Assembly: GCF_900103345.1 (NCBI RefSeq)
Contig: NZ_LT629702.1
Coordinates: forward strand, 4,340,001 to 4,404,000
From: Pseudomonas azotoformans
GTDB taxonomy: Bacteria > Pseudomonadota > Gammaproteobacteria > Pseudomonadales > Pseudomonadaceae
Direction of reading: 5' to 3'
Length of the DNA: 64,000 nt
The notes beneath the pieces were generated by a model. That model did not search any database and had not been told where the DNA came from. It worked only from the letters and a program-made list of their open reading frames with translations. The first letter of the stretch is position 1. Each line of letters starts with the position of its first letter. Below, one piece after another: positions 1 through 64,000 of the stretch. Position numbers and translations under genes: made by a program.

Positions 1-222
1 GTATGCCTGAACGACACGCTGCTGCACGTGGCCCAGGACGACATGCCGTTTGGCGGCATCGGCCCGTCGGGCATGGGCCACTACCACGGCCACGAGGGCT
101 TCCTGACGTTCAGCAAAGCCAAGGGTGTACTGGTGAAGCAGCGCCTGAACGCAGCGAAGCTGATCTATCCGCCCTACGGCAAAGCTATCCAGAAGTTGAT
201 CCAGAAGCTGTTCGTTCGCTGA
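1..222 (+). CDS. calB: Aldehyde dehydrogenase, C-terminal fragment (coniferyl aldehyde dehydrogenase type)
   Basis: Frame 1 is open from the window edge to a TGA at 220-222, giving the last 73 residues of an NAD(P)-dependent aldehyde dehydrogenase. The [16 protein letters not shown] stretch followed by [10 protein letters not shown] is the conserved C-terminal oligomerisation/active-site-lid region of the coniferyl aldehyde dehydrogenase branch, which oxidises aromatic or aliphatic aldehydes to acids. The catalytic Cys and the NAD fold lie outside the window. It is followed after 28 bp by a Tat-exported protein and then a GMC oxidoreductase, so an alcohol-to-aldehyde-to-acid oxidation unit is likely. 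The natural substrate cannot be read from this fragment; the calB assignment is by family resemblance. Confidence 0.85.
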
Positions 223-250
223 AACCGCCAACCACGGGATAACAATAACA

Positions 251-796
251 ATGAACCCTAGCCTGACTGATTCACCCGCGCTGTCGCGGCGCGGCGTCTT
301 GAAGATTGGCCTGTGCGCCAGCGCCTTCCTGGCGACCGCCGGGCTGGGCGCCAGCCTCAGCGGTTGCTCCAGCAGCACGCCGGCCAGCGGCTTTGCCATG
401 CTGCGAGCCAGTGACCTGCCGTTCCTGCGCGCGGTGATCCCGGTGCTGCTCGAAGGCGTCGCCAGCGCCCAGGACGTGGCCGCCGGGATTGAAGACACGC
501 TGAAAAAACTCGACTACAGCCTGCAACACCTGTCGCCGCAGATGTTCAAGCTCACCCAGCAACTGTTCGACGTATTGGGCATGGGCGTCACCCGTGGGCC
601 GTTGACCGGGATCTGGGGCAGTTGGGAAAACGCCAGCGCCGAGCAGATCCGCAACTTCCTGCACCGCTGGGAAAACAGCTACCTGAACCTGCTGCGCATG
701 GGCCAGGGCTCGCTGCTCAAGCTGGTGATCATGGCCTGGTATTTCCAGCCGGCGTCCTGGGCGCATTGCGGTTACCCCGGCCCGCCAAAGATTTGA
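251..796 (+). CDS. Tat-signal lipoprotein, small partner of GMC oxidoreductase
   Basis: This is a 181-residue protein. It begins with a twin-arginine signal (LSRRGVLKIGL near residues 12-22), a hydrophobic stretch and a lipobox-like LSGC around residues 36-39, so it should be exported folded and possibly lipid-anchored. The rest is mostly helical, with no catalytic motif that I recognise. It sits 28 bp after the aldehyde dehydrogenase and 36 bp before a GMC oxidoreductase. That resembles the small Tat-bearing subunits (gluconate 2-dehydrogenase subunit 3 type) that carry a flavoprotein partner across the membrane. The pairing is inferred from context; the export signal is seen directly. Confidence 0.8.
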   Translation: MNPSLTDSPALSRRGVLKIGLCASAFLATAGLGASLSGCSSSTPASGFAMLRASDLPFLRAVIPVLLEGVASAQDVAAGIEDTLKKLDYSLQHLSPQMFKLTQQLFDVLGMGVTRGPLTGIWGSWENASAEQIRNFLHRWENSYLNLLRMGQGSLLKLVIMAWYFQPASWAHCGYPGPPKI

Positions 797-832
797 TTCG
801 CCGCCCCCCCATAAAAACAAGAGACGACCCTG

Positions 833-2428
833 ATGCCCGTACCCGACCTGTTCCGCGACGGCATGGCCCGTGGCTGGAAGACCCACAATGGCGCCGCGCT
901 CGATAACGACCTGACCCTGGAAGCCGATGTGGCGATCATCGGCAGCGGCGCCGGAGGCGGCACCACTGCCGAGATTCTCAGCGCCGCCGGCTACAAGGTG
1001 CTGCTGATCGAAGAAGGCCCGCTCAAGACCAGCAGCGACTTCAAACTGCTGGAAGACGAGGCCTACGCCAGCCTGTACCAGGAAGGCATCGGCCGCATGA
1101 GCAAGGACGGCGCCATCACCATCCTGCAGGGCCGGGCGGTGGGCGGCACCACGCTGATCAACTGGACGTCCAGTTTCCGCACCCCGGACGCCACCCTCGC
1201 CCACTGGGCCAGCGAATACGCGGTGAAGGGCCACAGCAGCGCCGAGATGGCACCGTGGTTCGAAAAAATGGAGCAGCGCCTGGGCATCGCACCGTGGGCT
1301 ATCCCCCCGAATGCCAACAACGATGTCATCCGCAAAGGCTGCGAAAAGCTCGGCTACAGCTGGCACGTGATCCCACGCAATGTGCGTGGCTGCTTCAACC
1401 TGGGTTATTGCGGCATGGGCTGCCCGGTCAATGCCAAGCAGTCGATGCTGGTGACCACCATCCCGTCGACCCTGGAAAAAGGCGGCGAGCTGTTGTACCT
1501 GGCCCGCGCCGAGCGCCTCGTCTATAAAGGCGACGCTATCAGTAGCCTGGAATGCGTGGCGATGGACGAGCGTTGCGTGGCGCCTACCGGACGCAAGATC
1601 ACGGTGAAGGCCAGGCATTACGTGCTCTCCGGCGGCGGCATCAACAGCCCGGCGCTGCTGATGCGCTCGGACGCGCCCGACCCGCACTCGCGGCTGGGCA
1701 AGCGTACCTTTCTGCATCTGGTGAACTTCTCCGCCGGGCTGTTCGACGAGGTGATCAACCCGTTCTACGGCGCGCCGCAGTCGATCTATTCCGATCACTT
1801 TCAATGGCAGGACGGGACGACCGGCAAAATGTCCTACAAGCTGGAAGCACCGCCCCTGCATCCAGGCTTAGCCAGCACCTTGTTTGGCGGCTATGGCACG
1901 CAGAACGCTCTGGACATGAGCCAATTGCCGCATACCCACGCCATGCTTGCGCTGTTGCGTGACGGTTTTCACCCCGACAGCCAGGGCGGCAGCGTGGATT
2001 TACGCGGTGACGGTACGCCGGTGCTCGATTATCAGGTCTCACCCTATGCCTGGGACGGCCTGCGCCGGGCGTTTCACAGCATGGCCGAGATCCAGTTCGC
2101 GGCGGGCGCCAAGTCGGTCAAGCCGCTGCACCACGACGCGCGGTTCGTGAACACCTTGGCCGAGGCACGCCGCGTGATTGACGGGTTGAACCTGGAATTG
2201 CACCGAACCACCCTGGGCAGCGCCCATGTGATGGGCGGCTGCGCCATGGGTGAAGACCCGAAAAATGCAGTGGCCGACAGCCTGGGTCGCCATCATCAGT
2301 TGCGCAATCTGTCGATCCACGATGGTTCTCTATTCCCCACCAGCATTGGGGCCAATCCACAATTATCGGTGTACGGTTTGACCGCCCAACTGGCGACAGC
2401 CTTGGCCGAACGTCTGAAAACAGCGTGA
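833..2428 (+). CDS. GMC family FAD-dependent oxidoreductase
   Basis: This is a 531-residue glucose-methanol-choline oxidoreductase. The FAD-binding fold is visible at about residues 32-60 (DVAIIGSGAGGGTTAEI followed by an acidic strand end LLIEEG). A GRAVGGTTLINW segment near residue 100 is the GMC signature 1 region. The C-terminal HVMGGCAMGEDP and NLSIHDGSLFPTSIGANPQ carry the usual catalytic His/Asn-type motifs. The protein has no signal peptide of its own; the preceding Tat protein may carry it to the periplasm. Members oxidise primary or secondary alcohols, and with the aldehyde dehydrogenase next door an alcohol-to-acid pathway is the simplest reading. The substrate is unknown. Confidence 0.9.
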   Translation: MPVPDLFRDGMARGWKTHNGAALDNDLTLEADVAIIGSGAGGGTTAEILSAAGYKVLLIEEGPLKTSSDFKLLEDEAYASLYQEGIGRMSKDGAITILQGRAVGGTTLINWTSSFRTPDATLAHWASEYAVKGHSSAEMAPWFEKMEQRLGIAPWAIPPNANNDVIRKGCEKLGYSWHVIPRNVRGCFNLGYCGMGCPVNAKQSMLVTTIPSTLEKGGELLYLARAERLVYKGDAISSLECVAMDERCVAPTGRKITVKARHYVLSGGGINSPALLMRSDAPDPHSRLGKRTFLHLVNFSAGLFDEVINPFYGAPQSIYSDHFQWQDGTTGKMSYKLEAPPLHPGLASTLFGGYGTQNALDMSQLPHTHAMLALLRDGFHPDSQGGSVDLRGDGTPVLDYQVSPYAWDGLRRAFHSMAEIQFAAGAKSVKPLHHDARFVNTLAEARRVIDGLNLELHRTTLGSAHVMGGCAMGEDPKNAVADSLGRHHQLRNLSIHDGSLFPTSIGANPQLSVYGLTAQLATALAERLKTA

Positions 2429-2473
2429 AAAAACACGGTATTCGCCGTGTCTATAGTGCTTTCTTCTGCATAA

Positions 2474-3374
<901 letters not shown>

Positions 3375-3380
3375 GGGCCT

Positions 3381-3464
3381 CTTCGCGAGCAAGCCCGCTC
3401 CCACAGTTGACCGAGTTCCAATATGAGAATGCGGTCGAATGTGGGAGCGGGCTTGCTCGCGAAG
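3381..3464. repeat. REP doublet (REPIN), GCGGGCTTGCTCGCGAA class
   Basis: Two inverted copies lie tail to tail: cttcgcgagcaagcccgct at the left and its reverse complement at the right, about 36 bp apart. It fills the gap between convergent ferredoxin and mutM genes. Each arm can form a hairpin. This is a classic Pseudomonas REPIN. Confidence 0.9.
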
Positions 3465-3487
3465 GCGGCATCAGCCATCACACAAGA

Positions 3488-4300
3488 TCAGCGCTGGCAC
3501 TTGGGGCAAAACACACTCGCGCGCTGCCCCAGCACCACATTGCGCAACTCGCTCCCGCAGACCTTGCACGCCTCGCCGCCCCGGCCATAGACGAACAGTT
3601 CCTGCTGGAAATAGCCCGGCTGCCCGTCGCCGCCGATAAAGTCGCGCAACGTGGTGCCGCCGCGCTCGATGGCAGCAGCCAGCACGCGCTTGATCTCGAT
3701 CGCCAGCTTCAAATAACGCGCCCGCGAAATACCGCCGGCCTCGCGACGCGGATCAATCCCCGCCGCAAACAGCGCTTCCGTCGCATAGATATTACCCACG
3801 CCCACCACCACCGCGTTGTCCATGATAAAGGGCTTCACCGCCATCGAGCGCCCACGGGACAGCTGGAACAGCCGCTCACCGTCAAACAGGTCGGTCAGCG
3901 GCTCCGGCCCCAAGCGCAGCAGCAGTTCATGGTTGTGCGGGTCCTGGCTCCAGAGCATGGCGCCAAACCGCCGAGGGTCGGTGTAGCGCAGGGCTAGGCC
4001 TGATTCGAGTTCGATATCCACATGTTCATGCTTGGCCGCCGGCATGCCCACCTCCACCAGGCGCAGGTTTCCCGACATGCCCAAGTGACTGATCAAGGTG
4101 CCCACTTCGGCATTGATCAGCAGGTACTTGGCCCGCCGCTCCACCAGCACGATGCGCTGCCCGGACAGGCGCACATCGAGGTCTTCCGGGATCGGCCAGC
4201 GCAGGCGTCGCTCGCGCACCACCACGCGGCTGACCCGCTGGCCTTCCAGGTGCGGCGCAATCCCGCGCCGGGTGGTTTCGACTTCTGGTAACTCGGGCAT
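3488..4300 (-). CDS. mutM: Formamidopyrimidine-DNA glycosylase
   Basis: This 270-residue protein begins [14 protein letters not shown], whose N-terminal Pro (after Met removal) and adjacent Glu are the catalytic pair of Fpg. A zinc finger of the CxxC...CxxC type closes the protein (CKVCG near residue 245 and CPKC at the end). It excises 8-oxoguanine and formamidopyrimidines and nicks the abasic site by beta/delta elimination. The length fits the family. It lies 21 bp downstream of the HDOD gene on the same strand, so the two may be co-transcribed. Confidence 0.97.
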
Positions 4301-4321
4301 GTGTGCCTCTTTAAGGAAGGG

Positions 4322-5188
4322 TCAGTGGGCGCCCAGTTCGCGGATCGACAACTTCATGCTCTCGAAGTCGTAGTCCGACAGCCCCACGTAATCCAGCACC
4401 AGGTGGCCGATGGCGTTCCACTCATGGTCCACCGCCTGGTTACCCAGCACGCGGTAGGACGAGCAGATATGCTCGGCCATTTTCAGGATCGCCAGCAGGT
4501 TCTTCAGTTGCGAATTGCGCGCTGACTCATCGCTGAAAATCGCCAGGGCGTTGTGGTGATTGGCGATGGCGTCAGTCACATGCTGCGGCAGGCGCCAGGA
4601 CTTGGCGGTGTAGTAGCCAACCACCGCATGGTTGGTGTTGAACGCGTTGTTCTCGGTGTCGACCACGCGGCAATCGGGGCCGGCATTGGCATACGCCTGC
4701 TCCAGCACCGCCATGTAGTTGGGGAAACGCTTGAGCATCAGAGGCACGCCGCAATCGTGGAACAGCCCCAGGGCATAGGCCTCGTCCACCGCCTGGGCGC
4801 CGGTGCGCTTGGCCAGGGTAAGGCAAGTCATGGCCACATCCTGGGCGGTGTCCCAGAAGCGGTTGAGGGTGACGATGGTGTCGTCGCTCATTTCGCCCTT
4901 GATCGACAACGCGTTGATCAGGTTGATGATCGAACGGCTGCCCAACAGGTTCACCGCGCGCTGGATCGAGGCGATCTTGTTGCTCAGGCCGTAATACGAC
5001 GAGTTGACGATCTTCAGCAACGCGCCGGATAGGCCCGGGTCCTGGGAAATCAGCCGCGCGATCACTTCCAGGTCTGGGTCGGGCATGTATTGCTCCATCT
5101 GCAAATCCACCATGATTTGCGGCTGGGGCGGCACGCTGATGCCTTGCAGGGCCTGTTGGATCTGTTCGGCGGAAAGCTCTTGGGACAT
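4322..5188 (-). CDS. HDOD domain protein
   Basis: This 288-residue protein consists mainly of one HDOD domain. DPGLSGALLKIVNSSYYG near residues 50-67 and LGLFHDCGVPLML in the middle are diagnostic. HDOD proteins are HD-like domains that have usually lost full metal-phosphohydrolase activity and act in signalling, often linked to cyclic-di-GMP or stress responses. Here HDC is seen in place of a plain HD pair, so activity is uncertain. No receiver or GGDEF domain is attached. It lies upstream of mutM on the same strand, and a REPIN separates it from rlmI. Confidence 0.9.
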   Translation of the reverse strand: MSQELSAEQIQQALQGISVPPQPQIMVDLQMEQYMPDPDLEVIARLISQDPGLSGALLKIVNSSYYGLSNKIASIQRAVNLLGSRSIINLINALSIKGEMSDDTIVTLNRFWDTAQDVAMTCLTLAKRTGAQAVDEAYALGLFHDCGVPLMLKRFPNYMAVLEQAYANAGPDCRVVDTENNAFNTNHAVVGYYTAKSWRLPQHVTDAIANHHNALAIFSDESARNSQLKNLLAILKMAEHICSSYRVLGNQAVDHEWNAIGHLVLDYVGLSDYDFESMKLSIRELGAH

Positions 5189-5275
5189 AAGTACACACTC
5201 TGGGCTAGGCGGGGATTCTACCCTCTATAGGAACCTGACCGACACCTCAAAAACCGGATTGGAATGTGATCAAAT

Positions 5276-5363
5276 GTGGGAGCGGGCTTGCTCGCGAAGG
5301 CGGAGTGCCAGTCACTGGAGTTGTCGACTGACCCACCGCCTTCGCGAGCAAGCCCGCTCCCAC
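5276..5363. repeat. REPIN, GCGGGCTTGCTCGCGAA class
   Basis: Inverted arms begin gtgggagcgggcttgctcgc on the left and end with the reverse complement on the right. The match runs on inwards to ...ggcgg/ccgcc, so the arms are longer than the minimal REP. It sits between the divergent HDOD and rlmI genes and just upstream of the rlmI promoter region. Confidence 0.9.
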
Positions 5364-5431
5364 ATGTCCGGCGGCGCCGCCAATTCCTACACAACACGGT
5401 ATACTCCCGCTCTTTTTTCCGGAGCGACGTC

Positions 5432-6628
5432 ATGTCCCTGCCAAGCCTGCGTCTCAAAGCCAACGCCGATCGTCGTTTGCGCAACGGCCACCTGTGGGTC
5501 TACAGCAACGAAATCGACGTGGCCGCCACCCCACTTCACGGCTTCCAGGCGGGCGACCAGGCCATCCTCGAAGCGGCCGGCGGCAAGACCCTGGGCATCG
5601 TGGCCATGAGCCCGAACAACCTGATCTGCGCCCGCCTGCTGTCGCGCGACATCAAGTTGCCGCTGGACAAGTCGCTGCTGGTGCACCGCCTGAACGTCGC
5701 CCTGTCCCTGCGCGATCGCCTGTTCGACAAGCCGTTCTACCGCCTGGTCTACGGCGATTCCGACCTGTTGCCGGGCCTGGTGGTCGACCGTTTCGGCGAC
5801 ATTCTGGTGGTGCAGATCGCCTCGGCGACCATGGAAGCGCATAAAGAAGACGTGATCGCCGCCCTGACCCAAGTGCTCAAGCCAAGCGGCATCCTCTTCA
5901 AGAACGACTCCGCCGCGCGCGACGCCGAAGGCCTCAACCGCTACGTCGAAACCGTATTCGGCCTGGTGCCGGAGTGGGTGGCGCTGGAAGAAAACGGCGT
6001 GAAATTCGAAGCCCCGGTAATCCAGGGCCAGAAAACCGGCTGGTTCTACGACCACCGCATGAACCGCGCCCGCCTGGCCCCGTATGCCAAGGGCAAGCGC
6101 GTGCTGGACCTGTACAGCTACATCGGCGGTTGGGGCGTGCAAGCCGCAGCCTTCGGCGCCAGCGAAGTGTTCTGCGTCGACGCCTCCGCCTTCGCCCTCG
6201 ACGGCGTGGAGCGCAACGCCGCGCTGAACGGCTTTGCCGAGAAGATGACCTGCATCGAAGGCGACGTGTTCGAAGCCTTGAAAGAACTGAAAGCCAGCGA
6301 AGAACGCTTCGACGTGATCGTCGCCGACCCACCGGCCTTCATCAAACGCAAGAAAGACATGAAGAACGGCGAAGGCGCCTACCGCCGCCTCAACGAGCAA
6401 GCCATGCGCCTGCTCAGCAAGGACGGCATTCTGGTCAGCGCGTCGTGCTCCATGCACCTGCCGGAAGACGACCTGCAAAACATCCTGCTGACCAGCGCCC
6501 GTCACCTGGACCGTAATATCCAGATGCTGGAGCGTGGCGGCCAAGGGCCAGATCATCCGGTGCACCCGGCAATTGCCGAGACGCGGTATATCAAGAGCAT
6601 TACGTGCCGGTTGTTGCCCAATAGCTGA
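5432..6628 (+). CDS. rlmI: 23S rRNA m5C methyltransferase RlmI family (class I SAM)
   Basis: This is a 398-residue protein. A PUA-type RNA-binding domain at the N-terminus (MSLPSLRLKANADRRL) is followed by an RlmI-type insert. The Rossmann methyltransferase domain then carries VLDLYSYIGGWGVQAA near residue 225 as the SAM motif and DPPAF near residue 300. E. coli RlmI methylates C1962 of 23S rRNA. I chose ATG 5432 because the family begins MSLPSLRL, GGAG lies 8 bp upstream, and a longer reading would run back through the REPIN. A tatact box at 5400-5405 may be its -10 element. A strong hairpin follows the stop. Confidence 0.93.
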   Translation: MSLPSLRLKANADRRLRNGHLWVYSNEIDVAATPLHGFQAGDQAILEAAGGKTLGIVAMSPNNLICARLLSRDIKLPLDKSLLVHRLNVALSLRDRLFDKPFYRLVYGDSDLLPGLVVDRFGDILVVQIASATMEAHKEDVIAALTQVLKPSGILFKNDSAARDAEGLNRYVETVFGLVPEWVALEENGVKFEAPVIQGQKTGWFYDHRMNRARLAPYAKGKRVLDLYSYIGGWGVQAAAFGASEVFCVDASAFALDGVERNAALNGFAEKMTCIEGDVFEALKELKASEERFDVIVADPPAFIKRKKDMKNGEGAYRRLNEQAMRLLSKDGILVSASCSMHLPEDDLQNILLTSARHLDRNIQMLERGGQGPDHPVHPAIAETRYIKSITCRLLPNS

Positions 6629-6640
6629 GTTTTTTCCCGC

Positions 6641-6670
6641 GATGCTGCCCGACTGGCTCCGGGCAGCATC
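6641..6670 (+). terminator. Strong stem-loop after rlmI
   Basis: The arms gatgctgcccg (6641-6651) and cgggcagcatc (6660-6670) are a perfect 11-bp inverted repeat with an 8-nt loop, 12 bp past the rlmI stop. No T-tract follows, so it is not a textbook intrinsic terminator. It may protect the 3' end or stop transcription together with Rho. Base composition drops sharply right after it, marking the edge of the AT-rich island. Confidence 0.6.
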
Positions 6671-6716
6671 AATTCACAAAGCCGACCCTTCATATAAAAG
6701 CAAACTTTTTAATTTT

Positions 6717-6744
6717 TTGTACAAAGTCAAAAACCACATATAGC
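6717..6744 (+). promoter_or_regulatory. Candidate sigma70 promoter of the peptide-SagB island
   Basis: TTGTAC (6717-6722) and TATAGC (6739-6744), separated by 16 bp, resemble -35 and -10 boxes in an AT-rich stretch. If used, the 5' leader before the peptide gene would be about 140 nt. This is sequence resemblance only; other AT-rich boxes nearby could serve instead. Confidence 0.35.
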
Positions 6745-6839
6745 TTCATCGTTACAGCAAAAACATACTACAACGCCACCAGAATCTTCCTACCCCTCCT
6801 GACTAGATATATTTAAAACCAGCGCCTAGCCTAGTTTCC

Positions 6840-6860
6840 GTCACAATCAAATTGTGTGAC
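6840..6860. promoter_or_regulatory. Imperfect palindrome upstream of the peptide gene
   Basis: gtcacaat and attgtgtgac form an imperfect inverted repeat 33 bp before the peptide ATG (a 2-bp insertion in the right arm). It could be an operator for an unlinked regulator. No regulator gene lies in the island, and no experimental family is implied. Confidence 0.35.
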
Positions 6861-6892
6861 AGCTATTTAACTTAATGAAATGGAGAGCTGAT

Positions 6893-6958
6893 ATGAACGC
6901 AATCGTTCTTGAGTCAAAAGCACTGGCAGCATTCGCATTGATCGGAATGCCTAAATAA
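6893..6958 (+). CDS. 21-residue peptide, candidate RiPP precursor or leader peptide
   Basis: The peptide starts MNAIVLESK and ends FALIGMPK before a TAA. A strong ribosome binding site (tggagag, 5 nt before the ATG) makes it a believable gene, although it is far below usual gene-calling limits. Composition: five Ala, three Leu, two Ile and one Ser, no Cys or Thr, two Lys and one Glu. It lies 58 bp upstream of a SagB-type dehydrogenase on the same strand, the place of a precursor gene in ribosomal-peptide clusters. The lack of Cys/Thr and the single Ser argue against a thiazole/oxazole product. Alternatives are a scaffold peptide carrying a small molecule, or a translated leader that regulates the next gene. 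I do not recognise the sequence. Confidence 0.6.
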   Translation: MNAIVLESKALAAFALIGMPK

Positions 6959-6972
6959 GTCGTTGATTACGA

Positions 6973-6995
6973 GCTGGGGTGTACGCCAACCCAGC
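6973..6995 (+). promoter_or_regulatory. Stem-loop between peptide gene and SagB gene
   Basis: gctggg (6973-6978) pairs with cccagc (6990-6995) around an 11-nt loop, placed 14 bp after the peptide stop and 10 bp before the SagB ribosome binding site. It could lower read-through so that peptide is made in excess over enzyme, or stabilise the upstream message. There is no T-tract. Confidence 0.4.
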
Positions 6996-7016
6996 CCTAA
7001 GAACGGGAAGAAAACA

Positions 7017-8099
7017 ATGCAAATAAATCCCAACTTATTTTTCTTAACCAAATCACAACATCTGATTATCTGGAACTACAAAACTCATGAGCAATTTGAA
7101 TTAGATCGCGCGCACTCGCAGCGACTGCTAGAGCTAATATACGACCTTTCGCTTTATGACCCTGAGTTTGAGATCGACTCGACATTCACTCACCATGCAA
7201 TTATTCAACAAGGTGCGCCAACGTTAGATAACCAGTGGGGATGGGATGAATTGTCGAGGATATTCCACATTGGTACAAAAGACTTATCAGACGCTGATCA
7301 ACCTACAGACAGCGTCAGTTGGGCCGCTCATTATTTGGCCCACTGCCAGAGCGTAATGCGCACGAGTCCTCCTGATTCGAATCGGTTCGCCCATCTCCAA
7401 CCAGAAGACTTTATCAGTCTACCGCAACCTTCACCAAACGAATCTCTCAGAACATACCCGTTACTGCAACACACGTTAATTAAGCGAAAAACCTGCCGCA
7501 CCTATTTAAACAAAAGCATTTCTTTAGAAGACCTAAGTACGCTGCTCTACCTATCTCTAGGACACTTAAAAGAACGCCTGCAAGACACCTCACATTTAAC
7601 GCCCTCCTCTTTCCGCGCTAGACGAAGCAGCCCGTCAGGTGGTGGATTAAGCTCCAGCGAAGGTTATATTTATGCGCACAACATAAGAGGCGTAAACCCC
7701 GGATTTTATTATTACCACCCGGAGCTACACGCACTCAGGCTGATTCGCCGAATACAAGAGCCACTTGGAAACTACCTTAACGGCCAGCATTTCATTGACA
7801 ATCTTCCCTTTGGTATTTTTATTACCTCGCGATTCGACAAACTGTGGTGGAAGTACCCACACTCCAGAGCCTACCGAGTTGCCCTGATAGAAGCCGGACA
7901 CATCGCACAAACAGCTCAGCTCATTTCAACCGCCATGGGGCTTAACACTTGGTTGTCCTCCGCTCTCAACGACACCAAGATCGAGAAAGTCCTTGGCATA
8001 CAGGGCATTAAAGAGCAGTTAGTTCTTTTCGTAGGCGCCGGTTACAGCGACGGTCAGGTTTTCAGCGATGAATTCGAAAAGCTTTTGAGGACTGATTGA
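7017..8099 (+). CDS. SagB/ThcOx-type FMN-dependent dehydrogenase
   Basis: This is a 360-residue protein. The C-terminal two thirds is a nitroreductase-fold SagB/ThcOx domain. KRKTCRTYLNKSISLEDLS near residue 160 opens the FMN-binding fold, RRSSPSGGGLSSSEGYIYA near 205 is the family signature, and PGFYYYHPELHAL follows. The first ~130 residues form the N-terminal domain often seen in SagB proteins. In azole-forming RiPP clusters SagB oxidises azolines to azoles with FMN, but no YcaO or E1-like partner is seen here. ATG 7017 was chosen because ggga lies 8 bp upstream and the in-frame upstream stretch overlaps the stem-loop. Base composition is clearly AT-richer than the flanking genes, a sign of transfer. 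The substrate is unknown; the adjacent peptide is the obvious candidate. Confidence 0.88.
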   Translation: MQINPNLFFLTKSQHLIIWNYKTHEQFELDRAHSQRLLELIYDLSLYDPEFEIDSTFTHHAIIQQGAPTLDNQWGWDELSRIFHIGTKDLSDADQPTDSVSWAAHYLAHCQSVMRTSPPDSNRFAHLQPEDFISLPQPSPNESLRTYPLLQHTLIKRKTCRTYLNKSISLEDLSTLLYLSLGHLKERLQDTSHLTPSSFRARRSSPSGGGLSSSEGYIYAHNIRGVNPGFYYYHPELHALRLIRRIQEPLGNYLNGQHFIDNLPFGIFITSRFDKLWWKYPHSRAYRVALIEAGHIAQTAQLISTAMGLNTWLSSALNDTKIEKVLGIQGIKEQLVLFVGAGYSDGQVFSDEFEKLLRTD

Positions 8100-8222
8100 G
8101 GCCTTGGCGATGCAGCCCATTACAGCATGCCTTGGGAAGAGAATGACTCCACCTTTATTGATTGAATTCTCGCCACCCAAGGCTAATATCGGTTTTTGGC
8201 ACCCCACCGGATAACAAATACA

Positions 8223-9422
8223 ATGTCTGAGCCTTCCTGCTCGCCCTTACTCAGCCGCGAGATAAAACGCCACCAACTCTCACGCTTCATCCTCATTACT
8301 TGCATCTCGCTTATCAGCTTCTTCCCGATCAACATCCTGCTGCCCTCCTTTCCCGCCTTGGCTGAAAGGTTCGATACACCCACCGCCGATGTGGCGCTGT
8401 CCATCAGCCTGTTCACACTGGTCTTTTCCATCTCCCAACTGATCACTGGCCCGCTCTCGGATAAATGGGGGCGCAAGGAAGTCCTGCTCGGCTGCATCAC
8501 ACTGTCGATCCTGGGAGCGATCGGTTGTGCACTGGCGCCAGACTATCTGACCTTCTTGTTGTTTCGCAGCGTCCAGGCCCTGGGGTGCGGTTTCTTCGTA
8601 TTGGGCCACGCCCTGGTGGAAGACCTGTTCGAGGAACAAGACCGCGCCCGCGTGCGCCTCTATTACATGACCCTGAGCGGTTCATTCGTCGCGCTGTCGC
8701 CGTTGATCGGCTCCTGGCTGCAAGCCACCTTCGACTGGCAAGGCAGCTTTTATGGGTTCGCCGTGATGGCACTGGGCATGTTGGTCCATGCCCTCTGCAT
8801 CCTGCCGTCCAAGTCCGCCAGCCCGCACCGCATGTCGGTGTCGATCATCGGCACGCTGAAAGCCGTCGCCCGCAACCGCGACTTCCTGCGCTACTGGTGG
8901 ATCGCCGCATTGGTATTCGCGTGTTATTTCGCCTTGATCAGCGTGACACCGCTGATTTTCATGGATGCGCTGAAGCTCTCCGAATACCAGTACGCGCTGG
9001 TGCTGATGGTGTACGGCGTGGCCTATCTGCTGGGCGGCGTTGCAGCCTCGTACCTGCAAAAGCGCATTGCGCTGTCCCGGCAAATCAATATCGGCCTGGG
9101 GCTGCTACTCGTCGCCGGCGTGCTGTTAACGCTGATCGTCAGCCTCGATGCCATTACCACTGTGACGTTGCTCATCCCGATGTTGATCAGCGCCCTGGCC
9201 GTGACCCTGGTTCGCCCGGCGGCGATTTCGGCGGCGATGCTGCTGTTCTCGAGCAGCGCGGGCACTGCCGCCTCGGCGGGTAACAGCATCATGTTCCTGA
9301 CCGCCGCCATCAGCAGTGCCGCCCTGGCGCAAACCGGATCCAACCTATTGATGAGCATCGCCCTGAGCTTCATCGTCTTCAGCCTGTGGGGCTGGCTGAC
9401 CAATGCCAGAACCGGACGCTGA
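8223..9422 (+). CDS. MFS multidrug exporter, Bcr/CflA type
   Basis: This is a 399-residue membrane protein with about twelve hydrophobic segments. Motif A of the major facilitator superfamily is visible as GPLSDKWGRKEV near residue 80, followed by a Bcr/CflA-like RSVQALGCGFFVLGHAL. Members export drugs or self-made small molecules with proton antiport. It follows the SagB gene by 123 bp on the same strand and is the last gene before ilvD, so it may export the island's product and give immunity. Its G+C is close to the host average, unlike the two genes before it, so co-origin is not certain. The start is uncertain: ATG 8223 has a weak ribosome binding site, and a TTG at 8196 is an in-frame alternative. 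Confidence 0.88.
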   Translation: MSEPSCSPLLSREIKRHQLSRFILITCISLISFFPINILLPSFPALAERFDTPTADVALSISLFTLVFSISQLITGPLSDKWGRKEVLLGCITLSILGAIGCALAPDYLTFLLFRSVQALGCGFFVLGHALVEDLFEEQDRARVRLYYMTLSGSFVALSPLIGSWLQATFDWQGSFYGFAVMALGMLVHALCILPSKSASPHRMSVSIIGTLKAVARNRDFLRYWWIAALVFACYFALISVTPLIFMDALKLSEYQYALVLMVYGVAYLLGGVAASYLQKRIALSRQINIGLGLLLVAGVLLTLIVSLDAITTVTLLIPMLISALAVTLVRPAAISAAMLLFSSSAGTAASAGNSIMFLTAAISSAALAQTGSNLLMSIALSFIVFSLWGWLTNARTGR

Positions 9423-9669
9423 CCCACCCGCACGTCCCGTAGCCGCTATCTTCACGGTTTCGGCCATTCCCTCCAGCCGCCAGCGGTGTAGAATCGGCCT
9501 ATTCATCGCCAGTCATCCCCCGGCGGGTTTATGAGCTCGAGGCCCACGCAAGCGGCGATCCCGCGACGCGAGTGGCAACTTCCGGACACACGGCCATTTT
9601 TCGGGTGTTCCAGTAGTGAAATAGAAGCTCACTCCCCTTTAGTACTTGATTAGCCGCCCGGAGTGCTCC

Positions 9670-11511
9670 ATGCCAGATTACCGCTCGAAAACATCCACCC
9701 ACGGCCGCAACATGGCCGGCGCCCGCGCACTGTGGCGTGCCACGGGGATGAAAGATGACGACTTCAAGAAGCCGATCATCGCGATTGCCAACTCGTTCAC
9801 CCAATTCGTACCCGGCCACGTCCACCTCAAGGACCTGGGCCAACTGGTCGCCCGCGAGATCGAACGCGCCGGCGGTGTCGCCAAAGAATTCAACACCATC
9901 GCCGTGGACGACGGCATCGCCATGGGCCATGACGGCATGCTGTATTCCCTGCCGAGCCGCGAGATCATCGCCGACTCCGTGGAGTACATGGTCAACGCCC
10001 ACTGCGCCGACGCCATCGTGTGCATTTCCAACTGCGACAAGATCACCCCCGGCATGCTGATGGCCGCCCTGCGCCTGAACATCCCGGTGATCTTCGTGTC
10101 CGGCGGCCCGATGGAAGCCGGCAAGACCAAGCTCGCCTCCCACGGCCTCGACCTGGTCGACGCGATGGTCATCGCCGCCGATTCCAGCGCTTCTGACGAG
10201 AAGGTCGCGGAATACGAGCGCAGCGCCTGCCCGACCTGCGGTTCGTGCTCCGGCATGTTCACCGCCAACTCGATGAACTGCCTGGTGGAAGCCCTGGGCC
10301 TGGCCTTGCCGGGCAACGGTTCCACCCTGGCCACCCACAGCGACCGCGAGCAGCTGTTCCTGCAGGCCGGCCGCACCATCGTCGAGCTGTGCAAGCGTTA
10401 CTACGGCGAGAACGATGAGTCGGTGTTGCCGCGCAACATTGCCAACTTCAAGGCGTTCGAAAACGCCATGACCCTGGACATCGCCATGGGCGGTTCCACC
10501 AACACCATCCTGCATTTGCTGGCCGCCGCCCAGGAAGCCGAGATCGCGTTTGACCTGCGCGACATCGACCGCCTGTCCCGCCACGTGCCACAACTGTGCA
10601 AAGTTGCGCCGAATATCCAGAAGTACCACATGGAAGACGTGCACCGCGCCGGCGGGATCTTCTCGATCCTCGGTTCGCTGGCCCGTGGCGGCCTGCTGCA
10701 CACCGACCTGCCGACCGTGCACAGCAAGTCCATCGCCGAAGGCATCGCCAAGTGGGACATCACCCAGACCGACGATGAAGCCGTGCACACCTTCTTCAAG
10801 GCTGGCCCGGCCGGTATCCCGACACAAACCGCGTTCAGCCAGTCGACCCGCTGGGACACCCTGGACGACGACCGTGAAAACGGCTGCATTCGCAGTGTCG
10901 AGCACGCCTACTCCCAAGAAGGCGGCCTGGCCGTGCTGTACGGCAATATCGCCCTGGACGGCTGCGTGGTGAAAACCGCCGGTGTGGATGAGTCCATCCA
11001 CGTGTTCGAAGGCCGCGCCAAGATCTACGAAAGCCAGGACAGCTCGGTTCGCGGCATCCTCGCTGACGAAGTGAAAGAAGGCGACATCGTGATCATCCGC
11101 TACGAAGGCCCGAAAGGCGGCCCGGGCATGCAGGAGATGCTGTACCCGACCTCCTACCTGAAATCCAAGGGCCTGGGCAAAGCCTGCGCCTTGCTGACCG
11201 ACGGCCGCTTCTCCGGCGGTACTTCGGGCCTGTCCATCGGCCACGCCTCACCGGAAGCCGCTGCCGGTGGCGCGATTGGCCTGGTACAGGACGGCGACAA
11301 GGTGCTGATCGACATTCCGAACCGTTCGATCAACCTGTTGATCAGCGATGAAGAACTGGCGGCACGCCGGGTCGAGCAGGACAAGAAAGGCTGGAAGCCG
11401 GTGGAGAAGCGTCCGCGCAAAGTCACCACCGCATTGAAAGCCTATGCCCTGCTGGCCACCAGTGCCGACAAGGGTGCGGTGCGTAACAAAGCGATGCTCG
11501 ACGGCCTGTAA
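9670..11511 (+). CDS. ilvD: Dihydroxy-acid dehydratase
   Basis: This 613-residue protein has the typical length. Iron-sulfur ligand motifs are clear: [11 protein letters not shown] near residue 119 and [18 protein letters not shown] near residue 190. The late [20 protein letters not shown] segment is the family signature. It dehydrates 2,3-dihydroxy-isovalerate and -methylvalerate to the 2-keto acids of valine and isoleucine synthesis. The start at 9670 fits the conserved [19 protein letters not shown] and has ggag 6 bp upstream. The 247-bp gap upstream holds no gene and no attenuator that I can see. A T-rich hairpin terminator follows. Confidence 0.97.
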
Positions 11512-11523
11512 GCCTCGCCCATG

Positions 11524-11556
11524 AAAATGCCTCGCCAAGTGCGGGGCATTTTTTTG
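11524..11556 (+). terminator. Intrinsic terminator after ilvD
   Basis: aatgcctcgc pairs with gcggggcatt (one G-T wobble) around a short loop and is followed by a seven-T run, 12 bp beyond the ilvD stop. Confidence 0.85.
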
Positions 11557-11633
11557 CCTGGTGTTCTGACGCTGTAGTTTTTCATACGCCGGCCGATAAC
11601 AGGCGCATCTGTATTCTCAAGGAACTTACCCGC

Positions 11634-13043
11634 ATGGATGCCCGCTCTACCGCTCTACGCCCAGCTGCATGGGCGCTTTCCCTATTGGCGTTAGCCGGTT
11701 GCAGCTCGCTGCAAAAGCCTCAGGTGGACCCAGGCCTGGCACTCTTCAACGAAGCCATGACACTGCCGGCGCTCGACTACACCATCCTGCGCAACGGCGA
11801 CAGAGTCGCGTACTCCGTCGATTTGCAGCAAAACCCGATCTCTGTGCAGTTCGACGCCTACTGCACACAAGGTCCTGGAAGGATGCTCTACCCCACGCGC
11901 ACGGGCCTGCGGGCATTTACTCCCTCACCGGCAACAGGCTTCGACCTGCCGGCGGCACAGGCCCAACAACTGCAGCAAAGCGCTCAATTGCAGAGCGTAT
12001 GCAAGGCACGCCCCGTACCCGACTGGCGGGTGCTGCAAACCTCTGCCGATCAGGGCTGGCTGCTGATCGACCGTAACAGCGTGCAGCAGCAAGGCAGTCA
12101 GATATCCGCCTGGGTCGCAGAGGATTACCTGCACTATCAGGTCGCCAAGAACGCATCGTTGTTCACTCAACGGCAGGAGCGGCTGACGCTGGATTGCACA
12201 CAACGCACCATTACGTTGATGAGCCAGTTCAACCTCGATGAAACGCGCCAGATGATCAACGGCGAAATCCGTCGACAATTCAAGCCGCAAGCCTTGGAGC
12301 AAGCTTCCGGCGAACATGCCCAGCTCTTCAAGGCTCTGTGCCAGGCGCCGGTGGAGCTGGCCCAGTTACCCGCTTTCAAGGCGCGCCAGGCATTGCCACC
12401 CGCTGCCAGCGCAACGAATGCCAACCCAGCCGTACTGGCGGCCATCCGAGCGCTCGGCCTGCCTGCGCCAACCCGCACCCTGAGCGAGCTGGCCTACGAC
12501 TATGACGCCGTGCTCTTCAACAACACCCGCGTGGGCGACCAGACCAAACAGACATTCATCAGTGTCGACAACGCATCGGGCCAGACGCTGGTACAAACGC
12601 GCGACTCGGCACTCGGCTTTAACCAGGAGCTGACCTTCCAAGGCCTATTCGATCTGGACAGCCAAGGTCTGGACCGCAAAACCGGCAGTGACAAGGTGAA
12701 GACCCGCCTCTTGGTTGGCCTGAGCTTTCAAGGCGATTGGCGTAACTTGCCCCTCGCCAGTGAGGTGGGCTACACCCAGACATGGTCAAAATCCATCAAC
12801 CCCGATGGCAGTCCTTCGCCAGAGAACAGCGAGCCAAGAACCGTGACCTGCAAGGTCGCTCGGGAAATCCCGGCTGCCACCCTCACCCCGGACCTGAAGG
12901 GACAAGCCAAGGTACTCGACTGCGTTCAGATGAAAGGTTGGACTTATCAGGCAGCCTACCTGAGCGACTATGGGCTGTTCATCAAACTGCATGAGAACGC
13001 GTTGGTTGCGCAATGGAACTGGCATTTGAAATCGGTGAAGTGA
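11634..13043 (+). CDS. Hypothetical lipoprotein
   Basis: This 469-residue protein opens with a lipoprotein signal, LSLLALAGCSSLQ near residues 16-28, with the lipobox LAGC, so it should be anchored in the outer membrane or inner-membrane leaflet. The mature part has no motif that I recognise. Pairs of Cys (YCTQ near residue 80, VCKA near 124, LDCTQ, LCQA, VTCKVA, LDCVQ) could form disulfides in the periplasm. It is preceded by the ilvD terminator and followed by its own terminator, so it is a single-gene unit. The function is unknown. Confidence 0.8.
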   Translation: MDARSTALRPAAWALSLLALAGCSSLQKPQVDPGLALFNEAMTLPALDYTILRNGDRVAYSVDLQQNPISVQFDAYCTQGPGRMLYPTRTGLRAFTPSPATGFDLPAAQAQQLQQSAQLQSVCKARPVPDWRVLQTSADQGWLLIDRNSVQQQGSQISAWVAEDYLHYQVAKNASLFTQRQERLTLDCTQRTITLMSQFNLDETRQMINGEIRRQFKPQALEQASGEHAQLFKALCQAPVELAQLPAFKARQALPPAASATNANPAVLAAIRALGLPAPTRTLSELAYDYDAVLFNNTRVGDQTKQTFISVDNASGQTLVQTRDSALGFNQELTFQGLFDLDSQGLDRKTGSDKVKTRLLVGLSFQGDWRNLPLASEVGYTQTWSKSINPDGSPSPENSEPRTVTCKVAREIPAATLTPDLKGQAKVLDCVQMKGWTYQAAYLSDYGLFIKLHENALVAQWNWHLKSVK

Positions 13044-13074
13044 CGCGCGATAGCGTGGGTTGTTTGAGCCCATG

Positions 13075-13106
13075 AAAATGCCCCGCCACGTGCGGGGCAT
13101 TTTTAT
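13075..13106. terminator. Bidirectional terminator between lipoprotein and TonB receptor genes
   Basis: aaaatgccccgc pairs with gcggggcattttt around a 5-nt loop (cacgt). A-run on one side and T-run on the other let it work for both convergent genes. Confidence 0.88.
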
Positions 13107-13117
13107 TCCAGTGGCAC

Positions 13118-15565
13118 TCAGAACTGCGGCGTGTAAGTCATGGTGAACATCACATTGCGCGGGTCGCCATAGTAGTTGCTGCCCCAGTTCGCGTTGTAAG
13201 CCGGGATGTAGTACTTCTTGTCGAACATGTTGTTCAGGTTCGCCGCGATGGTGAATTCCTGGTTGATCTTGTAGGCCACCCGCGAATCCCACAGTGCATT
13301 GCCCGGCACGCTGAAGGTGCGATCGTAGGCAACGGTGCTGCTTTGCGCCGTCACGCCAGCGCCGACGCTGACCTTCTGCCAGTCCCCTGGCAATTGGTAG
13401 TCGCCCCACACCTTGAGCAGGTGCTTGGGCGTCCAGGTGCTGAAGACCTTGCCTTCGTAGGTGTCGTCCTTGAGGAACTTGGTGGTGTTGTAGGTATAGC
13501 TGGAGACCAGTTGCAGACCCGGCAGCACTTCACCGCCCAATGTGGCTTCAAAACCCTGGCTGCGGACCTTGCCCGAGGCCACCGAGCAATACCAGCCATT
13601 GCAGTTCATCGGCCCTTGCAGGTCCTGGACGCCACGGTTTTCCTGGTCGTAGCGGAAGATCGCAAACGAGGTGTTGAGGCGGCCATCGGCCAGTTCACCC
13701 TTGATGCCCAGCTCGTAGTTCTTGCCCTCGATAGGCTTGAGCAGAGAGCCGGAGGTGGTCAGGTTGGTTTGCGGCTCGAACGCATCGGCGTAGCTGGCGT
13801 AGGCCGACCACTGATCGTTCAGGGCATAGACCAGGCCGGCATACGGGGTGACCTTGCCGGAGGTTTGCGTGGTGCTTTCCTCGGCGGCGCCGTACACGCC
13901 CTGGCGACCGCTCTGGCCGATGTAGGAGTATTCGTACCAACTGGTGCGCGCGCCGAGGATCAGGGTCAGTGGGTCCAGCACCTTGACGCGCCAGGTGCCG
14001 TAGAGGCCTTTCTGGCGAATGTCATACCAGCTCTTCGAGGCGTTCCCGGCCTGGAACAACTGGTATTTGTCGCGCTGCACACGGTTGTGGTCGATGTTGA
14101 AAATATCCGCGCCATTCGTTGCCGCCCGCGCCCACTGGTCGTCGGTGGTGAGTTTGGAATAGTTGGCGCCCAGGACCATTTCCTGCTGGAAACCCAGGCC
14201 GTCGAACTTGCCGTTGACATACACATCCGCGCCGCGACTTTTGGTATTGAAGTCGGTCACCCAGTCGATGTAGCGCACATTGCCCGTGTCGCCGGGGTTG
14301 GGGACGGTGTCCCACGTCGCCTGGTAGGTCGCGTCGTTATGCTCGTCCATTGCCACCAGCGCGGCCTTCACTTTCCAGTCATCGTTGAAACGATGCTCCA
14401 GGTCGGCGAACACCTGGGTCTGGTTGTTGACGGCACGGTTCCAACTGGCGCCGACAAAGGTCGAACGCGGCAGGCCGATATCACTGCCATTGGCGTAGCG
14501 GGGCAACGACATGAAGTTGGGGCGTGAGTGGCCTTTCTGGTTGCTGATGCCGACGCCCACGGTGGTGTCTGGCGTGAAGTCGTAGTCGACGGCGCCATAG
14601 ACGGTCTGATTCCAGCCGCCCGCGTAGTCGACGAAAGAGTTCGTGGTGTCGTAATCCGCCACAAACCGCCCGCGCAAGGTGCCTTCTGGGTTGAGCGGGC
14701 CGCCGGCATCGACTTGGGTGCCGTAGTGGTCCCACGAGCCGGCCTTGGCGGTGATGGTCACCGTCGGCGCCTGCTGGCCACGCTTGCGCACCAGGTTCAT
14801 GGTGCCGCCGGGGCTGTTCGCGCCTTGCAACAAGGCGGCCGGGCCACGCAGGGTTTCGACGCGGTCGTAGATCGCCATGTTTTCCGTGAGGTAACTGCCC
14901 AGCGTGTAAGTGTTGCGCGGGATGCCTACGCCGTCGTACTGCAGGGTGCCGATCTCGAAACCCCGGGAAAAGATGAACATGCCGGGGCCGGGGGACTTGG
15001 TCGCCGTCAGGCCGGGGGTGCGCTTGACCACGTCGGACAGCTTGGTGGTGTTCTGGTCGTCCATCTGCTTGCGGGTCATGACGCTGACCGATTGCGGGAT
15101 GTCCTTGAGTTTCTGCTCGCCCTTGCCGATGGTCACGGCACCCGTGGTGTAGGAGCCGGTGCCTTCGGTGGTGACGCCCAGGCGTTCAGCGCTGATGGTG
15201 GTGGCGCCGACTTCAAGGGCGCCACCGGCATCCACACGCTTTTCCAGGGTGACGGTATCGGCGTTGATAAACGCCGCGCTCAACCCCGTGCCGCCGAGCA
15301 GTTGCCCCAAGGCTTCACGCTGCCCCAGGTTGCCCTTTACCCCCGGCGACACCACCCCCTGCGTCAACTCACCGTTCACCAGCACCTGCACCCGTGTCAC
15401 TGCCGAAAATGCCGCCAGCGCGCCGTCCAGGCTCTGCCCCGGAATGTCGAATCGGTAAGTCTGGGCCTGGGTGGTTTCGGCGGCCTGCAGGTACAGCGGC
15501 GCAGTGCCGCAGGCCATGGAAATGGCCAGTGCCAGCAAGGGCCGTGCGGCGAATCGGTGTGCCAT
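13118..15565 (-). CDS. TonB-dependent siderophore receptor with STN signalling domain
   Basis: This is an 815-residue precursor. Signal peptide at about residues 1-29; then an STN domain (YRFDIPGQSLDGALAAFS near 36-110) that contacts a FecR-type anti-sigma factor; a plug domain (LKDIPQSVSVMTRKQMDDQ near 150); and a 22-strand-type barrel ending in Phe. It belongs to the FpvA/FoxA-like ferric-siderophore receptors. I chose ATG 15565 rather than 15610: ggggag lies 7 bp upstream, and a proper signal peptide starts there. It lies downstream of the fecI-fecR pair with a 132-bp gap that may hold a sigma-dependent promoter. No siderophore synthesis genes are nearby, so xenosiderophore uptake is likely; the ligand is unknown. 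Confidence 0.93.
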   Translation of the reverse strand: MAHRFAARPLLALAISMACGTAPLYLQAAETTQAQTYRFDIPGQSLDGALAAFSAVTRVQVLVNGELTQGVVSPGVKGNLGQREALGQLLGGTGLSAAFINADTVTLEKRVDAGGALEVGATTISAERLGVTTEGTGSYTTGAVTIGKGEQKLKDIPQSVSVMTRKQMDDQNTTKLSDVVKRTPGLTATKSPGPGMFIFSRGFEIGTLQYDGVGIPRNTYTLGSYLTENMAIYDRVETLRGPAALLQGANSPGGTMNLVRKRGQQAPTVTITAKAGSWDHYGTQVDAGGPLNPEGTLRGRFVADYDTTNSFVDYAGGWNQTVYGAVDYDFTPDTTVGVGISNQKGHSRPNFMSLPRYANGSDIGLPRSTFVGASWNRAVNNQTQVFADLEHRFNDDWKVKAALVAMDEHNDATYQATWDTVPNPGDTGNVRYIDWVTDFNTKSRGADVYVNGKFDGLGFQQEMVLGANYSKLTTDDQWARAATNGADIFNIDHNRVQRDKYQLFQAGNASKSWYDIRQKGLYGTWRVKVLDPLTLILGARTSWYEYSYIGQSGRQGVYGAAEESTTQTSGKVTPYAGLVYALNDQWSAYASYADAFEPQTNLTTSGSLLKPIEGKNYELGIKGELADGRLNTSFAIFRYDQENRGVQDLQGPMNCNGWYCSVASGKVRSQGFEATLGGEVLPGLQLVSSYTYNTTKFLKDDTYEGKVFSTWTPKHLLKVWGDYQLPGDWQKVSVGAGVTAQSSTVAYDRTFSVPGNALWDSRVAYKINQEFTIAANLNNMFDKKYYIPAYNANWGSNYYGDPRNVMFTMTYTPQF

Positions 15566-15697
15566 GGATGGTGCTCCCCGGTGCAAAAAAGTCTGTGATC
15601 GGCGCCGCACTACTTGAGAGTGCTTACTATTTACGCCTCAGTGATCAAGGACGATGGCTTGCGGGGAAACCCTGAAAATATTTTGCAAAAGTTGCCG

Positions 15698-16645
15698 CTA
15701 AGAGGCTTTGCCTTCACGCAACACCAGTAAATACGGGGTGTAGTGCTCAGCGCGCAGGTTGAGGGTGTATTCCAGCGCTTTGATCACGGCATCGGGTTTG
15801 TCGATCTCGAACACGCCGGACACCACGCGATTACGCAGCGCATCGCCCAGCACCAGGGTCGTGCCGGGCCAGTAGCGGTTCAACTCGCTGACCACTTCCG
15901 ACAGCGGCTGTTGGCGGAACACCAGTTGTCGCTGGCGCCAGGCAAAACCGCTGGCCGCATCGAAACCGTGCACCTCGGCAAGGCGCTGGCCCTGATATTC
16001 CACGGCCCGTCCCGGCTCCAGGTAGACCGGCTCACCGGCGCCCGCGCTGACCTGCACCTTGCCCTGCGCCACTTGCACGCGCGTCTGCGCATCCCGCCTT
16101 GCCACGCTGAACTGGGTGCCGACCACCTTCACCCAGCCCTCGCCGGACTGCACCACGAAGGGCCGCGCCGGGTCTTTGGTCACGCTGAAAAAACCTTCCC
16201 CGCGCAACAGGCGGATCTGACGCTCACCGCCGCTCATGCGTACCTGAACAGCACTGTCAGTGTTGAGCTGCAACTGGGAGCCATCGGCCAACTCGACCGT
16301 GCGCGACTCGCCGGTGCCGGTGGCATAGTCCGCGCGCAGGCGGTCGAGCCAGGGCGTGTGCTGCACGGTCAACCCAACCGTCAGCAGCACCGCAGCGGCA
16401 TAAGCCCAGCGCCGCGCGGGTTTGCGCCACGCGGCCTGCTCGGCGCGGCGGATCAGCCGTGCCGGTTTACGCAAACCGCCGAGCATCGCCTGCACTTCCT
16501 GCCAGGCGTCGTCCTGGGGCTGGCCCTGCCCGAGCCAGGCGGCAAAGGCGTCCATCTCGGCCGGGGTCACGTCCTCGGCCTGCAAGCGGAAATACCAGGC
16601 GGACGCTTCTTCGAACAACGCGTCGGCAGTAGGTAAAACAGTCAT
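15698..16645 (-). CDS. FecR-family anti-sigma/sigma regulator
   Basis: This 315-residue inner-membrane regulator has a cytoplasmic N-terminal helical domain (WLGQGQPQDDAWQEV near 40-60), a single membrane span near residues 82-97 (WAYAAAVLLTVGLTV), and a periplasmic FecR domain (VELADGSQLQLNTDSAVQV). It ends with an STN-like tail that binds the receptor's signalling domain. The start ATG 16645 overlaps the sigma gene's TGA (ATGA), indicating translational coupling; the longer reading lies inside the sigma gene. It relays receptor occupancy to the ECF sigma factor. Confidence 0.93.
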   Translation of the reverse strand: MTVLPTADALFEEASAWYFRLQAEDVTPAEMDAFAAWLGQGQPQDDAWQEVQAMLGGLRKPARLIRRAEQAAWRKPARRWAYAAAVLLTVGLTVQHTPWLDRLRADYATGTGESRTVELADGSQLQLNTDSAVQVRMSGGERQIRLLRGEGFFSVTKDPARPFVVQSGEGWVKVVGTQFSVARRDAQTRVQVAQGKVQVSAGAGEPVYLEPGRAVEYQGQRLAEVHGFDAASGFAWRQRQLVFRQQPLSEVVSELNRYWPGTTLVLGDALRNRVVSGVFEIDKPDAVIKALEYTLNLRAEHYTPYLLVLREGKAS

Positions 16646-17175
16646 GGCCGACGTCCTTGTGTATCGCAGGCGAGCCGCGTCTTGATGTAGGCGCGGCATT
16701 CAATCAAGGCGCGACGCAGTTGGTATTCCACGCTGCGCGGGCTGATCGACAGGCGTTCGCCAATTTCGCGGTAGGAAAGTTCGTCGACATGATAGAGCAG
16801 GAAGATCTGCCGAGTCGCCTCGGGCAACGCCAGGATAGCGTCCTGCATCAGTTGCTCCTGCTGGTAGGCGGCCAGTTGTTCGTCGGCACCGGGGTTGCCG
16901 CACGGCAGCTCTTCGCTGGGCTCGCCGGCATCCAGGCGCTCACGGCGGATGGCCTGGCGCTGGTGATCGCGCACCAGGTTGCTGGCGATGGTGAAGAGGA
17001 AGGCGGGCAGGTTGTCGATCTTCTCGCCGGAGTCCAGGCGTGCCAGGCGCAGGAACGACTCCTGGGTCAGGTCGGCGGCCACCTGGGCGCTGCCGGTGCG
17101 GCGGGTGACGAAGGCTTCGAGGGCTTTCTTCTGCTCCGCGAACAGGCGCGCGATCTGCGAATTCCAGGAGGACAC
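16642..17175 (-). CDS. FecI-like ECF sigma-70 factor
   Basis: This 177-residue protein has sigma region 2 (VAADLTQESFLRLARL and NLPAFLFTIASNLVRDHQR) and region 4 (LPEATRQIFLLYHVDELSYREIGERLSISPRSVEYQLRRA, in two helices). It belongs to the iron-starvation ECF group, redirecting RNA polymerase to the cognate receptor gene. It overlaps fecR by 4 bp, and the receptor gene follows. A weak Fur-like site lies about 70 bp upstream, so iron control is likely. Confidence 0.93.
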   Translation of the reverse strand: MSSWNSQIARLFAEQKKALEAFVTRRTGSAQVAADLTQESFLRLARLDSGEKIDNLPAFLFTIASNLVRDHQRQAIRRERLDAGEPSEELPCGNPGADEQLAAYQQEQLMQDAILALPEATRQIFLLYHVDELSYREIGERLSISPRSVEYQLRRALIECRAYIKTRLACDTQGRRP

Positions 17176-17241
17176 AGCACTACCTTGAGAAGAACGGAGG
17201 GTTCAGGAAGTGCGCACGCTAGCAGAGGATGAGATTGGTTC

Positions 17242-17260
17242 GCAATTGATATCTATTTTT
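17242..17260. promoter_or_regulatory. Possible Fur box upstream of fecI-like gene
   Basis: gcaattgatatctattttt agrees with the 19-bp Fur consensus at 11 of 19 positions by my own alignment. Its position 67 bp before the sigma gene start is suitable, but the match is weak. Confidence 0.35.
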
Positions 17261-17292
17261 GCTGTGACCTTTGGGGTGTCAATCAGATAGCT

Positions 17293-17365
17293 ATCGGGGG
17301 CAAGCCCCCTCCCACAGTTGACCGAGTTCACACTGTCGAAATGTGGGAGGGGGCTTGCCCCCGAT
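17293..17365. repeat. REPIN, GAGGGGGCTTGCCCCCGAT class
   Basis: An inverted pair of 23-bp REP copies with 27 bp between them lies between the fecI promoter region and the 3' end of the phosphatase gene. Confidence 0.9.
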
Positions 17366-17381
17366 CAAAGCCACCTCGGAC

Positions 17382-18440
17382 TTACTGGATCTCGTCAGGC
17401 TTGACGATCACCCAGTTCTTGTCCGCCGTCACCGGCAACCCTTCCTTGGCCTGCGCCGCCGCATGCTTGGCGATCATGCCGTTCAACTGGGTCATGTACT
17501 TGTCCTTGCGGTTGATCCACAAATGCACGCCGCCCTTGGCCACGTCTACATCGTGAAACAGCATGTAGCCATCGCTGGTCGGCGTATCGCCGCCTACCAG
17601 TACCGGCTTTTTCCATTCGTCGATGTAGGTGAGGATCGCCGCATGCTTGCCGGCCATCCAGGTCGCCGGGGTCCACAGGTAGGGGGTGAGTTCAAGGCCG
17701 AGGTTGGCCTTCTCGTCATACTTGCCGGCGGTGATCTGTTTGCGCGCGGTGGTCAGCTCGCCGGTCTTGCGGTCCTTGAGCAAGGTGGTGACGCCGATGA
17801 CGTTTTCGGGTTTGACGTTGTAGCCGTACTTCGGATCGGCGGCGACCATGCGCACCAGCTCTTCGGAAGCGGCGGTCATCACATACACCTCGATGCCGTT
17901 TTCCATCAGCTTGTTGTACAGCTCGGCCTGGCCGGTGAAGACTTTCGGCGGTTGCACCTCGGACTTCTTAACCGCGTCACCTTCGAAATAGGTGACGGGC
18001 ACGGGTTTGCCGGACGCCATCAACTCATCGACCTGCACCTTGAGTTCCTTGAGGGTAAACCCCGAGAACACCTGGGCAACCCACGGGTAGCAGACCATGT
18101 CGTCCACTTCGCAGAGGCGATAGTAGTAGCTGAACAGACTTTCCTTATGGTCGGCGGTGTCTTTGAACGGCATAAGCTTGAGCGACGGATCGAGGCTGTC
18201 ACGGGTGATCAGGCCCTTGTTTTCCATGTAGGGCAGCAGGGACTCTTCGAGGTCATAGCGGTAGCTGGTGTTGTCCATGTCGAACACCGCGAAATTGCCC
18301 TTGTTGGCGTTGGCGGCGATCATTTTGTTCAGTTGCTCGGCAGCCGGGGCCGGCCAGTGTTTCAACTCGGTGGCGGCCATGGTTGGCCCGGCAAGGCCCA
18401 GGCACAGCGCGGCGGCAAACAATCTCGAAGCGAGCTTCAT
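17382..18440 (-). CDS. pchP: HAD phosphatase, phosphorylcholine phosphatase type
   Basis: This is a 352-residue exported phosphatase. Signal peptide MKLASRLFAAALCLGLAGPTMA; HAD motif I as FDMDNTSYRYD near residue 53; motif II as MTAASEE in the middle; and motif IV-like GGDTPTSDGYM near 280. These match the layout of P. aeruginosa PchP, a periplasmic enzyme that removes phosphate from phosphorylcholine released from host or membrane lipids. The length also fits. The gene stands alone, with a REPIN downstream and the cystine transporter divergent upstream. Confidence 0.88.
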   Translation of the reverse strand: MKLASRLFAAALCLGLAGPTMAATELKHWPAPAAEQLNKMIAANANKGNFAVFDMDNTSYRYDLEESLLPYMENKGLITRDSLDPSLKLMPFKDTADHKESLFSYYYRLCEVDDMVCYPWVAQVFSGFTLKELKVQVDELMASGKPVPVTYFEGDAVKKSEVQPPKVFTGQAELYNKLMENGIEVYVMTAASEELVRMVAADPKYGYNVKPENVIGVTTLLKDRKTGELTTARKQITAGKYDEKANLGLELTPYLWTPATWMAGKHAAILTYIDEWKKPVLVGGDTPTSDGYMLFHDVDVAKGGVHLWINRKDKYMTQLNGMIAKHAAAQAKEGLPVTADKNWVIVKPDEIQ

Positions 18441-18681
18441 ATGTGTTTTCTCCCTGAGTGAAAAACATCGACGCTAACAAATCCCTGTGACAGTTATCGC
18501 CCGAGCACGACCGCTTGCGTCGTGATCGCGCCAATCGCATGTGCCTGAGCGTCAACGGCTTATTCCAAAAACGACAGTCACCATTCCATATCGGTATTAA
18601 ATCAATATATTTCAAGCTGTTAGGCTTTCCGGTTCGCAATCGCAGGCTCGCGCGATTGGCTGCCTTCTCAACGGAGCTTCA

Positions 18682-20073
18682 ATGAATCTGCCCCTGATTC
18701 TCAACTTACTGGTGTTCGTGGCCCTGTTGCTGGGCGTGGCACAAACCCGTCGCACAAACTGGAGCCTGGCCAAGAAGGTGCTGTTTGCCCTCGTCCTTGG
18801 CGTGGTGTTCGGCACCGTGCTGCACACGATCTACGGTGACGGCAACCCGGTGCTCAAGGCCTCCATCGGCTGGTTCGACCTGGTCGGCAACGGTTACGTG
18901 CAATTGCTGCAAATGATCGTGATCCCGCTGGTGTTCGCGTCGATCCTCAGCGCCGTGGCACGCCTGCACAACGCCTCGTCCCTGGGCAAGATCAGCTTCC
19001 TGACCATCGGCACGCTGCTGTTCACCACTGCGATTGCGGCGCTGATCGGCATCGCCCTGACCAACCTGTTCGGCCTCACCGCCGAGGGCCTGGTGGCCGG
19101 CACCCAGGAAATGGCGCGCCTGCAAGTGATCCAGAGCGATTACGCGGGCAAGGTCGCCGACCTGAATATCCCGCAACTGCTGCTGTCGTTCGTGCCGGCC
19201 AACCCGTTCGCCGACCTGGCCCGAGCCAAGCCGACCTCGATCATCAGCGTGGTGATTTTCGCCGCATTCCTGGGGGTTGCCGCGCTGCAACTGCTCAAGG
19301 ATGACGTGGAAAAAGGCCAGAAAGTCCTCAACGCCATCGACACCCTGCAAGCCTGGGTAATGCGCCTGGTGCGCCTGGTGATGAAGCTGACGCCGTATGG
19401 CGTATTGGCGCTGATGACCAAAGTAGTCGCCGGCTCCAACCTGCAGGACATCATCAAGCTCGGCAGTTTTGTGGTGGTGTCGTACCTGGCCCTGGGCCTG
19501 ATGTTCGTGGTGCACGGCCTGCTGCTGTCCCTGGCCGGGATCAACCCGCTGCGTTTCTTCCGCAAGGTGTGGCCGGTGCTGACCTTTGCCTTCACCAGCC
19601 GCTCCAGTGCCGCGGCGATCCCGCTGAGCATTGAAGCGCAGACCCGTCGCCTGGGCATCCCGCAGTCCATCGCCGGGTTTGCCGCCTCGTTTGGCGCGAC
19701 CATCGGCCAGAACGGTTGCGCCGGTCTTTATCCTGCGATGTTGGCGGTGATGGTCGCGCCGACCGTGGGCATCAACCCGCTGGACCCGCTGTGGATCGCG
19801 ACCCTGGTGGCAATTGTGACCTTGAGTTCGGCAGGCGTAGCCGGCGTGGGCGGTGGCGCAACCTTCGCCGCGCTGATCGTGCTGCCGGCCATGGGTTTGC
19901 CGGTGTCACTAGTGGCGCTGCTGATTTCCGTAGAGCCACTGATCGACATGGGCCGTACGGCGTTGAACGTGAATGGTTCGATGACGGCGGGGGCGATTAC
20001 CAGCCAGGTCATGGGGCAGACGGATAAGGCGTTGTTGAATGCCGATGAGCATGCGGAATTAGCGCCGTCATAA
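18682..20073 (+). CDS. tcyP: L-cystine symporter, TcyP/YdjN family
   Basis: This is a 463-residue member of the dicarboxylate/amino acid:cation symporter family with many hydrophobic segments. [18 protein letters not shown] near residue 75 and [15 protein letters not shown] near residue 305 are the conserved substrate/Na-binding motifs. The N-terminal [12 protein letters not shown] and overall length fit the TcyP branch, which imports cystine. The 241-bp upstream gap is AT-rich around 18580-18615, a plausible promoter zone, perhaps CysB-controlled, but I see no certain box. A strong hairpin follows the stop. Confidence 0.88.
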
Positions 20074-20080
20074 CGAAATC

Positions 20081-20110
20081 AGCTAGCAGGGATCTAGCTC
20101 CCTGCTAGCT
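20081..20110. terminator. Perfect 12-bp hairpin between tcyP and relE
   Basis: The arms agctagcaggga (20081-20092) and tccctgctagct (20099-20110) pair perfectly around a 6-nt loop. It lies 8 bp after the tcyP stop and covers the relE stop codon. There is no T-run, so it is a boundary or bidirectional terminator of the convergent genes without the classical tail. Confidence 0.65.
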
Positions 20111-20392
20111 CAACCGATCGGCAGCCTTCCGGTAAACGTCTTCACGCTCACGCTTGTCGACGGCAACGACAAATACCGTAATTTCCTGCTCAATCACTTG
20201 ATACACCAACCGATAGCCGCTGCTGCGAAGCTTGATCTTGTAGCAATCGGGCAAGCCATGTAGACGGCTGGCTTCAATACGTGGGTTGATCAATATCTCA
20301 GCCAGCTTCTTTTTAAACTGTTGGCGAACGGTGTCGCCAAGTTTGTGCCATTCCTTTAAAGCGCGTGCATCGAAATCAAGCTCATAGGTCAT
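20105..20392 (-). CDS. relE: RelE/ParE-family toxin
   Basis: This 95-residue basic protein has the RelE fold. ALKEWHKLGDTVRQQFKKKL at the N-terminus, SRLHGLPDCYKIKLRSSGYRLVY in the middle and the late VVAVDKREREDVYRKA are typical of E. coli RelE-type mRNA interferases that cut mRNA in the ribosome. It overlaps the antitoxin gene by 11 bp and is read after it, the usual order. Its stop codon lies inside a strong hairpin. The toxin looks intact. Confidence 0.93.
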   Translation of the reverse strand: MTYELDFDARALKEWHKLGDTVRQQFKKKLAEILINPRIEASRLHGLPDCYKIKLRSSGYRLVYQVIEQEITVFVVAVDKREREDVYRKAADRLS

Positions 20393-20621
20393 CCAATGAG
20401 ACCTTCACTCGCTGAGGCGCAGCCAACCGCTCCCGGACGGTTACGAACAAAGCCTCATCATCTTCAGTCATGAGCACAGGTTTGAAGGGCAACTGGCCGC
20501 GCTCTGCCACATACTGCAATGCTTGGCGCATCAATTCCGATGGGGTGACGCCGAGCTTTTCCAACTCGTAATAAGCGCGAGCCTTAAGGTCGTCGTCGAT
20601 ACGTACGTTAATAGAAGCCAT
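20382..20621 (-). CDS. relB: RelB/DinJ-family antitoxin
   Basis: This 79-residue protein has a ribbon-helix-helix N-terminus (MASINVRIDDDLKARAYYEL) for DNA binding. LGVTPSELMRQALQYVAERGQLPF is characteristic of RelB/DinJ, and the tail is acidic. It should neutralise the RelE toxin next to it and repress the shared promoter. The ATG at 20621 has gagggctg upstream. Confidence 0.93.
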   Translation of the reverse strand: MASINVRIDDDLKARAYYELEKLGVTPSELMRQALQYVAERGQLPFKPVLMTEDDEALFVTVRERLAAPQRVKVSLDDL

Positions 20622-20650
20622 GGGGCAGCCCTCACTGTAAAGACATTAGT

Positions 20651-20670
20651 CATTACGGTGACGCATAATG
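20651..20670. promoter_or_regulatory. Possible relBE operator
   Basis: cattacggtgacgcataatg has inverted catta/taatg ends, and the cattag/cattac motif is repeated just next to it (20644-20656). It lies 30 bp upstream of relB, where a ribbon-helix-helix antitoxin would autoregulate. Confidence 0.45.
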
Positions 20671-20704
20671 GCCTCTTCTGCAAGTACGGCTTGTCCGGTT
20701 CCGA

Positions 20705-21217
20705 CTAGGCTTTTTCCCAGACTTCGAAGTTGTACGCAGGCTTGTCGCCCTCAGCTGCATTCTCGAGGTTCGACACCAGCCTCCACCGGTTCAAATCAAA
20801 CTCCGGAAACCACGCATCCCCCTCCGGGCTCAGCGCCACCCGCGTCAAATACAGGCGATCCGCCTGCTCCAGCCCCTGCGCATACAACTGCGCGCCGCCG
20901 ATCAGCATCAGCTCATCCACGCCCTGCGCCAGCGCCCACGCCTCGGCACGTTCAACCGCGGCCTCCAGTGACGGAAAAACTTCCGCACCTTCCAGCGCCA
21001 GATCGGTCTGACGGCTGACCACGATGTTCAAGCGCCCCGGCAGCGGTCGGCCCAGAGAATCCCAGGTCTTGCGCCCCATGATGATCGGCTTGCCGAGCGT
21101 GGTGGCCTTGAAATATTTGAAATCCCCCGGCAAATGCCAGGGCATGCTGTTGTCGACGCCGATCACACGGTTTTCACCGAGGGCTGCGATCAGGCTTAAA
21201 GGGAGAGTTTTTTTCAT
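20705..21217 (-). CDS. folA: Dihydrofolate reductase
   Basis: This 170-residue enzyme opens with SLIAALGENRVIGVDNSMPWHLPGD in two recognisable blocks (NADPH/folate-binding loop with Trp and acidic Asp), and GKPIIMGRKTWDSLGRPLPGR follows. It reduces dihydrofolate to tetrahydrofolate for thymidylate and purine synthesis and is the target of trimethoprim. thyA, its metabolic partner, is about 13 kb further on. Start ATG 21217 has ctctcc upstream when read on the minus strand as a weak ribosome site. Confidence 0.96.
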   Translation of the reverse strand: MKKTLPLSLIAALGENRVIGVDNSMPWHLPGDFKYFKATTLGKPIIMGRKTWDSLGRPLPGRLNIVVSRQTDLALEGAEVFPSLEAAVERAEAWALAQGVDELMLIGGAQLYAQGLEQADRLYLTRVALSPEGDAWFPEFDLNRWRLVSNLENAAEGDKPAYNFEVWEKA

Positions 21218-21286
21218 GGCGACGAGAATACCAGAGCCCCGAGCCAGGGGTTATGCTCCAGGCTCACAAACACGACAGGACAACGC

Positions 21287-22657
21287 GTGACTCCTCTGCA
21301 CACTCTCTGGCTGACAGAAACCGTGCGCCTGCGTGAAGAACACGCCGGCCCCCTGGAAGACCTGGAAGCCAATCGCCTGGCCCGCTCGGCAGGGGGCGAT
21401 CTGCCGACGCGTATCCAGCAGCGTGCCCTGCACCTGGCCGAGCGCGATGGGCTCAAGACCGCCCTCACCCGCTGGTTGCAAGGTGCACGCCTGGCGCTGG
21501 TGCTGCTGGTGGTCATCGCCGTGATCAGCGGCGCGGGCCTGGCCTTTGCCGCGCTGGGCAACGGGCTGAGCCCGGTGAATGTGTTCTGGGCCTTGGGCAG
21601 CTTGCTCGGCTTGAACCTGATCCTGCTGATCAGTTGGGCGTTGGGCCTGCTGTTTGCCGGCGAACACAGCGCCAGCCTCGGGCGACTGTGGTTATGGCTC
21701 AGTGAGAAGCTTGCCCGTGACGCCAAGGCTGCGCAGTTGGCGCCCGCGCTCCTGCTATTGCTGCAACGCCAGAAACTCAATCGCTGGGCTGTGGGTGTGC
21801 TGGTCAATAGCCTGTGGTTGTTGGCGTTGCTCAGCGCCCTGGTGATTCTTCTTACGCTACTTGCCACCCGCCGCTACGGCTTCGTGTGGGAAACCACCAT
21901 CCTCGGCGCCGACACCTTCGTCGCCGTGACCCAGGCCCTCGGCACCCTGCCCGCCCTGCTGGGCTTCAATGTACCGAGCGTCGAGATGATCCGTGCCAGC
22001 GGCGATTCCGCGCTGAATATCGAAAGCGCCCGCCAAGCCTGGGCCGCCTGGCTGGTGGGCGTGCTGCTGGTCTATGGCCTGTTGCCCCGCTTAATCCTCG
22101 CCCTGCTGTGCTTATGGCGCTGGAAGCGTGGGCGCGCCGCGCTGCACCTGGACCTCAACCTGCCCGGCTACAGCCAATTGCGCGAACGCCTGATGCCGAG
22201 CAGCGAGCGCCTTGGGGTCAATGATGCGGCGCCCGAACAACTGCATCACGTCAGCGGCGGCGTCAGCGAACTGCAAAGCGACGGCGCGCTACTGGTCGCC
22301 ATCGAACTGGACGACCAGCACTCCTGGCCGCCCAAACTGCCGCACAACGTGAAGAACGCCGGCATCCTCGACAGCCGCGAATCACGCAACAAACTGCTGG
22401 AGCAACTCACGCGTTTTCCGCCCGCCCGCCTGGCCATCGCCTGCGACCCGCGTCGCTCGCCGGATCGCGGCAGCCTGGCGCTGATCGCCGAACTCGCCCG
22501 CAGCGCCACCGCCACCCGCGTGTGGTTATTGCAGGCCCCGCCCGGCCAGGCCCTGGACGCCGAACGCCTGGGCGACTGGCACGCCGCACTGCAACAGCTT
22601 GAGTTGCCCTTTGCCGACTGCGCGCCGCTGAACTGGCTGGAGACCGGTCATGACTAA
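21287..22657 (+). CDS. DUF2868 membrane protein
   Basis: This is a 456-residue protein with a GTG start. Four to five hydrophobic segments are visible (for example LALVLLVVIAVISGAGLAF near residue 68 and WLLALLSALVILLTLLA near 185). The first ~60 residues are hydrophilic, and the C-terminal ~150 residues are soluble. It overlaps the next gene, a GTPase, by 8 bp, so the two are translationally coupled and probably work together at the inner membrane. The family is known only as DUF2868; the biochemical role is unknown. Confidence 0.85.
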   Translation: MTPLHTLWLTETVRLREEHAGPLEDLEANRLARSAGGDLPTRIQQRALHLAERDGLKTALTRWLQGARLALVLLVVIAVISGAGLAFAALGNGLSPVNVFWALGSLLGLNLILLISWALGLLFAGEHSASLGRLWLWLSEKLARDAKAAQLAPALLLLLQRQKLNRWAVGVLVNSLWLLALLSALVILLTLLATRRYGFVWETTILGADTFVAVTQALGTLPALLGFNVPSVEMIRASGDSALNIESARQAWAAWLVGVLLVYGLLPRLILALLCLWRWKRGRAALHLDLNLPGYSQLRERLMPSSERLGVNDAAPEQLHHVSGGVSELQSDGALLVAIELDDQHSWPPKLPHNVKNAGILDSRESRNKLLEQLTRFPPARLAIACDPRRSPDRGSLALIAELARSATATRVWLLQAPPGQALDAERLGDWHAALQQLELPFADCAPLNWLETGHD

Positions 22658-24017
22658 GCCCCTGAAACTCGCCGTGGTCGGCCACACCAATGTCGGCAAG
22701 ACCTCGCTGCTACGCACCCTCACGCGAGACGTCGGTTTCGGCGAAGTGTCCCATCGTCCCAGCACCACACGGCATGTGGAAGGCGCGCGCTTGTCGGTCG
22801 ACGGCGAAGCCTTGCTGGAGCTGTACGACACCCCCGGCCTGGAAGACGCCATCGCCTTGCTCGATTACCTGGAGCGCCTGGATCGCCCCGGCGAACGCCT
22901 CGACGGCCCGGCCCGCCTGGCGCGCTTCCTGGAAGGCAGCGAAGCGCGCCAGCGTTTCGAACAAGAGGCCAAGGTGCTGCGCCAACTGCTCGCCTCCGAC
23001 GCCGGTCTGTATGTGATCGACGCCCGCGAGCCGGTACTGGCCAAGTACCGCGATGAGCTGCAAGTGCTGGCCAGCTGCGGCAAACCGTTGCTGCCGGTGC
23101 TCAACTTTGTCAGCAGCAGCGACCACCGCGAGCCGGACTGGCGCGAAGCCCTGGCCCGGCTTGGCCTGCACGCGCTGGTGCGCTTCGACAGCGTGGCACC
23201 GCCGGAAGACGGCGAACGGCGCCTGTATGAAAGCCTGGCCCTGCTGCTGGAAAACGCGCGGCCGCAATTGGAACGGCTGATCCTGGATCAAGAGGCGCAG
23301 CGTCATGCCCGTCAGCAAAGCGCCGCCCGGCTGATCGCCGAGTTGCTGATCGACTGCGCCGCCTGCCGCCGCAGTGTGGTCACCGAAGATGAGCAACACG
23401 CCATCGGCGACCTGCGCAAAGCCGTGCGCCAACGTGAACAAAAATGTGTGGAAGCGCTGCTCAAGCTGTTCGGCTTCCGCCCGCAGGATGCCGCCGCCAG
23501 TGACCTGCCGCTGCTGGACGGGCGCTGGGGCGACGACCTGTTCAACCCGGAAACCCTCAAGCAACTCGGCGTGCGGGTCGGTGGCGGGATCGCCGCAGGC
23601 GCGGCGGCGGGTGCCGGTGTGGATCTGTTGGTCGGCGGCCTGACCTTGGGCGCCGCCGCCCTGGCCGGCGCCATTGCCGGAGGCGCGCTGCAAACCGCAC
23701 GCAGCTATGGCAGCCGGTTGCTGGGCAAGATCAAAGGCCAGCGCGAACTCACCGTCGACGACAGCGTATTGCGCCTGCTCGCCCTGCGCCAACGCCAGTT
23801 GCTCAAGGCCCTGGACCTGCGCGGCCATGCGGCGATGCACAGCATCAAGGTCGACACGCCCCAGGACAAAACCTGGCGCGAAGGCAAGTTGCCGGACGCG
23901 TTGCACAAAGCCCGCGCCCATCCACAATGGTCGTCGCTCAACCCTCACCCCAAGCTCAGCCAGGCCGAGCGCCAGGAACAGGTCGAAGCACTGGCCCGGC
24001 GCCTCGACGAAACCTAA
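22650..24017 (+). CDS. Era-like GTPase with DUF3482 C-terminal domain
   Basis: This is a 455-residue protein. The N-terminal half is a GTPase: G1 as GHTNVGKTSLL at residues 11-21, G3 as DTPG near residue 60, and a NFVSS G4-like segment near 152. The C-terminal half is DUF3482, with a Gly/Ala-rich hairpin (GGGIAAGAAAGAGVDLLVGG near 310) that may insert in or lie on the membrane. It overlaps the DUF2868 gene. The pair is conserved in pseudomonads as far as I recall, but no process has been assigned. Its 3' end overlaps the convergent HD gene by 4 bp. Confidence 0.88.
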   Translation: MTKPLKLAVVGHTNVGKTSLLRTLTRDVGFGEVSHRPSTTRHVEGARLSVDGEALLELYDTPGLEDAIALLDYLERLDRPGERLDGPARLARFLEGSEARQRFEQEAKVLRQLLASDAGLYVIDAREPVLAKYRDELQVLASCGKPLLPVLNFVSSSDHREPDWREALARLGLHALVRFDSVAPPEDGERRLYESLALLLENARPQLERLILDQEAQRHARQQSAARLIAELLIDCAACRRSVVTEDEQHAIGDLRKAVRQREQKCVEALLKLFGFRPQDAAASDLPLLDGRWGDDLFNPETLKQLGVRVGGGIAAGAAAGAGVDLLVGGLTLGAAALAGAIAGGALQTARSYGSRLLGKIKGQRELTVDDSVLRLLALRQRQLLKALDLRGHAAMHSIKVDTPQDKTWREGKLPDALHKARAHPQWSSLNPHPKLSQAERQEQVEALARRLDET

Positions 24018-24568
24018 GCCTCCAGCACTTGCCGCGCCTTGGCCTTGAGCACCTCAAGGTCGAGCACCGGCACGTGCATTACCTTGGCCTGTTCGTCCCA
24101 ATGGCGCATGCGCAGGCTGACCTCACACAGCGGGTCTTGCTCAAACGCCTGGGCTTCTTCCTGGGTCATTACACCGCCCTGGTATCCGAGCGTACGGCGG
24201 CTGGCTTCGCTCAGGCGGGCGTAATAGTCTGGCTGGCTGAAGGTCAGGTAGCGCTTGGCTTGCACGTGATATTCCACCAGCTTGGCCATGCGCTCGCTGA
24301 AGCCTGCACGACGCAGGTAATCGGCGCCGAGCCGCTCATGGCTGACCACGCCATAGCCGCCCATGTTGTCGCCGCCCTCGCCGCACAAGTGCCCGATATC
24401 GTGGAAAAACGCCGCCAGCACCACTTCATCATCGAAGCCTTCGGCCATGGCCAACTGCGCGGCCTGGGACATGTGCTCGATCTGCGACACCGGTTCGCCA
24501 ATGTAATCCGCCGTGCCGTGCTGTTCGTATAAGCCGAAGACCTCGGCGATGGTCTGCTCAGGGTTCAT
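24014..24568 (-). CDS. HD-domain protein associated with phosphonate degradation
   Basis: This is a 184-residue HD-domain protein. GEPVSQIEHMSQAAQLA near residue 28 and AAFFHDIGHLCGE near residue 60 match the PhnZ-like group of mixed-valent diiron oxygenases that cleave hydroxylated aminoethylphosphonate. It could therefore act in a PhnY/PhnZ-like oxidative route. The start ATG 24568 shares a base with the FAD oxidoreductase stop (TGATG), so the two are coupled; the longer reading lies inside that gene. No PhnY dioxygenase is visible here, so its real substrate is open. Confidence 0.85.
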   Translation of the reverse strand: MNPEQTIAEVFGLYEQHGTADYIGEPVSQIEHMSQAAQLAMAEGFDDEVVLAAFFHDIGHLCGEGGDNMGGYGVVSHERLGADYLRRAGFSERMAKLVEYHVQAKRYLTFSQPDYYARLSEASRRTLGYQGGVMTQEEAQAFEQDPLCEVSLRMRHWDEQAKVMHVPVLDLEVLKAKARQVLEA

Positions 24569-25701
24569 CACGCCGCCCCCCACAAGGTTGTGATATTACG
24601 TTCGGCCATCGCCGGCCCCACGCTCATGCCCACACCCGTGTGCATCAACGCCGCGCTCACACCCGGCGCCGCCCGCAGGAACGAAAACGGCGCCGGCCCG
24701 CGCGAGCCGTACACGCCCTGCCAACGCTCCACCACCTGGATCTTGCAGCCCAGGGTCTGCTCGGCCAACTCGATCATCCAGTCATCGACCTGCTCGGCAT
24801 TGAACGGCGATGCATCGCTGCCGTAGTCATGGGAATCACCGATGATCAGTTCGCCATGGGGCGTGGGGCTGATCAGCAAATGGATGCCGTGCTCGTGCAG
24901 GTGTGGCGCTTCACGCAGGATCTGCGTCTGCACAGGCGCGGCTTCCGGGAGATCGGCGAAAGCGCCGTAGTGCACGCAGCTCAAGCCGGTGAGCAAGGCG
25001 TGTTGCAGGTTCAGGTTCACCGCTGGCCGCGCGCGCAGCATTTGCAGGCGACAGATGCTCGGGTTGAGCTCGGCCATCGCTTCGGCCAGCAGGGTCTGGT
25101 AGTCGTGGCCGGAGCACACGATGATCTGCTCACCGCGAAAACTGCCCGCTGTGCTGTGCAACTGGCCCGGTTCAACGTCGCGCACCAGGGTGGAGAAGTA
25201 GAACTCCACCTTCAGCTCTTGCGCCAGGTAGTTGATCAGCGCTGGGATCGCTTCACGCGAATACAGCTGCTGGTCATCCTTGCCGTGCAGCGCAGCGCGG
25301 TGATGGCGGAACTGGCCGCCATACAGGTCCTTCATCGCGGAGCCTTGCAGCAACTCGACGTTGTAGCCGTGTTCCTGCGCACGGCCAGCGCAGAACGCTT
25401 TCAGCAAATGCTCTTCGGCTTCGGTACGGGCGAACAGGTAGGAACCGTTGCGCTTGAGTTGCAGCCCGGCGACCTGGGCCCAGTGCCCCCAAATCTCGCG
25501 GCTTTCACGCGCCAGATCGAGCATCGGCCCCGGCGGCTGGCCGGTCACCAGCGCCTGGCCGAAGTTGCGCACCGAGGCGCCCAGGGGCGTGGCGCTGCGT
25601 TCGAACACCTTGACCTTGAGGCCGCGCCTGGCGGCAGCAAAGGCGTGGGATAGGCCGAGGATGCCGGCGCCGATGATCAGCAGATCGCTGTGGTGTGTCA
25701 T
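24568..25701 (-). CDS. FAD-dependent amine oxidoreductase of phosphonate-degradation type
   Basis: This is a 377-residue DAO-family flavoprotein. The Rossmann FAD motif DLLIIGAGILGLSHAFAAARRG is at the very N-terminus (residues 6-27), and YGSRGPAPFSFLRAAPGVSAA is near the C-terminus. It resembles the family repeatedly found with aminoethylphosphonate (AEP) transport genes, members of which oxidatively deaminate AEP or N-methyl-AEP. I chose ATG 25701 because the longer frame is REP sequence. It lies 126 bp downstream of the binding-protein gene, across a REPIN. The phosphonate role is inferred from context. Confidence 0.85.
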   Translation of the reverse strand: MTHHSDLLIIGAGILGLSHAFAAARRGLKVKVFERSATPLGASVRNFGQALVTGQPPGPMLDLARESREIWGHWAQVAGLQLKRNGSYLFARTEAEEHLLKAFCAGRAQEHGYNVELLQGSAMKDLYGGQFRHHRAALHGKDDQQLYSREAIPALINYLAQELKVEFYFSTLVRDVEPGQLHSTAGSFRGEQIIVCSGHDYQTLLAEAMAELNPSICRLQMLRARPAVNLNLQHALLTGLSCVHYGAFADLPEAAPVQTQILREAPHLHEHGIHLLISPTPHGELIIGDSHDYGSDASPFNAEQVDDWMIELAEQTLGCKIQVVERWQGVYGSRGPAPFSFLRAAPGVSAALMHTGVGMSVGPAMAERNITTLWGAA

Positions 25702-25729
25702 ATCGTGATGTCCTGTTTTCCAGACCGCC

Positions 25730-25801
25730 ATCGGGGGCAAGCCCCCTCCCACACTTGAAAGTGTTCACAGTTCAAAATGTGGGAGGGGGCTTGCCCCCGA
25801 T
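25730..25801. repeat. REPIN, GAGGGGGCTTGCCCCCGAT class
   Basis: An inverted pair of 23-bp copies separated by 26 bp lies inside the presumed phosphonate operon, between the binding-protein gene and the FAD oxidoreductase. It may reduce downstream expression or stabilise upstream mRNA. Confidence 0.9.
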
Positions 25802-25827
25802 AAGGCCAGTAGCGCTAACGAAAAACC

Positions 25828-26850
25828 TTACTGACCGGCAACCTTCTCCGATTTGCCGTCATAACGCTTGCGCCACTCGGTCAAGATGCTGTCGCGGTTC
25901 TTCGACGCCCAGGCAAAGTCGTTCTTGATCAAGCGCTGCTCGTAGTCGGCCGGCAATTCGGTCTGCGGCTTGGCGATACCCGGCTGGGCGAGCACGGCAA
26001 AGTTGTCCTTGTACAGGTCCATGGCCGCCGGGCTGGCGGAGAAGTCGGCGAGCTTCTGCGCGGCGTCCTTGTGCGCGGTGCCTTTGATCACGGCGGTGGC
26101 TTCGATGTCCCAGCCCAAGCCTTCCTTCGGCAAGATGATGTCCAGTGGCGCGCCCTGGCGTTTCAGCTGTACAGCCGGGTACTCAAACGAAATGCCGATC
26201 GGGAACTCACCGGAAGCCGCCAGCTTGCACGGCTTGGAGCCGGAGTGAACGTACTGGCCGATGTTCTGGTGCAGGTCGTCCATGTACTGCCAGCCCTGCT
26301 TCTCGCCGAAGGTCTGCAACCAGGCGCTGACGTCCAGGAAACCGGTGCCGGACGAGGCCGGGTTGGGCATGACGATCTTGCCCTTGTACTCCGGCTTGGT
26401 CAGGTCCTGCCAGCTCACCGGCTTGGTCAGGCCCTGTTTCTCTGCTTCAACGGTGTTGAAGCAGATGGTCGCGGCCCATACGTCCATGCCGACCCAGGCC
26501 GGAGGGTTGGCGGCGTCGCGGTAGTTCTTGCCGATCTTGTCCAGGTCCTTCGGCGCGTAGTTGTCCAGCATGCCTTGCTGGTCGAGGATCGCCAGGCTGG
26601 ACGCGGCCAGGCCCCAGACTGCGTCAGCTTGCGGGCGGTCTTTCTCGGCCAGCAGCTTGGCGGTGATGATGCCGGTGGAATCGCGCACCCATTTGATCTC
26701 GACGTCGGGGTTAGCCTGTTCGAAGGCCTTTTTGTAGGTCTTCAATTGCTCGGCTTCGAGGGCCGTGTACACGGTCAACTCGGTCTTGGCGAAGGCATTC
26801 AGGCTGAATGCAGTCAGTACGGCAGCGACCAGCGCCAGGGGCTTGAACAT
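25828..26850 (-). CDS. 2-aminoethylphosphonate ABC transporter substrate-binding protein
   Basis: This 340-residue periplasmic binding protein has signal peptide MFKPLALVAAVLTAFSLNAFA. KTELTVYTALEAEQLKTYKK and NPDVEIKWVRDSTGIITAKL place it in the Fe3+/thiamine/2-AEP-type cluster of binding proteins, and the putative 2-AEP branch fits best. It is followed by an FAD enzyme and an HD protein of phosphonate families and preceded by the permease and ATPase genes. The ligand is inferred rather than seen. Confidence 0.88.
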   Translation of the reverse strand: MFKPLALVAAVLTAFSLNAFAKTELTVYTALEAEQLKTYKKAFEQANPDVEIKWVRDSTGIITAKLLAEKDRPQADAVWGLAASSLAILDQQGMLDNYAPKDLDKIGKNYRDAANPPAWVGMDVWAATICFNTVEAEKQGLTKPVSWQDLTKPEYKGKIVMPNPASSGTGFLDVSAWLQTFGEKQGWQYMDDLHQNIGQYVHSGSKPCKLAASGEFPIGISFEYPAVQLKRQGAPLDIILPKEGLGWDIEATAVIKGTAHKDAAQKLADFSASPAAMDLYKDNFAVLAQPGIAKPQTELPADYEQRLIKNDFAWASKNRDSILTEWRKRYDGKSEKVAGQ

Positions 26851-26868
26851 GGAACACCTCCTTCAGGA

Positions 26869-28575
26869 TTATTGGCCGGGCGCGGTCTGGCGCCAGGCTT
26901 GGGAGCGGCGCAGTGCGCCACGTGAGGCCCACGCCAGCAGCAGCGAGACGCCGGCCGACGTGAACAGGATCAGGGTCGACATCGCCGCCGCACCGCCCAC
27001 ATTGCCGGCGTCGTCCATGTTCAACACGGCGACGGCGGCGAGGATGGTGTCGGGGCTGTAGAGGAAGATCGCGGCGGACACGGTGGTCATCGCCGACACG
27101 AACAGATAGCGCACGATATCCAGCAGCGCCGGCAGGCAGATCGGCACCGTCACTTTCAGGTAATGCCGGTACAGCGGTGCCTTGAGCGACAGCGCAGCGG
27201 CTTCGAACTCGGCGTCGAGCTGGCGCAGTGCGGTAGTCGCGGTCATTTGTGCAGTGGTCAAATAATGCGCAATGGTGCACACCACCAGCAGGGTCATGGT
27301 CCCGTAGAACACATGCAGCGGGTTGCCGTTGAGGTTGAAAAAGAACACGTAGCCCAGGCCCAGCACCAGGCCCGGCACGGCCATCGGCACGAAGCTGAGC
27401 ATGCGCAGGGCCAGGTTGAGGCCCTTCTGGCCCTTGGTTTTTTCCATCAGGTAGGCGCCGGTGAAGATCAGCACGCTGCCGATCAATGCGGTGCACAGGG
27501 CCAGGGTCAGGCTGTTGCGATAAGCCAGCCAGCCGCCGCCGGCCGTGTCTTCGAACTGGTAATGGTTGAGGGACAGCGACAGGTTGTACGGCCAGAATTT
27601 CACCAGCGAGGAATACACCGCCATGCCGAACACCAGCAACAACACCGCGCAGATCAGCAACACGATGGCCAGGTAGCAGGCGTCCCTCAAACGCGATGGC
27701 GCTGGTTGAAACACTTGCGCGCGCCCGCTCATCGAGTCGCCGTGACGACGACGCAGCCAGGCATCCACCCCAAAGCTGAACAGCGCCGGCAGCAGCAACA
27801 CCATGCCGATCAATGCACCGCGCCCGAACTGTTGCTGGCCGACCACGGCCTTGTAGGCTTCCAGGGCCAGCACCTGATAATCGCCACCCACCACCACGGG
27901 CACGCCGAAGTCGGTGATGGTCAGGGTGAACACCAGGCAAAACGCGGCGAATACCGCCTGGCGCGTGGCCGGCCAGGTAATGCTGCGAAACGCCCGGGCC
28001 GGGCTGGCGCCCATGCTGGAGGCGGCATCGAACAGGCGTGCATCCGCCAGGGACAACGCCGACAGTAGAATCATCAAGGCATGTGGGAAGGTGTAGATCA
28101 CCTCCCCCAGCACAATGCCCCAGAAACCGTAGATATTCTCAGAGAGCAACCCACGCAGCATGCCCTGGTTACCGAACAGGTAGACCAACGCAATGCCCGG
28201 CAGCATCGACGGCGCCATCAGCGGCAGCAGCGACATACCGCGCCAGATCACCTTGCCGGGAATCAAGGTGCGTTGCAGGGCGTAGGCAAACAGGTAAGCC
28301 AGCGGTACGACGATGGCCGCCACACTGAGGGAGACTTTCAGGCTATTGCCCAACAGCCAGTGGAAATTGGCACTGGTCACCAGTTCCCGTGCCGCCACCC
28401 AGCCACCGCCCTGTCCGGCCTCGCTGCTGAAACCCCGCCAGAAGATCGCCAGCAACGGCATCAAGACAGCGATGCCCAGCAGCAATAGCCACAGCAGTTT
28501 GCCGCCGACGACGAAAATTCTGTCGCCGGTTTCGGCGCGGGAAACCTGGCGTGGCAGGGTCATGACAGCGGCCAT
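26869..28575 (-). CDS. 2-aminoethylphosphonate ABC transporter permease (fused two-domain)
   Basis: This is a 568-residue permease made of two fused BPD-transp-1 units, each with about six membrane segments. EAA-like loops are visible (FDAASSMGASPARAF in the first half and FEAAALSLKAPLYR in the second). Fused permeases of this size are usual for the iron(III)/AEP importer family. ATG 28575 lies 1 bp beyond the ATPase stop; ATG 28563 is an alternative. The longer frame lies inside the ATPase gene. It transports substrate from the periplasmic binding protein across the inner membrane. Confidence 0.88.
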   Translation of the reverse strand: MAAVMTLPRQVSRAETGDRIFVVGGKLLWLLLLGIAVLMPLLAIFWRGFSSEAGQGGGWVAARELVTSANFHWLLGNSLKVSLSVAAIVVPLAYLFAYALQRTLIPGKVIWRGMSLLPLMAPSMLPGIALVYLFGNQGMLRGLLSENIYGFWGIVLGEVIYTFPHALMILLSALSLADARLFDAASSMGASPARAFRSITWPATRQAVFAAFCLVFTLTITDFGVPVVVGGDYQVLALEAYKAVVGQQQFGRGALIGMVLLLPALFSFGVDAWLRRRHGDSMSGRAQVFQPAPSRLRDACYLAIVLLICAVLLLVFGMAVYSSLVKFWPYNLSLSLNHYQFEDTAGGGWLAYRNSLTLALCTALIGSVLIFTGAYLMEKTKGQKGLNLALRMLSFVPMAVPGLVLGLGYVFFFNLNGNPLHVFYGTMTLLVVCTIAHYLTTAQMTATTALRQLDAEFEAAALSLKAPLYRHYLKVTVPICLPALLDIVRYLFVSAMTTVSAAIFLYSPDTILAAVAVLNMDDAGNVGGAAAMSTLILFTSAGVSLLLAWASRGALRRSQAWRQTAPGQ

Positions 28576-28576
28576 C

Positions 28577-29641
28577 TCAGGCAAACACCTGCAGGCTGCG
28601 CGGCGGCAAGGCCACCCAGATGTCCTGTGCGCCCAGGCGCGGCATGGCTTCCGGAGCCAGTTCGGCGAGCAGCGGGTGGCCGGGCAATTGCTCCAGCTCA
28701 AAGCTCATGCGGCAGCGGTTGCCGAGGAAGGTGATCTCGCGGACCTTGGCCGGGAACAGGTTTTCTTCATGCACCGCCGGGTTGACGCTGATCGCTTCCG
28801 GGCGACAAAACAGACGGCCGGACTTGGCCACGCCGGCATCGTCGGCCAGGCGCATGTTCATCCCGCCGACCTGGGCGTGGCTGGCACAGTTGCGGCTGAA
28901 CGGCAGCCAATTGCCCTGGCCGACAAACTCCGCCACGAACGGCGTGGCCGGACGGTCGTAGATCTCCTGGGGCGTGGCGTATTGCTCGACCTTGCCGTTG
29001 TTCATCACGGCGATGCGGTCGGCCATCAGCATGGCTTCGTCCTGATTGTGGGTGACCATCAGCGTGGTGATACCCAGGCGCCGTTGCAGTTGGCGCAGCT
29101 CGGTGCACAGATGCTCACGCACGCGGGCGTCGAGGGCCGACATCGGTTCATCCAGCAACAACAACGACGGCGCGGGCGCCAAGGCACGCGCCAAAGCGAC
29201 GCGCTGCTGCTGGCCGCCAGACAGCTGGCCGGGGTATTTCTTTTCACTGCCGACCAGGCCGACCAGTTCAAGCATCTGTCCGACGCGCTGGCGCACTTCA
29301 TCGCGACCACTGCCGGTGAGGCCGTAGCCGATGTTCGCTTCGACGGTGAGGTTGGGAAACAACGCGTAGGACTGGAACAAAATGCCGTAGTCCCGGGCCT
29401 GTGGCGGCAGCCGGGACACATCGCGGTTGCCCAGGTAAAGCTCGCCACTGTCCTGGCGTTCCAGGCCGGCGATGCAGCGCAGCAAGGTGGTCTTGCCGCA
29501 ACCGGACGGGCCCAGCAGGCACACCAGCTCGCCGGCGGCGACGTCCAGCGAGACGTTATCCAGCGCGGTAAACGCGCCGAAGCGTTTCTGGATACCGCGC
29601 ACCTTCATGGGCGCGCCGGGTTGGGTCAGGGCTGTGTTCAT
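28577..29641 (-). CDS. 2-aminoethylphosphonate ABC transporter ATP-binding protein
   Basis: This is a 354-residue ATPase. Walker A is GPSGCGKTTLLR near residue 46, the ABC signature is LSGGQQQRVALARAL near 145, and Walker B is LLLLDEPMSALD near 168. A C-terminal TOBE-like domain follows, as in MalK/FbpC-type importers. ATG 29641 is preferred to 29650 because gaggtg lies 8 bp upstream. It is the first gene of the importer unit, downstream of a LysR regulator and a REPIN on the same strand. Confidence 0.9.
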   Translation of the reverse strand: MNTALTQPGAPMKVRGIQKRFGAFTALDNVSLDVAAGELVCLLGPSGCGKTTLLRCIAGLERQDSGELYLGNRDVSRLPPQARDYGILFQSYALFPNLTVEANIGYGLTGSGRDEVRQRVGQMLELVGLVGSEKKYPGQLSGGQQQRVALARALAPAPSLLLLDEPMSALDARVREHLCTELRQLQRRLGITTLMVTHNQDEAMLMADRIAVMNNGKVEQYATPQEIYDRPATPFVAEFVGQGNWLPFSRNCASHAQVGGMNMRLADDAGVAKSGRLFCRPEAISVNPAVHEENLFPAKVREITFLGNRCRMSFELEQLPGHPLLAELAPEAMPRLGAQDIWVALPPRSLQVFA

Positions 29642-29781
29642 GCAAGGCACCTCATCGAACGGATGAAGGCCATGCTAGGGAGGCAATGCGTCCCTGGTGT
29701 GGCAGAAAGGCAAAACCCGGTGATAGTGGTATTGGTGGATTTGGGTAGGGCTCTCAGCGCTGAGTTGCCTGGTCTATCGCT

Positions 29782-29863
29782 ATCGGGGGCAAGCCCCCTC
29801 CCACATTAGACCCCGTTCTCATGTTGGAACTCGGTCAAGTGTGGGAGGGGGCTTGCCCCCGAT
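29782..29863. repeat. REPIN, GAGGGGGCTTGCCCCCGAT class
   Basis: An inverted pair of 23-bp copies, 36 bp apart, lies between the LysR gene and the importer ATPase gene. The rest of this 247-bp gap shows no gene. Confidence 0.9.
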
Positions 29864-29888
29864 TGGCCCTCAAGGCGATCACCACGCT

Positions 29889-30752
29889 TCAGAGCGGCGA
29901 CATTTCCTGCGCCAACCCCAGAAACGCCGCCGGCAGGCGAGCACTTTTTCGTTCTTTGAGGCAGTACAGATACTCCGGAATCTGCGGCGCGTTCTCGATA
30001 GTCAGCACGCGCAATTGCGGGTCATGGGGCACTTCCTGCCGCGCAATGATGCTGATGCCAATGTTGCGCAACACCGCCTCACGGATCGACTCACGGCTGC
30101 CAATCTCCAGCAACGGGCCATAGCTCACGTTGGCGCTTTGCAAGAGTTCTTCAGTCAGGCGCCGCGTAGTTGAGCCTGCTTCACGCATCAGCAAGGTGTG
30201 CCCGGCCAAAGCGCTCAGCGGCACATGGTCGAGCTTGGCCAACGGATGGTTGCAATGCACCGCCAGCACCAGCGGGTCGGTGCCCAGCACACGGCGAATC
30301 AGGCGTGGGTCTTCCAGCAGTTGCGAGGAGGCGGCGACGTCGACGCGGTAGTCGTCCAAGGCTTCGAGCACCTGCTGGGAGTTGCCGATTTCCACCGATA
30401 CCTCCACCTGCGGCAGGCGTTCACGAAAGGCTTTGACCAGGTCGAGGATGTAGTACGGCGCCGTCGCGGCAATTCTCAGTGCGCCTTGGACCTGGCCGTT
30501 GTTGCGCAGGAAGAACTCGATGTCGGCTTCCTGCTGCAACAGCGCCTTGACCATCGGCAGCAGCCGCGCGCCCTCGTCGCTGACGGTGAGGCGACGGCCG
30601 CCACGGTAGAACAGCTCAACACCGTATTGGCTTTCCAGGTTACGGATCTGGGTGGTGACCGTGGGTTGGCTCAGGCCGAGTTTTTTCGCCGCCTGGGTAA
30701 TGCTGCCCAGGCGGGCGACCATGAAAAAAGCCTTTAACTCGGCGCTCAGCAC
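29889..30752 (-). CDS. LysR-family regulator, phosphonate-utilisation associated
   Basis: This 287-residue regulator has an N-terminal winged helix (FFMVARLGSITQAAKKLGLSQPTVT near residues 9-33) and a LysR effector domain. It probably starts at GTG 30752 with gagaggg upstream. The sequence resembles the group that sits with AEP transport genes, so it should activate the importer and enzyme genes that follow on the same strand. The real inducer is unknown. It lies only 16 bp beyond the cadA stop, on the same strand. Confidence 0.88.
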   Translation of the reverse strand: MLSAELKAFFMVARLGSITQAAKKLGLSQPTVTTQIRNLESQYGVELFYRGGRRLTVSDEGARLLPMVKALLQQEADIEFFLRNNGQVQGALRIAATAPYYILDLVKAFRERLPQVEVSVEIGNSQQVLEALDDYRVDVAASSQLLEDPRLIRRVLGTDPLVLAVHCNHPLAKLDHVPLSALAGHTLLMREAGSTTRRLTEELLQSANVSYGPLLEIGSRESIREAVLRNIGISIIARQEVPHDPQLRVLTIENAPQIPEYLYCLKERKSARLPAAFLGLAQEMSPL

Positions 30753-30768
30753 ACCACCCTCTCATCGT

Positions 30769-33033
30769 TTATTTGCGCAACAGGCGCAGGCCATTGAACA
30801 CCACCAGCAGGCTCACGCCCATGTCGGCGAACACCGCCATCCACATGGTGGCCATGCCCAGGAAGGTGACCGCCAGGAAGATCGCCTTGATCACCAATGC
30901 GAGGGCGATGTTCTGCTTGAGGATACTCGACGTTTGCCGCGACAGACGAATGAAAGCCGGAATCTTGCGCAGGTCATCGTCCATCAAGGCCACATCAGCG
31001 GTCTCGATGGCCGTATCAGTACCCGCTGCGGCCATGGCAAAACCTATCTCGGCGCGAGCCAGGGCCGGGGCGTCGTTGATGCCGTCGCCAACCATGCCAA
31101 CGCGGTGGCCTTGGCCGTAGAGGGTTTCGATGGCTTGCAGCTTGTCGGTCGGCAACAGATCACCCTGGGCCTGGTCGATGCCAACCTGGGCCGCAATCGC
31201 CTGGGCGGTGTGGGTGTTGTCACCGGTGAGCATCAGGGTCTTGATGCCCAGTTCGTGCAACTGCTGGATGGCTTCGCGGCTGCTGTCCTTGACCGTGTCG
31301 GCCACGGCGAACAGCGCCAGCGGGCCGGATTTGTCGAGCAGCAACACCACGGACTTGCCTTGTTTTTCCAGGGCGAAGAGTTTCTCTTCCAGCTCCGGCG
31401 AGCACAGGCCCAGGTCTTCCACCAGGCGGTGGTTACCCAGGTGGTAGGTTTCGCCGTTGATCTCGCCACGCACGCCGCGACCGGCCAGCGCCGCGAAGTT
31501 ATCCACAACGTGGGTGGGCAGGCTTTTATCCACAGCCGCGTTGGCGATGGCCAGCGACACCGGGTGATCGGAACGCCCCGCCAGGCTGGCGGCCAGCGCC
31601 GGTGCGCTGTCTTCGACGTTGGGGAACAGCGCCAGGTAATCGGTTTGCACCGGTTTGCCGTGGGTGATGGTGCCGGTCTTGTCGAGGGCCAGGTAGTCGA
31701 GCTTGTAACCGCCCTCCAGGTACACGCCGCCCTTGATCAGGATGCCTTTGCGCGCCGCTGCCGCGAGGCCGCTGACGATGGTCACCGGGGTGGAAATCAC
31801 CAATGCACACGGGCAGGCGACCACCAGCAGCACCAGGGCACGGTAGATCCAGTCGAACCAGGCGCCGGCCATGAACAGCGGTGGGATCAACGCCACGCCC
31901 AGGGCAAACAGGAACACCGCCGGGGTGTAGAGCTTCGAGAAGCTGTCAACGAAGCGCTGCGTCGGAGCCCGTGCGCCCTGGGCCTGTTCCACGGCGTGAA
32001 TGATGCGCGCCAGGGTGGAGTTGTTGGCGGCGGCAGTGACCCTATATTCCAGGGAGCCGGCCTGGTTGATGGTGCCGGCGAAAACTTTGTCGCCCACGGT
32101 CTTTTCGATCGGCAGGCTTTCACCGGTGATCGGTGCCTGATCGATGGTGGATTGGCCAGCGGTGACTTCACCGTCCAGGCCAATGCGCTCGCCAGGCTTG
32201 ACCCGCACGATGGCGCCAAGATCGATACTTTTCACCTCTTGTTCCGCCCACGATCCATCCGCCTGCTGCACCGTGGCCTGCTCGGGCGTCATCTGCATCA
32301 AGCCGCTGATGGCATTGCGCGCACGGTCCAGGGACTTGGCTTCGATCAACTCGGCCACGGTGAACAGGAACATCACCATCGCCGCTTCCGGCCACTGGCC
32401 GATCAGGATTGCACCGGTCACCGCGATGCTCATCAAGGCATTGATGTTCAGGTTGAGGTTTTTCAGGGCAATCCAGCCCTTTTTATAGGTGGTGAGGCCG
32501 CCGCTGAGGATCGATACCAGCGCCACGATGGCAATCACCCAGGTCGGCGCGGCGTTGGTGAAGTGCAGCACTTCCGCCCCCAACGCGCCGATGCCGGACA
32601 ACGCCAGCGGCCACCAATGTTTCTTGGCGGGCGGTTCGGCGGCGGGGGTGCCTTCTTCGATGGGATCGGCCTGCATGCCCAAGGACTTGATGGCGTCGAT
32701 GATCGGCGCGGTCGTCGGCAGGTCGTGGGTGACGCCGAGGATGCGGTTGATCAGGTTGAATTCCAGTTGCTGCACACCCGCAAGCTTGCCCAGTTTGTTC
32801 TGGATCAGCGTCTGCTCGGTAGGGCAGTCCATGGCTTCGATGCGGAAGGTGCTCAGCCGCGAGCCGGCGGTGGGCGCTTCGCCCAATTGCACCAATGCCG
32901 GGACCGGCGTGCCGGAGCAGCAGGAGCCGCCGTGGCCGTGGTCATGCACAGGGGTCAATTTCTTCGGGCCATGATCATGGTCGTGATCGTGATCGTGCTT
33001 GTGCTTGTGCGGGGTGTGGATGGAATCGCTCAT
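30769..33033 (-). CDS. cadA: P1B-type Cd/Zn/Pb-exporting ATPase
   Basis: This is a 754-residue metal pump. A His-rich N-terminus (HKHKHDHDHDHDHG at about residues 9-22 and HDHGHGGSCCSG at about 29-40) is followed by an HMA-type domain with EAMDCPTEQTL (one Cys only). The membrane metal site is CPCALVIST, the phosphorylation site DKTGTITHGKP, and the hinge GDGINDAPALA. It exports divalent soft metals using ATP. I chose ATG 33033 because the longer frame runs over the cadA/cadR operator. Divergent cadR regulates it through that operator. Confidence 0.95.
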   Translation of the reverse strand: MSDSIHTPHKHKHDHDHDHDHGPKKLTPVHDHGHGGSCCSGTPVPALVQLGEAPTAGSRLSTFRIEAMDCPTEQTLIQNKLGKLAGVQQLEFNLINRILGVTHDLPTTAPIIDAIKSLGMQADPIEEGTPAAEPPAKKHWWPLALSGIGALGAEVLHFTNAAPTWVIAIVALVSILSGGLTTYKKGWIALKNLNLNINALMSIAVTGAILIGQWPEAAMVMFLFTVAELIEAKSLDRARNAISGLMQMTPEQATVQQADGSWAEQEVKSIDLGAIVRVKPGERIGLDGEVTAGQSTIDQAPITGESLPIEKTVGDKVFAGTINQAGSLEYRVTAAANNSTLARIIHAVEQAQGARAPTQRFVDSFSKLYTPAVFLFALGVALIPPLFMAGAWFDWIYRALVLLVVACPCALVISTPVTIVSGLAAAARKGILIKGGVYLEGGYKLDYLALDKTGTITHGKPVQTDYLALFPNVEDSAPALAASLAGRSDHPVSLAIANAAVDKSLPTHVVDNFAALAGRGVRGEINGETYHLGNHRLVEDLGLCSPELEEKLFALEKQGKSVVLLLDKSGPLALFAVADTVKDSSREAIQQLHELGIKTLMLTGDNTHTAQAIAAQVGIDQAQGDLLPTDKLQAIETLYGQGHRVGMVGDGINDAPALARAEIGFAMAAAGTDTAIETADVALMDDDLRKIPAFIRLSRQTSSILKQNIALALVIKAIFLAVTFLGMATMWMAVFADMGVSLLVVFNGLRLLRK

Positions 33034-33064
33034 TCTGTCGCGTCCGTAAGGGTGCCTGTTGCCA

Positions 33065-33095
33065 AGTAAAGACCCTGTAGCCACTATAGGGTCAA
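33065..33095 (-). promoter_or_regulatory. CadR/MerR-type operator and cadA promoter
   Basis: On the minus strand a -35 TTGACC and a -10 TTTACT are separated by 19 bp, the long spacer typical of MerR-family targets. The spacer holds a dyad with arms gaccct and agggtc (33071-33093). CadR should bind here, twist the DNA when metal is bound and turn on cadA. Its own gene starts 26 bp beyond the dyad. Confidence 0.85.
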
Positions 33096-33118
33096 GCACC
33101 CATTTGGAGATTGCTGCG

Positions 33119-33559
33119 ATGAAGATCGGCGAACTGGCCAAACTGACCGACTGCCCGGTGGAAACCATCCGTTACTACGAGAAGGAAGGCCTGCTGCCGC
33201 CCCCGGCGCGCACCGACGCCAACTACCGCGTGTACACCCAGGCACACACCGAGCGGCTGGTGTTTATCCGCAACTGCCGCAGCCTGGACATGACCCTGGA
33301 AGAAATCCGGAGCCTGCTGGGCCTACGGGACAGCCCCCAGGACCAGTGCGAAAGCGTGAATGCGTTGATCGACGAGCATATCCACCATGTGAAGGCGCGG
33401 ATCGATGGGCTGTTGGCGTTGCAGGAGCAACTGCTGGACTTGCGCCAGCGCTGTGGTGGCGGGGATCAGTGCGGGATTCTGCAGCGGCTGGAAGTCAGCG
33501 GCAGTGTGTTGGCCAGTGAGGCTGAGCCTTCCCATGTGGGCAGAAGCCACGGCCATTAA
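33119..33559 (+). CDS. cadR: Cd(II)/Pb(II)-responsive MerR-family regulator
   Basis: This is a 146-residue regulator. The MerR winged helix MKIGELAKLTDCPVETIRYY opens the protein, a dimer helix follows, and Cys77, Cys112 and Cys118 form a likely metal site. A His-containing tail (SHVGRSHGH) ends it, as in pseudomonad CadR. ATG 33119 was chosen because upstream codons lie in the operator. It is divergent from cadA and shares the dyad between them. Confidence 0.95.
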   Translation: MKIGELAKLTDCPVETIRYYEKEGLLPPPARTDANYRVYTQAHTERLVFIRNCRSLDMTLEEIRSLLGLRDSPQDQCESVNALIDEHIHHVKARIDGLLALQEQLLDLRQRCGGGDQCGILQRLEVSGSVLASEAEPSHVGRSHGH

Positions 33560-33581
33560 CTCAAACGAACACGGTTCAAAT

Positions 33582-33667
33582 GTGGGAGGGGGCTTGCCCC
33601 CGATCGGGAGTTCCAGCCACCCAATACTTAGCTGATCCACCGCTATCAGGGGCAAGCCCCCTCCCAC
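33582..33667. repeat. REPIN, GAGGGGGCTTGCCCCCGAT class
   Basis: An inverted pair with one mismatch (ctatcagggg in the right copy) lies between the convergent cadR and thyA genes. Confidence 0.88.
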
Positions 33668-33698
33668 ACAAGCCCACACCTTAAGACCAGGACAGTCG

Positions 33699-34532
33699 TT
33701 AGATCGCGACGTCAGCCTTGATGCTTGGGTCGGCGTCGTAGCCCACGATCTCGAAGTCTTCGAACTTGTAGTCGTAGATCGACGCCGGTTTGCGCTTGAT
33801 CACCAGCTCCGGCAGCTTCTTCGGCGTGCGCGCCAGCTGGGTGCGGATCTGTTCCATGTGGTTGCTGTAGGCGTGGGTGTCGCCGGTGGTGACGATGATC
33901 TCATGGGGGATCAGGTCGCACTGCTGGGCCAGCATATGGGTGAGCAAGGCCAGCGCGGCGGTGTTGTACGGCAGGCCGAGGAACACGTCGGAGCTGCGGA
34001 TGTACAACTGCATCGACAGGTGACCGTCGTGCACGAACGCCTGGTACAGCAGGTGGCACGGTGGCAAGGCTTGTTTGCCGTTGCGCGCGTTTTCCTGCGG
34101 GCTCTGTGTTTCGTCGGGCAGGTACTCGACGTTCCAGCCGTGGAACAGGATGCGGCGGCTGTTGGGGTTGGTCTTGAGGGTGTGGACCATGTAGTCGATC
34201 TGGTTGATCGTGCCGCCGTCCTTGGTCGGCCAGGCCGTCCACTGCTCGCCGTACACCGGGCCGAGGTCACCCTCTTCGGTGGCCCATTCGTCCCAGATGC
34301 GCACGCCGTTTTCGTTGAGCCACTTGATGTTGGTGTTGCCACTCAACATCCAGATCAGCTCGTTGGCGATGCTTTTGAAATGAAGCTTCTTGGTGGTCAG
34401 CAGCGGGAAGCCGTCGGCCAAGTTATGCCGATACTGACGGGCAAACACGGCCTTGGTGCCGGTGCCGGTGCGATCGCCCTTGGTCAATCCATTGGTCACG
34501 ACGTCGTTCAGTAGTTCGAGATATTGCTTCAT
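33699..34532 (-). CDS. thyA: Thymidylate synthase
   Basis: This 277-residue protein begins [15 protein letters not shown] and has the full ThyA core: [18 protein letters not shown] near residue 20, [12 protein letters not shown] with the catalytic Cys, and the folate-site [16 protein letters not shown]. It methylates dUMP to dTMP with methylene-tetrahydrofolate. I chose ATG 34532 over the in-frame ATG 34577, which falls in the gap after lgt. It lies 51 bp downstream of lgt on the same strand, the usual lgt-thyA order. Confidence 0.97.
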
Positions 34533-34583
34533 GTTGGTACCCGTATCGTTGAAGCCCGGACCATACGGCCCGGGCATTCGAAT

Positions 34584-35396
34584 TTAAAGCGCGGTGTTCT
34601 TCAGAGGTTGCGGGCGGTTGTACGCCCACCACAGCAGGCCCAGGCCGCCGATGATCATCGGCAGGCTGAGGATCTGGCCCATGGTCACCCAACCGAACGC
34701 CAGGTAGCCCAGTTGTGCATCTGGCACGCGCACGAACTCGACGATAAAGCGGAAGATCCCGTAGAACAGCGCAAACATGCCGGAAACCGCCATGGTCGGG
34801 CGCGGTTTGCGCGAAAAGATGTAGAGGATAAGGAACAGTGCCACGCCTTCCAACGCGAACTGGTAAAGCTGCGACGGATGGCGCGGCAGTTGTGCCGGGT
34901 CGCTGAACGGCGGGAACACCATGGCCCACGGCACGTCGGTCGGCTTGCCCCACAACTCGGCGTTGATGAAGTTGCCGATACGCCCGGCGCCCAGGCCGAT
35001 CGGCACCATCGGCGCAACGAAGTCCATCAACTGGAAGAACGACTTGCCGTTGCGGCGACCGAACCACCAGGCGGCGATCATTACACCGATGAACCCACCG
35101 TGGAACGCCATGCCGCCCTTCCACACTTCGAAGATCAGTGTCGGGTTAGCGATATACGCCGAAAGGTCGTAGAACAGCACATAGCCGAGTCGCCCGCCGA
35201 CGATCACTCCCATCGACAGCCAGAAAATCAGGTCGGAGAGTTTCTCCTTGGTCCAGGTCGGGTCGAACCGGTTCAGGCGTCGAGAGGCCAGAAACCAGGC
35301 ACCGCCGATGCCGATCAGGTACATCAACCCGTACCAGTGGATTTTCAGCGGACCGATGGCCAGGGCCACCGGGTCGATCTGCGGGTAAGGCAGCAT
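34584..35396 (-). CDS. lgt: Prolipoprotein diacylglyceryl transferase
   Basis: This 270-residue inner-membrane enzyme has about seven hydrophobic segments. [17 protein letters not shown] near residue 98 and [17 protein letters not shown] near residue 138 are the Lgt signatures. It transfers diacylglycerol from phosphatidylglycerol to the lipobox Cys of lipoproteins, such as the lipoproteins seen elsewhere in this window. The gtaagg upstream of ATG 35396 can serve as ribosome site. It lies upstream of thyA on the same strand. Confidence 0.97.
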
Positions 35397-35608
35397 TGCG
35401 ACTCCTCGTTAAATCATTCGTTAGGCGTGCGGACCATGCCGGTGTGCGATTAAGCCTGCGTTACAGCCGCTGTTTCAAATTAAGAAGTTCACACGCACCG
35501 AAACGCCAGGCATGTTAACGGATGGAAGGCGTACCGCCCAACTTCGATACGATGGAACGCCTGCCGCTGTATGAGTAGAGTGACAAAAAACACAAAAGGG
35601 ATCGCCTG

Positions 35609-36355
35609 ATGTGCCTGATTGTTTTTGCCTGGCGGCCGGGCCACGCCCAGCCGCTGATCGTCGCGGCCAACCGTGACGAGTTCTACGCCCGCCCCAGCCT
35701 GCCGCTGGCCCAGTGGCCGGATGCGCCTGAGGTGTACGCTGGCCGGGACCAGGAAGCCGGTGGCACTTGGCTGGGCGTGAATGCCGATGGGCGCTTTGCC
35801 GCCCTGACCAATATCCGTGATCCGCATCAGCCACCGGCCCGTAAGTCACGGGGAGAGCTGGTTGCGCGATTTCTCAACGGTTCGCTGCCGATTGATGAGT
35901 ATTTAGCCGACGTTAACGGCCGTTCAATTGAATATGCCGGATTTAACCTGCTGGTGGGCACGCGGGATGAGTTGTGGCATTACAACGCTAATCACACCGA
36001 GCCGACGCGGCTGGCGGCCGGGGTGTATGGATTATCCAATGCGGGGCTCGATACGCCGTGGCCCAAGCTGCTCAAGGCCAAGGCGGCGTTGGGCGCGGTG
36101 CTGGATGATCCGCAACCAGAGGCGCTGTTGGATATTTTGAGTGACCCGCAGACCGCGCCGTTTGCGGACTTGCCGGACACCGGGGTGGGGTTGGCGACGG
36201 AGAGCCTGCTATCAAGCGTGTTTATTGCCAGTCCAAGTTATGGGACTCGGGCGAGTACGGCGTTGATTGTGAGTGCGGATGGGACGCGGCTGATGGTAGA
36301 GCGTAGTTTTGGGCCCCATGGTGGACGGCTTGGCGAAGTCGAATTAAACCTGTAG
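35609..36355 (+). CDS. NRDE (TANGO2-like) protein
   Basis: This is a 248-residue protein opening MCLIVFAWRPGH, with the family NRDE motif in VAANRDEFYARP near residue 20. The family has an Ntn-like N-terminal Cys (Cys2) and is called TANGO2/NRDE; proposed roles include haem or lipid handling, but none is proven in bacteria. The gene is single. Its TAG stop (36353-36355) lies inside the first bases of a REPIN (gtaggagcg), so the repeat and the coding end are fused. Confidence 0.9.
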   Translation: MCLIVFAWRPGHAQPLIVAANRDEFYARPSLPLAQWPDAPEVYAGRDQEAGGTWLGVNADGRFAALTNIRDPHQPPARKSRGELVARFLNGSLPIDEYLADVNGRSIEYAGFNLLVGTRDELWHYNANHTEPTRLAAGVYGLSNAGLDTPWPKLLKAKAALGAVLDDPQPEALLDILSDPQTAPFADLPDTGVGLATESLLSSVFIASPSYGTRASTALIVSADGTRLMVERSFGPHGGRLGEVELNL

Positions 36356-36450
36356 GAGCGAGCTTGCTCGCGAAAAACCTGAGAGCGCCGCGGGGAATCA
36401 GACTCCCCGCGTTATCGTTGACGTTTTTTCGCGAGCAAGCTCGCTCCTAC
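36352..36450. repeat. REPIN, GTAGGAGCGAGCTTGCTCGCG class
   Basis: Inverted arms gtaggagcgagcttgctcgc and the reverse complement are 50 bp apart. The left arm supplies the stop codon of the NRDE gene. The class differs from most REPINs in this window by gtagg for gtggg. Confidence 0.88.
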
Positions 36451-38726
36451 AAGGTTTTTGCGGAAGCTGGGTTGATCATCCGCGTCAGCCCCAGGTTCTT
36501 CAGGGCCAACTGCAACGAGCTGTGGATAACTTGCGGGTTGTCGATGGTCATCAACTCCGCCAACAGCTCCTTGGCCATGCTCAGTTCAACCTGGCGCAGC
36601 ATCCACTTCACCTTCGGCAAGTTGGTGGCGTTCATCGACAGGCTGTCAAAGCCCATCGCCATCAACAACACTGCCGCCGCCGGGTCACCAGCCATTTCTC
36701 CGCAGATGCTCACCGGCTTGCCTTCGGCATGGGCGTCGCGCACCACATGTTGCAGGGCTTGCAGCACCGCCGGATGCAGGTAGTCGTAGAGGTCGGCCAC
36801 CCGTGGGTTGTTACGGTCCACGGCCAGCAGGTATTGAGTCAGGTCGTTGGAACCCACTGACAGGAAGTCCACCTGCCGCGCCAGCTCCTTGGCCTGGTAC
36901 ACCGCCGCCGGGATTTCGATCATCACGCCAATCGGTGGCATCGGTACGTCGGCGCCTTCGTCGCGTACTTCGCCCCAGGCGCGGTGGATAAGATGCAACG
37001 CCTCTTCCAGCTCATGGGTGCCGGAGATCATCGGCAGCAGGATGCGCAGGTTGTTCAGGCCTTCGCTGGCCTTGAGCATGGCGCGGGTCTGTACCAGGAA
37101 AATTTCGGGGTGGTCGAGTGTGACGCGAATGCCACGCCAGCCGAGGAACGGGTTGTCCTCCTTGATCGGGAAATACGACAGTGACTTGTCGCCGCCGATG
37201 TCCAGGCTGCGCATGGTCACCGGCAACGGGTGGAAGGCCTGCAGTTGCTCGCGATAAATCGCCAGCTGCTCCTTCTCGCTCGGGAAACGCTGGTTGATCA
37301 TGAACGGCACTTCAGTGCGGTACAGCCCCACACCTTCAGCGCCGCGCTGTTGCGCACGGGCCACGTCAGCCAGCAGGCCGGTGTTGACCAACAACGGTAC
37401 ACGATGGCCATCAGTCGTCACGCACGGCAGTTCGCGCAATGAATCAAGGCCCAGCGCCAGTTGTTTCTCTTCCTCAACCACTTCGGCGTATTGCTTGCGC
37501 AGCACTTCGCTGGGGTTGGTGAAAACTTCGCCGCGATGACCATCGACGATCATGTCGATGCCGTCGACCTTGGCGTACGGCAGGTCCACCAGGCCCATCA
37601 CCGTCGGGATGCCCATGGCACGAGCCAGGATAGCGACGTGGGAGTTGCCCGAACCCAGTACCGAGACCAGACCCACCAACTTGCCTTCCGGCACTTCGCC
37701 AAGCTGGGTTGCCGTCAGTTCCTCACTGACCAGGATAGTGTTGTCGGGGAAGACCATATTGGTGGTGCGATCTTCCTGCAGGTACGCCAGCAGACGGCGA
37801 CCGAGGTCGCGCACATCCGAGGCCCGCTCACGCAGGTAGTCGTCATCCATCATCTCGAAGCGGTTGACGTGATCGGTGACCACCTGGCGCAGCGCGCCCT
37901 GGGCCCATTGGCCGGTCTTGATCACGGTCTTGACTTCGTTACCCAGCGACGCGTCATCCAGCATCATCTGGTACACGTCAAACAACGCACGCTCTTCGGG
38001 ACGCAGTTGGGTGGCCAGCTTGTTCGACAGGTTGCGCATGTCGGCGCGCACGCCTTCCAGGGCGGTCTTGAACAGTTTGATTTCAGCATCGATGTCGGTG
38101 ACGGTCTTGTCCGGCACCACGTCCAGATCCGCCGGCGGCAGCATGACCACCGCCGTACCGACCGCAGCACCTGGCGAACCGGGCACACCAACGAACTTGG
38201 CTTCCTGGATACCCTTGCCTTCGCGCCCCAGGCCGCGAATCGAGCCGGTGGCTTCAGCGTGGGCAATAACCCCGGCGAGCTGTGCGCTCATGGTCACGAG
38301 GAAGGCTTCTTCACCCTCGTCGAACTGGCGGCGCTCTTTTTGCTGGATAACCAACACACCGACGACGCGGCGGTGGTGAATGATCGGTGCACCGAGGAAC
38401 GAGGCGTAACGTTCTTCACCGGTTTCGGCAAAGTAGCGATAACGCGGGTGATCGGCCGCGTTTTCAAGGTTCAGGGGTTCTTCACGCGTCCCCACCAGGC
38501 CCACCAGACCTTCATTGGGCGCCATGCTGACCTTGCCGATGGAGCGCTTGTTCAAGCCCTCCGTGGCCATCAGCACAAAACGGTTGGTCTCGGGGTCCAG
38601 CAGGTAAACCGAGCAGACCTGGCTGCCCATGGCTTCCTTGACGCGCAACACAATAATCCCCAACGCCGCCTTGAGATCCTTGGCGGAGTTAACTTCCTGG
38701 ACGATCTTGCGCAGCGTATTGAGCAT
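36447..38726 (-). CDS. ptsP: Nitrogen-type PTS enzyme I (EI-Ntr)
   Basis: This is a 759-residue protein. An N-terminal GAF domain (about 1-160, with VCSVYLLDPETNRFVL) is followed by the enzyme I core: the phospho-His motif GSGNSHVAILARAMG near residue 350, PEP-binding YRTEVPFMINQ and GWRGIRV, and C-terminal SICGEMAGDP. It takes phosphate from PEP and hands it to NPr and EIIA-Ntr, a regulatory chain linked to nitrogen, potassium and storage metabolism. rppH lies 22 bp upstream on the same strand, the conserved rppH-ptsP pair. Confidence 0.97.
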   Translation of the reverse strand: MLNTLRKIVQEVNSAKDLKAALGIIVLRVKEAMGSQVCSVYLLDPETNRFVLMATEGLNKRSIGKVSMAPNEGLVGLVGTREEPLNLENAADHPRYRYFAETGEERYASFLGAPIIHHRRVVGVLVIQQKERRQFDEGEEAFLVTMSAQLAGVIAHAEATGSIRGLGREGKGIQEAKFVGVPGSPGAAVGTAVVMLPPADLDVVPDKTVTDIDAEIKLFKTALEGVRADMRNLSNKLATQLRPEERALFDVYQMMLDDASLGNEVKTVIKTGQWAQGALRQVVTDHVNRFEMMDDDYLRERASDVRDLGRRLLAYLQEDRTTNMVFPDNTILVSEELTATQLGEVPEGKLVGLVSVLGSGNSHVAILARAMGIPTVMGLVDLPYAKVDGIDMIVDGHRGEVFTNPSEVLRKQYAEVVEEEKQLALGLDSLRELPCVTTDGHRVPLLVNTGLLADVARAQQRGAEGVGLYRTEVPFMINQRFPSEKEQLAIYREQLQAFHPLPVTMRSLDIGGDKSLSYFPIKEDNPFLGWRGIRVTLDHPEIFLVQTRAMLKASEGLNNLRILLPMISGTHELEEALHLIHRAWGEVRDEGADVPMPPIGVMIEIPAAVYQAKELARQVDFLSVGSNDLTQYLLAVDRNNPRVADLYDYLHPAVLQALQHVVRDAHAEGKPVSICGEMAGDPAAAVLLMAMGFDSLSMNATNLPKVKWMLRQVELSMAKELLAELMTIDNPQVIHSSLQLALKNLGLTRMINPASAKTL

Positions 38727-38748
38727 GGCTCGGGGTCGAACTCCGTCG

Positions 38749-39228
38749 TCAGTCGCGCGCTAAAAGGCGCGGGGCAAGCTCTTTGAGCGCGCGACGATAA
38801 ACCTCGCGCTTGAATGTCACCACCTGGCCCAACGGGTACCAATAGCTGACCCAGCGCCAGCCATCGAACTCCGGTTTACCGGTCAAATCCATCCGCACCC
38901 GCTGCTCGTTGGAGATCAGGCGCAGGAGAAACCATTTCTGCTTCTGGCCGATGCACAGCGGTTGGCTGTGGGTACGCACCAGGCGTTGCGGCAAACGATA
39001 GCGCAACCAGCCACGGGTACAGGCCAGAATTTGCACATCTTCGCGCTCAAGGCCGACTTCTTCGTTCAACTCGCGGTACAAGGCGTCTTCAGGGGTCTCG
39101 TCGGGGTTGATTCCACCTTGAGGAAACTGCCAGGCATCTTGGTTGATTCGGCGAGCCCATAGCACCTGTCCGGCATCATTCGTAAGAATAATCCCGACAT
39201 TAGGACGGAAACCATCGGGGTCGATCAC
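38749..39228 (-). CDS. rppH: RNA pyrophosphohydrolase
   Basis: This 159-residue Nudix protein carries the Nudix box [22 protein letters not shown] at about residues 38-59 (Gly-x5-Glu...REx2EE pattern). RppH removes pyrophosphate from 5' ends of mRNA to start RNase E decay. I chose GTG 39228, which gives the family N-terminus ([15 protein letters not shown]) with gagg upstream, over the in-frame ATG 39372, which would add 48 unrelated residues. It precedes ptsP by 22 bp. Confidence 0.93.
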
Positions 39229-39371
39229 GGCAACAACCTCGCAAACGCATGTCGCCGCATTGTTCCACAAAGGTTGATGAAGCGGCAACGAGGCTTCGTA
39301 CCTTATGTGCACTCTTGTGAAAAGACCGTATTCTGGACGCCTTTTTACAGACTTTTCAGCGAGTAACTGCA

Positions 39372-40028
39372 ATGCGCCTGGCTTTATTCGACTTGGACAA
39401 CACCCTTCTCGGCGGTGACAGCGATCACGCCTGGGGCGATTACCTCTGTGAACGCGGGATTCTCGACCCGGTGGCCTACAAGGCCCGCAACGACGAGTTC
39501 TACCAGGACTACCTGGCCGGCAAGCTGGACAATGCCGCCTACCTGAACTTCTGCCTGGAGATCCTCGGCCGCACCGAGATGGCCCAGCTGGACGAGTGGC
39601 ACAACGACTATATGCGCGACTGCATCGAGCCGATCATCCTGCCGCTGGCCATTGAGCTGCTGGCCAAGCACCGCGCCGCCGGTGACAAGTTGGTGATCAT
39701 CACCGCCACCAACCGTTTCGTCACCGCGCCAATTGCCGCACGCCTGGGCGTGGAAACCCTGATCGCCACCGAGTGCGAAATGGAAAACGGCCGTTACACC
39801 GGGCGCAGCACCGATGTGCCCTGCTTCCGTGAAGGCAAGGTGACACGCTTGAACCGCTGGCTGGAAGAAACCGGGTACAGCCTGGAAGACAGCTACTTCT
39901 ATAGTGACTCGATGAATGACCTGCCGCTGCTGGAGCAGGTGACTCACCCGGTGGCGGTGGATCCGGATCCGAATCTGCGGGCCGAGGCCGAGAAGCGTGG
40001 ATGGCCGGTGATTACTTTGCGTGGCTGA
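39372..40028 (+). CDS. HAD-IB family phosphatase, SerB-like
   Basis: This is a 218-residue HAD hydrolase. Motif I is [17 protein letters not shown] at residues 5-21, motif II is [10 protein letters not shown] near residue 112, and motif IV is [13 protein letters not shown] near 180. It belongs to the HAD-IB group (SerB-like). Possible substrates are phosphoserine or a histidinol-phosphate-type compound; neither can be chosen from sequence. It lies divergent from rppH, and a REPIN follows. Confidence 0.9.
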
Positions 40029-40034
40029 TGGCCC

Positions 40035-40118
40035 CTTCGCGAGCAAGCCCGCTCCCACACTCGACCGAGTTCCAACATGAGAATGAGGTCAAAATGTGGG
40101 AGGGGGCTTGCCCCCGAT
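40035..40118. repeat. Hybrid REPIN with two different arm classes
   Basis: The left arm is of the cttcgcgagcaagcccgctc class and the right arm of the gtgggagggggcttgcccc class, so the two do not pair fully. All other doublets in this window have arms of the same class. Confidence 0.85.
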
Positions 40119-40140
40119 GCAGGCGACTCGGTCTAAAGCC

Positions 40141-40554
40141 TCAAACCGGCTTTGCACCCATGAGCCCCGCAATCGCCACAAACCCCACCAGACTGACCAC
40201 CGCCAGTACCAGCGTGAAGTTCAGGCTACCGCCCTCGCCTTTGCGCAGGCGATTGAGCCGCGCCACCAGCCAGAACCAGGCCAGCGCCGCCACGGTATAG
40301 AGGATGCTGGAACCCAGGATCCAGGTCTGGCCCAGCGGCCAGCCCACCAGGTGCACCAGCCACCAGCCGGTAAACGGCATGCTGATCACGCATACGCCCA
40401 TCAGCAACCAAACAAAGGCCCACGGGCGTTGCACGGTCACCGCCGGGCCGGCGCTGCGTTTGCGCCAGGCCAGCAATGCCAGGCCAAGGCCGCTGAGCAG
40501 TAACACCACGGTGGCTGCCATGTGGATAACTTTCAGGGTGGTCAGGGTTTCCAT
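40141..40554 (-). CDS. DUF2269 membrane protein
   Basis: This is a 137-residue protein with four hydrophobic segments (LTTLKVIHMAATVVLLLSG at the N-terminus, AFVWLLMGVCVISMPF, ILYTVAALAWFWL and FTLVLAVVSLVGFVAI). It matches the DUF2269 family of small inner-membrane proteins, with a conserved His at the end of the first segment that could bind haem, but no function is established. It lies upstream of no obvious partner; ilvA is 40 bp upstream on the same strand. Confidence 0.85.
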   Translation of the reverse strand: METLTTLKVIHMAATVVLLLSGLGLALLAWRKRSAGPAVTVQRPWAFVWLLMGVCVISMPFTGWWLVHLVGWPLGQTWILGSSILYTVAALAWFWLVARLNRLRKGEGGSLNFTLVLAVVSLVGFVAIAGLMGAKPV

Positions 40555-40594
40555 GTGTCGTTTTCCTTAAAGGCCGCCCCCTCAGCGTAGTCGC

Positions 40595-42109
40595 TCAACC
40601 GAGGAACAGTTTGTAGGCCGGGTTATCGCTTTCATCCCAGTACGGGTAGCCGATGGCTTCCAGGGCGGCCGGTACCAGGTGACGTTCATCCGCCGGCACT
40701 TGCAGGCCGGCGACCACACGGCCGTCTGCTGCGCCGTGGTTGCGATAGTGGAACATCGAGATGTTCCAGCGCCCGCCCAATTTGTTAAGAAAGTTGAACA
40801 ACGCCCCCGGACGCTCCGGAAACTCGAAGCGCAACACCACTTCATCGCTGACCTTGGCCGCGTGCCCGCCGACCATATGGCGAATGTGCAACTTGGCCAG
40901 TTCGTTCTCGGTCAGGTCCAGCACCGGGAAACCCTGGCTGGTCAGGCTGGCGATAAGTGCGCTGCGCGGATCATTTTCCGGGTGGGTCTGCACGCCGACG
41001 AAGATGTGCGCCTCGCTGCCGGAGTGGTAGCGGTAGTTGAATTCGGTGATCTGGCGCTTGCCCACAGCCTCGCAGAACGCCTTGAAACTACCGGGCTTCT
41101 CGGGGATGGTCACGGCGATGATGGCTTCGCGGCCTTCACCCAGTTCGGCGCGCTCGGCCACATGGCGCAGGCGGTCGAAGTTGACGTTGGCACCGGAGTC
41201 GATGGCGACCAGGGTCTGCCCGGTGACGCCACGGGTCTCGACGTACTTCTTGATCCCAGCCACGCCCAATGCCCCGGCCGGCTCGGTGATGGAACGGGTG
41301 TCGTCGTAGATGTCCTTGATCGCCGCACAGATCTCGTCGGTGCTCACGGTGATCACTTCATCCACATAGTCCTTGCAGATGTCGAAGGTGTGCTGGCCGA
41401 TCTGCGCCACCGCCACGCCATCGGCAAAGAGGCCCACGCTCGGCAACACCACGCGCTCGCCAGCAGCCATGGCGGCTTGCAGGCAGTTGGAGTCGTCCGG
41501 CTCGACGCCGATGATCTTGATCTCGGGGCGCAGGTATTTCACGTACGCCGCAATACCGGCAATCAGCCCGCCGCCGCCCACTGGTACGAAAATCGCGTCC
41601 AACGGCCCTGGATGCTGGCGCAGGATCTCCATCGCCACGGTGCCCTGCCCGGCAATGGTGTGTGGATCATCGTAGGGGTGGATATAGACGTAGCCTTTTT
41701 CGTCGACCAGTTTCAGCGAGTAGGCCAGGGCTTCCGGGAAGGAATCGCCATGCAGCACTACTTTGCCGCCGCGGGAGCGCACGCCTTCGACCTTGATTTC
41801 CGGCGTGGTCTTGGGCATCACGATGGTGGCCTTGACCCCCAGCACCTTCGCCGCCAGGGCCAGGCCCTGGGCATGGTTGCCGGCCGACGCGGTGACCACG
41901 CCGCGCGCACGTTCTTCGGCGCTCAGTTGGGTCAGCTTGTTATAGGCGCCGCGAATCTTGAACGAGAACACCGGCTGCAAGTCTTCACGCTTGAGCCAGA
42001 CCTGGTTGCCCAGCCGCTCGGAGAGCTGGCGGGCGGTCTGCAACGGGGTTTCTACGGCAACGTCGTAAACGCGCGAGGTGAGGATCTTTTTGACGTACTG
42101 TTCAAGCAT
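40595..42109 (-). CDS. ilvA: Biosynthetic threonine ammonia-lyase
   Basis: This is a 504-residue PLP enzyme. The PLP lysine motif is SFKIRGAYNKL near residue 50, and GGGGLIAGIA near residue 177 binds the PLP phosphate. Two ACT-like regulatory domains fill the last ~180 residues (REAIIAVTIPEKPGSFKAF and VVLRFEFPERPGALFNFL). It converts threonine to 2-oxobutanoate for isoleucine synthesis, with isoleucine feedback through the ACT domains. It feeds the ilvD step found at 9.7 kb. rpiA is divergent. Confidence 0.97.
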   Translation of the reverse strand: MLEQYVKKILTSRVYDVAVETPLQTARQLSERLGNQVWLKREDLQPVFSFKIRGAYNKLTQLSAEERARGVVTASAGNHAQGLALAAKVLGVKATIVMPKTTPEIKVEGVRSRGGKVVLHGDSFPEALAYSLKLVDEKGYVYIHPYDDPHTIAGQGTVAMEILRQHPGPLDAIFVPVGGGGLIAGIAAYVKYLRPEIKIIGVEPDDSNCLQAAMAAGERVVLPSVGLFADGVAVAQIGQHTFDICKDYVDEVITVSTDEICAAIKDIYDDTRSITEPAGALGVAGIKKYVETRGVTGQTLVAIDSGANVNFDRLRHVAERAELGEGREAIIAVTIPEKPGSFKAFCEAVGKRQITEFNYRYHSGSEAHIFVGVQTHPENDPRSALIASLTSQGFPVLDLTENELAKLHIRHMVGGHAAKVSDEVVLRFEFPERPGALFNFLNKLGGRWNISMFHYRNHGAADGRVVAGLQVPADERHLVPAALEAIGYPYWDESDNPAYKLFLG

Positions 42110-42201
42110 CGGCGGATATCACTGGGCGGGTTGGGCAGGGCCAAGGAGTCTAACCCAGCGTTTGGGCGGGCGACCACACGAATCCAGAGGTTTTGTTGGG
42201 T

Positions 42202-42207
42202 TATACT
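42202..42207 (+). promoter_or_regulatory. Possible -10 box of rpiA
   Basis: TATACT lies 40 bp before the rpiA ATG. No clear -35 box is seen at the right distance, so the call rests on the -10 box alone. Confidence 0.35.
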
Positions 42208-42246
42208 CGCGCCCCTCGATAACTCCCCGCCCGTTCCGGAGCCCGC

Positions 42247-42918
42247 ATGACCCAGGATCAACTCAAACAGGCAGTGGCCCAGGCCGCCGTCGATTTAATC
42301 CTCCCTAAACTCGACGACAAGAGCATCGTCGGTGTCGGCACCGGCTCCACTGCCAACTGCTTTATTGATGCACTGGCCCAGCACAAAGGCGCATTCGATG
42401 GCGCCGTGGCCAGCTCCGAAGCCACCGCCGCACGCCTCAAGGGCCACGGCATTCCGGTGTACGAGCTCAACACCGTGAGCGACCTGGAGTTCTACATCGA
42501 CGGCGCCGATGAAAGCGACGAACACCTGAACCTGATCAAAGGCGGCGGCGCAGCCCTGACCCGCGAGAAGATCGTCGCTGCCGTGGCCAAGACCTTCATC
42601 TGCATCGCCGACGCCAGCAAGCTGGTGCCGGTACTCGGCGCCTTCCCGCTGCCGGTGGAAGTGATCCCGATGGCCCGCAGCCACGTGGCCCGCGAGCTGG
42701 TGAAGCTGGGCGGCGACCCGGTGTACCGCGAAGGCGTGCTGACCGACAACGGCAACATCATCCTCGACGTGTTCAACATGCAGATCACCAACCCGGTGGA
42801 GCTTGAAACCCAGATCAACGCGATTGTCGGCGTGGTCACCAACGGCCTGTTCGCGGCGCGCCCGGCCGATGTACTGCTGTTGGGCACCGCCGAAGGCGTC
42901 AAAACCCTCAAGGCCTGA
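42247..42918 (+). CDS. rpiA: Ribose-5-phosphate isomerase A
   Basis: This 223-residue enzyme has the RpiA phosphate-loop [16 protein letters not shown] near residue 29, [21 protein letters not shown] near residue 81 (catalytic acidic residues) and [14 protein letters not shown]. It interconverts ribose-5-phosphate and ribulose-5-phosphate in the pentose phosphate pathway. It lies divergent from ilvA, the same pair order I recall from other pseudomonads. A REPIN follows after 18 bp. Confidence 0.97.
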
Positions 42919-42936
42919 GAACACCGCTGAGCTAAG

Positions 42937-43023
42937 GTGGGAGGGGGCTTGCCCCCGATGAGGGAGTGTCAGTCAACGGATGCTTGGCTGATATACCGCT
43001 ATCGGGAGCAAGCCCCCTCCCAC
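42937..43023. repeat. REPIN, GAGGGGGCTTGCCCCCGAT class
   Basis: An inverted pair with one mismatch in the right copy (atcgggagc) lies between the convergent rpiA and SdiA-regulated-type genes. Confidence 0.88.
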
Positions 43024-43029
43024 ATTGGT

Positions 43030-43941
43030 TCAGCGGGGCTTCTTGAAGACGTAGAACAGGTTCGGCTCGCTGACGAGGTACAACGCGCCCTCGTCATCCA
43101 TGGCGATCCCTTCGGCCTGCGGCACTCGCTTCGTCAGGCCATGACGCCCGTTGAGCAGTGACAGACTGCTCAGCGGGCGACCGTCGATATCCAGTTCCAG
43201 CACCAGGAACGATTCATCCGACAGCGCCAGCAGATGGCCGCTGCGTTCATCGTATTGCAGGCTCGACAGGTCACGCACAAACAACCCGGCATCGCGCTTG
43301 GGGTTGTTGATCACGTGCACCGAGTAGGTTTTTTCCGGCTTGAAATGCGGGAAGCCGTGCACCTCGTAGATCAGCATCGGGTCGCGCTCCTTGGCCACGA
43401 ACAGGCGCTTGCCCACCGAGTCATACGCCAGGCCTTCAAAGCCCTTGTTGCCACCGACGTGCAGGCCCAGGGTCATCTGCTCCGCATCGACGGCGTCGAG
43501 GAACTGGGTGTCGTCATCCACATGCACCTTGATCAGCCGCTGCTGGCGCTCATCGCTGATGACATAGATGTTGTCGCTGATGAACTCCACAGCTTCGGCA
43601 TCGCCAAACCCGATCAAGGGGATGCGTCGCAGGATCTTGCCTTCCAGGGACAACTCGATCAGTTCGGCGTTTTTATTGGTGACGGTGAACAGGCTTTTGC
43701 GCACCGGGTCGTAGGTCAGGGCCGACACATCGTCGTCGAGCCCCTCGATGACCTTGGCTTCCAGCGTTACCTGGTAGTCCGCCAGGCCGATCGAGCGTTC
43801 ATCGGCCGGCTGGCGCCACACTTGCCAATTGAACCAGGCACGTTCGAACAGGCGAAAATGCTGCGCAACGGCCCCGGCGCTGACCAGGGTGATCAGCGCC
43901 AGCATGATAAACAGGGGTTTGGGGCGGGCTAGTCGTTGCAT
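43030..43941 (-). CDS. SdiA-regulated domain protein (YjiK type), copy 1
   Basis: This is a 303-residue protein. An N-terminal membrane anchor or signal (LFIMLALITLVSAGAVA) is followed by a beta-propeller-like domain typical of the SdiA-regulated family (YQVTLEAKVIEGLDDDVSALTYDP near residue 57; GFEGLAYDSVGKRLFVAKERDP near 165; PQAEGIAMDDEGALYLVSEPNLFYVF at the end, in two pieces). The sugar or ligand it recognises is not known. It lies 120 bp downstream of a paralogue on the same strand. Confidence 0.88.
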   Translation of the reverse strand: MQRLARPKPLFIMLALITLVSAGAVAQHFRLFERAWFNWQVWRQPADERSIGLADYQVTLEAKVIEGLDDDVSALTYDPVRKSLFTVTNKNAELIELSLEGKILRRIPLIGFGDAEAVEFISDNIYVISDERQQRLIKVHVDDDTQFLDAVDAEQMTLGLHVGGNKGFEGLAYDSVGKRLFVAKERDPMLIYEVHGFPHFKPEKTYSVHVINNPKRDAGLFVRDLSSLQYDERSGHLLALSDESFLVLELDIDGRPLSSLSLLNGRHGLTKRVPQAEGIAMDDEGALYLVSEPNLFYVFKKPR

Positions 43942-44061
43942 CGGGCGGGCTCAAAGTCAAAAGTGGCGAATGAATATCACGCCCGTCTGAATTTAAACTT
44001 AAACACGCCCGGATGTCTGGCAGATGCCGCTCACAGAGACCTATCTGACGTAATCGGTGTG

Positions 44062-44988
44062 CTATTTCTGCTTTTCGAACCGGTAGAACAGGTTGGGCTC
44101 ACTGACGATGTACAGCGTGCCCTCCTCGTCCATGGTCACCCCTTCGGCACGGGGAATGGTGTGCTTGATGCCGTTGAAACCGCCGAGCAAGGTCATGAAG
44201 CTGACTTGCTGGCCCTTCTCGTCCAACTCCAGCAGCAAGTGGGAGTCGGCCGACAGCACCAGCAAATGCCCGGTACGCGGGTCAACAGCCAGGGCCGAGA
44301 GGTTGCGCATGTCCAGTTCTTTGCTCGCCAGCTTTTGTTTATCGCCCGCCAGGGTCGGGCCGCCGTCGCTTTTCCAGGTGAACAACGCGGGCGGGCGCTC
44401 TTCGCCAAGGATCAACTGCTGGTTGCGCTTGTCCCAGGTGATGGCTTCGAAGGCCTTGTTCTGGTCCTTGGACGGGCCGAGGTCATAGCTGGTGAAGTCG
44501 GCCTTGTTCAGTTGGGTGGTGCTCGCATCGACCTTGACGATGGTCAGGGTGTGCTGGCGCTCGTCGACCACCGCCAACAGGCCATTCTCCATCACCGTCA
44601 CGCCTTCCGGGTTGTCCCAGCCGTTGAGCGGCATCTTGCGCAGCACATCGCCTTGCAGGCTCAACTCGGCCAGGAACGGGTTTTTGCCCATCACGGAAAA
44701 CAGGGTTTTGGTCTGTGGGCTGTAGGAGACGTCCGAAGCTTCGTCCTTCTCCATCCCCGGCAAAAGCTTGCCATCGATGACCGCATGGTAATCCGGCAGC
44801 CATACGCTCTGCTGGCGTTCGGCCGGCGTCTCAAAGCGCTCCAGCAACCACAGCACACCGCGGTCGTCCCAGTGCATGGCCAAGGCCACGCCATACAGGA
44901 TCACCCCTGTCAGCAACAGCCAGGAATACCAGCGCATGGCAAAACGGGAACGCGGCTTGGGTGAAGCGGAGGGCAGGGACACGGCCAT
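44062..44988 (-). CDS. SdiA-regulated domain protein (YjiK type), copy 2
   Basis: This is a 308-residue paralogue of the neighbouring gene with the same layout: a membrane segment near residues 17-33 (FAMRWYSWLLLTGVILYG), then the YjiK-type propeller (LLPGMEKDEASDVSYSPQT, AEGVTMDEEGTLYIVSEPN). I chose ATG 44988; the longer frame consists of REP and gap sequence. The two proteins differ at many positions, so the duplication is old. Confidence 0.87.
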   Translation of the reverse strand: MAVSLPSASPKPRSRFAMRWYSWLLLTGVILYGVALAMHWDDRGVLWLLERFETPAERQQSVWLPDYHAVIDGKLLPGMEKDEASDVSYSPQTKTLFSVMGKNPFLAELSLQGDVLRKMPLNGWDNPEGVTVMENGLLAVVDERQHTLTIVKVDASTTQLNKADFTSYDLGPSKDQNKAFEAITWDKRNQQLILGEERPPALFTWKSDGGPTLAGDKQKLASKELDMRNLSALAVDPRTGHLLVLSADSHLLLELDEKGQQVSFMTLLGGFNGIKHTIPRAEGVTMDEEGTLYIVSEPNLFYRFEKQK

Positions 44989-45126
44989 TGGGCGCTTTTT
45001 CCGGAAAGTCAGCGTTAGGTGATAGCACAGGAACAACGGGCCTGCGCGCAAGAGGCTGCGGATTATCCGGATGGTGTGTGAAAAAAATGCAAAAGCCTGG
45101 GAGTTTCGGGCATACACAAAACCAAT

Positions 45127-45213
45127 GTGGGAGGGGGCTTGCCCCCGATTACTGAGTGTCAGGCAACAGATGTTTGACTGATAAACCGCTATCGGGGGCA
45201 AGCTCCCTCCCAC
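45127..45213. repeat. REPIN, GAGGGGGCTTGCCCCCGAT class
   Basis: An inverted pair lies between the FAH-family gene and the SdiA-regulated-type gene; the right copy carries one change (agctccc for agccccc). Confidence 0.88.
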
Positions 45214-45228
45214 ATTTTGAACTGCGTT

Positions 45229-45894
45229 TCAGCGCACGCTGCTTTCGAAGCGGTTCACACCCGCCAATTCCAGCACCAACTCATCCCCCACATTCAGCGG
45301 GCCCACTCCGGCCGGGGTGCCGGTGAGGATCACGTCGCCCGCCTGCAGCGAGAAGCAGCCGGCCATGTGCTGGATCATCGGGATGATCGGGTTGAGCATC
45401 TGCGCGCTGTTGCCGTCCTGGCGCACTTCGCCATTGATGCTCAGGCGGATGCCGATGTCGGTCACGTCGGCAAACGTGCTGCCCACCACGAACGGTGCAA
45501 TCACCGCCGCGCCGTCGAAGGACTTGGCGATTTCCCACGGCAGGCCCTTGGCTTTCAGCTCAGCCTGCTTGTCACGCAGGGTCAGGTCCAGGGCCGGGGC
45601 GAAGCCGGAGATGGCATCCAGCACTTCTTCACGGCTGGGCTTGTTCGACAACGGCTTGCCGATCAATACCGCGATTTCCGCTTCGTAATGCACCGAACCG
45701 CGTTCGGTCGGGATGCTGAAACCGCCTTCCAGCGGCACCACACAACTGCCCGGCTTGATGAACAACAACGGCTCGGTCGGCACCGGGTTGTCCAGTTCCT
45801 TGGCGTGTTCGGCGTAGTTACGCCCGATACACACCACTTTCCCGACCGGAAAGTGGATGTTGGTGCCGTCGACATACTTGTGCTGGTAGCTCAT
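45229..45894 (-). CDS. Fumarylacetoacetate hydrolase family protein
   Basis: This is a 221-residue single-domain FAH-fold protein. VVCIGRNYAEHAKELDNPVP near residue 19, SVHYEAEIAVLIGK near residue 67 (metal-binding Glu pair) and VILTGTPAGVGPL near 193 are the family motifs. Members hydrolyse or decarboxylate acyl-pyruvates or oxaloacetate with a divalent metal. It lies 21 bp downstream of the D-2-hydroxyglutarate dehydrogenase on the same strand, so they are probably one unit. Confidence 0.9.
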   Translation of the reverse strand: MSYQHKYVDGTNIHFPVGKVVCIGRNYAEHAKELDNPVPTEPLLFIKPGSCVVPLEGGFSIPTERGSVHYEAEIAVLIGKPLSNKPSREEVLDAISGFAPALDLTLRDKQAELKAKGLPWEIAKSFDGAAVIAPFVVGSTFADVTDIGIRLSINGEVRQDGNSAQMLNPIIPMIQHMAGCFSLQAGDVILTGTPAGVGPLNVGDELVLELAGVNRFESSVR

Positions 45895-45915
45895 GGAACG
45901 ACTCCTTCAGGGCGA

Positions 45916-47310
45916 TTAAACAGCGAAGATCTTGCCAGGGTTCATGATCCCGTTCGGGTCGAACACCGCTTTGACGGCCTTCATGTACTCGATTTCCACC
46001 GGCGAGCGGCTGTAGGTCAGGTAGTCACGCTTGGTCATGCCCACGCCGTGTTCGGCGGAGATCGAACCGTTGTACTTCTCGACGGTTTCGAACACCCACT
46101 TGTTCACGGTGGCGCACTTGGCAAAGAACTCGTCCTTGCTCAGGTTTTCCGGCTTGAGGATGTTCAGGTGCAGGTTGCCGTCGCCGATGTGGCCGAACCA
46201 GACGATTTCGAAGTCCGGGTAGTGTTCGCCGACGATCGCGTCGATTTCCTTCAAGAACGCCGGTACTTTGGAGACAGTCACCGAGATATCGTTCTTGTAT
46301 GGGGTCCAGTGGGAAATCGTCTCGGAGATGTACTCGCGCAGTTTCCACAGGTTGTGCAGCTGGGTTTCGCTCTGGCTCATCACGCCGTCCAGCACCCAGC
46401 CCTGTTCTACGCAGTGCTCGAAGGTTTCCAGCGCGTGGTTGGCGACTTCTTCGGTGGTGGCTTCGAATTCCAGCAGCGCATAGAACGGGCATTCGGTTTC
46501 GAACGGCGCCGGCACGTCGCCACGGCCCATGACCTTGGCCAGGGCCTTGTCGGAGAAGAATTCGAAGGCGGTCAGGTCCAGTTTGCTCTGGAACGCGTGC
46601 AATACCGGCATGATCGAATCAAAGTCAGTCGTACCGAGCACCATGGCGGTGAGGTTCTTCGGCGCACGGTCCAGGCGCATGGTGGCCTCGACCACAAAGC
46701 CCAGGGTGCCTTCGGCGCCGATGAACAGTTGACGCATGTCGTAGCCGGTGGCGTTCTTGATCAGGTCGCGGTTCAGCTCCAGTACATCACCCTTGCCGGT
46801 AACGACCTTCATGCCGGCCACCCAGTTGCGGGTCATGCCGTAGCGAATCACCTTGATTCCGCCGGCATTGGTGCCGATATTGCCGCCAATCTGGCTGGAA
46901 CCCGACGACGCGAAGTCCACCGGGTAGTACAGGCCTTTTTCTTCGGCGACGTTCTGCAATTGCTTGGTGACCACGCCCGGCTGGCACACGGCGGTGCGGT
47001 CGGTGAGGTTCACGTCGAGAATCTGGTTCATGTAGTCGAACGACACCACCACTTCGCCATTCGCCGCCACGGCAGCGGCCGACAGGCCAGTACGCCCACC
47101 GGATGGCACCAGCGCGACCTTGTGGGTATTGGCCCAACGCACGATGGCCTGGACCTGCTCAGTGGTCTTGGGGAAGACGATGGCGGTCGGCGCGGGTGCG
47201 AAGTGCTTGGTCCAATCCTTGCCGTAAGCCTCCAGGGAGTCTGCATCGGTCAGCACTTTGCCGGGCTCAACCAGGGTCTTTAGCTCATCAATCAGGGCAG
47301 GATGGGTCAT
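45916..47310 (-). CDS. d2hgdh: D-2-hydroxyglutarate dehydrogenase (FAD-binding oxidase)
   Basis: This is a 464-residue FAD-linked oxidase of the VAO type. VPSGGRTGLSAAAVA near residue 70 binds FAD, FASSGSSQIGGNIGTNAGGIK near residue 130 is the signature, and AEHGVGMTKRDYL near 422 closes the active site. It is the neighbour of serA, the same order as the characterised D2HGDH of P. aeruginosa and P. stutzeri, which reoxidises D-2-hydroxyglutarate made by SerA. ATG 47310 is preferred because the family starts MTHPALIDELK; an in-frame upstream ATG adds ten residues. Glycolate oxidase is the alternative family reading. Confidence 0.88.
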   Translation of the reverse strand: MTHPALIDELKTLVEPGKVLTDADSLEAYGKDWTKHFAPAPTAIVFPKTTEQVQAIVRWANTHKVALVPSGGRTGLSAAAVAANGEVVVSFDYMNQILDVNLTDRTAVCQPGVVTKQLQNVAEEKGLYYPVDFASSGSSQIGGNIGTNAGGIKVIRYGMTRNWVAGMKVVTGKGDVLELNRDLIKNATGYDMRQLFIGAEGTLGFVVEATMRLDRAPKNLTAMVLGTTDFDSIMPVLHAFQSKLDLTAFEFFSDKALAKVMGRGDVPAPFETECPFYALLEFEATTEEVANHALETFEHCVEQGWVLDGVMSQSETQLHNLWKLREYISETISHWTPYKNDISVTVSKVPAFLKEIDAIVGEHYPDFEIVWFGHIGDGNLHLNILKPENLSKDEFFAKCATVNKWVFETVEKYNGSISAEHGVGMTKRDYLTYSRSPVEIEYMKAVKAVFDPNGIMNPGKIFAV

Positions 47311-47385
47311 CGACAGAACTCTCGAACAATTCATGGTCATCCTGAGAACGCTTCACGTCGCAGGAATGAGTGTTTAGCGGGGCGC

Positions 47386-47399
47386 GTATGCTAGCATAC
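47386..47399. promoter_or_regulatory. Perfect 14-bp palindrome between D2HGDH and serA
   Basis: gtatgctagcatac is its own reverse complement and lies 116 bp before serA and 75 bp before the D2HGDH start. TATGCT reads on both strands, so it could be an overlapping pair of -10 boxes or an operator for both divergent genes. Confidence 0.5.
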
Positions 47400-47515
47400 C
47401 GCCCCCGCAGGACAGAGCCCAAGGGCGTTTCTGCGGTGACGGCTTTCCTGCCGTCCGGGTCAGCTTATGTGATCCGATTCCCTGCCATTTTTCTCCGGGA
47501 TACAGGTTTACGCAG

Positions 47516-48745
47516 ATGAGCAAGACTTCTCTCGATAAGAGCAAGATCAAGTTCCTTCTTCTGGAAGGCGTCCACCCATCGGCCGTCGAAGTTCTGAAGG
47601 CCGCCGGGTACTCCAGCATTGAGTACATCACCAGTTCTCTGCCGGAAGCCCAGCTCAAGGAAAAGATCGCCGACGCGCACTTTATCGGCATTCGCTCCCG
47701 CACTCAGCTGACCGAAGAAATCTTCGATCACGCCAAGAAACTCGTGGCGGTCGGCTGTTTCTGCATCGGCACCAACCAGGTCGACCTGTCTGCTGCGCGC
47801 GAGCGCGGCATCGCGGTGTTCAACGCACCGTACTCCAACACCCGTTCCGTTGCGGAGCTGGTGCTGGCCGAGGCCATCCTGTTGTTGCGCGGCATTCCCG
47901 AGAAAAACGCCTCCTGCCACCGTGGCGGCTGGATCAAGAGCGCGGCCAACTCCTTCGAGATCCGTGGCAAGAAGCTGGGCATCATCGGCTACGGCTCGAT
48001 CGGTACCCAGTTGTCGGTCCTGGCTGAAGGCCTGGGCATGCAGGTGTTCTTCTACGACACCCTGACCAAGCTGCCATTGGGCAACGCCACCCAAGTGGCC
48101 AGCCTGACCGAGCTGCTGGGTATGTCCGACATCGTGACCCTGCACGTTCCGGAAACCGCTGAGACCCAGTGGATGATGGGCGAGAAGGAAATCCGCGCCA
48201 TCAAGAAGGGCGGCATCCTGATCAACGCGGCACGCGGTACTGTGGTCGAACTGGACGCCCTGGCCGACGCGATCAAGGACAAGCACCTGATCGGCGCCGC
48301 CATCGACGTGTTCCCGGTCGAGCCTCGCTCCAACGACGACATCTTCGAAAGCCCGCTGCGTGGCCTGGACAACGTGATCCTGACCCCGCACATCGGTGGT
48401 TCCACCGCTGAAGCCCAAGCCAACATTGGCCTGGAAGTGGCCGAGAAGCTGGTCAAGTACAGCGACAACGGTACTTCGGTATCGTCCGTGAACTTCCCGG
48501 AAGTGGCCCTGCCGGCTCACCCTGGCAAGCACCGTCTGCTGCACATCCACCAGAACATCCCTGGCGTGATGATGGAGATCAACAAGGTCTTCGCGGAAAA
48601 CGGCATCAACATCTCCGGTCAGTTCCTGCAGACCAACGAGAAGGTCGGCTACGTGGTGATCGACGTCGACGCCGAGTACTCGGACCTGGCGCAAGAGAAG
48701 CTGCAGCACATCAACGGCACTATCCGTAGCCGCGTGTTGTTCTAA
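47516..48745 (+). CDS. serA: D-3-phosphoglycerate dehydrogenase
   Basis: This is a 409-residue enzyme. The NAD-binding motif is LGIIGYGSIGTQLSVLAEGLG near residue 156 (in blocks), GGILINAARGTVVELDALADA near residue 228 carries substrate-site residues, and LTPHIGGSTAEAQANIG holds the catalytic His. A C-terminal ACT domain (about 335-409) gives serine feedback. It oxidises 3-phosphoglycerate in serine synthesis and can reduce 2-oxoglutarate to D-2-hydroxyglutarate. A good terminator follows. Confidence 0.97.
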   Translation: MSKTSLDKSKIKFLLLEGVHPSAVEVLKAAGYSSIEYITSSLPEAQLKEKIADAHFIGIRSRTQLTEEIFDHAKKLVAVGCFCIGTNQVDLSAARERGIAVFNAPYSNTRSVAELVLAEAILLLRGIPEKNASCHRGGWIKSAANSFEIRGKKLGIIGYGSIGTQLSVLAEGLGMQVFFYDTLTKLPLGNATQVASLTELLGMSDIVTLHVPETAETQWMMGEKEIRAIKKGGILINAARGTVVELDALADAIKDKHLIGAAIDVFPVEPRSNDDIFESPLRGLDNVILTPHIGGSTAEAQANIGLEVAEKLVKYSDNGTSVSSVNFPEVALPAHPGKHRLLHIHQNIPGVMMEINKVFAENGINISGQFLQTNEKVGYVVIDVDAEYSDLAQEKLQHINGTIRSRVLF

Positions 48746-48763
48746 GGTTTCAACCGCACCACG

Positions 48764-48794
48764 AAAAAGGGAGCCCCTAGAGGCTCCCTTTTTT
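48764..48794 (+). terminator. Intrinsic terminator after serA
   Basis: gggagcc (48769-48775) pairs with ggctccc (48782-48788) around a short loop and is followed by six T. An A-run on the other side lets it act for the convergent DUF4399 gene too. Confidence 0.9.
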
Positions 48795-48809
48795 GCATCT
48801 GAACAAATC

Positions 48810-49250
48810 TTACTTGACGTTAACCGTGACGACTTTCGAGGCTACAGTGGGCTCGAACTGGCGGTGCACGTTATCGCCCGCTACCAGCTGCAAGGTGTGT
48901 TTGCCTGGGGTCAGTGTCAGCTCGGTTTCGGTTTGCGCCTTGCCGAAATGAATCGAGGTGGCAGTGGCCGGGATAGCCTCGTCTGCTTTGAGCGACGTTA
49001 CGTCCTGGTCGACCAGCAGGTGATGGTGACCGGCACCGGGCACCTGCTTGTCGATCGGTTCCAGGTCCAGACCCTTCACGCCAAATTTGACGGTGAAGGT
49101 CTTGTCGACGGTCGCGCCATCTTTGGGCGATACGATAAACACCTCGGCGCCTTTGGGGGCGGGGGTGCGCGGAACATCAGCAGCATTCGCCAACATCGAA
49201 GCACCCAGCATCAGGGAGGCCAGGGTGGCACGGGACAAAAGGGCTTTCAT
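48810..49250 (-). CDS. DUF4399 exported protein
   Basis: This is a 146-residue protein with signal peptide MKALLSRATLASLMLGASMLANA. The mature part matches DUF4399: EVFIVSPKDGATVDKTFTV near residue 38, GAGHHHLLVDQ near residue 73 and GKHTLQLVAGDNVHRQF near 118. The three adjacent His suggest a metal-binding site in the periplasm. I chose ATG 49250 because the signal peptide starts there with gagaag upstream. The function is unknown. Confidence 0.85.
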   Translation of the reverse strand: MKALLSRATLASLMLGASMLANAADVPRTPAPKGAEVFIVSPKDGATVDKTFTVKFGVKGLDLEPIDKQVPGAGHHHLLVDQDVTSLKADEAIPATATSIHFGKAQTETELTLTPGKHTLQLVAGDNVHRQFEPTVASKVVTVNVK

Positions 49251-49384
49251 TCGCTTCTCCAGTTTTTCTGTGAAATCTGTAGGGTTATGACAACTTCGCG
49301 ACAAATTGCTGTCCAAGGCACTCAACACCATAGCAAAGCGATGCTGACCGGCGCCTCGCACATAAAAATTCTCTAGGAGTGACC

Positions 49385-49912
49385 ATGCGCTTTTCGCCTG
49401 GCCTGTTACTGCTGCTTCCCCTTCTGAGCCCACTGGCTCACGCCGAACTGGTCGATGATGTGTTCGATCGTGGCGAACTGCGCATCGCCCTTGAAGCCAA
49501 TACGCCACCGTTCAACTTCAAGGACGGCGACAAACTCACCGGTTTTGAAGTGGAACTGGGTGAACTTCTGGCCAAGGAAATGGACGTGCGCTCCTCGTTC
49601 ATCACCACCGATGACGCCGACTTGCTGCCAGGGGTGGCAACCGGCAAGTACGACGTGGCCATCAACCATATCGCTAAGACTGCCGACCTTGAGGATCAGT
49701 TCGATTTCAGCGAGGTTTATCGCGAGAAGCCCGATTTGGCGATCCCGTTCCAAAAGGGTAACCCGGCGTTCAAGACGAGCCTGGACGGCGCGCTGAAACG
49801 GCTGAAGGAGGATGGCCGGTTAAAGGCGCTGTCGCAGAAGTGGTTTGAGGGAGAAGCCCCGACTACAGCTGCGCCAGTGCCTGCGCAGCCTCAGCCAGCT
49901 CCAGCTCACTGA
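49385..49912 (+). CDS. Short periplasmic amino-acid-binding protein (SBP_bac_3), single-lobe form
   Basis: This is a 175-residue protein with signal peptide MRFSPGLLLLLPLLSPLAHA. FDRGELRIALEANTPPFNF near residue 29 and VATGKYDVAINHIAKT near residue 82 are lobe-1 motifs of family 3 binding proteins. The usual middle section (lobe 2, about 80 residues) is missing: the sequence jumps from FSEVYREKPDLAIPF to the C-terminal GALKRLKEDGRLKALSQKW. It ends with a Pro/Ala/Gln tail. The start is ATG 49385 (ggagtg upstream); GTG 49379 is possible. The shortening looks like an internal deletion that keeps the frame. No permease lies nearby. Confidence 0.8.
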   Translation: MRFSPGLLLLLPLLSPLAHAELVDDVFDRGELRIALEANTPPFNFKDGDKLTGFEVELGELLAKEMDVRSSFITTDDADLLPGVATGKYDVAINHIAKTADLEDQFDFSEVYREKPDLAIPFQKGNPAFKTSLDGALKRLKEDGRLKALSQKWFEGEAPTTAAPVPAQPQPAPAH

Positions 49913-50345
49913 ACACCTGCACGCCGTGCCGCTTGAGCAGCGCCGCGGTTACGCCCTCGCCACTCACTTTCACGCCGGTAAAGGTACCGTCATAGGTGAG
50001 CAGGTTGCCGCAGGATGGACTATTGGCCTTGAGCACCGCGATGCGGATATCGTGGCGTTGCACCAGCGCCAGTGCCTGGCGGGCGCCATCAAGGAACGCT
50101 GCGCTGAAATCTTCGCCCTCGGCCGTCAGCACCTGGGCACGCCCCTCCCACACATCCACACCCTGCCCGCCGGGGATCTCGGCGGCAGGTCGTGGCGTTG
50201 GCAAACCACCCGACACTTCCGGGCAGATCGCAACCACACGCCCCTCGGCCTGCCACGCTGCCAATTGGTCGAACGGCCCGCTGGCCCCGCCGTCGTAACG
50301 CACCTTGTGCCCGAGCAGGCAGCGGCTGATCAGAATCTTTTCCAT
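49863..50345 (-). CDS. DUF523 family protein
   Basis: This is a 160-residue protein opening MEKILISRCLLGHKVRYDGG. CPEVSGGLPTPRPAAEI near residue 40 and LKANSPSCG near residue 105 are DUF523 motifs with conserved Cys residues. Its role is unknown. Its 3' end overlaps the convergent binding-protein gene by 50 bp. It lies 2 bp downstream of the dioxygenase gene, so the two are co-transcribed. I chose ATG 50345 because the longer frame lies inside the dioxygenase. Confidence 0.85.
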   Translation of the reverse strand: MEKILISRCLLGHKVRYDGGASGPFDQLAAWQAEGRVVAICPEVSGGLPTPRPAAEIPGGQGVDVWEGRAQVLTAEGEDFSAAFLDGARQALALVQRHDIRIAVLKANSPSCGNLLTYDGTFTGVKVSGEGVTAALLKRHGVQVFSELELAEAAQALAQL

Positions 50346-50347
50346 GT

Positions 50348-50980
50348 TTAAAACGGCTCGTTGCCCCGCCGGCGAAACCAGCCGGTGAGGGACAGGCGTT
50401 CGCGCGTGGCGGGCATGACTTCGTGGGGCACCTCGCCCGACAGGAACACCACCAGGCAACCGCCTGTGGGCACCACGTCGTATTCGACGCCGTCCTTGAG
50501 GTACATGCGCAACTGGCCGCCATGCTCGGGCAGCCAGGCGTCATTCAAGTAGATCACCGCCGAGACCATGCGCCGGTCATCGTCGCGGAAACGGTCCAGG
50601 TGCTTGAGGTAAAACGCCCCCGGCGGGTACATCGCGAAGTGGCTCTCGAAGTCTTCCAGGCCCAGGAACAGGCCACGGTTCATCGCCAGGCGCAGGCTGT
50701 CCATCACCGCCATATAGGTGTCGCAGACTGCCGCATCGCCCTCTTCCAACCATTGGATGTGGTCACCGCGAATGCCTTCGCGGATCTCCTGGGCCGGGCC
50801 GCGCCCTACCGCCGCCGGGGCCAGCTCACCTTCGGCCTTGCGTTTACGGCACTCAGCCGCCAGTTCCAGGGTCAGAGCCTGGGGCAGGAAGCCGTCCTGT
50901 CGGGACCAGCCCTTTTCGGCCAGGTCGTCGACAATACGTTGCAGCAAGGGGTGATCGAGGGGTATTTGCATGGCGCGCAT
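50348..50980 (-). CDS. 2-oxoglutarate/Fe(II)-dependent dioxygenase, prolyl-hydroxylase type
   Basis: This is a 210-residue protein. The iron triad is visible as KHLDRFRDDDRR (HxD) near residue 110 and GEVPHEVMPATRERLSLTGW (distal His and the Arg that holds 2-oxoglutarate) near residue 180. It hydroxylates a protein or small-molecule substrate that is unknown. The start is uncertain: in-frame ATGs lie at 50989, 50980 and 50971, and 50980 has ggat 6 bp upstream. DUF523 follows after 2 bp. Confidence 0.83.
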   Translation of the reverse strand: MRAMQIPLDHPLLQRIVDDLAEKGWSRQDGFLPQALTLELAAECRKRKAEGELAPAAVGRGPAQEIREGIRGDHIQWLEEGDAAVCDTYMAVMDSLRLAMNRGLFLGLEDFESHFAMYPPGAFYLKHLDRFRDDDRRMVSAVIYLNDAWLPEHGGQLRMYLKDGVEYDVVPTGGCLVVFLSGEVPHEVMPATRERLSLTGWFRRRGNEPF

Positions 50981-51111
50981 AGTATCCATACGCCTGTGAA
51001 TCCGACAGAGCCGCCGAGCGTCTGAATGTACTTTAGTCAGGTGACTGATAGGACTTCTCGACAAATCCTACGCCCGACACGGACAATAGTGGCCGACTGA
51101 CAGGAGTCCCT

Positions 51112-51864
51112 ATGCGTCGTTTGTTTTTTTCCTTGCTGATGTTCTGCGTTTTGCCCGCCTGGGCAGACGGCTATGACCAGTTGTACAAGGTCGCCGGCTG
51201 GGCCGAACAACGTGCGCATTTCAATGACGCCCTCAGTGCCGCCCAGCAACGCTACCGCAATAGCCTGCCGCCAGCGGTGTACCAGGCGCTGGTGGACAAC
51301 AGTAGTAAACGCTTTGCCGCCCAGGCGGTGGACCAGCGTGCCGAAGCACAGCTGCGCAAGCACCTGGCGGACCCTAAGCCAGCCCTGGCGTTTTTCCAAT
51401 CGCCCCTGGGCCGCAAGATTGTTGCCGCCGAACTGCTCGCCACCCGCCGCGACCAACTGGCGAAAAACGCCCAGGGTTTGCCGAAAATCGAAGCCGACGC
51501 CACCCGCAGCCTGATCATCGGCCACCTGGCCCAGGCCCTGCCGGCGCGCGAAGCCGGCGCGGAAGTCAGCCTGGCGATTGCCGGCGTGGCGGCCGACAGC
51601 CTGAGCCAGATGATCCCCGGCCTGCTGGGCGGCGGCCAGGCCCAGGGTATGTTGAATGGCCAACGCGAGCGGTTGATGCAGCAGATCGACAAGGACCTGA
51701 ACAACACACTGCTGTACGTTTATCGGGATCTGTCCGACCCGGAGCTGGAAGAATTCGCGACGTTTGCGGAGTCGCCGGAGGGTAAGGCGTATTACCAGGC
51801 GGCGCTTGCAGCCATCCGCGCCGGGCTGGCGGTCGGGCAAAGCACTTCCAGCCTTACGCAGTAA
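51112..51864 (+). CDS. DUF2059 exported protein
   Basis: This is a 250-residue protein with signal peptide MRRLFFSLLMFCVLPAWA. Helical repeats and YRDLSDPELEEFATFAESPEGKAYYQ near the C-terminus (in blocks) match DUF2059, a family of periplasmic proteins without known function. The RBS caggag lies upstream of ATG 51112. A single palindromic repeat follows the stop. Confidence 0.85.
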   Translation: MRRLFFSLLMFCVLPAWADGYDQLYKVAGWAEQRAHFNDALSAAQQRYRNSLPPAVYQALVDNSSKRFAAQAVDQRAEAQLRKHLADPKPALAFFQSPLGRKIVAAELLATRRDQLAKNAQGLPKIEADATRSLIIGHLAQALPAREAGAEVSLAIAGVAADSLSQMIPGLLGGGQAQGMLNGQRERLMQQIDKDLNNTLLYVYRDLSDPELEEFATFAESPEGKAYYQAALAAIRAGLAVGQSTSSLTQ

Positions 51865-51865
51865 A

Positions 51866-51899
51866 AAATGTGGGAGGGGGCAAGCCCCCTCCCACATTT
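51866..51899. repeat. Collapsed REP palindrome
   Basis: The arms aaatgtgggaggggg and ccccctcccacattt pair perfectly around the 4-nt loop caag. It looks like a REPIN that has lost its central section. It lies between convergent DUF2059 and alpha/beta-hydrolase genes and could act as a terminator-like hairpin. Confidence 0.85.
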
Positions 51900-51907
51900 G
51901 GCTCGCG

Positions 51908-52831
51908 TTAGTTCAGGTGTTGGGTGAGATAGCTGAAGTACTGCTCACGAATCTCCGGAATCTCATTGGCCAAATGATGCCTGCCACGCGGCAGCATCAA
52001 CACCTCCGGCTGGTCGAACTTGCTGCGCAACACCTGCAGGTTGTGCTGCCAATCCACAGTCATATCCTCTTCACCCTGCACAATCACCGGTCGCCGAGGG
52101 CTGTGCGGTGCGGCTTCGATGCGTTTGATCCAGCGCGCCAGGGCCCCCACCCAGGCAGTGGGCAACTGGCGCGGTTGCAGCGGGTCGGCTTCAAGGAACG
52201 GTTTGAACGCGGGGTCATTGGTGTTTTCGCTGAACCGCCGCGCAATGCCTTTGACGAACGGGCGCAACAGGTAATAGCTGAGCTGCGACCAACCCCAGGC
52301 ACGCGGGCGCACCAGGGGGGACAGCAGGAAGGTCTTGCCCTGGGCCGGGCTGTCGGCGCCGTGGTTGAGCAGGTGGTCCACCACCACCGCGCCGCCGGTG
52401 CTTTGCCCGAACAGGTGCCAGGGTTGCGGCAACTGCAGGGCTTCGGCCTGGGTAAACAGGGCCTGCAGCACGTGCTGGTACACCGCGAAATCATCGATGC
52501 TGGCGCGCGCGCCGCTGGACAGCCCGTGCCCTGGCAGATCGCAGGCGATCACCACAAAACCCTGGTCCAGCGCCCACTTCACCACATGGCGGTACAGGCC
52601 CATATGGTCGTAGAAGCCGTGGTACATGAACAGCGTCGCCACAGGCTTGGGCGGCCACCACACTTGCGCGACCACCTCGAAACCGTCCACCTCGAAGCGC
52701 CCCAGGCGGCTCACGGCCTGGTCCAGCCCGTAGAAACGCTGGTAGACCCGTGCCTCGGCTGAAAGCGGTTGCGCATCCACCAGGGGCTGCAAGCTTTCGC
52801 GCAGATGATCGGGGTCAAAGGTAACGGGCAT
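51908..52831 (-). CDS. Alpha/beta hydrolase, lysophospholipase-like
   Basis: This is a 307-residue enzyme. VVIACDLPGHGLSSGAR near residue 90 and HLFGQSTGGAVVVDHLL near residue 137 (GxSxG nucleophile elbow, GQSTG) are typical of the monoglyceride lipase/lysophospholipase group. VIVQGEEDMTVDWQ holds the acid, and PRGRHHLANE near 285 the catalytic His. Substrate is unknown. ATG 52831 has ggaagc 6 bp upstream; the longer frame has no support. Confidence 0.88.
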   Translation of the reverse strand: MPVTFDPDHLRESLQPLVDAQPLSAEARVYQRFYGLDQAVSRLGRFEVDGFEVVAQVWWPPKPVATLFMYHGFYDHMGLYRHVVKWALDQGFVVIACDLPGHGLSSGARASIDDFAVYQHVLQALFTQAEALQLPQPWHLFGQSTGGAVVVDHLLNHGADSPAQGKTFLLSPLVRPRAWGWSQLSYYLLRPFVKGIARRFSENTNDPAFKPFLEADPLQPRQLPTAWVGALARWIKRIEAAPHSPRRPVIVQGEEDMTVDWQHNLQVLRSKFDQPEVLMLPRGRHHLANEIPEIREQYFSYLTQHLN

Positions 52832-52930
52832 AAAGGCTTCCAGACTGGCGGCGAAGATGAATATCGAGCTGCGATATTCATCTGTCAGGACAAGCATGGC
52901 AAGCTACGCGACCTTCGAGGATACATCTGA

Positions 52931-53506
52931 ATGCGACCGCCCTACCGCACCGCCCTATTCGCCAGCCTGATCCTGGTTATCTGCGCCGGCGTGCTGTGGG
53001 CGGCCTATGACTGGTTCCAGGGCCGCTACCTGCGCGCCTTCAGCGAACACACTGCGGTGTTTTCCGGCGACCCATTGAAGCTGCCCGCCGACCTCGCCGG
53101 CCCCGGCCCGATCCGCCTGGTGCACTTCTGGGACCCGGCCTGCCCGTGCAACGTCGGCAACCAGCAGCACCTGGGCGAGCTGATCGAGCAATACGCACCC
53201 CAAGGCGTCGAGTTCTATGCCCTGCAAAAACCCGGCAGCCACGGCCAACTGCCCGACAACCTGCGCACGATGAAAACCCTCAGCGCCCTGCCCGGCGCCG
53301 ACCAGGTGCCGGCCAGCCCAGCCGTGGGGATCTGGGATCGCACAGGCAAGCTCGCGTATTTCGGCCCCTACAGCGAGGGCCTCACGTGCAACTCCAGCAA
53401 CAGCTTCATTGAGCCGATCCTCAAGGCCCTAGACGCGGGACGCCAGATAAATGCTACTCACACCCTGGCAGTGGGCTGCTATTGTTCGTGGCCAAAAGGC
53501 TCGTAA
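52931..53506 (+). CDS. DUF6436 thioredoxin-like exported protein
   Basis: This is a 191-residue protein with an N-terminal membrane anchor (ALFASLILVICAGVLWAAYDW). VHFWDPACPCNVGNQQHL near residue 62 has a CPC motif in the position of the thioredoxin CxxC, and PAVGIWDRTGKLAYFGPYSEG follows. The CPC in place of CxxC suggests altered redox chemistry. It lies 28 bp upstream of the acylase gene on the same strand. Confidence 0.8.
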   Translation: MRPPYRTALFASLILVICAGVLWAAYDWFQGRYLRAFSEHTAVFSGDPLKLPADLAGPGPIRLVHFWDPACPCNVGNQQHLGELIEQYAPQGVEFYALQKPGSHGQLPDNLRTMKTLSALPGADQVPASPAVGIWDRTGKLAYFGPYSEGLTCNSSNSFIEPILKALDAGRQINATHTLAVGCYCSWPKGS

Positions 53507-53534
53507 CCCGCCTCTCTCTTGGTAAGGAATGTTC

Positions 53535-55889
53535 ATGAAGCGCGTCTTGCAGGTGTTCGCGGTTCTGGTCGTGCTGGCTGCCCTTGGCGCAGGCGCGTAC
53601 GTCTATAGCAAACAGCCCACCCGCCAGGGCACGGTGACGCTGGCCAACCTGCAAGGCTCCGTCACGGTGCGCTATGACGACCGTGGCGTGCCGCATATCC
53701 GCGCCGAGAACGAAACCGACCTGTACCGCGCCCTCGGCTATGTGCATGCCCAGGACCGTCTGTTCCAGATGGAGATCATGCGGCGCCTGGCCCGTGGCGA
53801 ACTGGCCGAAGTGCTCGGCCCCAAAGTGCTGGAGACCGACAAGCTGTTTCGCAGCCTGCGCATTCGCGACCGCGCCGCGACCTATGTGGCGCAACTGGAT
53901 CATGAGTCTGCGCACTGGAAGGCCCTGCAAGCCTATCTGGACGGGATCAACCAGTATCAGGACAGCCACGCCCGCCCGATGGAGTTCGACGTGCTGGGCA
54001 TCCCCAAGCGGCCGTTCACCGCCGAAGACACCATCAGCGTCGCCGGGTATATGGCCTACAGCTTTGCCGCCGCGTTTCGTACTGAGCCTTTGCTGACTTA
54101 CGTACGCGACCAATTGGGCAGCGACTACCTGAAAGTCTTCGACCTCGACTGGCAGCCCAAGGGCGCCCTCAACCTCGCCGCCAGCGATTGGCAGACCCTC
54201 GGCGCCCTCGCCTCACTGAGCGAACAGGCCCTGGCCGACAACGGCTTGCCGCAGATCGAAGGCAGCAACGCCTGGGCCATCAGCGGCAACCGCACCAAGA
54301 GCGGCAAGCCGTTGCTGGCGGGTGACCCGCATATTCGTTTCTCGGTGCCATCGGTGTGGTACGAGGCGCAGCTGTCGGCGCCGGGTTTCGAGTTGTATGG
54401 CTATCACAATGCACTGGTGCCGATGGCTTTCCTGGGGCACAACCTGGATTTCGGCTGGAGCCTGACCATGTTCCAGAACGACGACCTCGACCTGATAGCC
54501 GAGAAGGTCAACCCAGACAACGCCAACCAGGTCTGGTACCACGGCCAGTGGGTCGACATGACCCGCACCGAGCAACAGATCGCGGTGAAGGGCCAGGCGC
54601 CGGTAACATTGACCCTACGCCAATCACCCCACGGCCCGATCATCAATGACGTGCTCGGCGAAAACGCCGGCAAGACCCCGATTGCCATGTGGTGGGCGTT
54701 CCTCGACACCCAGAACCCGATCCTCGAAGGCTTCTACCAGCTCAACCGCGCCGACACCCTGGCCAAAGCGCGAGCCGCAGCAGCCAAGGTCTCCGCGCCG
54801 GGCCTGAATATCGTGTGGGCCAACGCCAAGGGTGATATCGGCTGGTGGGCAGCGGCGCAATTGCCGATCCGCCCGGCCGGAGCCAACCCCGGTTTCATCC
54901 TCGATGGCAGTACCGAACAAGCCGACAAGTTGGGCTTCTACCCCTTCACCGCCAACCCCCAGGAAGAGAATCCGGCACGCGGTTATGTGGTGTCAGCCAA
55001 CGCTCAGCCCGTGTCGCCCACCGGCATGGAGATCCCCGGCTATTACAACCTGGCCGACCGTGGCCAGCAGTTGAATGCACAGTTGAGCGACAAGAGCGTG
55101 AAATGGGATGTGAACAACAGCCAGGCCTTGCAACTGGGCACCACCACGGCTTTCGGCCCGCGCCTGCTGGCGCCGCTGCTGCCGGTACTGCGTGAGGTGG
55201 TCAAGGACCCGGCGCAGCTGAAACTGGTGGAGCAGCTTGCCAGCTGGAAGGGTGACTACCCGCTGGACTCCACCAGCGCCACGCTGTTCAACCAGTTCCT
55301 GTTCAACCTCGCGGACGCAGCCTTCCACCCGAAACTCGGCGACAGCATGTTCAAGACCCTGCTCACCACCCGTGTGATTGACGCCGCCCTGCCACGCCTG
55401 GCCGCCACGCCGGACTCACCGTGGTGGGACGGCAAGCGCGCCGACGCCGTCAAGCTCGCCTGGGACAACAGCCTCGCGCACCTCAAGGCCACCCTTGGCG
55501 ATGACCCGAGCCAATGGCAGTGGGGCACCGCACATACCCTGACCCACGTTCATCCGCTGGGCATGCAGAAGCCTTTGGACAAGGTGTTCAACGTCGGCCC
55601 GTTCCCTGCGCCGGGCACCCATGAAGTGCCGAACAACCAGTCGGCCATGATCGGCCCGGCGCCATGGCCGGTCACCTACGGCCCCTCGACCCGCCGCCTG
55701 ATCGATTTCGCCGATGTGGCCCACGCGTTGACCATCAACCCGGTCGGGCAAAGTGGCGTGCCGTTTGACCGACACTACAGCGACCAGGCCGAAACCTACA
55801 TCGAAGGGGGCTACGAGCAGGCGCACTTCACCGATGAGGAAGTGACGGCCAATACGCGCGGGACGCTAAAGCTGTTGCCCGCCAGATAA
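53535..55889 (+). CDS. hacB: Penicillin acylase family protein, AHL-acylase-like
   Basis: This is a 784-residue Ntn-hydrolase precursor. An N-terminal hydrophobic export signal; an alpha chain; a spacer; and the beta-chain nucleophile Ser244 in QIEGSNAWAISGNR, where self-cleavage is expected before Ser. The length and its place beside the polyamine transporter match the P. aeruginosa gene PA0305 as I recall it (HacB, an acyl-homoserine-lactone acylase). It may quench quorum signals or recycle acylated compounds; its natural substrate is not shown. ATG 53535 is preferred (taagga 7 bp upstream) to ATG 53529. Confidence 0.85.
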   Translation: MKRVLQVFAVLVVLAALGAGAYVYSKQPTRQGTVTLANLQGSVTVRYDDRGVPHIRAENETDLYRALGYVHAQDRLFQMEIMRRLARGELAEVLGPKVLETDKLFRSLRIRDRAATYVAQLDHESAHWKALQAYLDGINQYQDSHARPMEFDVLGIPKRPFTAEDTISVAGYMAYSFAAAFRTEPLLTYVRDQLGSDYLKVFDLDWQPKGALNLAASDWQTLGALASLSEQALADNGLPQIEGSNAWAISGNRTKSGKPLLAGDPHIRFSVPSVWYEAQLSAPGFELYGYHNALVPMAFLGHNLDFGWSLTMFQNDDLDLIAEKVNPDNANQVWYHGQWVDMTRTEQQIAVKGQAPVTLTLRQSPHGPIINDVLGENAGKTPIAMWWAFLDTQNPILEGFYQLNRADTLAKARAAAAKVSAPGLNIVWANAKGDIGWWAAAQLPIRPAGANPGFILDGSTEQADKLGFYPFTANPQEENPARGYVVSANAQPVSPTGMEIPGYYNLADRGQQLNAQLSDKSVKWDVNNSQALQLGTTTAFGPRLLAPLLPVLREVVKDPAQLKLVEQLASWKGDYPLDSTSATLFNQFLFNLADAAFHPKLGDSMFKTLLTTRVIDAALPRLAATPDSPWWDGKRADAVKLAWDNSLAHLKATLGDDPSQWQWGTAHTLTHVHPLGMQKPLDKVFNVGPFPAPGTHEVPNNQSAMIGPAPWPVTYGPSTRRLIDFADVAHALTINPVGQSGVPFDRHYSDQAETYIEGGYEQAHFTDEEVTANTRGTLKLLPAR

Positions 55890-55911
55890 CCGCTTAAAAC
55901 GCGGTCAACCT

Positions 55912-55998
55912 GTGGGAGCGGGCTTGCTCGCGAATGCGGTGGATCAGTTACATCACAAGTGACTGACACACCGCATTCGCGAGCAAGCCCGCTCCCAC
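55912..55998. repeat. REPIN, GCGGGCTTGCTCGCGAA class
   Basis: Inverted arms beginning gtgggagcgggcttgctcgc, with the match running inwards (gaatgcggt/accgcattc), lie between the convergent acylase and AraC genes. Confidence 0.9.
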
Positions 55999-56019
55999 AT
56001 TGGATATACGCTACAGCGG

Positions 56020-56922
56020 CTACCGTGCCCGCACCCGCCCCGGCGCCTCGCCGTAGGTTTCCTTGAACTTCTTGCTGAACGCCGCCTGGGACTGGTAACC
56101 CACCTGGGCGGCGATATCCAGCAGGCTCAGGTGTGACTGGCGCAACAGGTTGAACGCCAGCTCCATGCGCAATTGGGTCAGCAGCACCCACGGCGATACG
56201 CCCGCGACTTTCACAAAGGCCCGCATGAAGGTGGCGCGTGACATCGTCGCAGCGGCCGCCAGGCTGTCGATGGTCCACTCATACCCTGGATCGGCCAGCA
56301 TGGCTTGCCAGGCCTTGCTCAGGCGCTTGTCGGTAAGCAACGCGAAAGTGCCGGCGACCGGGGCCTGACGGGCGAGCCAGGCGCGCAGGATCAGGGTAAA
56401 CAGCGCCGATGACAACGCATCGATAAACGCGCGGGCGCCGAGTTGCTGGCCGTCCGCTTCGCTGCGCAATAACGCGATCAACGCCGCCAGTTGCCCGTCG
56501 CCCTGCCACTCGCGGCTGGACACCACCAGGTATTCCGGCAACGCGCCGAGCAGCAGCGACTGGCGGTTGTAGTGAAAGCTGCCGCAGAGCATGTCCAGGT
56601 CCGGCTGGTCACCGCCCAGGCGGTGCACCGTGAGCACACCGCCTTCGATGACCTTGGGTTGCATCGGCCGGATCCGCGCGCCCTGGCTGCGCAGCAAGTG
56701 CGTGGCACCGCCGGGCATCAGCAAAATATCGCCCTGCTCCAGGGTCACTTGCTGCCCACCCGACAACTCGGCGCGGCAAATGCCACTGAGCACAATGTGA
56801 TAGGGCGCCACGCCAAAACTTTCCGGCGCATGGTCCAAGGCCCAGTCGCCCTGGAATTGGCAGCGCAGATCCAGACTGCCGCGCAGGTTAGCCAGCGCGA
56901 TAAGCGTGTCGATCGAATTCAT
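56020..56922 (-). CDS. AraC-family regulator with cupin sensor
   Basis: This is a 300-residue regulator. The N-terminal cupin (GQQVTLEQGDILLMPGGATHLL near residues 56-80, in blocks) senses a ligand; the C-terminal AraC DNA-binding domain shows ATMSRATFMRAFVKVAGVSPW and LLDIAAQVGYQSQAAFSKKFK, its two helix-turn-helix units. The start is ATG 56922. It lies 102 bp divergent from the AhpD-like gene, which is its probable target. Confidence 0.9.
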   Translation of the reverse strand: MNSIDTLIALANLRGSLDLRCQFQGDWALDHAPESFGVAPYHIVLSGICRAELSGGQQVTLEQGDILLMPGGATHLLRSQGARIRPMQPKVIEGGVLTVHRLGGDQPDLDMLCGSFHYNRQSLLLGALPEYLVVSSREWQGDGQLAALIALLRSEADGQQLGARAFIDALSSALFTLILRAWLARQAPVAGTFALLTDKRLSKAWQAMLADPGYEWTIDSLAAAATMSRATFMRAFVKVAGVSPWVLLTQLRMELAFNLLRQSHLSLLDIAAQVGYQSQAAFSKKFKETYGEAPGRVRAR

Positions 56923-57024
56923 TTGCGAGCATCGGTCAAAAACATGAGCGGATTGAACAATAACGCCGCCCCCGAACGGAAGACACTGGCTCCACACCAC
57001 CCAACCCGTTGAGGAGTTACCGCA

Positions 57025-57378
57025 ATGTTCAATAACTGGTCCGACTTGCTGCCTACCGTGAAGAAAGCCTTTGGCGCGCTGGGCAAGAGCAACCCGAAGA
57101 TGGTCAAAGCCTACATGGCGCTGGGCGAAGCTGCCGAGGAAAACAACGTCCTCGATGCCAAGACCCGTGAACTGATTTCCATCGCCGTGGCCATTACCAC
57201 CCGCTGCGACGGTTGCATCGGCGTGCATGCCGACGCGGCAATCAAGGCTGGCGCCACCCGCGAAGAAGTCGCTGCCACGCTGGCCACCGCGATCTCGCTG
57301 AATGCCGGCGCGGCGTACATCTACTCGCTGCGGGCGCTGGAAGCCTACGACACGCTCAAACCGGCGCCGCAAAGTTAA
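57025..57378 (+). CDS. Carboxymuconolactone decarboxylase/AhpD-like protein
   Basis: This is a 117-residue AhpD-fold protein. TTRCDGCIGVHADAAIKAGA near residue 54 holds the CxxC...H redox motif of alkylhydroperoxidase D-like proteins. Such proteins reduce peroxides or serve in detoxification, often under a neighbouring AraC regulator, as here. The RBS gaggag lies upstream of the ATG. Its 3' end overlaps the convergent GlxA-type gene by 23 bp. Confidence 0.9.
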   Translation: MFNNWSDLLPTVKKAFGALGKSNPKMVKAYMALGEAAEENNVLDAKTRELISIAVAITTRCDGCIGVHADAAIKAGATREEVAATLATAISLNAGAAYIYSLRALEAYDTLKPAPQS

Positions 57379-58321
57379 GCCGGAACTGTTGCGGCGTCAC
57401 GCCCAGCCGGCGGTTGAACACACTGCGCATGTGCTGGGCGTCACGAAAGCCGCATTGATAGGCCACGGTCTTCAGCGGGGCGGGGCTACTTTCGAGCATC
57501 ACCCGCGCCGCGTCCACCCGCGCGCGCTCGACAAACTCCGCCGGCGTGATCCGCGCCTCGCGGGCAAACACCCGGGAAAAGTTGCGCGCACTCATGTTCG
57601 CGGCCTTGGCCAGGTCGGCGATGGTCAGGTCCCCGGTCAGGTTCGCCAACACGTACAACTGCACCAGCGCCACCGCCGAGGTGGTTTCGGCATGGGGCGT
57701 CAGAAACGGGCTAAACTGCGACTGCCCACCCGACCGCTGGGTGAACACCACCAGGCGCTTGGCCACGCTCAGCGCGACTTCCGGCCCATGATCCTGGGCC
57801 AGTAGATACAACGACAGATCAATGCCCGCCGTGACCCCGGCCGAGGTGTAGAGATTACCGTCCTGCACGTAGAGGCGGTCGGCTTCGACCTGGGCCGTGG
57901 GGCACAGGCGCGCCAGATCCGCCGCATCGTTCCAGTGGGTGGTGACGGTTTTCCCGTCCAGCAGCCCGGCGCGAGCCAGCATGAAGGCGCCGTTGCAGAT
58001 CGAGCCGAAACGTTGCGCACGGGCCGTGGCACCCCGCAGCCAAGCATCGAACTCGGCGCCGAAATCTTCGAAGGGCAACTGCGGGCCGCCCGCCACCAGT
58101 AGCAGGTCATAGGGCTCAAGGGCATCGCTGTAATGCCGGTGGGCCTGCAATGAAAGGCCGTTGGAGGCGGCCATGCTGCCGTGGCCAACGCCAATGACCT
58201 CCAACTGGTAATGGTCCTGCGACGGCAGAAAACGGTTGGCTTCGCAGAACACGTCCATGGGACCGGTCACGTCCAGTGACTGGACGCCGGGGAAGATCAG
58301 GATGGCGACGGTTTTGCTCAT
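57356..58321 (-). CDS. GlxA-family regulator (DJ-1/PfpI plus AraC domain)
   Basis: This is a 321-residue protein. The N-terminal DJ-1/PfpI-like amidase fold (SKTVAILIFPGVQSLDVTGP and FGSICNGAFMLARAGLL with the Cys elbow) is joined to a C-terminal AraC DNA-binding domain (SARNFSRVFAREARITPAEF). Such regulators sense nitrogen compounds or amines in pseudomonads. The start ATG 58321 fits the family; ATG 58354 lies further upstream. It is divergent from the HD-domain gene. Confidence 0.9.
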   Translation of the reverse strand: MSKTVAILIFPGVQSLDVTGPMDVFCEANRFLPSQDHYQLEVIGVGHGSMAASNGLSLQAHRHYSDALEPYDLLLVAGGPQLPFEDFGAEFDAWLRGATARAQRFGSICNGAFMLARAGLLDGKTVTTHWNDAADLARLCPTAQVEADRLYVQDGNLYTSAGVTAGIDLSLYLLAQDHGPEVALSVAKRLVVFTQRSGGQSQFSPFLTPHAETTSAVALVQLYVLANLTGDLTIADLAKAANMSARNFSRVFAREARITPAEFVERARVDAARVMLESSPAPLKTVAYQCGFRDAQHMRSVFNRRLGVTPQQFRLNFAAPV

Positions 58322-58363
58322 GAGCAGGCACACCTTCTCTAACTGGATAAACACAGAACCCCT

Positions 58364-58448
58364 GTGGGAGCTGGCTTGCCTGCGATGCAGACGCCTCGAT
58401 CATTCAGGTATACCGAGTCGATGCTATCGCAGGCAAGCCAGTTCCCAC
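58364..58448. repeat. REPIN of a third class (GAGCTGGCTTGCCTGCGAT)
   Basis: The left arm gtgggagctggcttgcctgc and the right arm form an inverted pair with one mismatch (gttccc). The core differs from both main classes in this window. It lies between the divergent GlxA and HD genes. Confidence 0.85.
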
Positions 58449-58568
58449 ATTTGACCGAATACACCTTTGGCACGATGTACAACCACATTGGCCGGGATTG
58501 CTCCCTCGCCGCAATGGCCCCTTCGCTGGCACAAGACCAGACTGGAATCTTTCCAGAGGAGAACGACC

Positions 58569-59210
58569 ATGAACACCACCATCGCCGGCATCCAGATCCC
58601 GGACAGCGCCCTGGCCAAGGCCACCACCGAATACATCCGCGACGTCGAATCCGACCTGCTCTACCACCACTCGCGCCGAGTGTTCCTGTTCGGCGCCTTG
58701 AGCGGTGAACGCAAACAACTGGCCTACAACCCGGAGTTGCTTTACGTCGGCGCGATGTTCCATGACCTGGGCCTGGTGGAAGGCCATCGCAGTGACAACG
58801 AGCGCTTCGAAGTCGACGGTGCCAACGCTGCGGCCGCGTTCCTCAAGCCGTACGGGCTGAGCGATGACGATATTGAACAGGTGTGGCTGTCCATCGCCCT
58901 GCACACCACGCCGGGTGTGCCGCAACATTTGCGCCCGACCGTGGCGCTGGTGACGGCCGGTGTGGAAATGGACGTGCTGGGCATGGACTATGCCGCGTTT
59001 TCCAGCGTGCAGCGCGAAGCCGTGGTGCATGCGCATCCACGCGGTGAAGGGTTCAAGGAGTGCATCATCTGCGCGTTTGCCGACGGCTTGCGCCATCGTC
59101 CGCAGACCACATTTGGCAACGTGAAGACAGATGTGCTGGTGGATCAGGAGCCGGGGTTCAAGCCGATGAATTTTGTTGAAGTGATCCGCAAGTCGCCGTG
59201 GGTCGCATAG
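58569..59210 (+). CDS. HD-domain phosphohydrolase, cyanamide-hydratase-like
   Basis: This is a 213-residue HD protein. HHSRRVFLFGALSGE near residue 33, VGAMFHDLGLVEGH near residue 60 (HD pair) and WLSIALHTTPGVP near residue 104 resemble the HD group that contains fungal cyanamide hydratase. ATG 58569 is preferred because agagga lies 9 bp upstream; the longer frame is shadow. Its substrate is unknown. The divergent GlxA-type regulator may control it. Confidence 0.87.
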   Translation: MNTTIAGIQIPDSALAKATTEYIRDVESDLLYHHSRRVFLFGALSGERKQLAYNPELLYVGAMFHDLGLVEGHRSDNERFEVDGANAAAAFLKPYGLSDDDIEQVWLSIALHTTPGVPQHLRPTVALVTAGVEMDVLGMDYAAFSSVQREAVVHAHPRGEGFKECIICAFADGLRHRPQTTFGNVKTDVLVDQEPGFKPMNFVEVIRKSPWVA

Positions 59211-59232
59211 TTGACTTGAAATGCAATCAAAT

Positions 59233-59320
59233 GTGGGAGGGGGCTTGCCCCCGATGGCAGTGTGTCAGTCATCCAATCAATTGACTGATACACCGCTATC
59301 GGGGGCAAGCCCCCTCCCAC
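59233..59320. repeat. REPIN, GAGGGGGCTTGCCCCCGAT class
   Basis: An inverted pair of 23-bp copies lies between the convergent HD-domain gene and the polyamine permease gene. Confidence 0.9.
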
Positions 59321-59338
59321 ATTGCCCCACACCAGTCT

Positions 59339-60223
59339 TTAGACCGGTGCAGCCGCCCGGCGCTTGTCCGGCTGCTGCCAGCCATCCGCCGCTGCTTCTT
59401 CGATGGCCTGCTGAATGGCCTTCTTGCGCATCTCTTCGGCACGCCGGCTGAAGAACCACACCAGGAAGGTCACCAGCGACACCGCCAGCAGGATCAGGCT
59501 GGCCACGGCATTGATCTCGGGTTTGACCCCAAGGCGCACCGCTGAGAACACTTCCATCGGCAGGGTCGTCGAACCCGGCCCCGACACGAAGCTGGCCAGT
59601 ACCAGGTCATCCAGGGACAACGCGAACGACATCATGCCGCCCGCCGCCAGCGACGGCGCGATCATCGGGATGGTGATCAGGAAGAACACCTTCCACGGCC
59701 GTGCGCCGAGGTCCATTGCCGCTTCTTCGATCGACAGGTCCAGCTCACGCAAGCGCGCCGACACCACCACCGCCACATACGCCGCACAGAACGTGGTGTG
59801 GGCGATCCAGATGGTGACGATGCCACGCTCCTGGGGCCAGCCGATCATCTGCGCCATGGCCACAAACAGCAGCAACAGCGACAGACCGGTGATCACTTCC
59901 GGCATCACCAACGGCGCCGTCACCAGCCCGCCGAACAGCGTGCGGCCCTTGAACTGGCTGATGCGCGTCAGCACGAAGGCCGCCAACGTACCCAGCGCCA
60001 CCGCCGCCACCGCCGTGTAGCAGGCGATTTCCAGGGAGCGCGCCACCGAGCCCATCAACTGGGTGTTGTCCAAAAGGCCCACGTACCACTTGATCGACCA
60101 ACCGCCCCACACTGTCACCAGTTTGGATTCGTTGAACGAGTAGATCACCAGGATCAGCATCGGCAGGTAGATAAACAACAACCCCGCCACCAGCATGAAA
60201 CTCGAGAAACTGAAGCGCTTCAT
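59339..60223 (-). CDS. potI: Polyamine ABC transporter permease (PotI/SpuH)
   Basis: This is a 294-residue permease with six hydrophobic segments. The EAA loop (EEAAMDLGARPWKVFFLITIP near residue 170, in blocks) contacts the ATPase. It is the last gene of the five-gene importer, and its ATG overlaps the preceding stop (ATGA). By order it is SpuH of P. aeruginosa. It imports putrescine or spermidine with PotH and PotG. Confidence 0.93.
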   Translation of the reverse strand: MKRFSFSSFMLVAGLLFIYLPMLILVIYSFNESKLVTVWGGWSIKWYVGLLDNTQLMGSVARSLEIACYTAVAAVALGTLAAFVLTRISQFKGRTLFGGLVTAPLVMPEVITGLSLLLLFVAMAQMIGWPQERGIVTIWIAHTTFCAAYVAVVVSARLRELDLSIEEAAMDLGARPWKVFFLITIPMIAPSLAAGGMMSFALSLDDLVLASFVSGPGSTTLPMEVFSAVRLGVKPEINAVASLILLAVSLVTFLVWFFSRRAEEMRKKAIQQAIEEAAADGWQQPDKRRAAAPV

Positions 60224-61140
60224 ATCTTGCCCTCCATCTCTTTGGCTTGGCTGCGGTTGAACAGGATGATGGGCACAATCAGGATCGCCAGCATCACCAC
60301 CGCCAGGGCAGAGGCCACCGGCCAGTCACGGTTGTTGAAGAATTCTTGCCACAACACTTTACCGATCATCAGGGTTTCCGGGCCGCCGAGCAGTTCCGGG
60401 ATCACGAACTCGCCCACCACCGGGATGAACACCAGCATGCAGCCGGCAATGATGCCGTTCTTGGACAGCGGCACGGTGATCTTCCAGAAGCTGTTGAAGG
60501 TGCTCGAACCCAAGTCCGACGCCGCTTCCAGCAGGCTCTGGTCGTGTTTCACCAGGTTGGCGTACAGCGGCAGGATCATGAACGGCAGGTACGAATAGAC
60601 CACGCCGATATACACCGCAATGTTGGTGTTGAGGATCTGCAGCGGCTCGTTGATCAAGCCGATGGACATCAGGAAGCCATTGAGCAGGCCGTTGTTGCTG
60701 AGGATGCCCATCCACGCATACACGCGGATCAGGATCGCGGTCCAGGTCGGCATCATGATCAGCAGCACCAGCACGGTCTGCATCTCTTTGCGCGCACTGG
60801 CGATGGCATAGGCCATCGGGTAGCCGATCAACAGGCACAGCAACGTGCTGAAGAACGCCATTTTCAGCGAGCCCAGGTAGGCGGCGATATACAACTCGTC
60901 GTCGCCGAGCATCGCGTAGTTGCCCAGGTTGAGCACCAATTGCAGTTTCTGCTCAACGAAGGTGTAGATCTCGGTGTACGGCGGGATCGCCACGTCGGCT
61001 TCGGCAAAGCTGATCTTCAGGACGATGAAGAACGGCAGCATGAAGAACAGGAACAGCCACAGGAAGGGAATGCCAATGACCGCATGACGGCCACTGGGCG
61101 TTATTCGTTGCAGGCGGCGCTTGAGCTTCTTCATGTTCAT
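60220..61140 (-). CDS. potH: Polyamine ABC transporter permease (PotH/SpuG)
   Basis: This is a 306-residue permease. IGIPFLWLFLFFMLPFFIV near residue 22 is the first segment, and the EAA loop (LEAASDLGSSTFNSFWKITVP, in blocks) follows in the second half. ATG 61140 overlaps the ATPase stop by 4 bp (ATGA), so the two are translationally coupled; ATG 61134 is possible. It pairs with PotI as the inner-membrane channel. Confidence 0.93.
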   Translation of the reverse strand: MNMKKLKRRLQRITPSGRHAVIGIPFLWLFLFFMLPFFIVLKISFAEADVAIPPYTEIYTFVEQKLQLVLNLGNYAMLGDDELYIAAYLGSLKMAFFSTLLCLLIGYPMAYAIASARKEMQTVLVLLIMMPTWTAILIRVYAWMGILSNNGLLNGFLMSIGLINEPLQILNTNIAVYIGVVYSYLPFMILPLYANLVKHDQSLLEAASDLGSSTFNSFWKITVPLSKNGIIAGCMLVFIPVVGEFVIPELLGGPETLMIGKVLWQEFFNNRDWPVASALAVVMLAILIVPIILFNRSQAKEMEGKI

Positions 61141-62279
61141 GAGCGCAGTACCACGCCGCTGTCGTCTTCCCACCACACGTACACCTGGTCACCCCAGGTC
61201 GGCCGCTGGCCGCGACGTTCGGCGTTGGCCACGAAGGACTGCACCAGCTTGCCGCTCGGCAGTTCGACGTAGAACACCGAATGGCCGCCCAGGTAGGCAA
61301 TGTCGTGCACCTTGCCGCTGGACCAGTTGTGCTCGCAGGTCGGCATTTCGGTGGTGACCAGCAGTTTTTCCGGGCGGATCGCGTAAGTCACCGACTTGTC
61401 TTCCACCGAGGTGGCGATGCCGTAGCCCACATAGATGTCGCGGTCCAGGTCGGCACATTTGAGTACCGCGTGGCCTTCGGCGTCATCGACCACCTGGGTG
61501 TCGAAGATGTTGACGTTGCCGATGAACTCGCACACCAGGCGGCTGGTGGGCGTCTCGTAGATGTCGATCGGGCTGCCGATCTGGGCGATCCAGCCCAGGT
61601 GCATGATCGCGATGCGTTCGGCCATGGTCATGGCCTCTTCCTGGTCGTGGGTCACCATCACGCAGGTCACGCCCACGCGCTCGATGATCTCCACCAACTC
61701 CAGTTGCATCTGCGAACGCAGCTTCTTGTCGAGGGCGCCCATGGGCTCATCGAGCAGCAGCAGTTTCGGACGCTTGGCCAGGGAACGGGCCAGGGCCACA
61801 CGCTGACGCTGGCCACCGGACAACTGGTGCGGCTTGCGCTTGGCGTACTGGCTCATCTGCACCAGCTTGAGCATCTCGGCCACGCGGGCATCGACCTCGG
61901 CCTTGGGGATCTTGTCCTGTTGCAGGCCGAACGCGATGTTCTGCGCCACGGTCATGTGCGGGAACAGGGCGTAGGACTGGAACATCATGTTGATCGGCCG
62001 CTCGTAGGGCGGCATGTCGGTGATGTCCTCGCCGTCGAGGTAGATACGGCCCTCGGTCGGGCGCTCGAAACCTGCGAGCATGCGCAGCAAGGTGGACTTG
62101 CCCGAACCCGAACCGCCGAGCAAGGCGAAGATCTCGCCCTTCTTGATTTCCAGGGACACATCGTCCACGGCAATCGTCTCGTCGAACTTCTTCGTGACCC
62201 GGTCGATTTTGACCAGCACCTTCTTCGGTGTCTGGTCCCCTTCGAGGGCTTTCTTATAGGCGCCGGAGGCAACTGCCAT
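61137..62279 (-). CDS. potG: Polyamine ABC transporter ATP-binding protein (PotG/SpuF)
   Basis: This is a 380-residue ATPase. Walker A is GGSGSGKSTLLR near residue 54, the signature is LSGGQRQRVALARSL near 153, and Walker B is LLLLDEPMGALD near 176. The C-terminal regulatory TOBE domain starts near residue 290. It energises polyamine import. Stop and start overlap with PotH by 4 bp. Confidence 0.93.
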   Translation of the reverse strand: MAVASGAYKKALEGDQTPKKVLVKIDRVTKKFDETIAVDDVSLEIKKGEIFALLGGSGSGKSTLLRMLAGFERPTEGRIYLDGEDITDMPPYERPINMMFQSYALFPHMTVAQNIAFGLQQDKIPKAEVDARVAEMLKLVQMSQYAKRKPHQLSGGQRQRVALARSLAKRPKLLLLDEPMGALDKKLRSQMQLELVEIIERVGVTCVMVTHDQEEAMTMAERIAIMHLGWIAQIGSPIDIYETPTSRLVCEFIGNVNIFDTQVVDDAEGHAVLKCADLDRDIYVGYGIATSVEDKSVTYAIRPEKLLVTTEMPTCEHNWSSGKVHDIAYLGGHSVFYVELPSGKLVQSFVANAERRGQRPTWGDQVYVWWEDDSGVVLRS

Positions 62280-62347
62280 TTACGAAACTCCCAGAAAAAA
62301 AAGAGTGCGGTGCGCCCGAGGCGGGCGAACCCAGGATAGTTTGAGCC

Positions 62348-63454
<1,107 letters not shown>

Positions 63455-63552
63455 TTAAATAGTTGGGCCTTAAAGTTGTTGCCCGGCAACAAAACCGGCG
63501 CGCAACTTACCCTCGATAAACCGATCCGGCAAAACTTTCTGTCATTTAATTT

Positions 63553-63650
63553 GTAGAAGCGAGCTTGCTCGCGAAAAACTCACTGGCGCCGCGTTCTTCT
63601 TGAATGCCCGCGTCATCGTTGACGATTTTCGCGAGCAAGCTCGCTCCTAC
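63553..63650. repeat. REPIN, GTAGGAGCGAGCTTGCTCGCG class
   Basis: The left arm begins gtagaagcgagcttgctcgc (one change from the class), and the right arm is the reverse complement. It lies between two tandem polyamine-binding-protein genes. Confidence 0.87.
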
Positions 63651-63662
63651 AGAGTTACAGCC

Positions 63663-64000
63663 TTACTTACCCGATTTGATCTTGGTCCAGCTGCGTGTCA
63701 TTTCACGCTGGGTTGCAGCCGGCAGGTCGGCAATCGCGTAGAGCTTGGCCTGCACATCCGCTGGCGGGTAGATGCCCGGGTCGCTGGTGATGTCTTTGTC
63801 GACCAGTGCAGTGGCTTTCTCGTTACCGTTCGGGAAACGTACGCTGTTGGTGATCGACGCCATGACTTCCGGCTTGAGCAGGTAGTTCATGAACTTGTAG
63901 GCGGCGTCGACGTTTTCGGCATCTTTAGGGATGGCGACCATGTCGAAGAAGCTGCCAGCGCCTTCTTTCGGAATGTCGTAGGCCACCTTGACCTTGCCAC
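63663..64000 (-). CDS. Polyamine ABC transporter substrate-binding protein, C-terminal fragment (SpuD type)
   Basis: The last 112 residues of a second PotF-like protein run off the window edge. [25 protein letters not shown] and the ending [14 protein letters not shown] align with the same region of the complete gene at 62348-63442 ([31 protein letters not shown]). It is the first binding protein of the set, spuD by order. The N-terminus is missing only because the window ends. Confidence 0.9.

Follow-up and report, generated by a model that had tools for sequence, protein, structure and literature searches.

SagB-type enzymes are usually treated as the azoline-dependent step of YcaO pathways. 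The TOMM pathways (microcin B17, streptolysin S, cyanobactins) are among the described systems closest to the locus studied here, which resembles them in its SagB-type FMN dehydrogenase with a Lys-Tyr motif, its putative RRE (RiPP-recognition element), and its adjacent precursor gene. However, the family of our locus has no YcaO or E1-like cyclodehydratase and no family-wide Cys, Ser, or Thr position; its precursors are mostly 21 to 25 aa long, and its exporter is an MFS protein, where TOMM products leave by ABC transporters. Genome mining for such pathways has, according to the available part of the source, started from YcaO (PMC4603692). A cluster survey of the P. fluorescens group lists microcin-B17-like, lanthipeptide, and YcaO-TfuA RiPPs, and its accessible main text makes no mention of SagB by that name (PMC8719888). 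Among the literature matches listed, with preprints and most subscription journals outside the scope, no published description of the present operon was found.

The OS3 cluster (Os1348-Os1351) of the biocontrol Pseudomonas sp. Os17 likewise joins a YcaO-free SagB-type dehydrogenase to a small precursor. It differs, as far as the accessible text goes, in its 85-aa folded precursor, its GNAT and HExxH proteins, its 650-aa SagB of another subfamily, and an adjacent RND efflux system (PMC7726476). Two other enzymes, BmdC and ThcOx, share with ours an RRE-like N-terminal domain followed by an Ox domain; BmdC serves an NRPS and ThcOx a cyanobactin pathway, and both take azoline substrates, as the consulted section of the source has it (PMC8795117). 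RREs fused to dehydrogenases have been reported by RRE-Finder and, in the portion available, termed possibly vestigial (PMC7470986).

Furthermore, the FVG gvg cluster depends on a pair of small ORFs, on a protein with a haem-oxygenase domain and a carbamoyltransferase, and on one or more LysE exporters, according to the accessible parts of two reports (PMC8067088, PMC8064604). On the same partial texts, gvg and gvg-like clusters resemble our family in their tiny ORFs, in having a second oxidase, and in features of single variants, a NodU-type carbamoyltransferase in one and a LysE exporter in another (PMC8064604, PMC8067088). In contrast, gvgB is lysine-rich and the available text of PMC8067088 does not contain the word SagB; gvg is likened here by description, not by sequence. 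The logic of the two is similar, which does not imply relatedness.

The window, a stretch of 64,000 nucleotides (positions 4,340,001-4,404,000) from the 6.73-Mb single-contig genome of Pseudomonas azotoformans, carries the following features.

6789..6793, + strand: CCTAC box, a putative regulatory element upstream of the peptide gene (75/81 loci including the window)
6840..6860, + strand: 5′ hairpin GTCACA...TGTGAC upstream of the peptide start (folding statistics of relatives)
6882..6887, + strand: Shine-Dalgarno sequence GGAGAG of the peptide gene (from the sequence)
6893..6958, + strand: 21-codon peptide ORF, ATG at 6893, stop ending at 6958; conserved as amino acids in 80/80 loci
6973..6995, + strand: 3′ hairpin in the gap between peptide and sagB (z < -1.5 in 71/78 loci)
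7017..8099, + strand: sagB, coding for RRE-SagB, a SagB-type FMN dehydrogenase of 360 aa, ATG at 7017; PF00881 and TIGR03605 above cut-off, whole-chain fold matching ThcOx and BmdC
7017..7214, + strand: predicted RRE-like fold, residues 1-66 of SagB (AF2 pLDDT 94; structural comparison)
7851..7856, + strand: Lys279-Tyr280, counterpart of the azoline dehydrogenase Lys-Tyr motif (alignment)
8223..9422, + strand: MFS exporter, Bcr/CflA-like, ATG at about 8223, alternative TTG at 8196 (PF07690)

The module follows rlmI, which ends at 6628, and ilvD lies after the MFS ORF; neither an HExxH protein, nor a precursor of about 85 aa, nor a carbamoyltransferase ORF was seen between these two genes. G+C content is 0.42-0.51 across 6800-8000 and about 0.59-0.65 on both sides. 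The coordinates, gene order, strand, 58-bp gap between peptide and sagB, rlmI-ilvD setting, and G+C drop described by the first-pass annotation were all borne out by the sequence. In relatives, mean G+C values, taken over AurF-bearing loci only, were 0.45 upstream of sagB and 0.54 within it (71 loci), as against 0.62 for the flanking rlmI (67 loci) and ilvD (66 loci). This recurrence makes low G+C a trait of the module, and by itself it is no proof of recent transfer. We consider it probable that the module is a cyclodehydratase-free RiPP operon, in which a 21-aa precursor has its leader bound by an RRE, is oxidized by SagB, and is exported by the MFS protein.

The search of genome contigs for relatives of the enzyme gave 179 confirmed loci, of which the best 80, all from Pseudomonas, were kept. 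In a comparison across 194 genomes, full-length relatives of at least 43% identity occurred in 35, besides the window's own. An ORF of 21 to 24 residues, of the type M[KNE]x[IV]x[LM]E, in most cases with Lys21, precedes sagB in 80/80 of the kept loci, a figure that speaks for the nearest relatives only, as the best 80 of 179 were kept. In 77/80, an ORF with M[KN]x[IV]x[LVMI][EQ] ends 58 to 89 bases 5′ of sagB; the remaining three (L088-L090) have the same ORF starting MEKI, found by eye. The leader pattern, which was devised after the peptides had been seen, was absent both from single-letter shuffles of upstream sequence (0/4050) and from control windows inside sagB (0/81). Pooled pN/pS (uncorrected) was 0.38 in the peptide frame, as against 1.03 and 2.6 for the alternative frames; the calculation used the 71 peptides with a length of exactly 23 aa (63 different DNA sequences and 45 different protein sequences), all from AurF-bearing loci. 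Within the window subgroup, the counts are small: 3 synonymous substitutions and 1 non-synonymous against L083, and 4 and 6, respectively, against L085. Thus, the 21-codon ORF is a real gene under purifying selection, conserved at the protein level, and conservation of the frame in relatives, whose absence the first-pass annotation had named among the things that would refute its reading, was found. The IGMPK ending that it proposed to look for proved to be confined to the window and its closest subgroup members (L083-L085, L200). What the family shares as a whole is an N-terminal signature, M[KNE]x[IV]x[LM]E, usually together with Lys21. Such short precursors are probably missed by gene callers.

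The MFS gene follows in 80/80 relatives (81/81 with the window). The best NCBIfam match of the window protein was TIGR00710, with 186.2 bits, below the cut-off of 200.9. Between sagB and the MFS gene, 71/80 loci carry an AurF-like diiron oxygenase (PF11583), which is missing in the window and in 9/80 loci (L083-L091). The window carries the minimal variant of the module, without a second tailoring enzyme. Nine AurF-lacking sequences form one side of a branch in the tree (support 98/93), and AurF-lacking peptides are of two types, [AE]LAAF[AS]LIGMPK (window, L083-L085, L200) and HHAML (L033, L086-L091, with FHVML in L089 and HHALL in L090). Asn13 is present in 71/71 AurF-bearing loci and 0/10 AurF-lacking ones, and the distant AurF-bearing L067 and L068 also show AN[LF]. 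Since the tree allows a single event, we take this association as a hint.

Other relatives exchange the partner genes. L069, L072, L074, and L075 have a carbamoyltransferase and a different MFS protein (L069 and L072 domain-tested, the others by clustering), and their ORFs of 33 to 58 aa start with M[KN]RV[TI]IEP or MKKIIMQS and have SNDAY in common. L071, which belongs to another family, has a LysE-type ORF that overlaps sagB at its end, and its peptide ORF of 38 aa carries its core twice in tandem (VE.KKFCALMPVM), with Cys in each repeat. In L192, from yet another family, the ORF and sagB stand without an evident partner gene, and the genes further out are of RND efflux and TetR type. Exactly one ORF with the pattern was found per 15-17 kb locus, before sagB, in L067-L069, L071, L072, L074, L075, and L192. 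No peptide of the window type was seen in L081, L191, L193-L199, or the OS3-like relatives, which by gene make-up are L076-L079 (another subfamily; the HExxH model was tested on L077), and L080 held a remnant only. L195 and L196 carry a different 31-aa ORF instead.

A rival reading is a scaffold role of the peptide, in which a small amino-acid-like molecule would be built on one end of the peptide, oxidized by SagB, released, and exported. Products are built on a scaffold peptide in PEARL systems, and MFS and LysE exporters, the latter represented by the L071 ORF, normally carry small molecules. Lys21, which along with M1 and E7 is invariant across 13 representative aligned peptides and occurs in 70/71 peptides of 23 aa, also speaks for this role. 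However, Lys21 is not strict: it is replaced in 5/34 of the loci L033-L066 (a set that shares species with L083-L162, so that the two are not independent), and the peptide ends vary among K, AR, AC, and TTC. In addition, the hydrophobic middle is no less conserved than the ends. The gvg pathway, on the accessible parts of the reports, needs its tiny ORFs for vinylglycine, a non-proteinogenic amino acid, and so lends the scaffold some support (PMC8067088, PMC8064604). No PF04738 peptide-aminoacyl-tRNA ligase was matched in the window genome, a point of little weight against it, as control genomes gave none either. Altogether, we consider the scaffold unlikely, yet it is the foremost rival of the cyclodehydratase-free RiPP operon.

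Another possibility is that the ORF is a regulatory leader whose translation controls sagB via the hairpin between the two. The CCTAC box sits within -160..-40, mostly near -97, and single-letter shuffles give 18%. The 5′ hairpin region folds with z < -1.5 in 71/81 loci, as compared with 16/81 control windows. GGA stands at most 20 bases ahead of the peptide in 80/81 loci and ahead of sagB in 13/81; the sagB of the window has a fair ribosome site, GGGAAG. Taken together, these signals would fit strong production of the precursor and weak production of the enzyme encoded behind it. The 3′ hairpin favors the regulatory leader by its presence in most loci (counted over 78/81, leaving out L088-L090, which the pattern had missed), and its stem sequence varies between subgroups. 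The window's own copy is weak (z -1.3, single-letter shuffles), no terminator-like site was called there, which counts against such control, and Rfam gave no match over 6600-7100 of the window. Loci with a broken sagB point both ways. In L070, L075, L129, and L168 the peptide is intact or nearly so and thus shows no visible dependence on a working enzyme there, whereas beside the broken sagB of L073 it has decayed, with loss of the ribosome site and Glu7 changed to Gln. Because selection acts on amino acids, the core is repeated in L071, and SagB has a predicted recognition fold, a regulatory leader appears quite improbable. For the same reasons, among the three options of the first-pass annotation, a precursor or scaffold is favored and the leader disfavored.

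The enzyme itself scored 130.7 bits against TIGR03605 (cut-off 78.4), which identifies it as a SagB-type dehydrogenase. Its best family match was NCBIfam TIGR04511 (SagB_rel_DH_2, a family of putative peptide maturation dehydrogenases), with 145.5 bits, below the curated cut-off of 240, and its nearest named relatives are from P. pisciculturae (92% identity) and P. nabeulensis (90%). Lys279-Tyr280 is invariant in 43/43 aligned sequences and lines up with the WKY of ThcOx; the Lys-Tyr motif of azoline dehydrogenases has a role that we take to be catalytic. BmdC and ThcOx were also the best whole-chain structural matches. For the predicted fold of the N-terminal domain, the 15 best PDB matches were all RiPP-pathway proteins. 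The sequence profile of this domain gave chance matches only against the PDB, and a profile link to PqqD was unsupported in a weak test of 12 sequences (one with stops dropped, L207 probably misplaced). Hence, we read the domain as a putative RRE from its predicted fold, to which sequence profiles added no support.

Alternatively, the peptide could belong to the flavoenzyme as a small subunit, in the way that AlbB belongs to the cyclodipeptide oxidase AlbA, with a free dipeptide or other small molecule as substrate. As a folded subunit, however, the peptide would be very short, its core varies among subgroups and is duplicated inside one ORF in L071, and to our knowledge AlbA-like enzymes carry no RRE. 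We therefore regard the subunit role as very improbable.

Is there a YcaO partner elsewhere in the genome? The peptide MNAIVLESKALAAFALIGMPK contains no Cys, no Thr, and one Ser, and no position with Cys, Ser, or Thr is common to the 71 peptides of 23 aa and the 13 representatives. The YcaO test covered 36 cluster-bearing genomes, namely G522 and the 35 genomes whose full-length match had an identity of 43% or more. Outside it stood the window genome, the carbamoyltransferase and LysE variants (G004, G007, G039, G066, G185), the broken copies (G006, G043, G110, G488), and G465. One large YcaO (open frame of 656-776 aa) was found in 30/36 genomes, and a 404-453-aa YcaO, in addition to the large protein or in its place, in only 9/36. 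Four genomes (G034, G057, G107, G111) gave no YcaO match, and 27/36 had none beyond, at most, the type of about 736 aa common in the set. On these counts, a trans-acting YcaO as conserved partner was rejected. The core idea of the first-pass annotation, a peptide-based YcaO-free island with an exporter, is supported by the conserved frame and the lack of a conserved YcaO partner.

If the module were an ordinary azole-forming TOMM system whose YcaO cyclodehydratase acts in trans, it would draw on the two YcaO genes of the window genome, one large and one of 397 aa, and on the residues kept in parts of the family: Ser8 in the window subgroup, Thr20 in the HHAML subgroup, and the Cys of each L071 repeat. 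However, the 397-aa YcaO belongs to a microcin-B17-like cluster with McbB (TIGR04424) and its own SagB-type dehydrogenase, and both the YcaO-free genomes and the lack of a family-wide Cys/Ser/Thr position weigh against a partner in trans. It is unlikely that a YcaO acts in trans on the window module itself, and as an explanation of the family an ordinary TOMM system is barely credible. The module does not belong to the TOMM/azol(in)e class by the YcaO feature. Among the loci recovered, L082 is an mcb-like cluster.

By computation, then, the peptide is conserved and selected as a protein and tied to the SagB lineage, and the enzyme carries an RRE-like fold and the Lys-Tyr motif with no conserved YcaO. 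Prediction also lends support to a putative place among RiPPs at large. In the favored cyclodehydratase-free operon, the N-terminus M[KN]x[IV]xLE would serve as leader and dock as an edge strand on the RRE fused to SagB. The FMN active site would then abstract two hydrogens from one residue within the hydrophobic core, a short stretch of approximately ALAAFALIGMP between two lysines. Host peptidases would free the core once it is modified, and export would be the task of the MFS protein. Related operons contain one more tailoring enzyme, either a diiron oxygenase of the AurF-like kind or a carbamoyltransferase. We infer leader binding and direct oxidation from the anatomy of the module; proteolysis and export are suggested by the usual roles of such genes.

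The family of precursor plus RRE-SagB is real and conserved and apparently undescribed. More tentatively, and with somewhat less than even confidence, we propose that it represents an undescribed RiPP class, widespread in Pseudomonas, in which RRE-SagB directly desaturates or otherwise oxidizes a residue other than an azoline in precursors of 21-25 aa. In the AurF-bearing branch, the diiron oxygenase would act on Asn13 to give an N-O or hydroxylated residue. The pair of precursor and enzyme would be the constant part, and swaps of the second enzyme (none, AurF-like, or carbamoyltransferase) would diversify the product. The RRE on SagB would be the only recognition device of the operon. Therefore, the function of dehydrogenase-fused RREs and azoline-free oxidation by SagB could be put directly to the test with a single small peptide and a single enzyme. 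As the operon is frequent, its natural variants provide ready comparisons.

At one locus where sagB is broken (L073:7856, + strand), the peptide was found without a ribosome site and had lost Glu7, a residue nearly invariant elsewhere; at four further loci with a broken sagB, the peptide appeared intact or nearly so. Gene content around the operon also varied among relatives. The two nearest relatives carry an extra ORF of ~590 aa on the opposite strand between the MFS gene and ilvD (L083:7395-9179 and L085:6050-7813), which the window lacks, and at another locus two consecutive MFS-like ORFs follow sagB (L088:5807-8756). One genome, G052, holds the operon in two copies (L035 and L050), one in the rlmI-ilvD site and the other at a different place.

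The window's own genome additionally encodes a second type of cluster with a SagB-type dehydrogenase:

Own genome (contig C1), about 2,401,900-2,404,750 (L082:6141-8981): microcin-B17-like cluster of McbB, SagB-type dehydrogenase, and YcaO

The TIGR04424 score of this McbB exceeds the cut-off. By eye, adjoining ORFs resemble an ABC ATPase and permease, and an NRPS-like ORF lies farther along. Elsewhere, in two genomes of another family (L195 and L196), a 31-aa ORF, MAKKV.NAPKLT.AAGTQTVFFSQGMHYNKR, unlike the window's peptide, precedes another SagB-type gene, and a small ORF of 82-103 aa comes after in both.

Two putative control elements were recognized 5′ of the peptide gene across 81 loci (the window and the best 80 of 179 confirmed relatives). 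The first is the following:

Window 6789-6793 and relatives, mostly near -97 of the peptide start: CCTAC box

This box is present in 75 of the 81 loci, compared with 18% in shuffles, and by eye it is often enclosed by GGAA-N-TTCCTAC in the window and relatives; it may be a regulator site. The second, CANGGA, lies within 20 bases 5′ of the peptide in 56/81 loci, whereas only one of the 81 has it 5′ of sagB. This motif resembles an RsmA/RsmE site, and Gac/Rsm control is possible.
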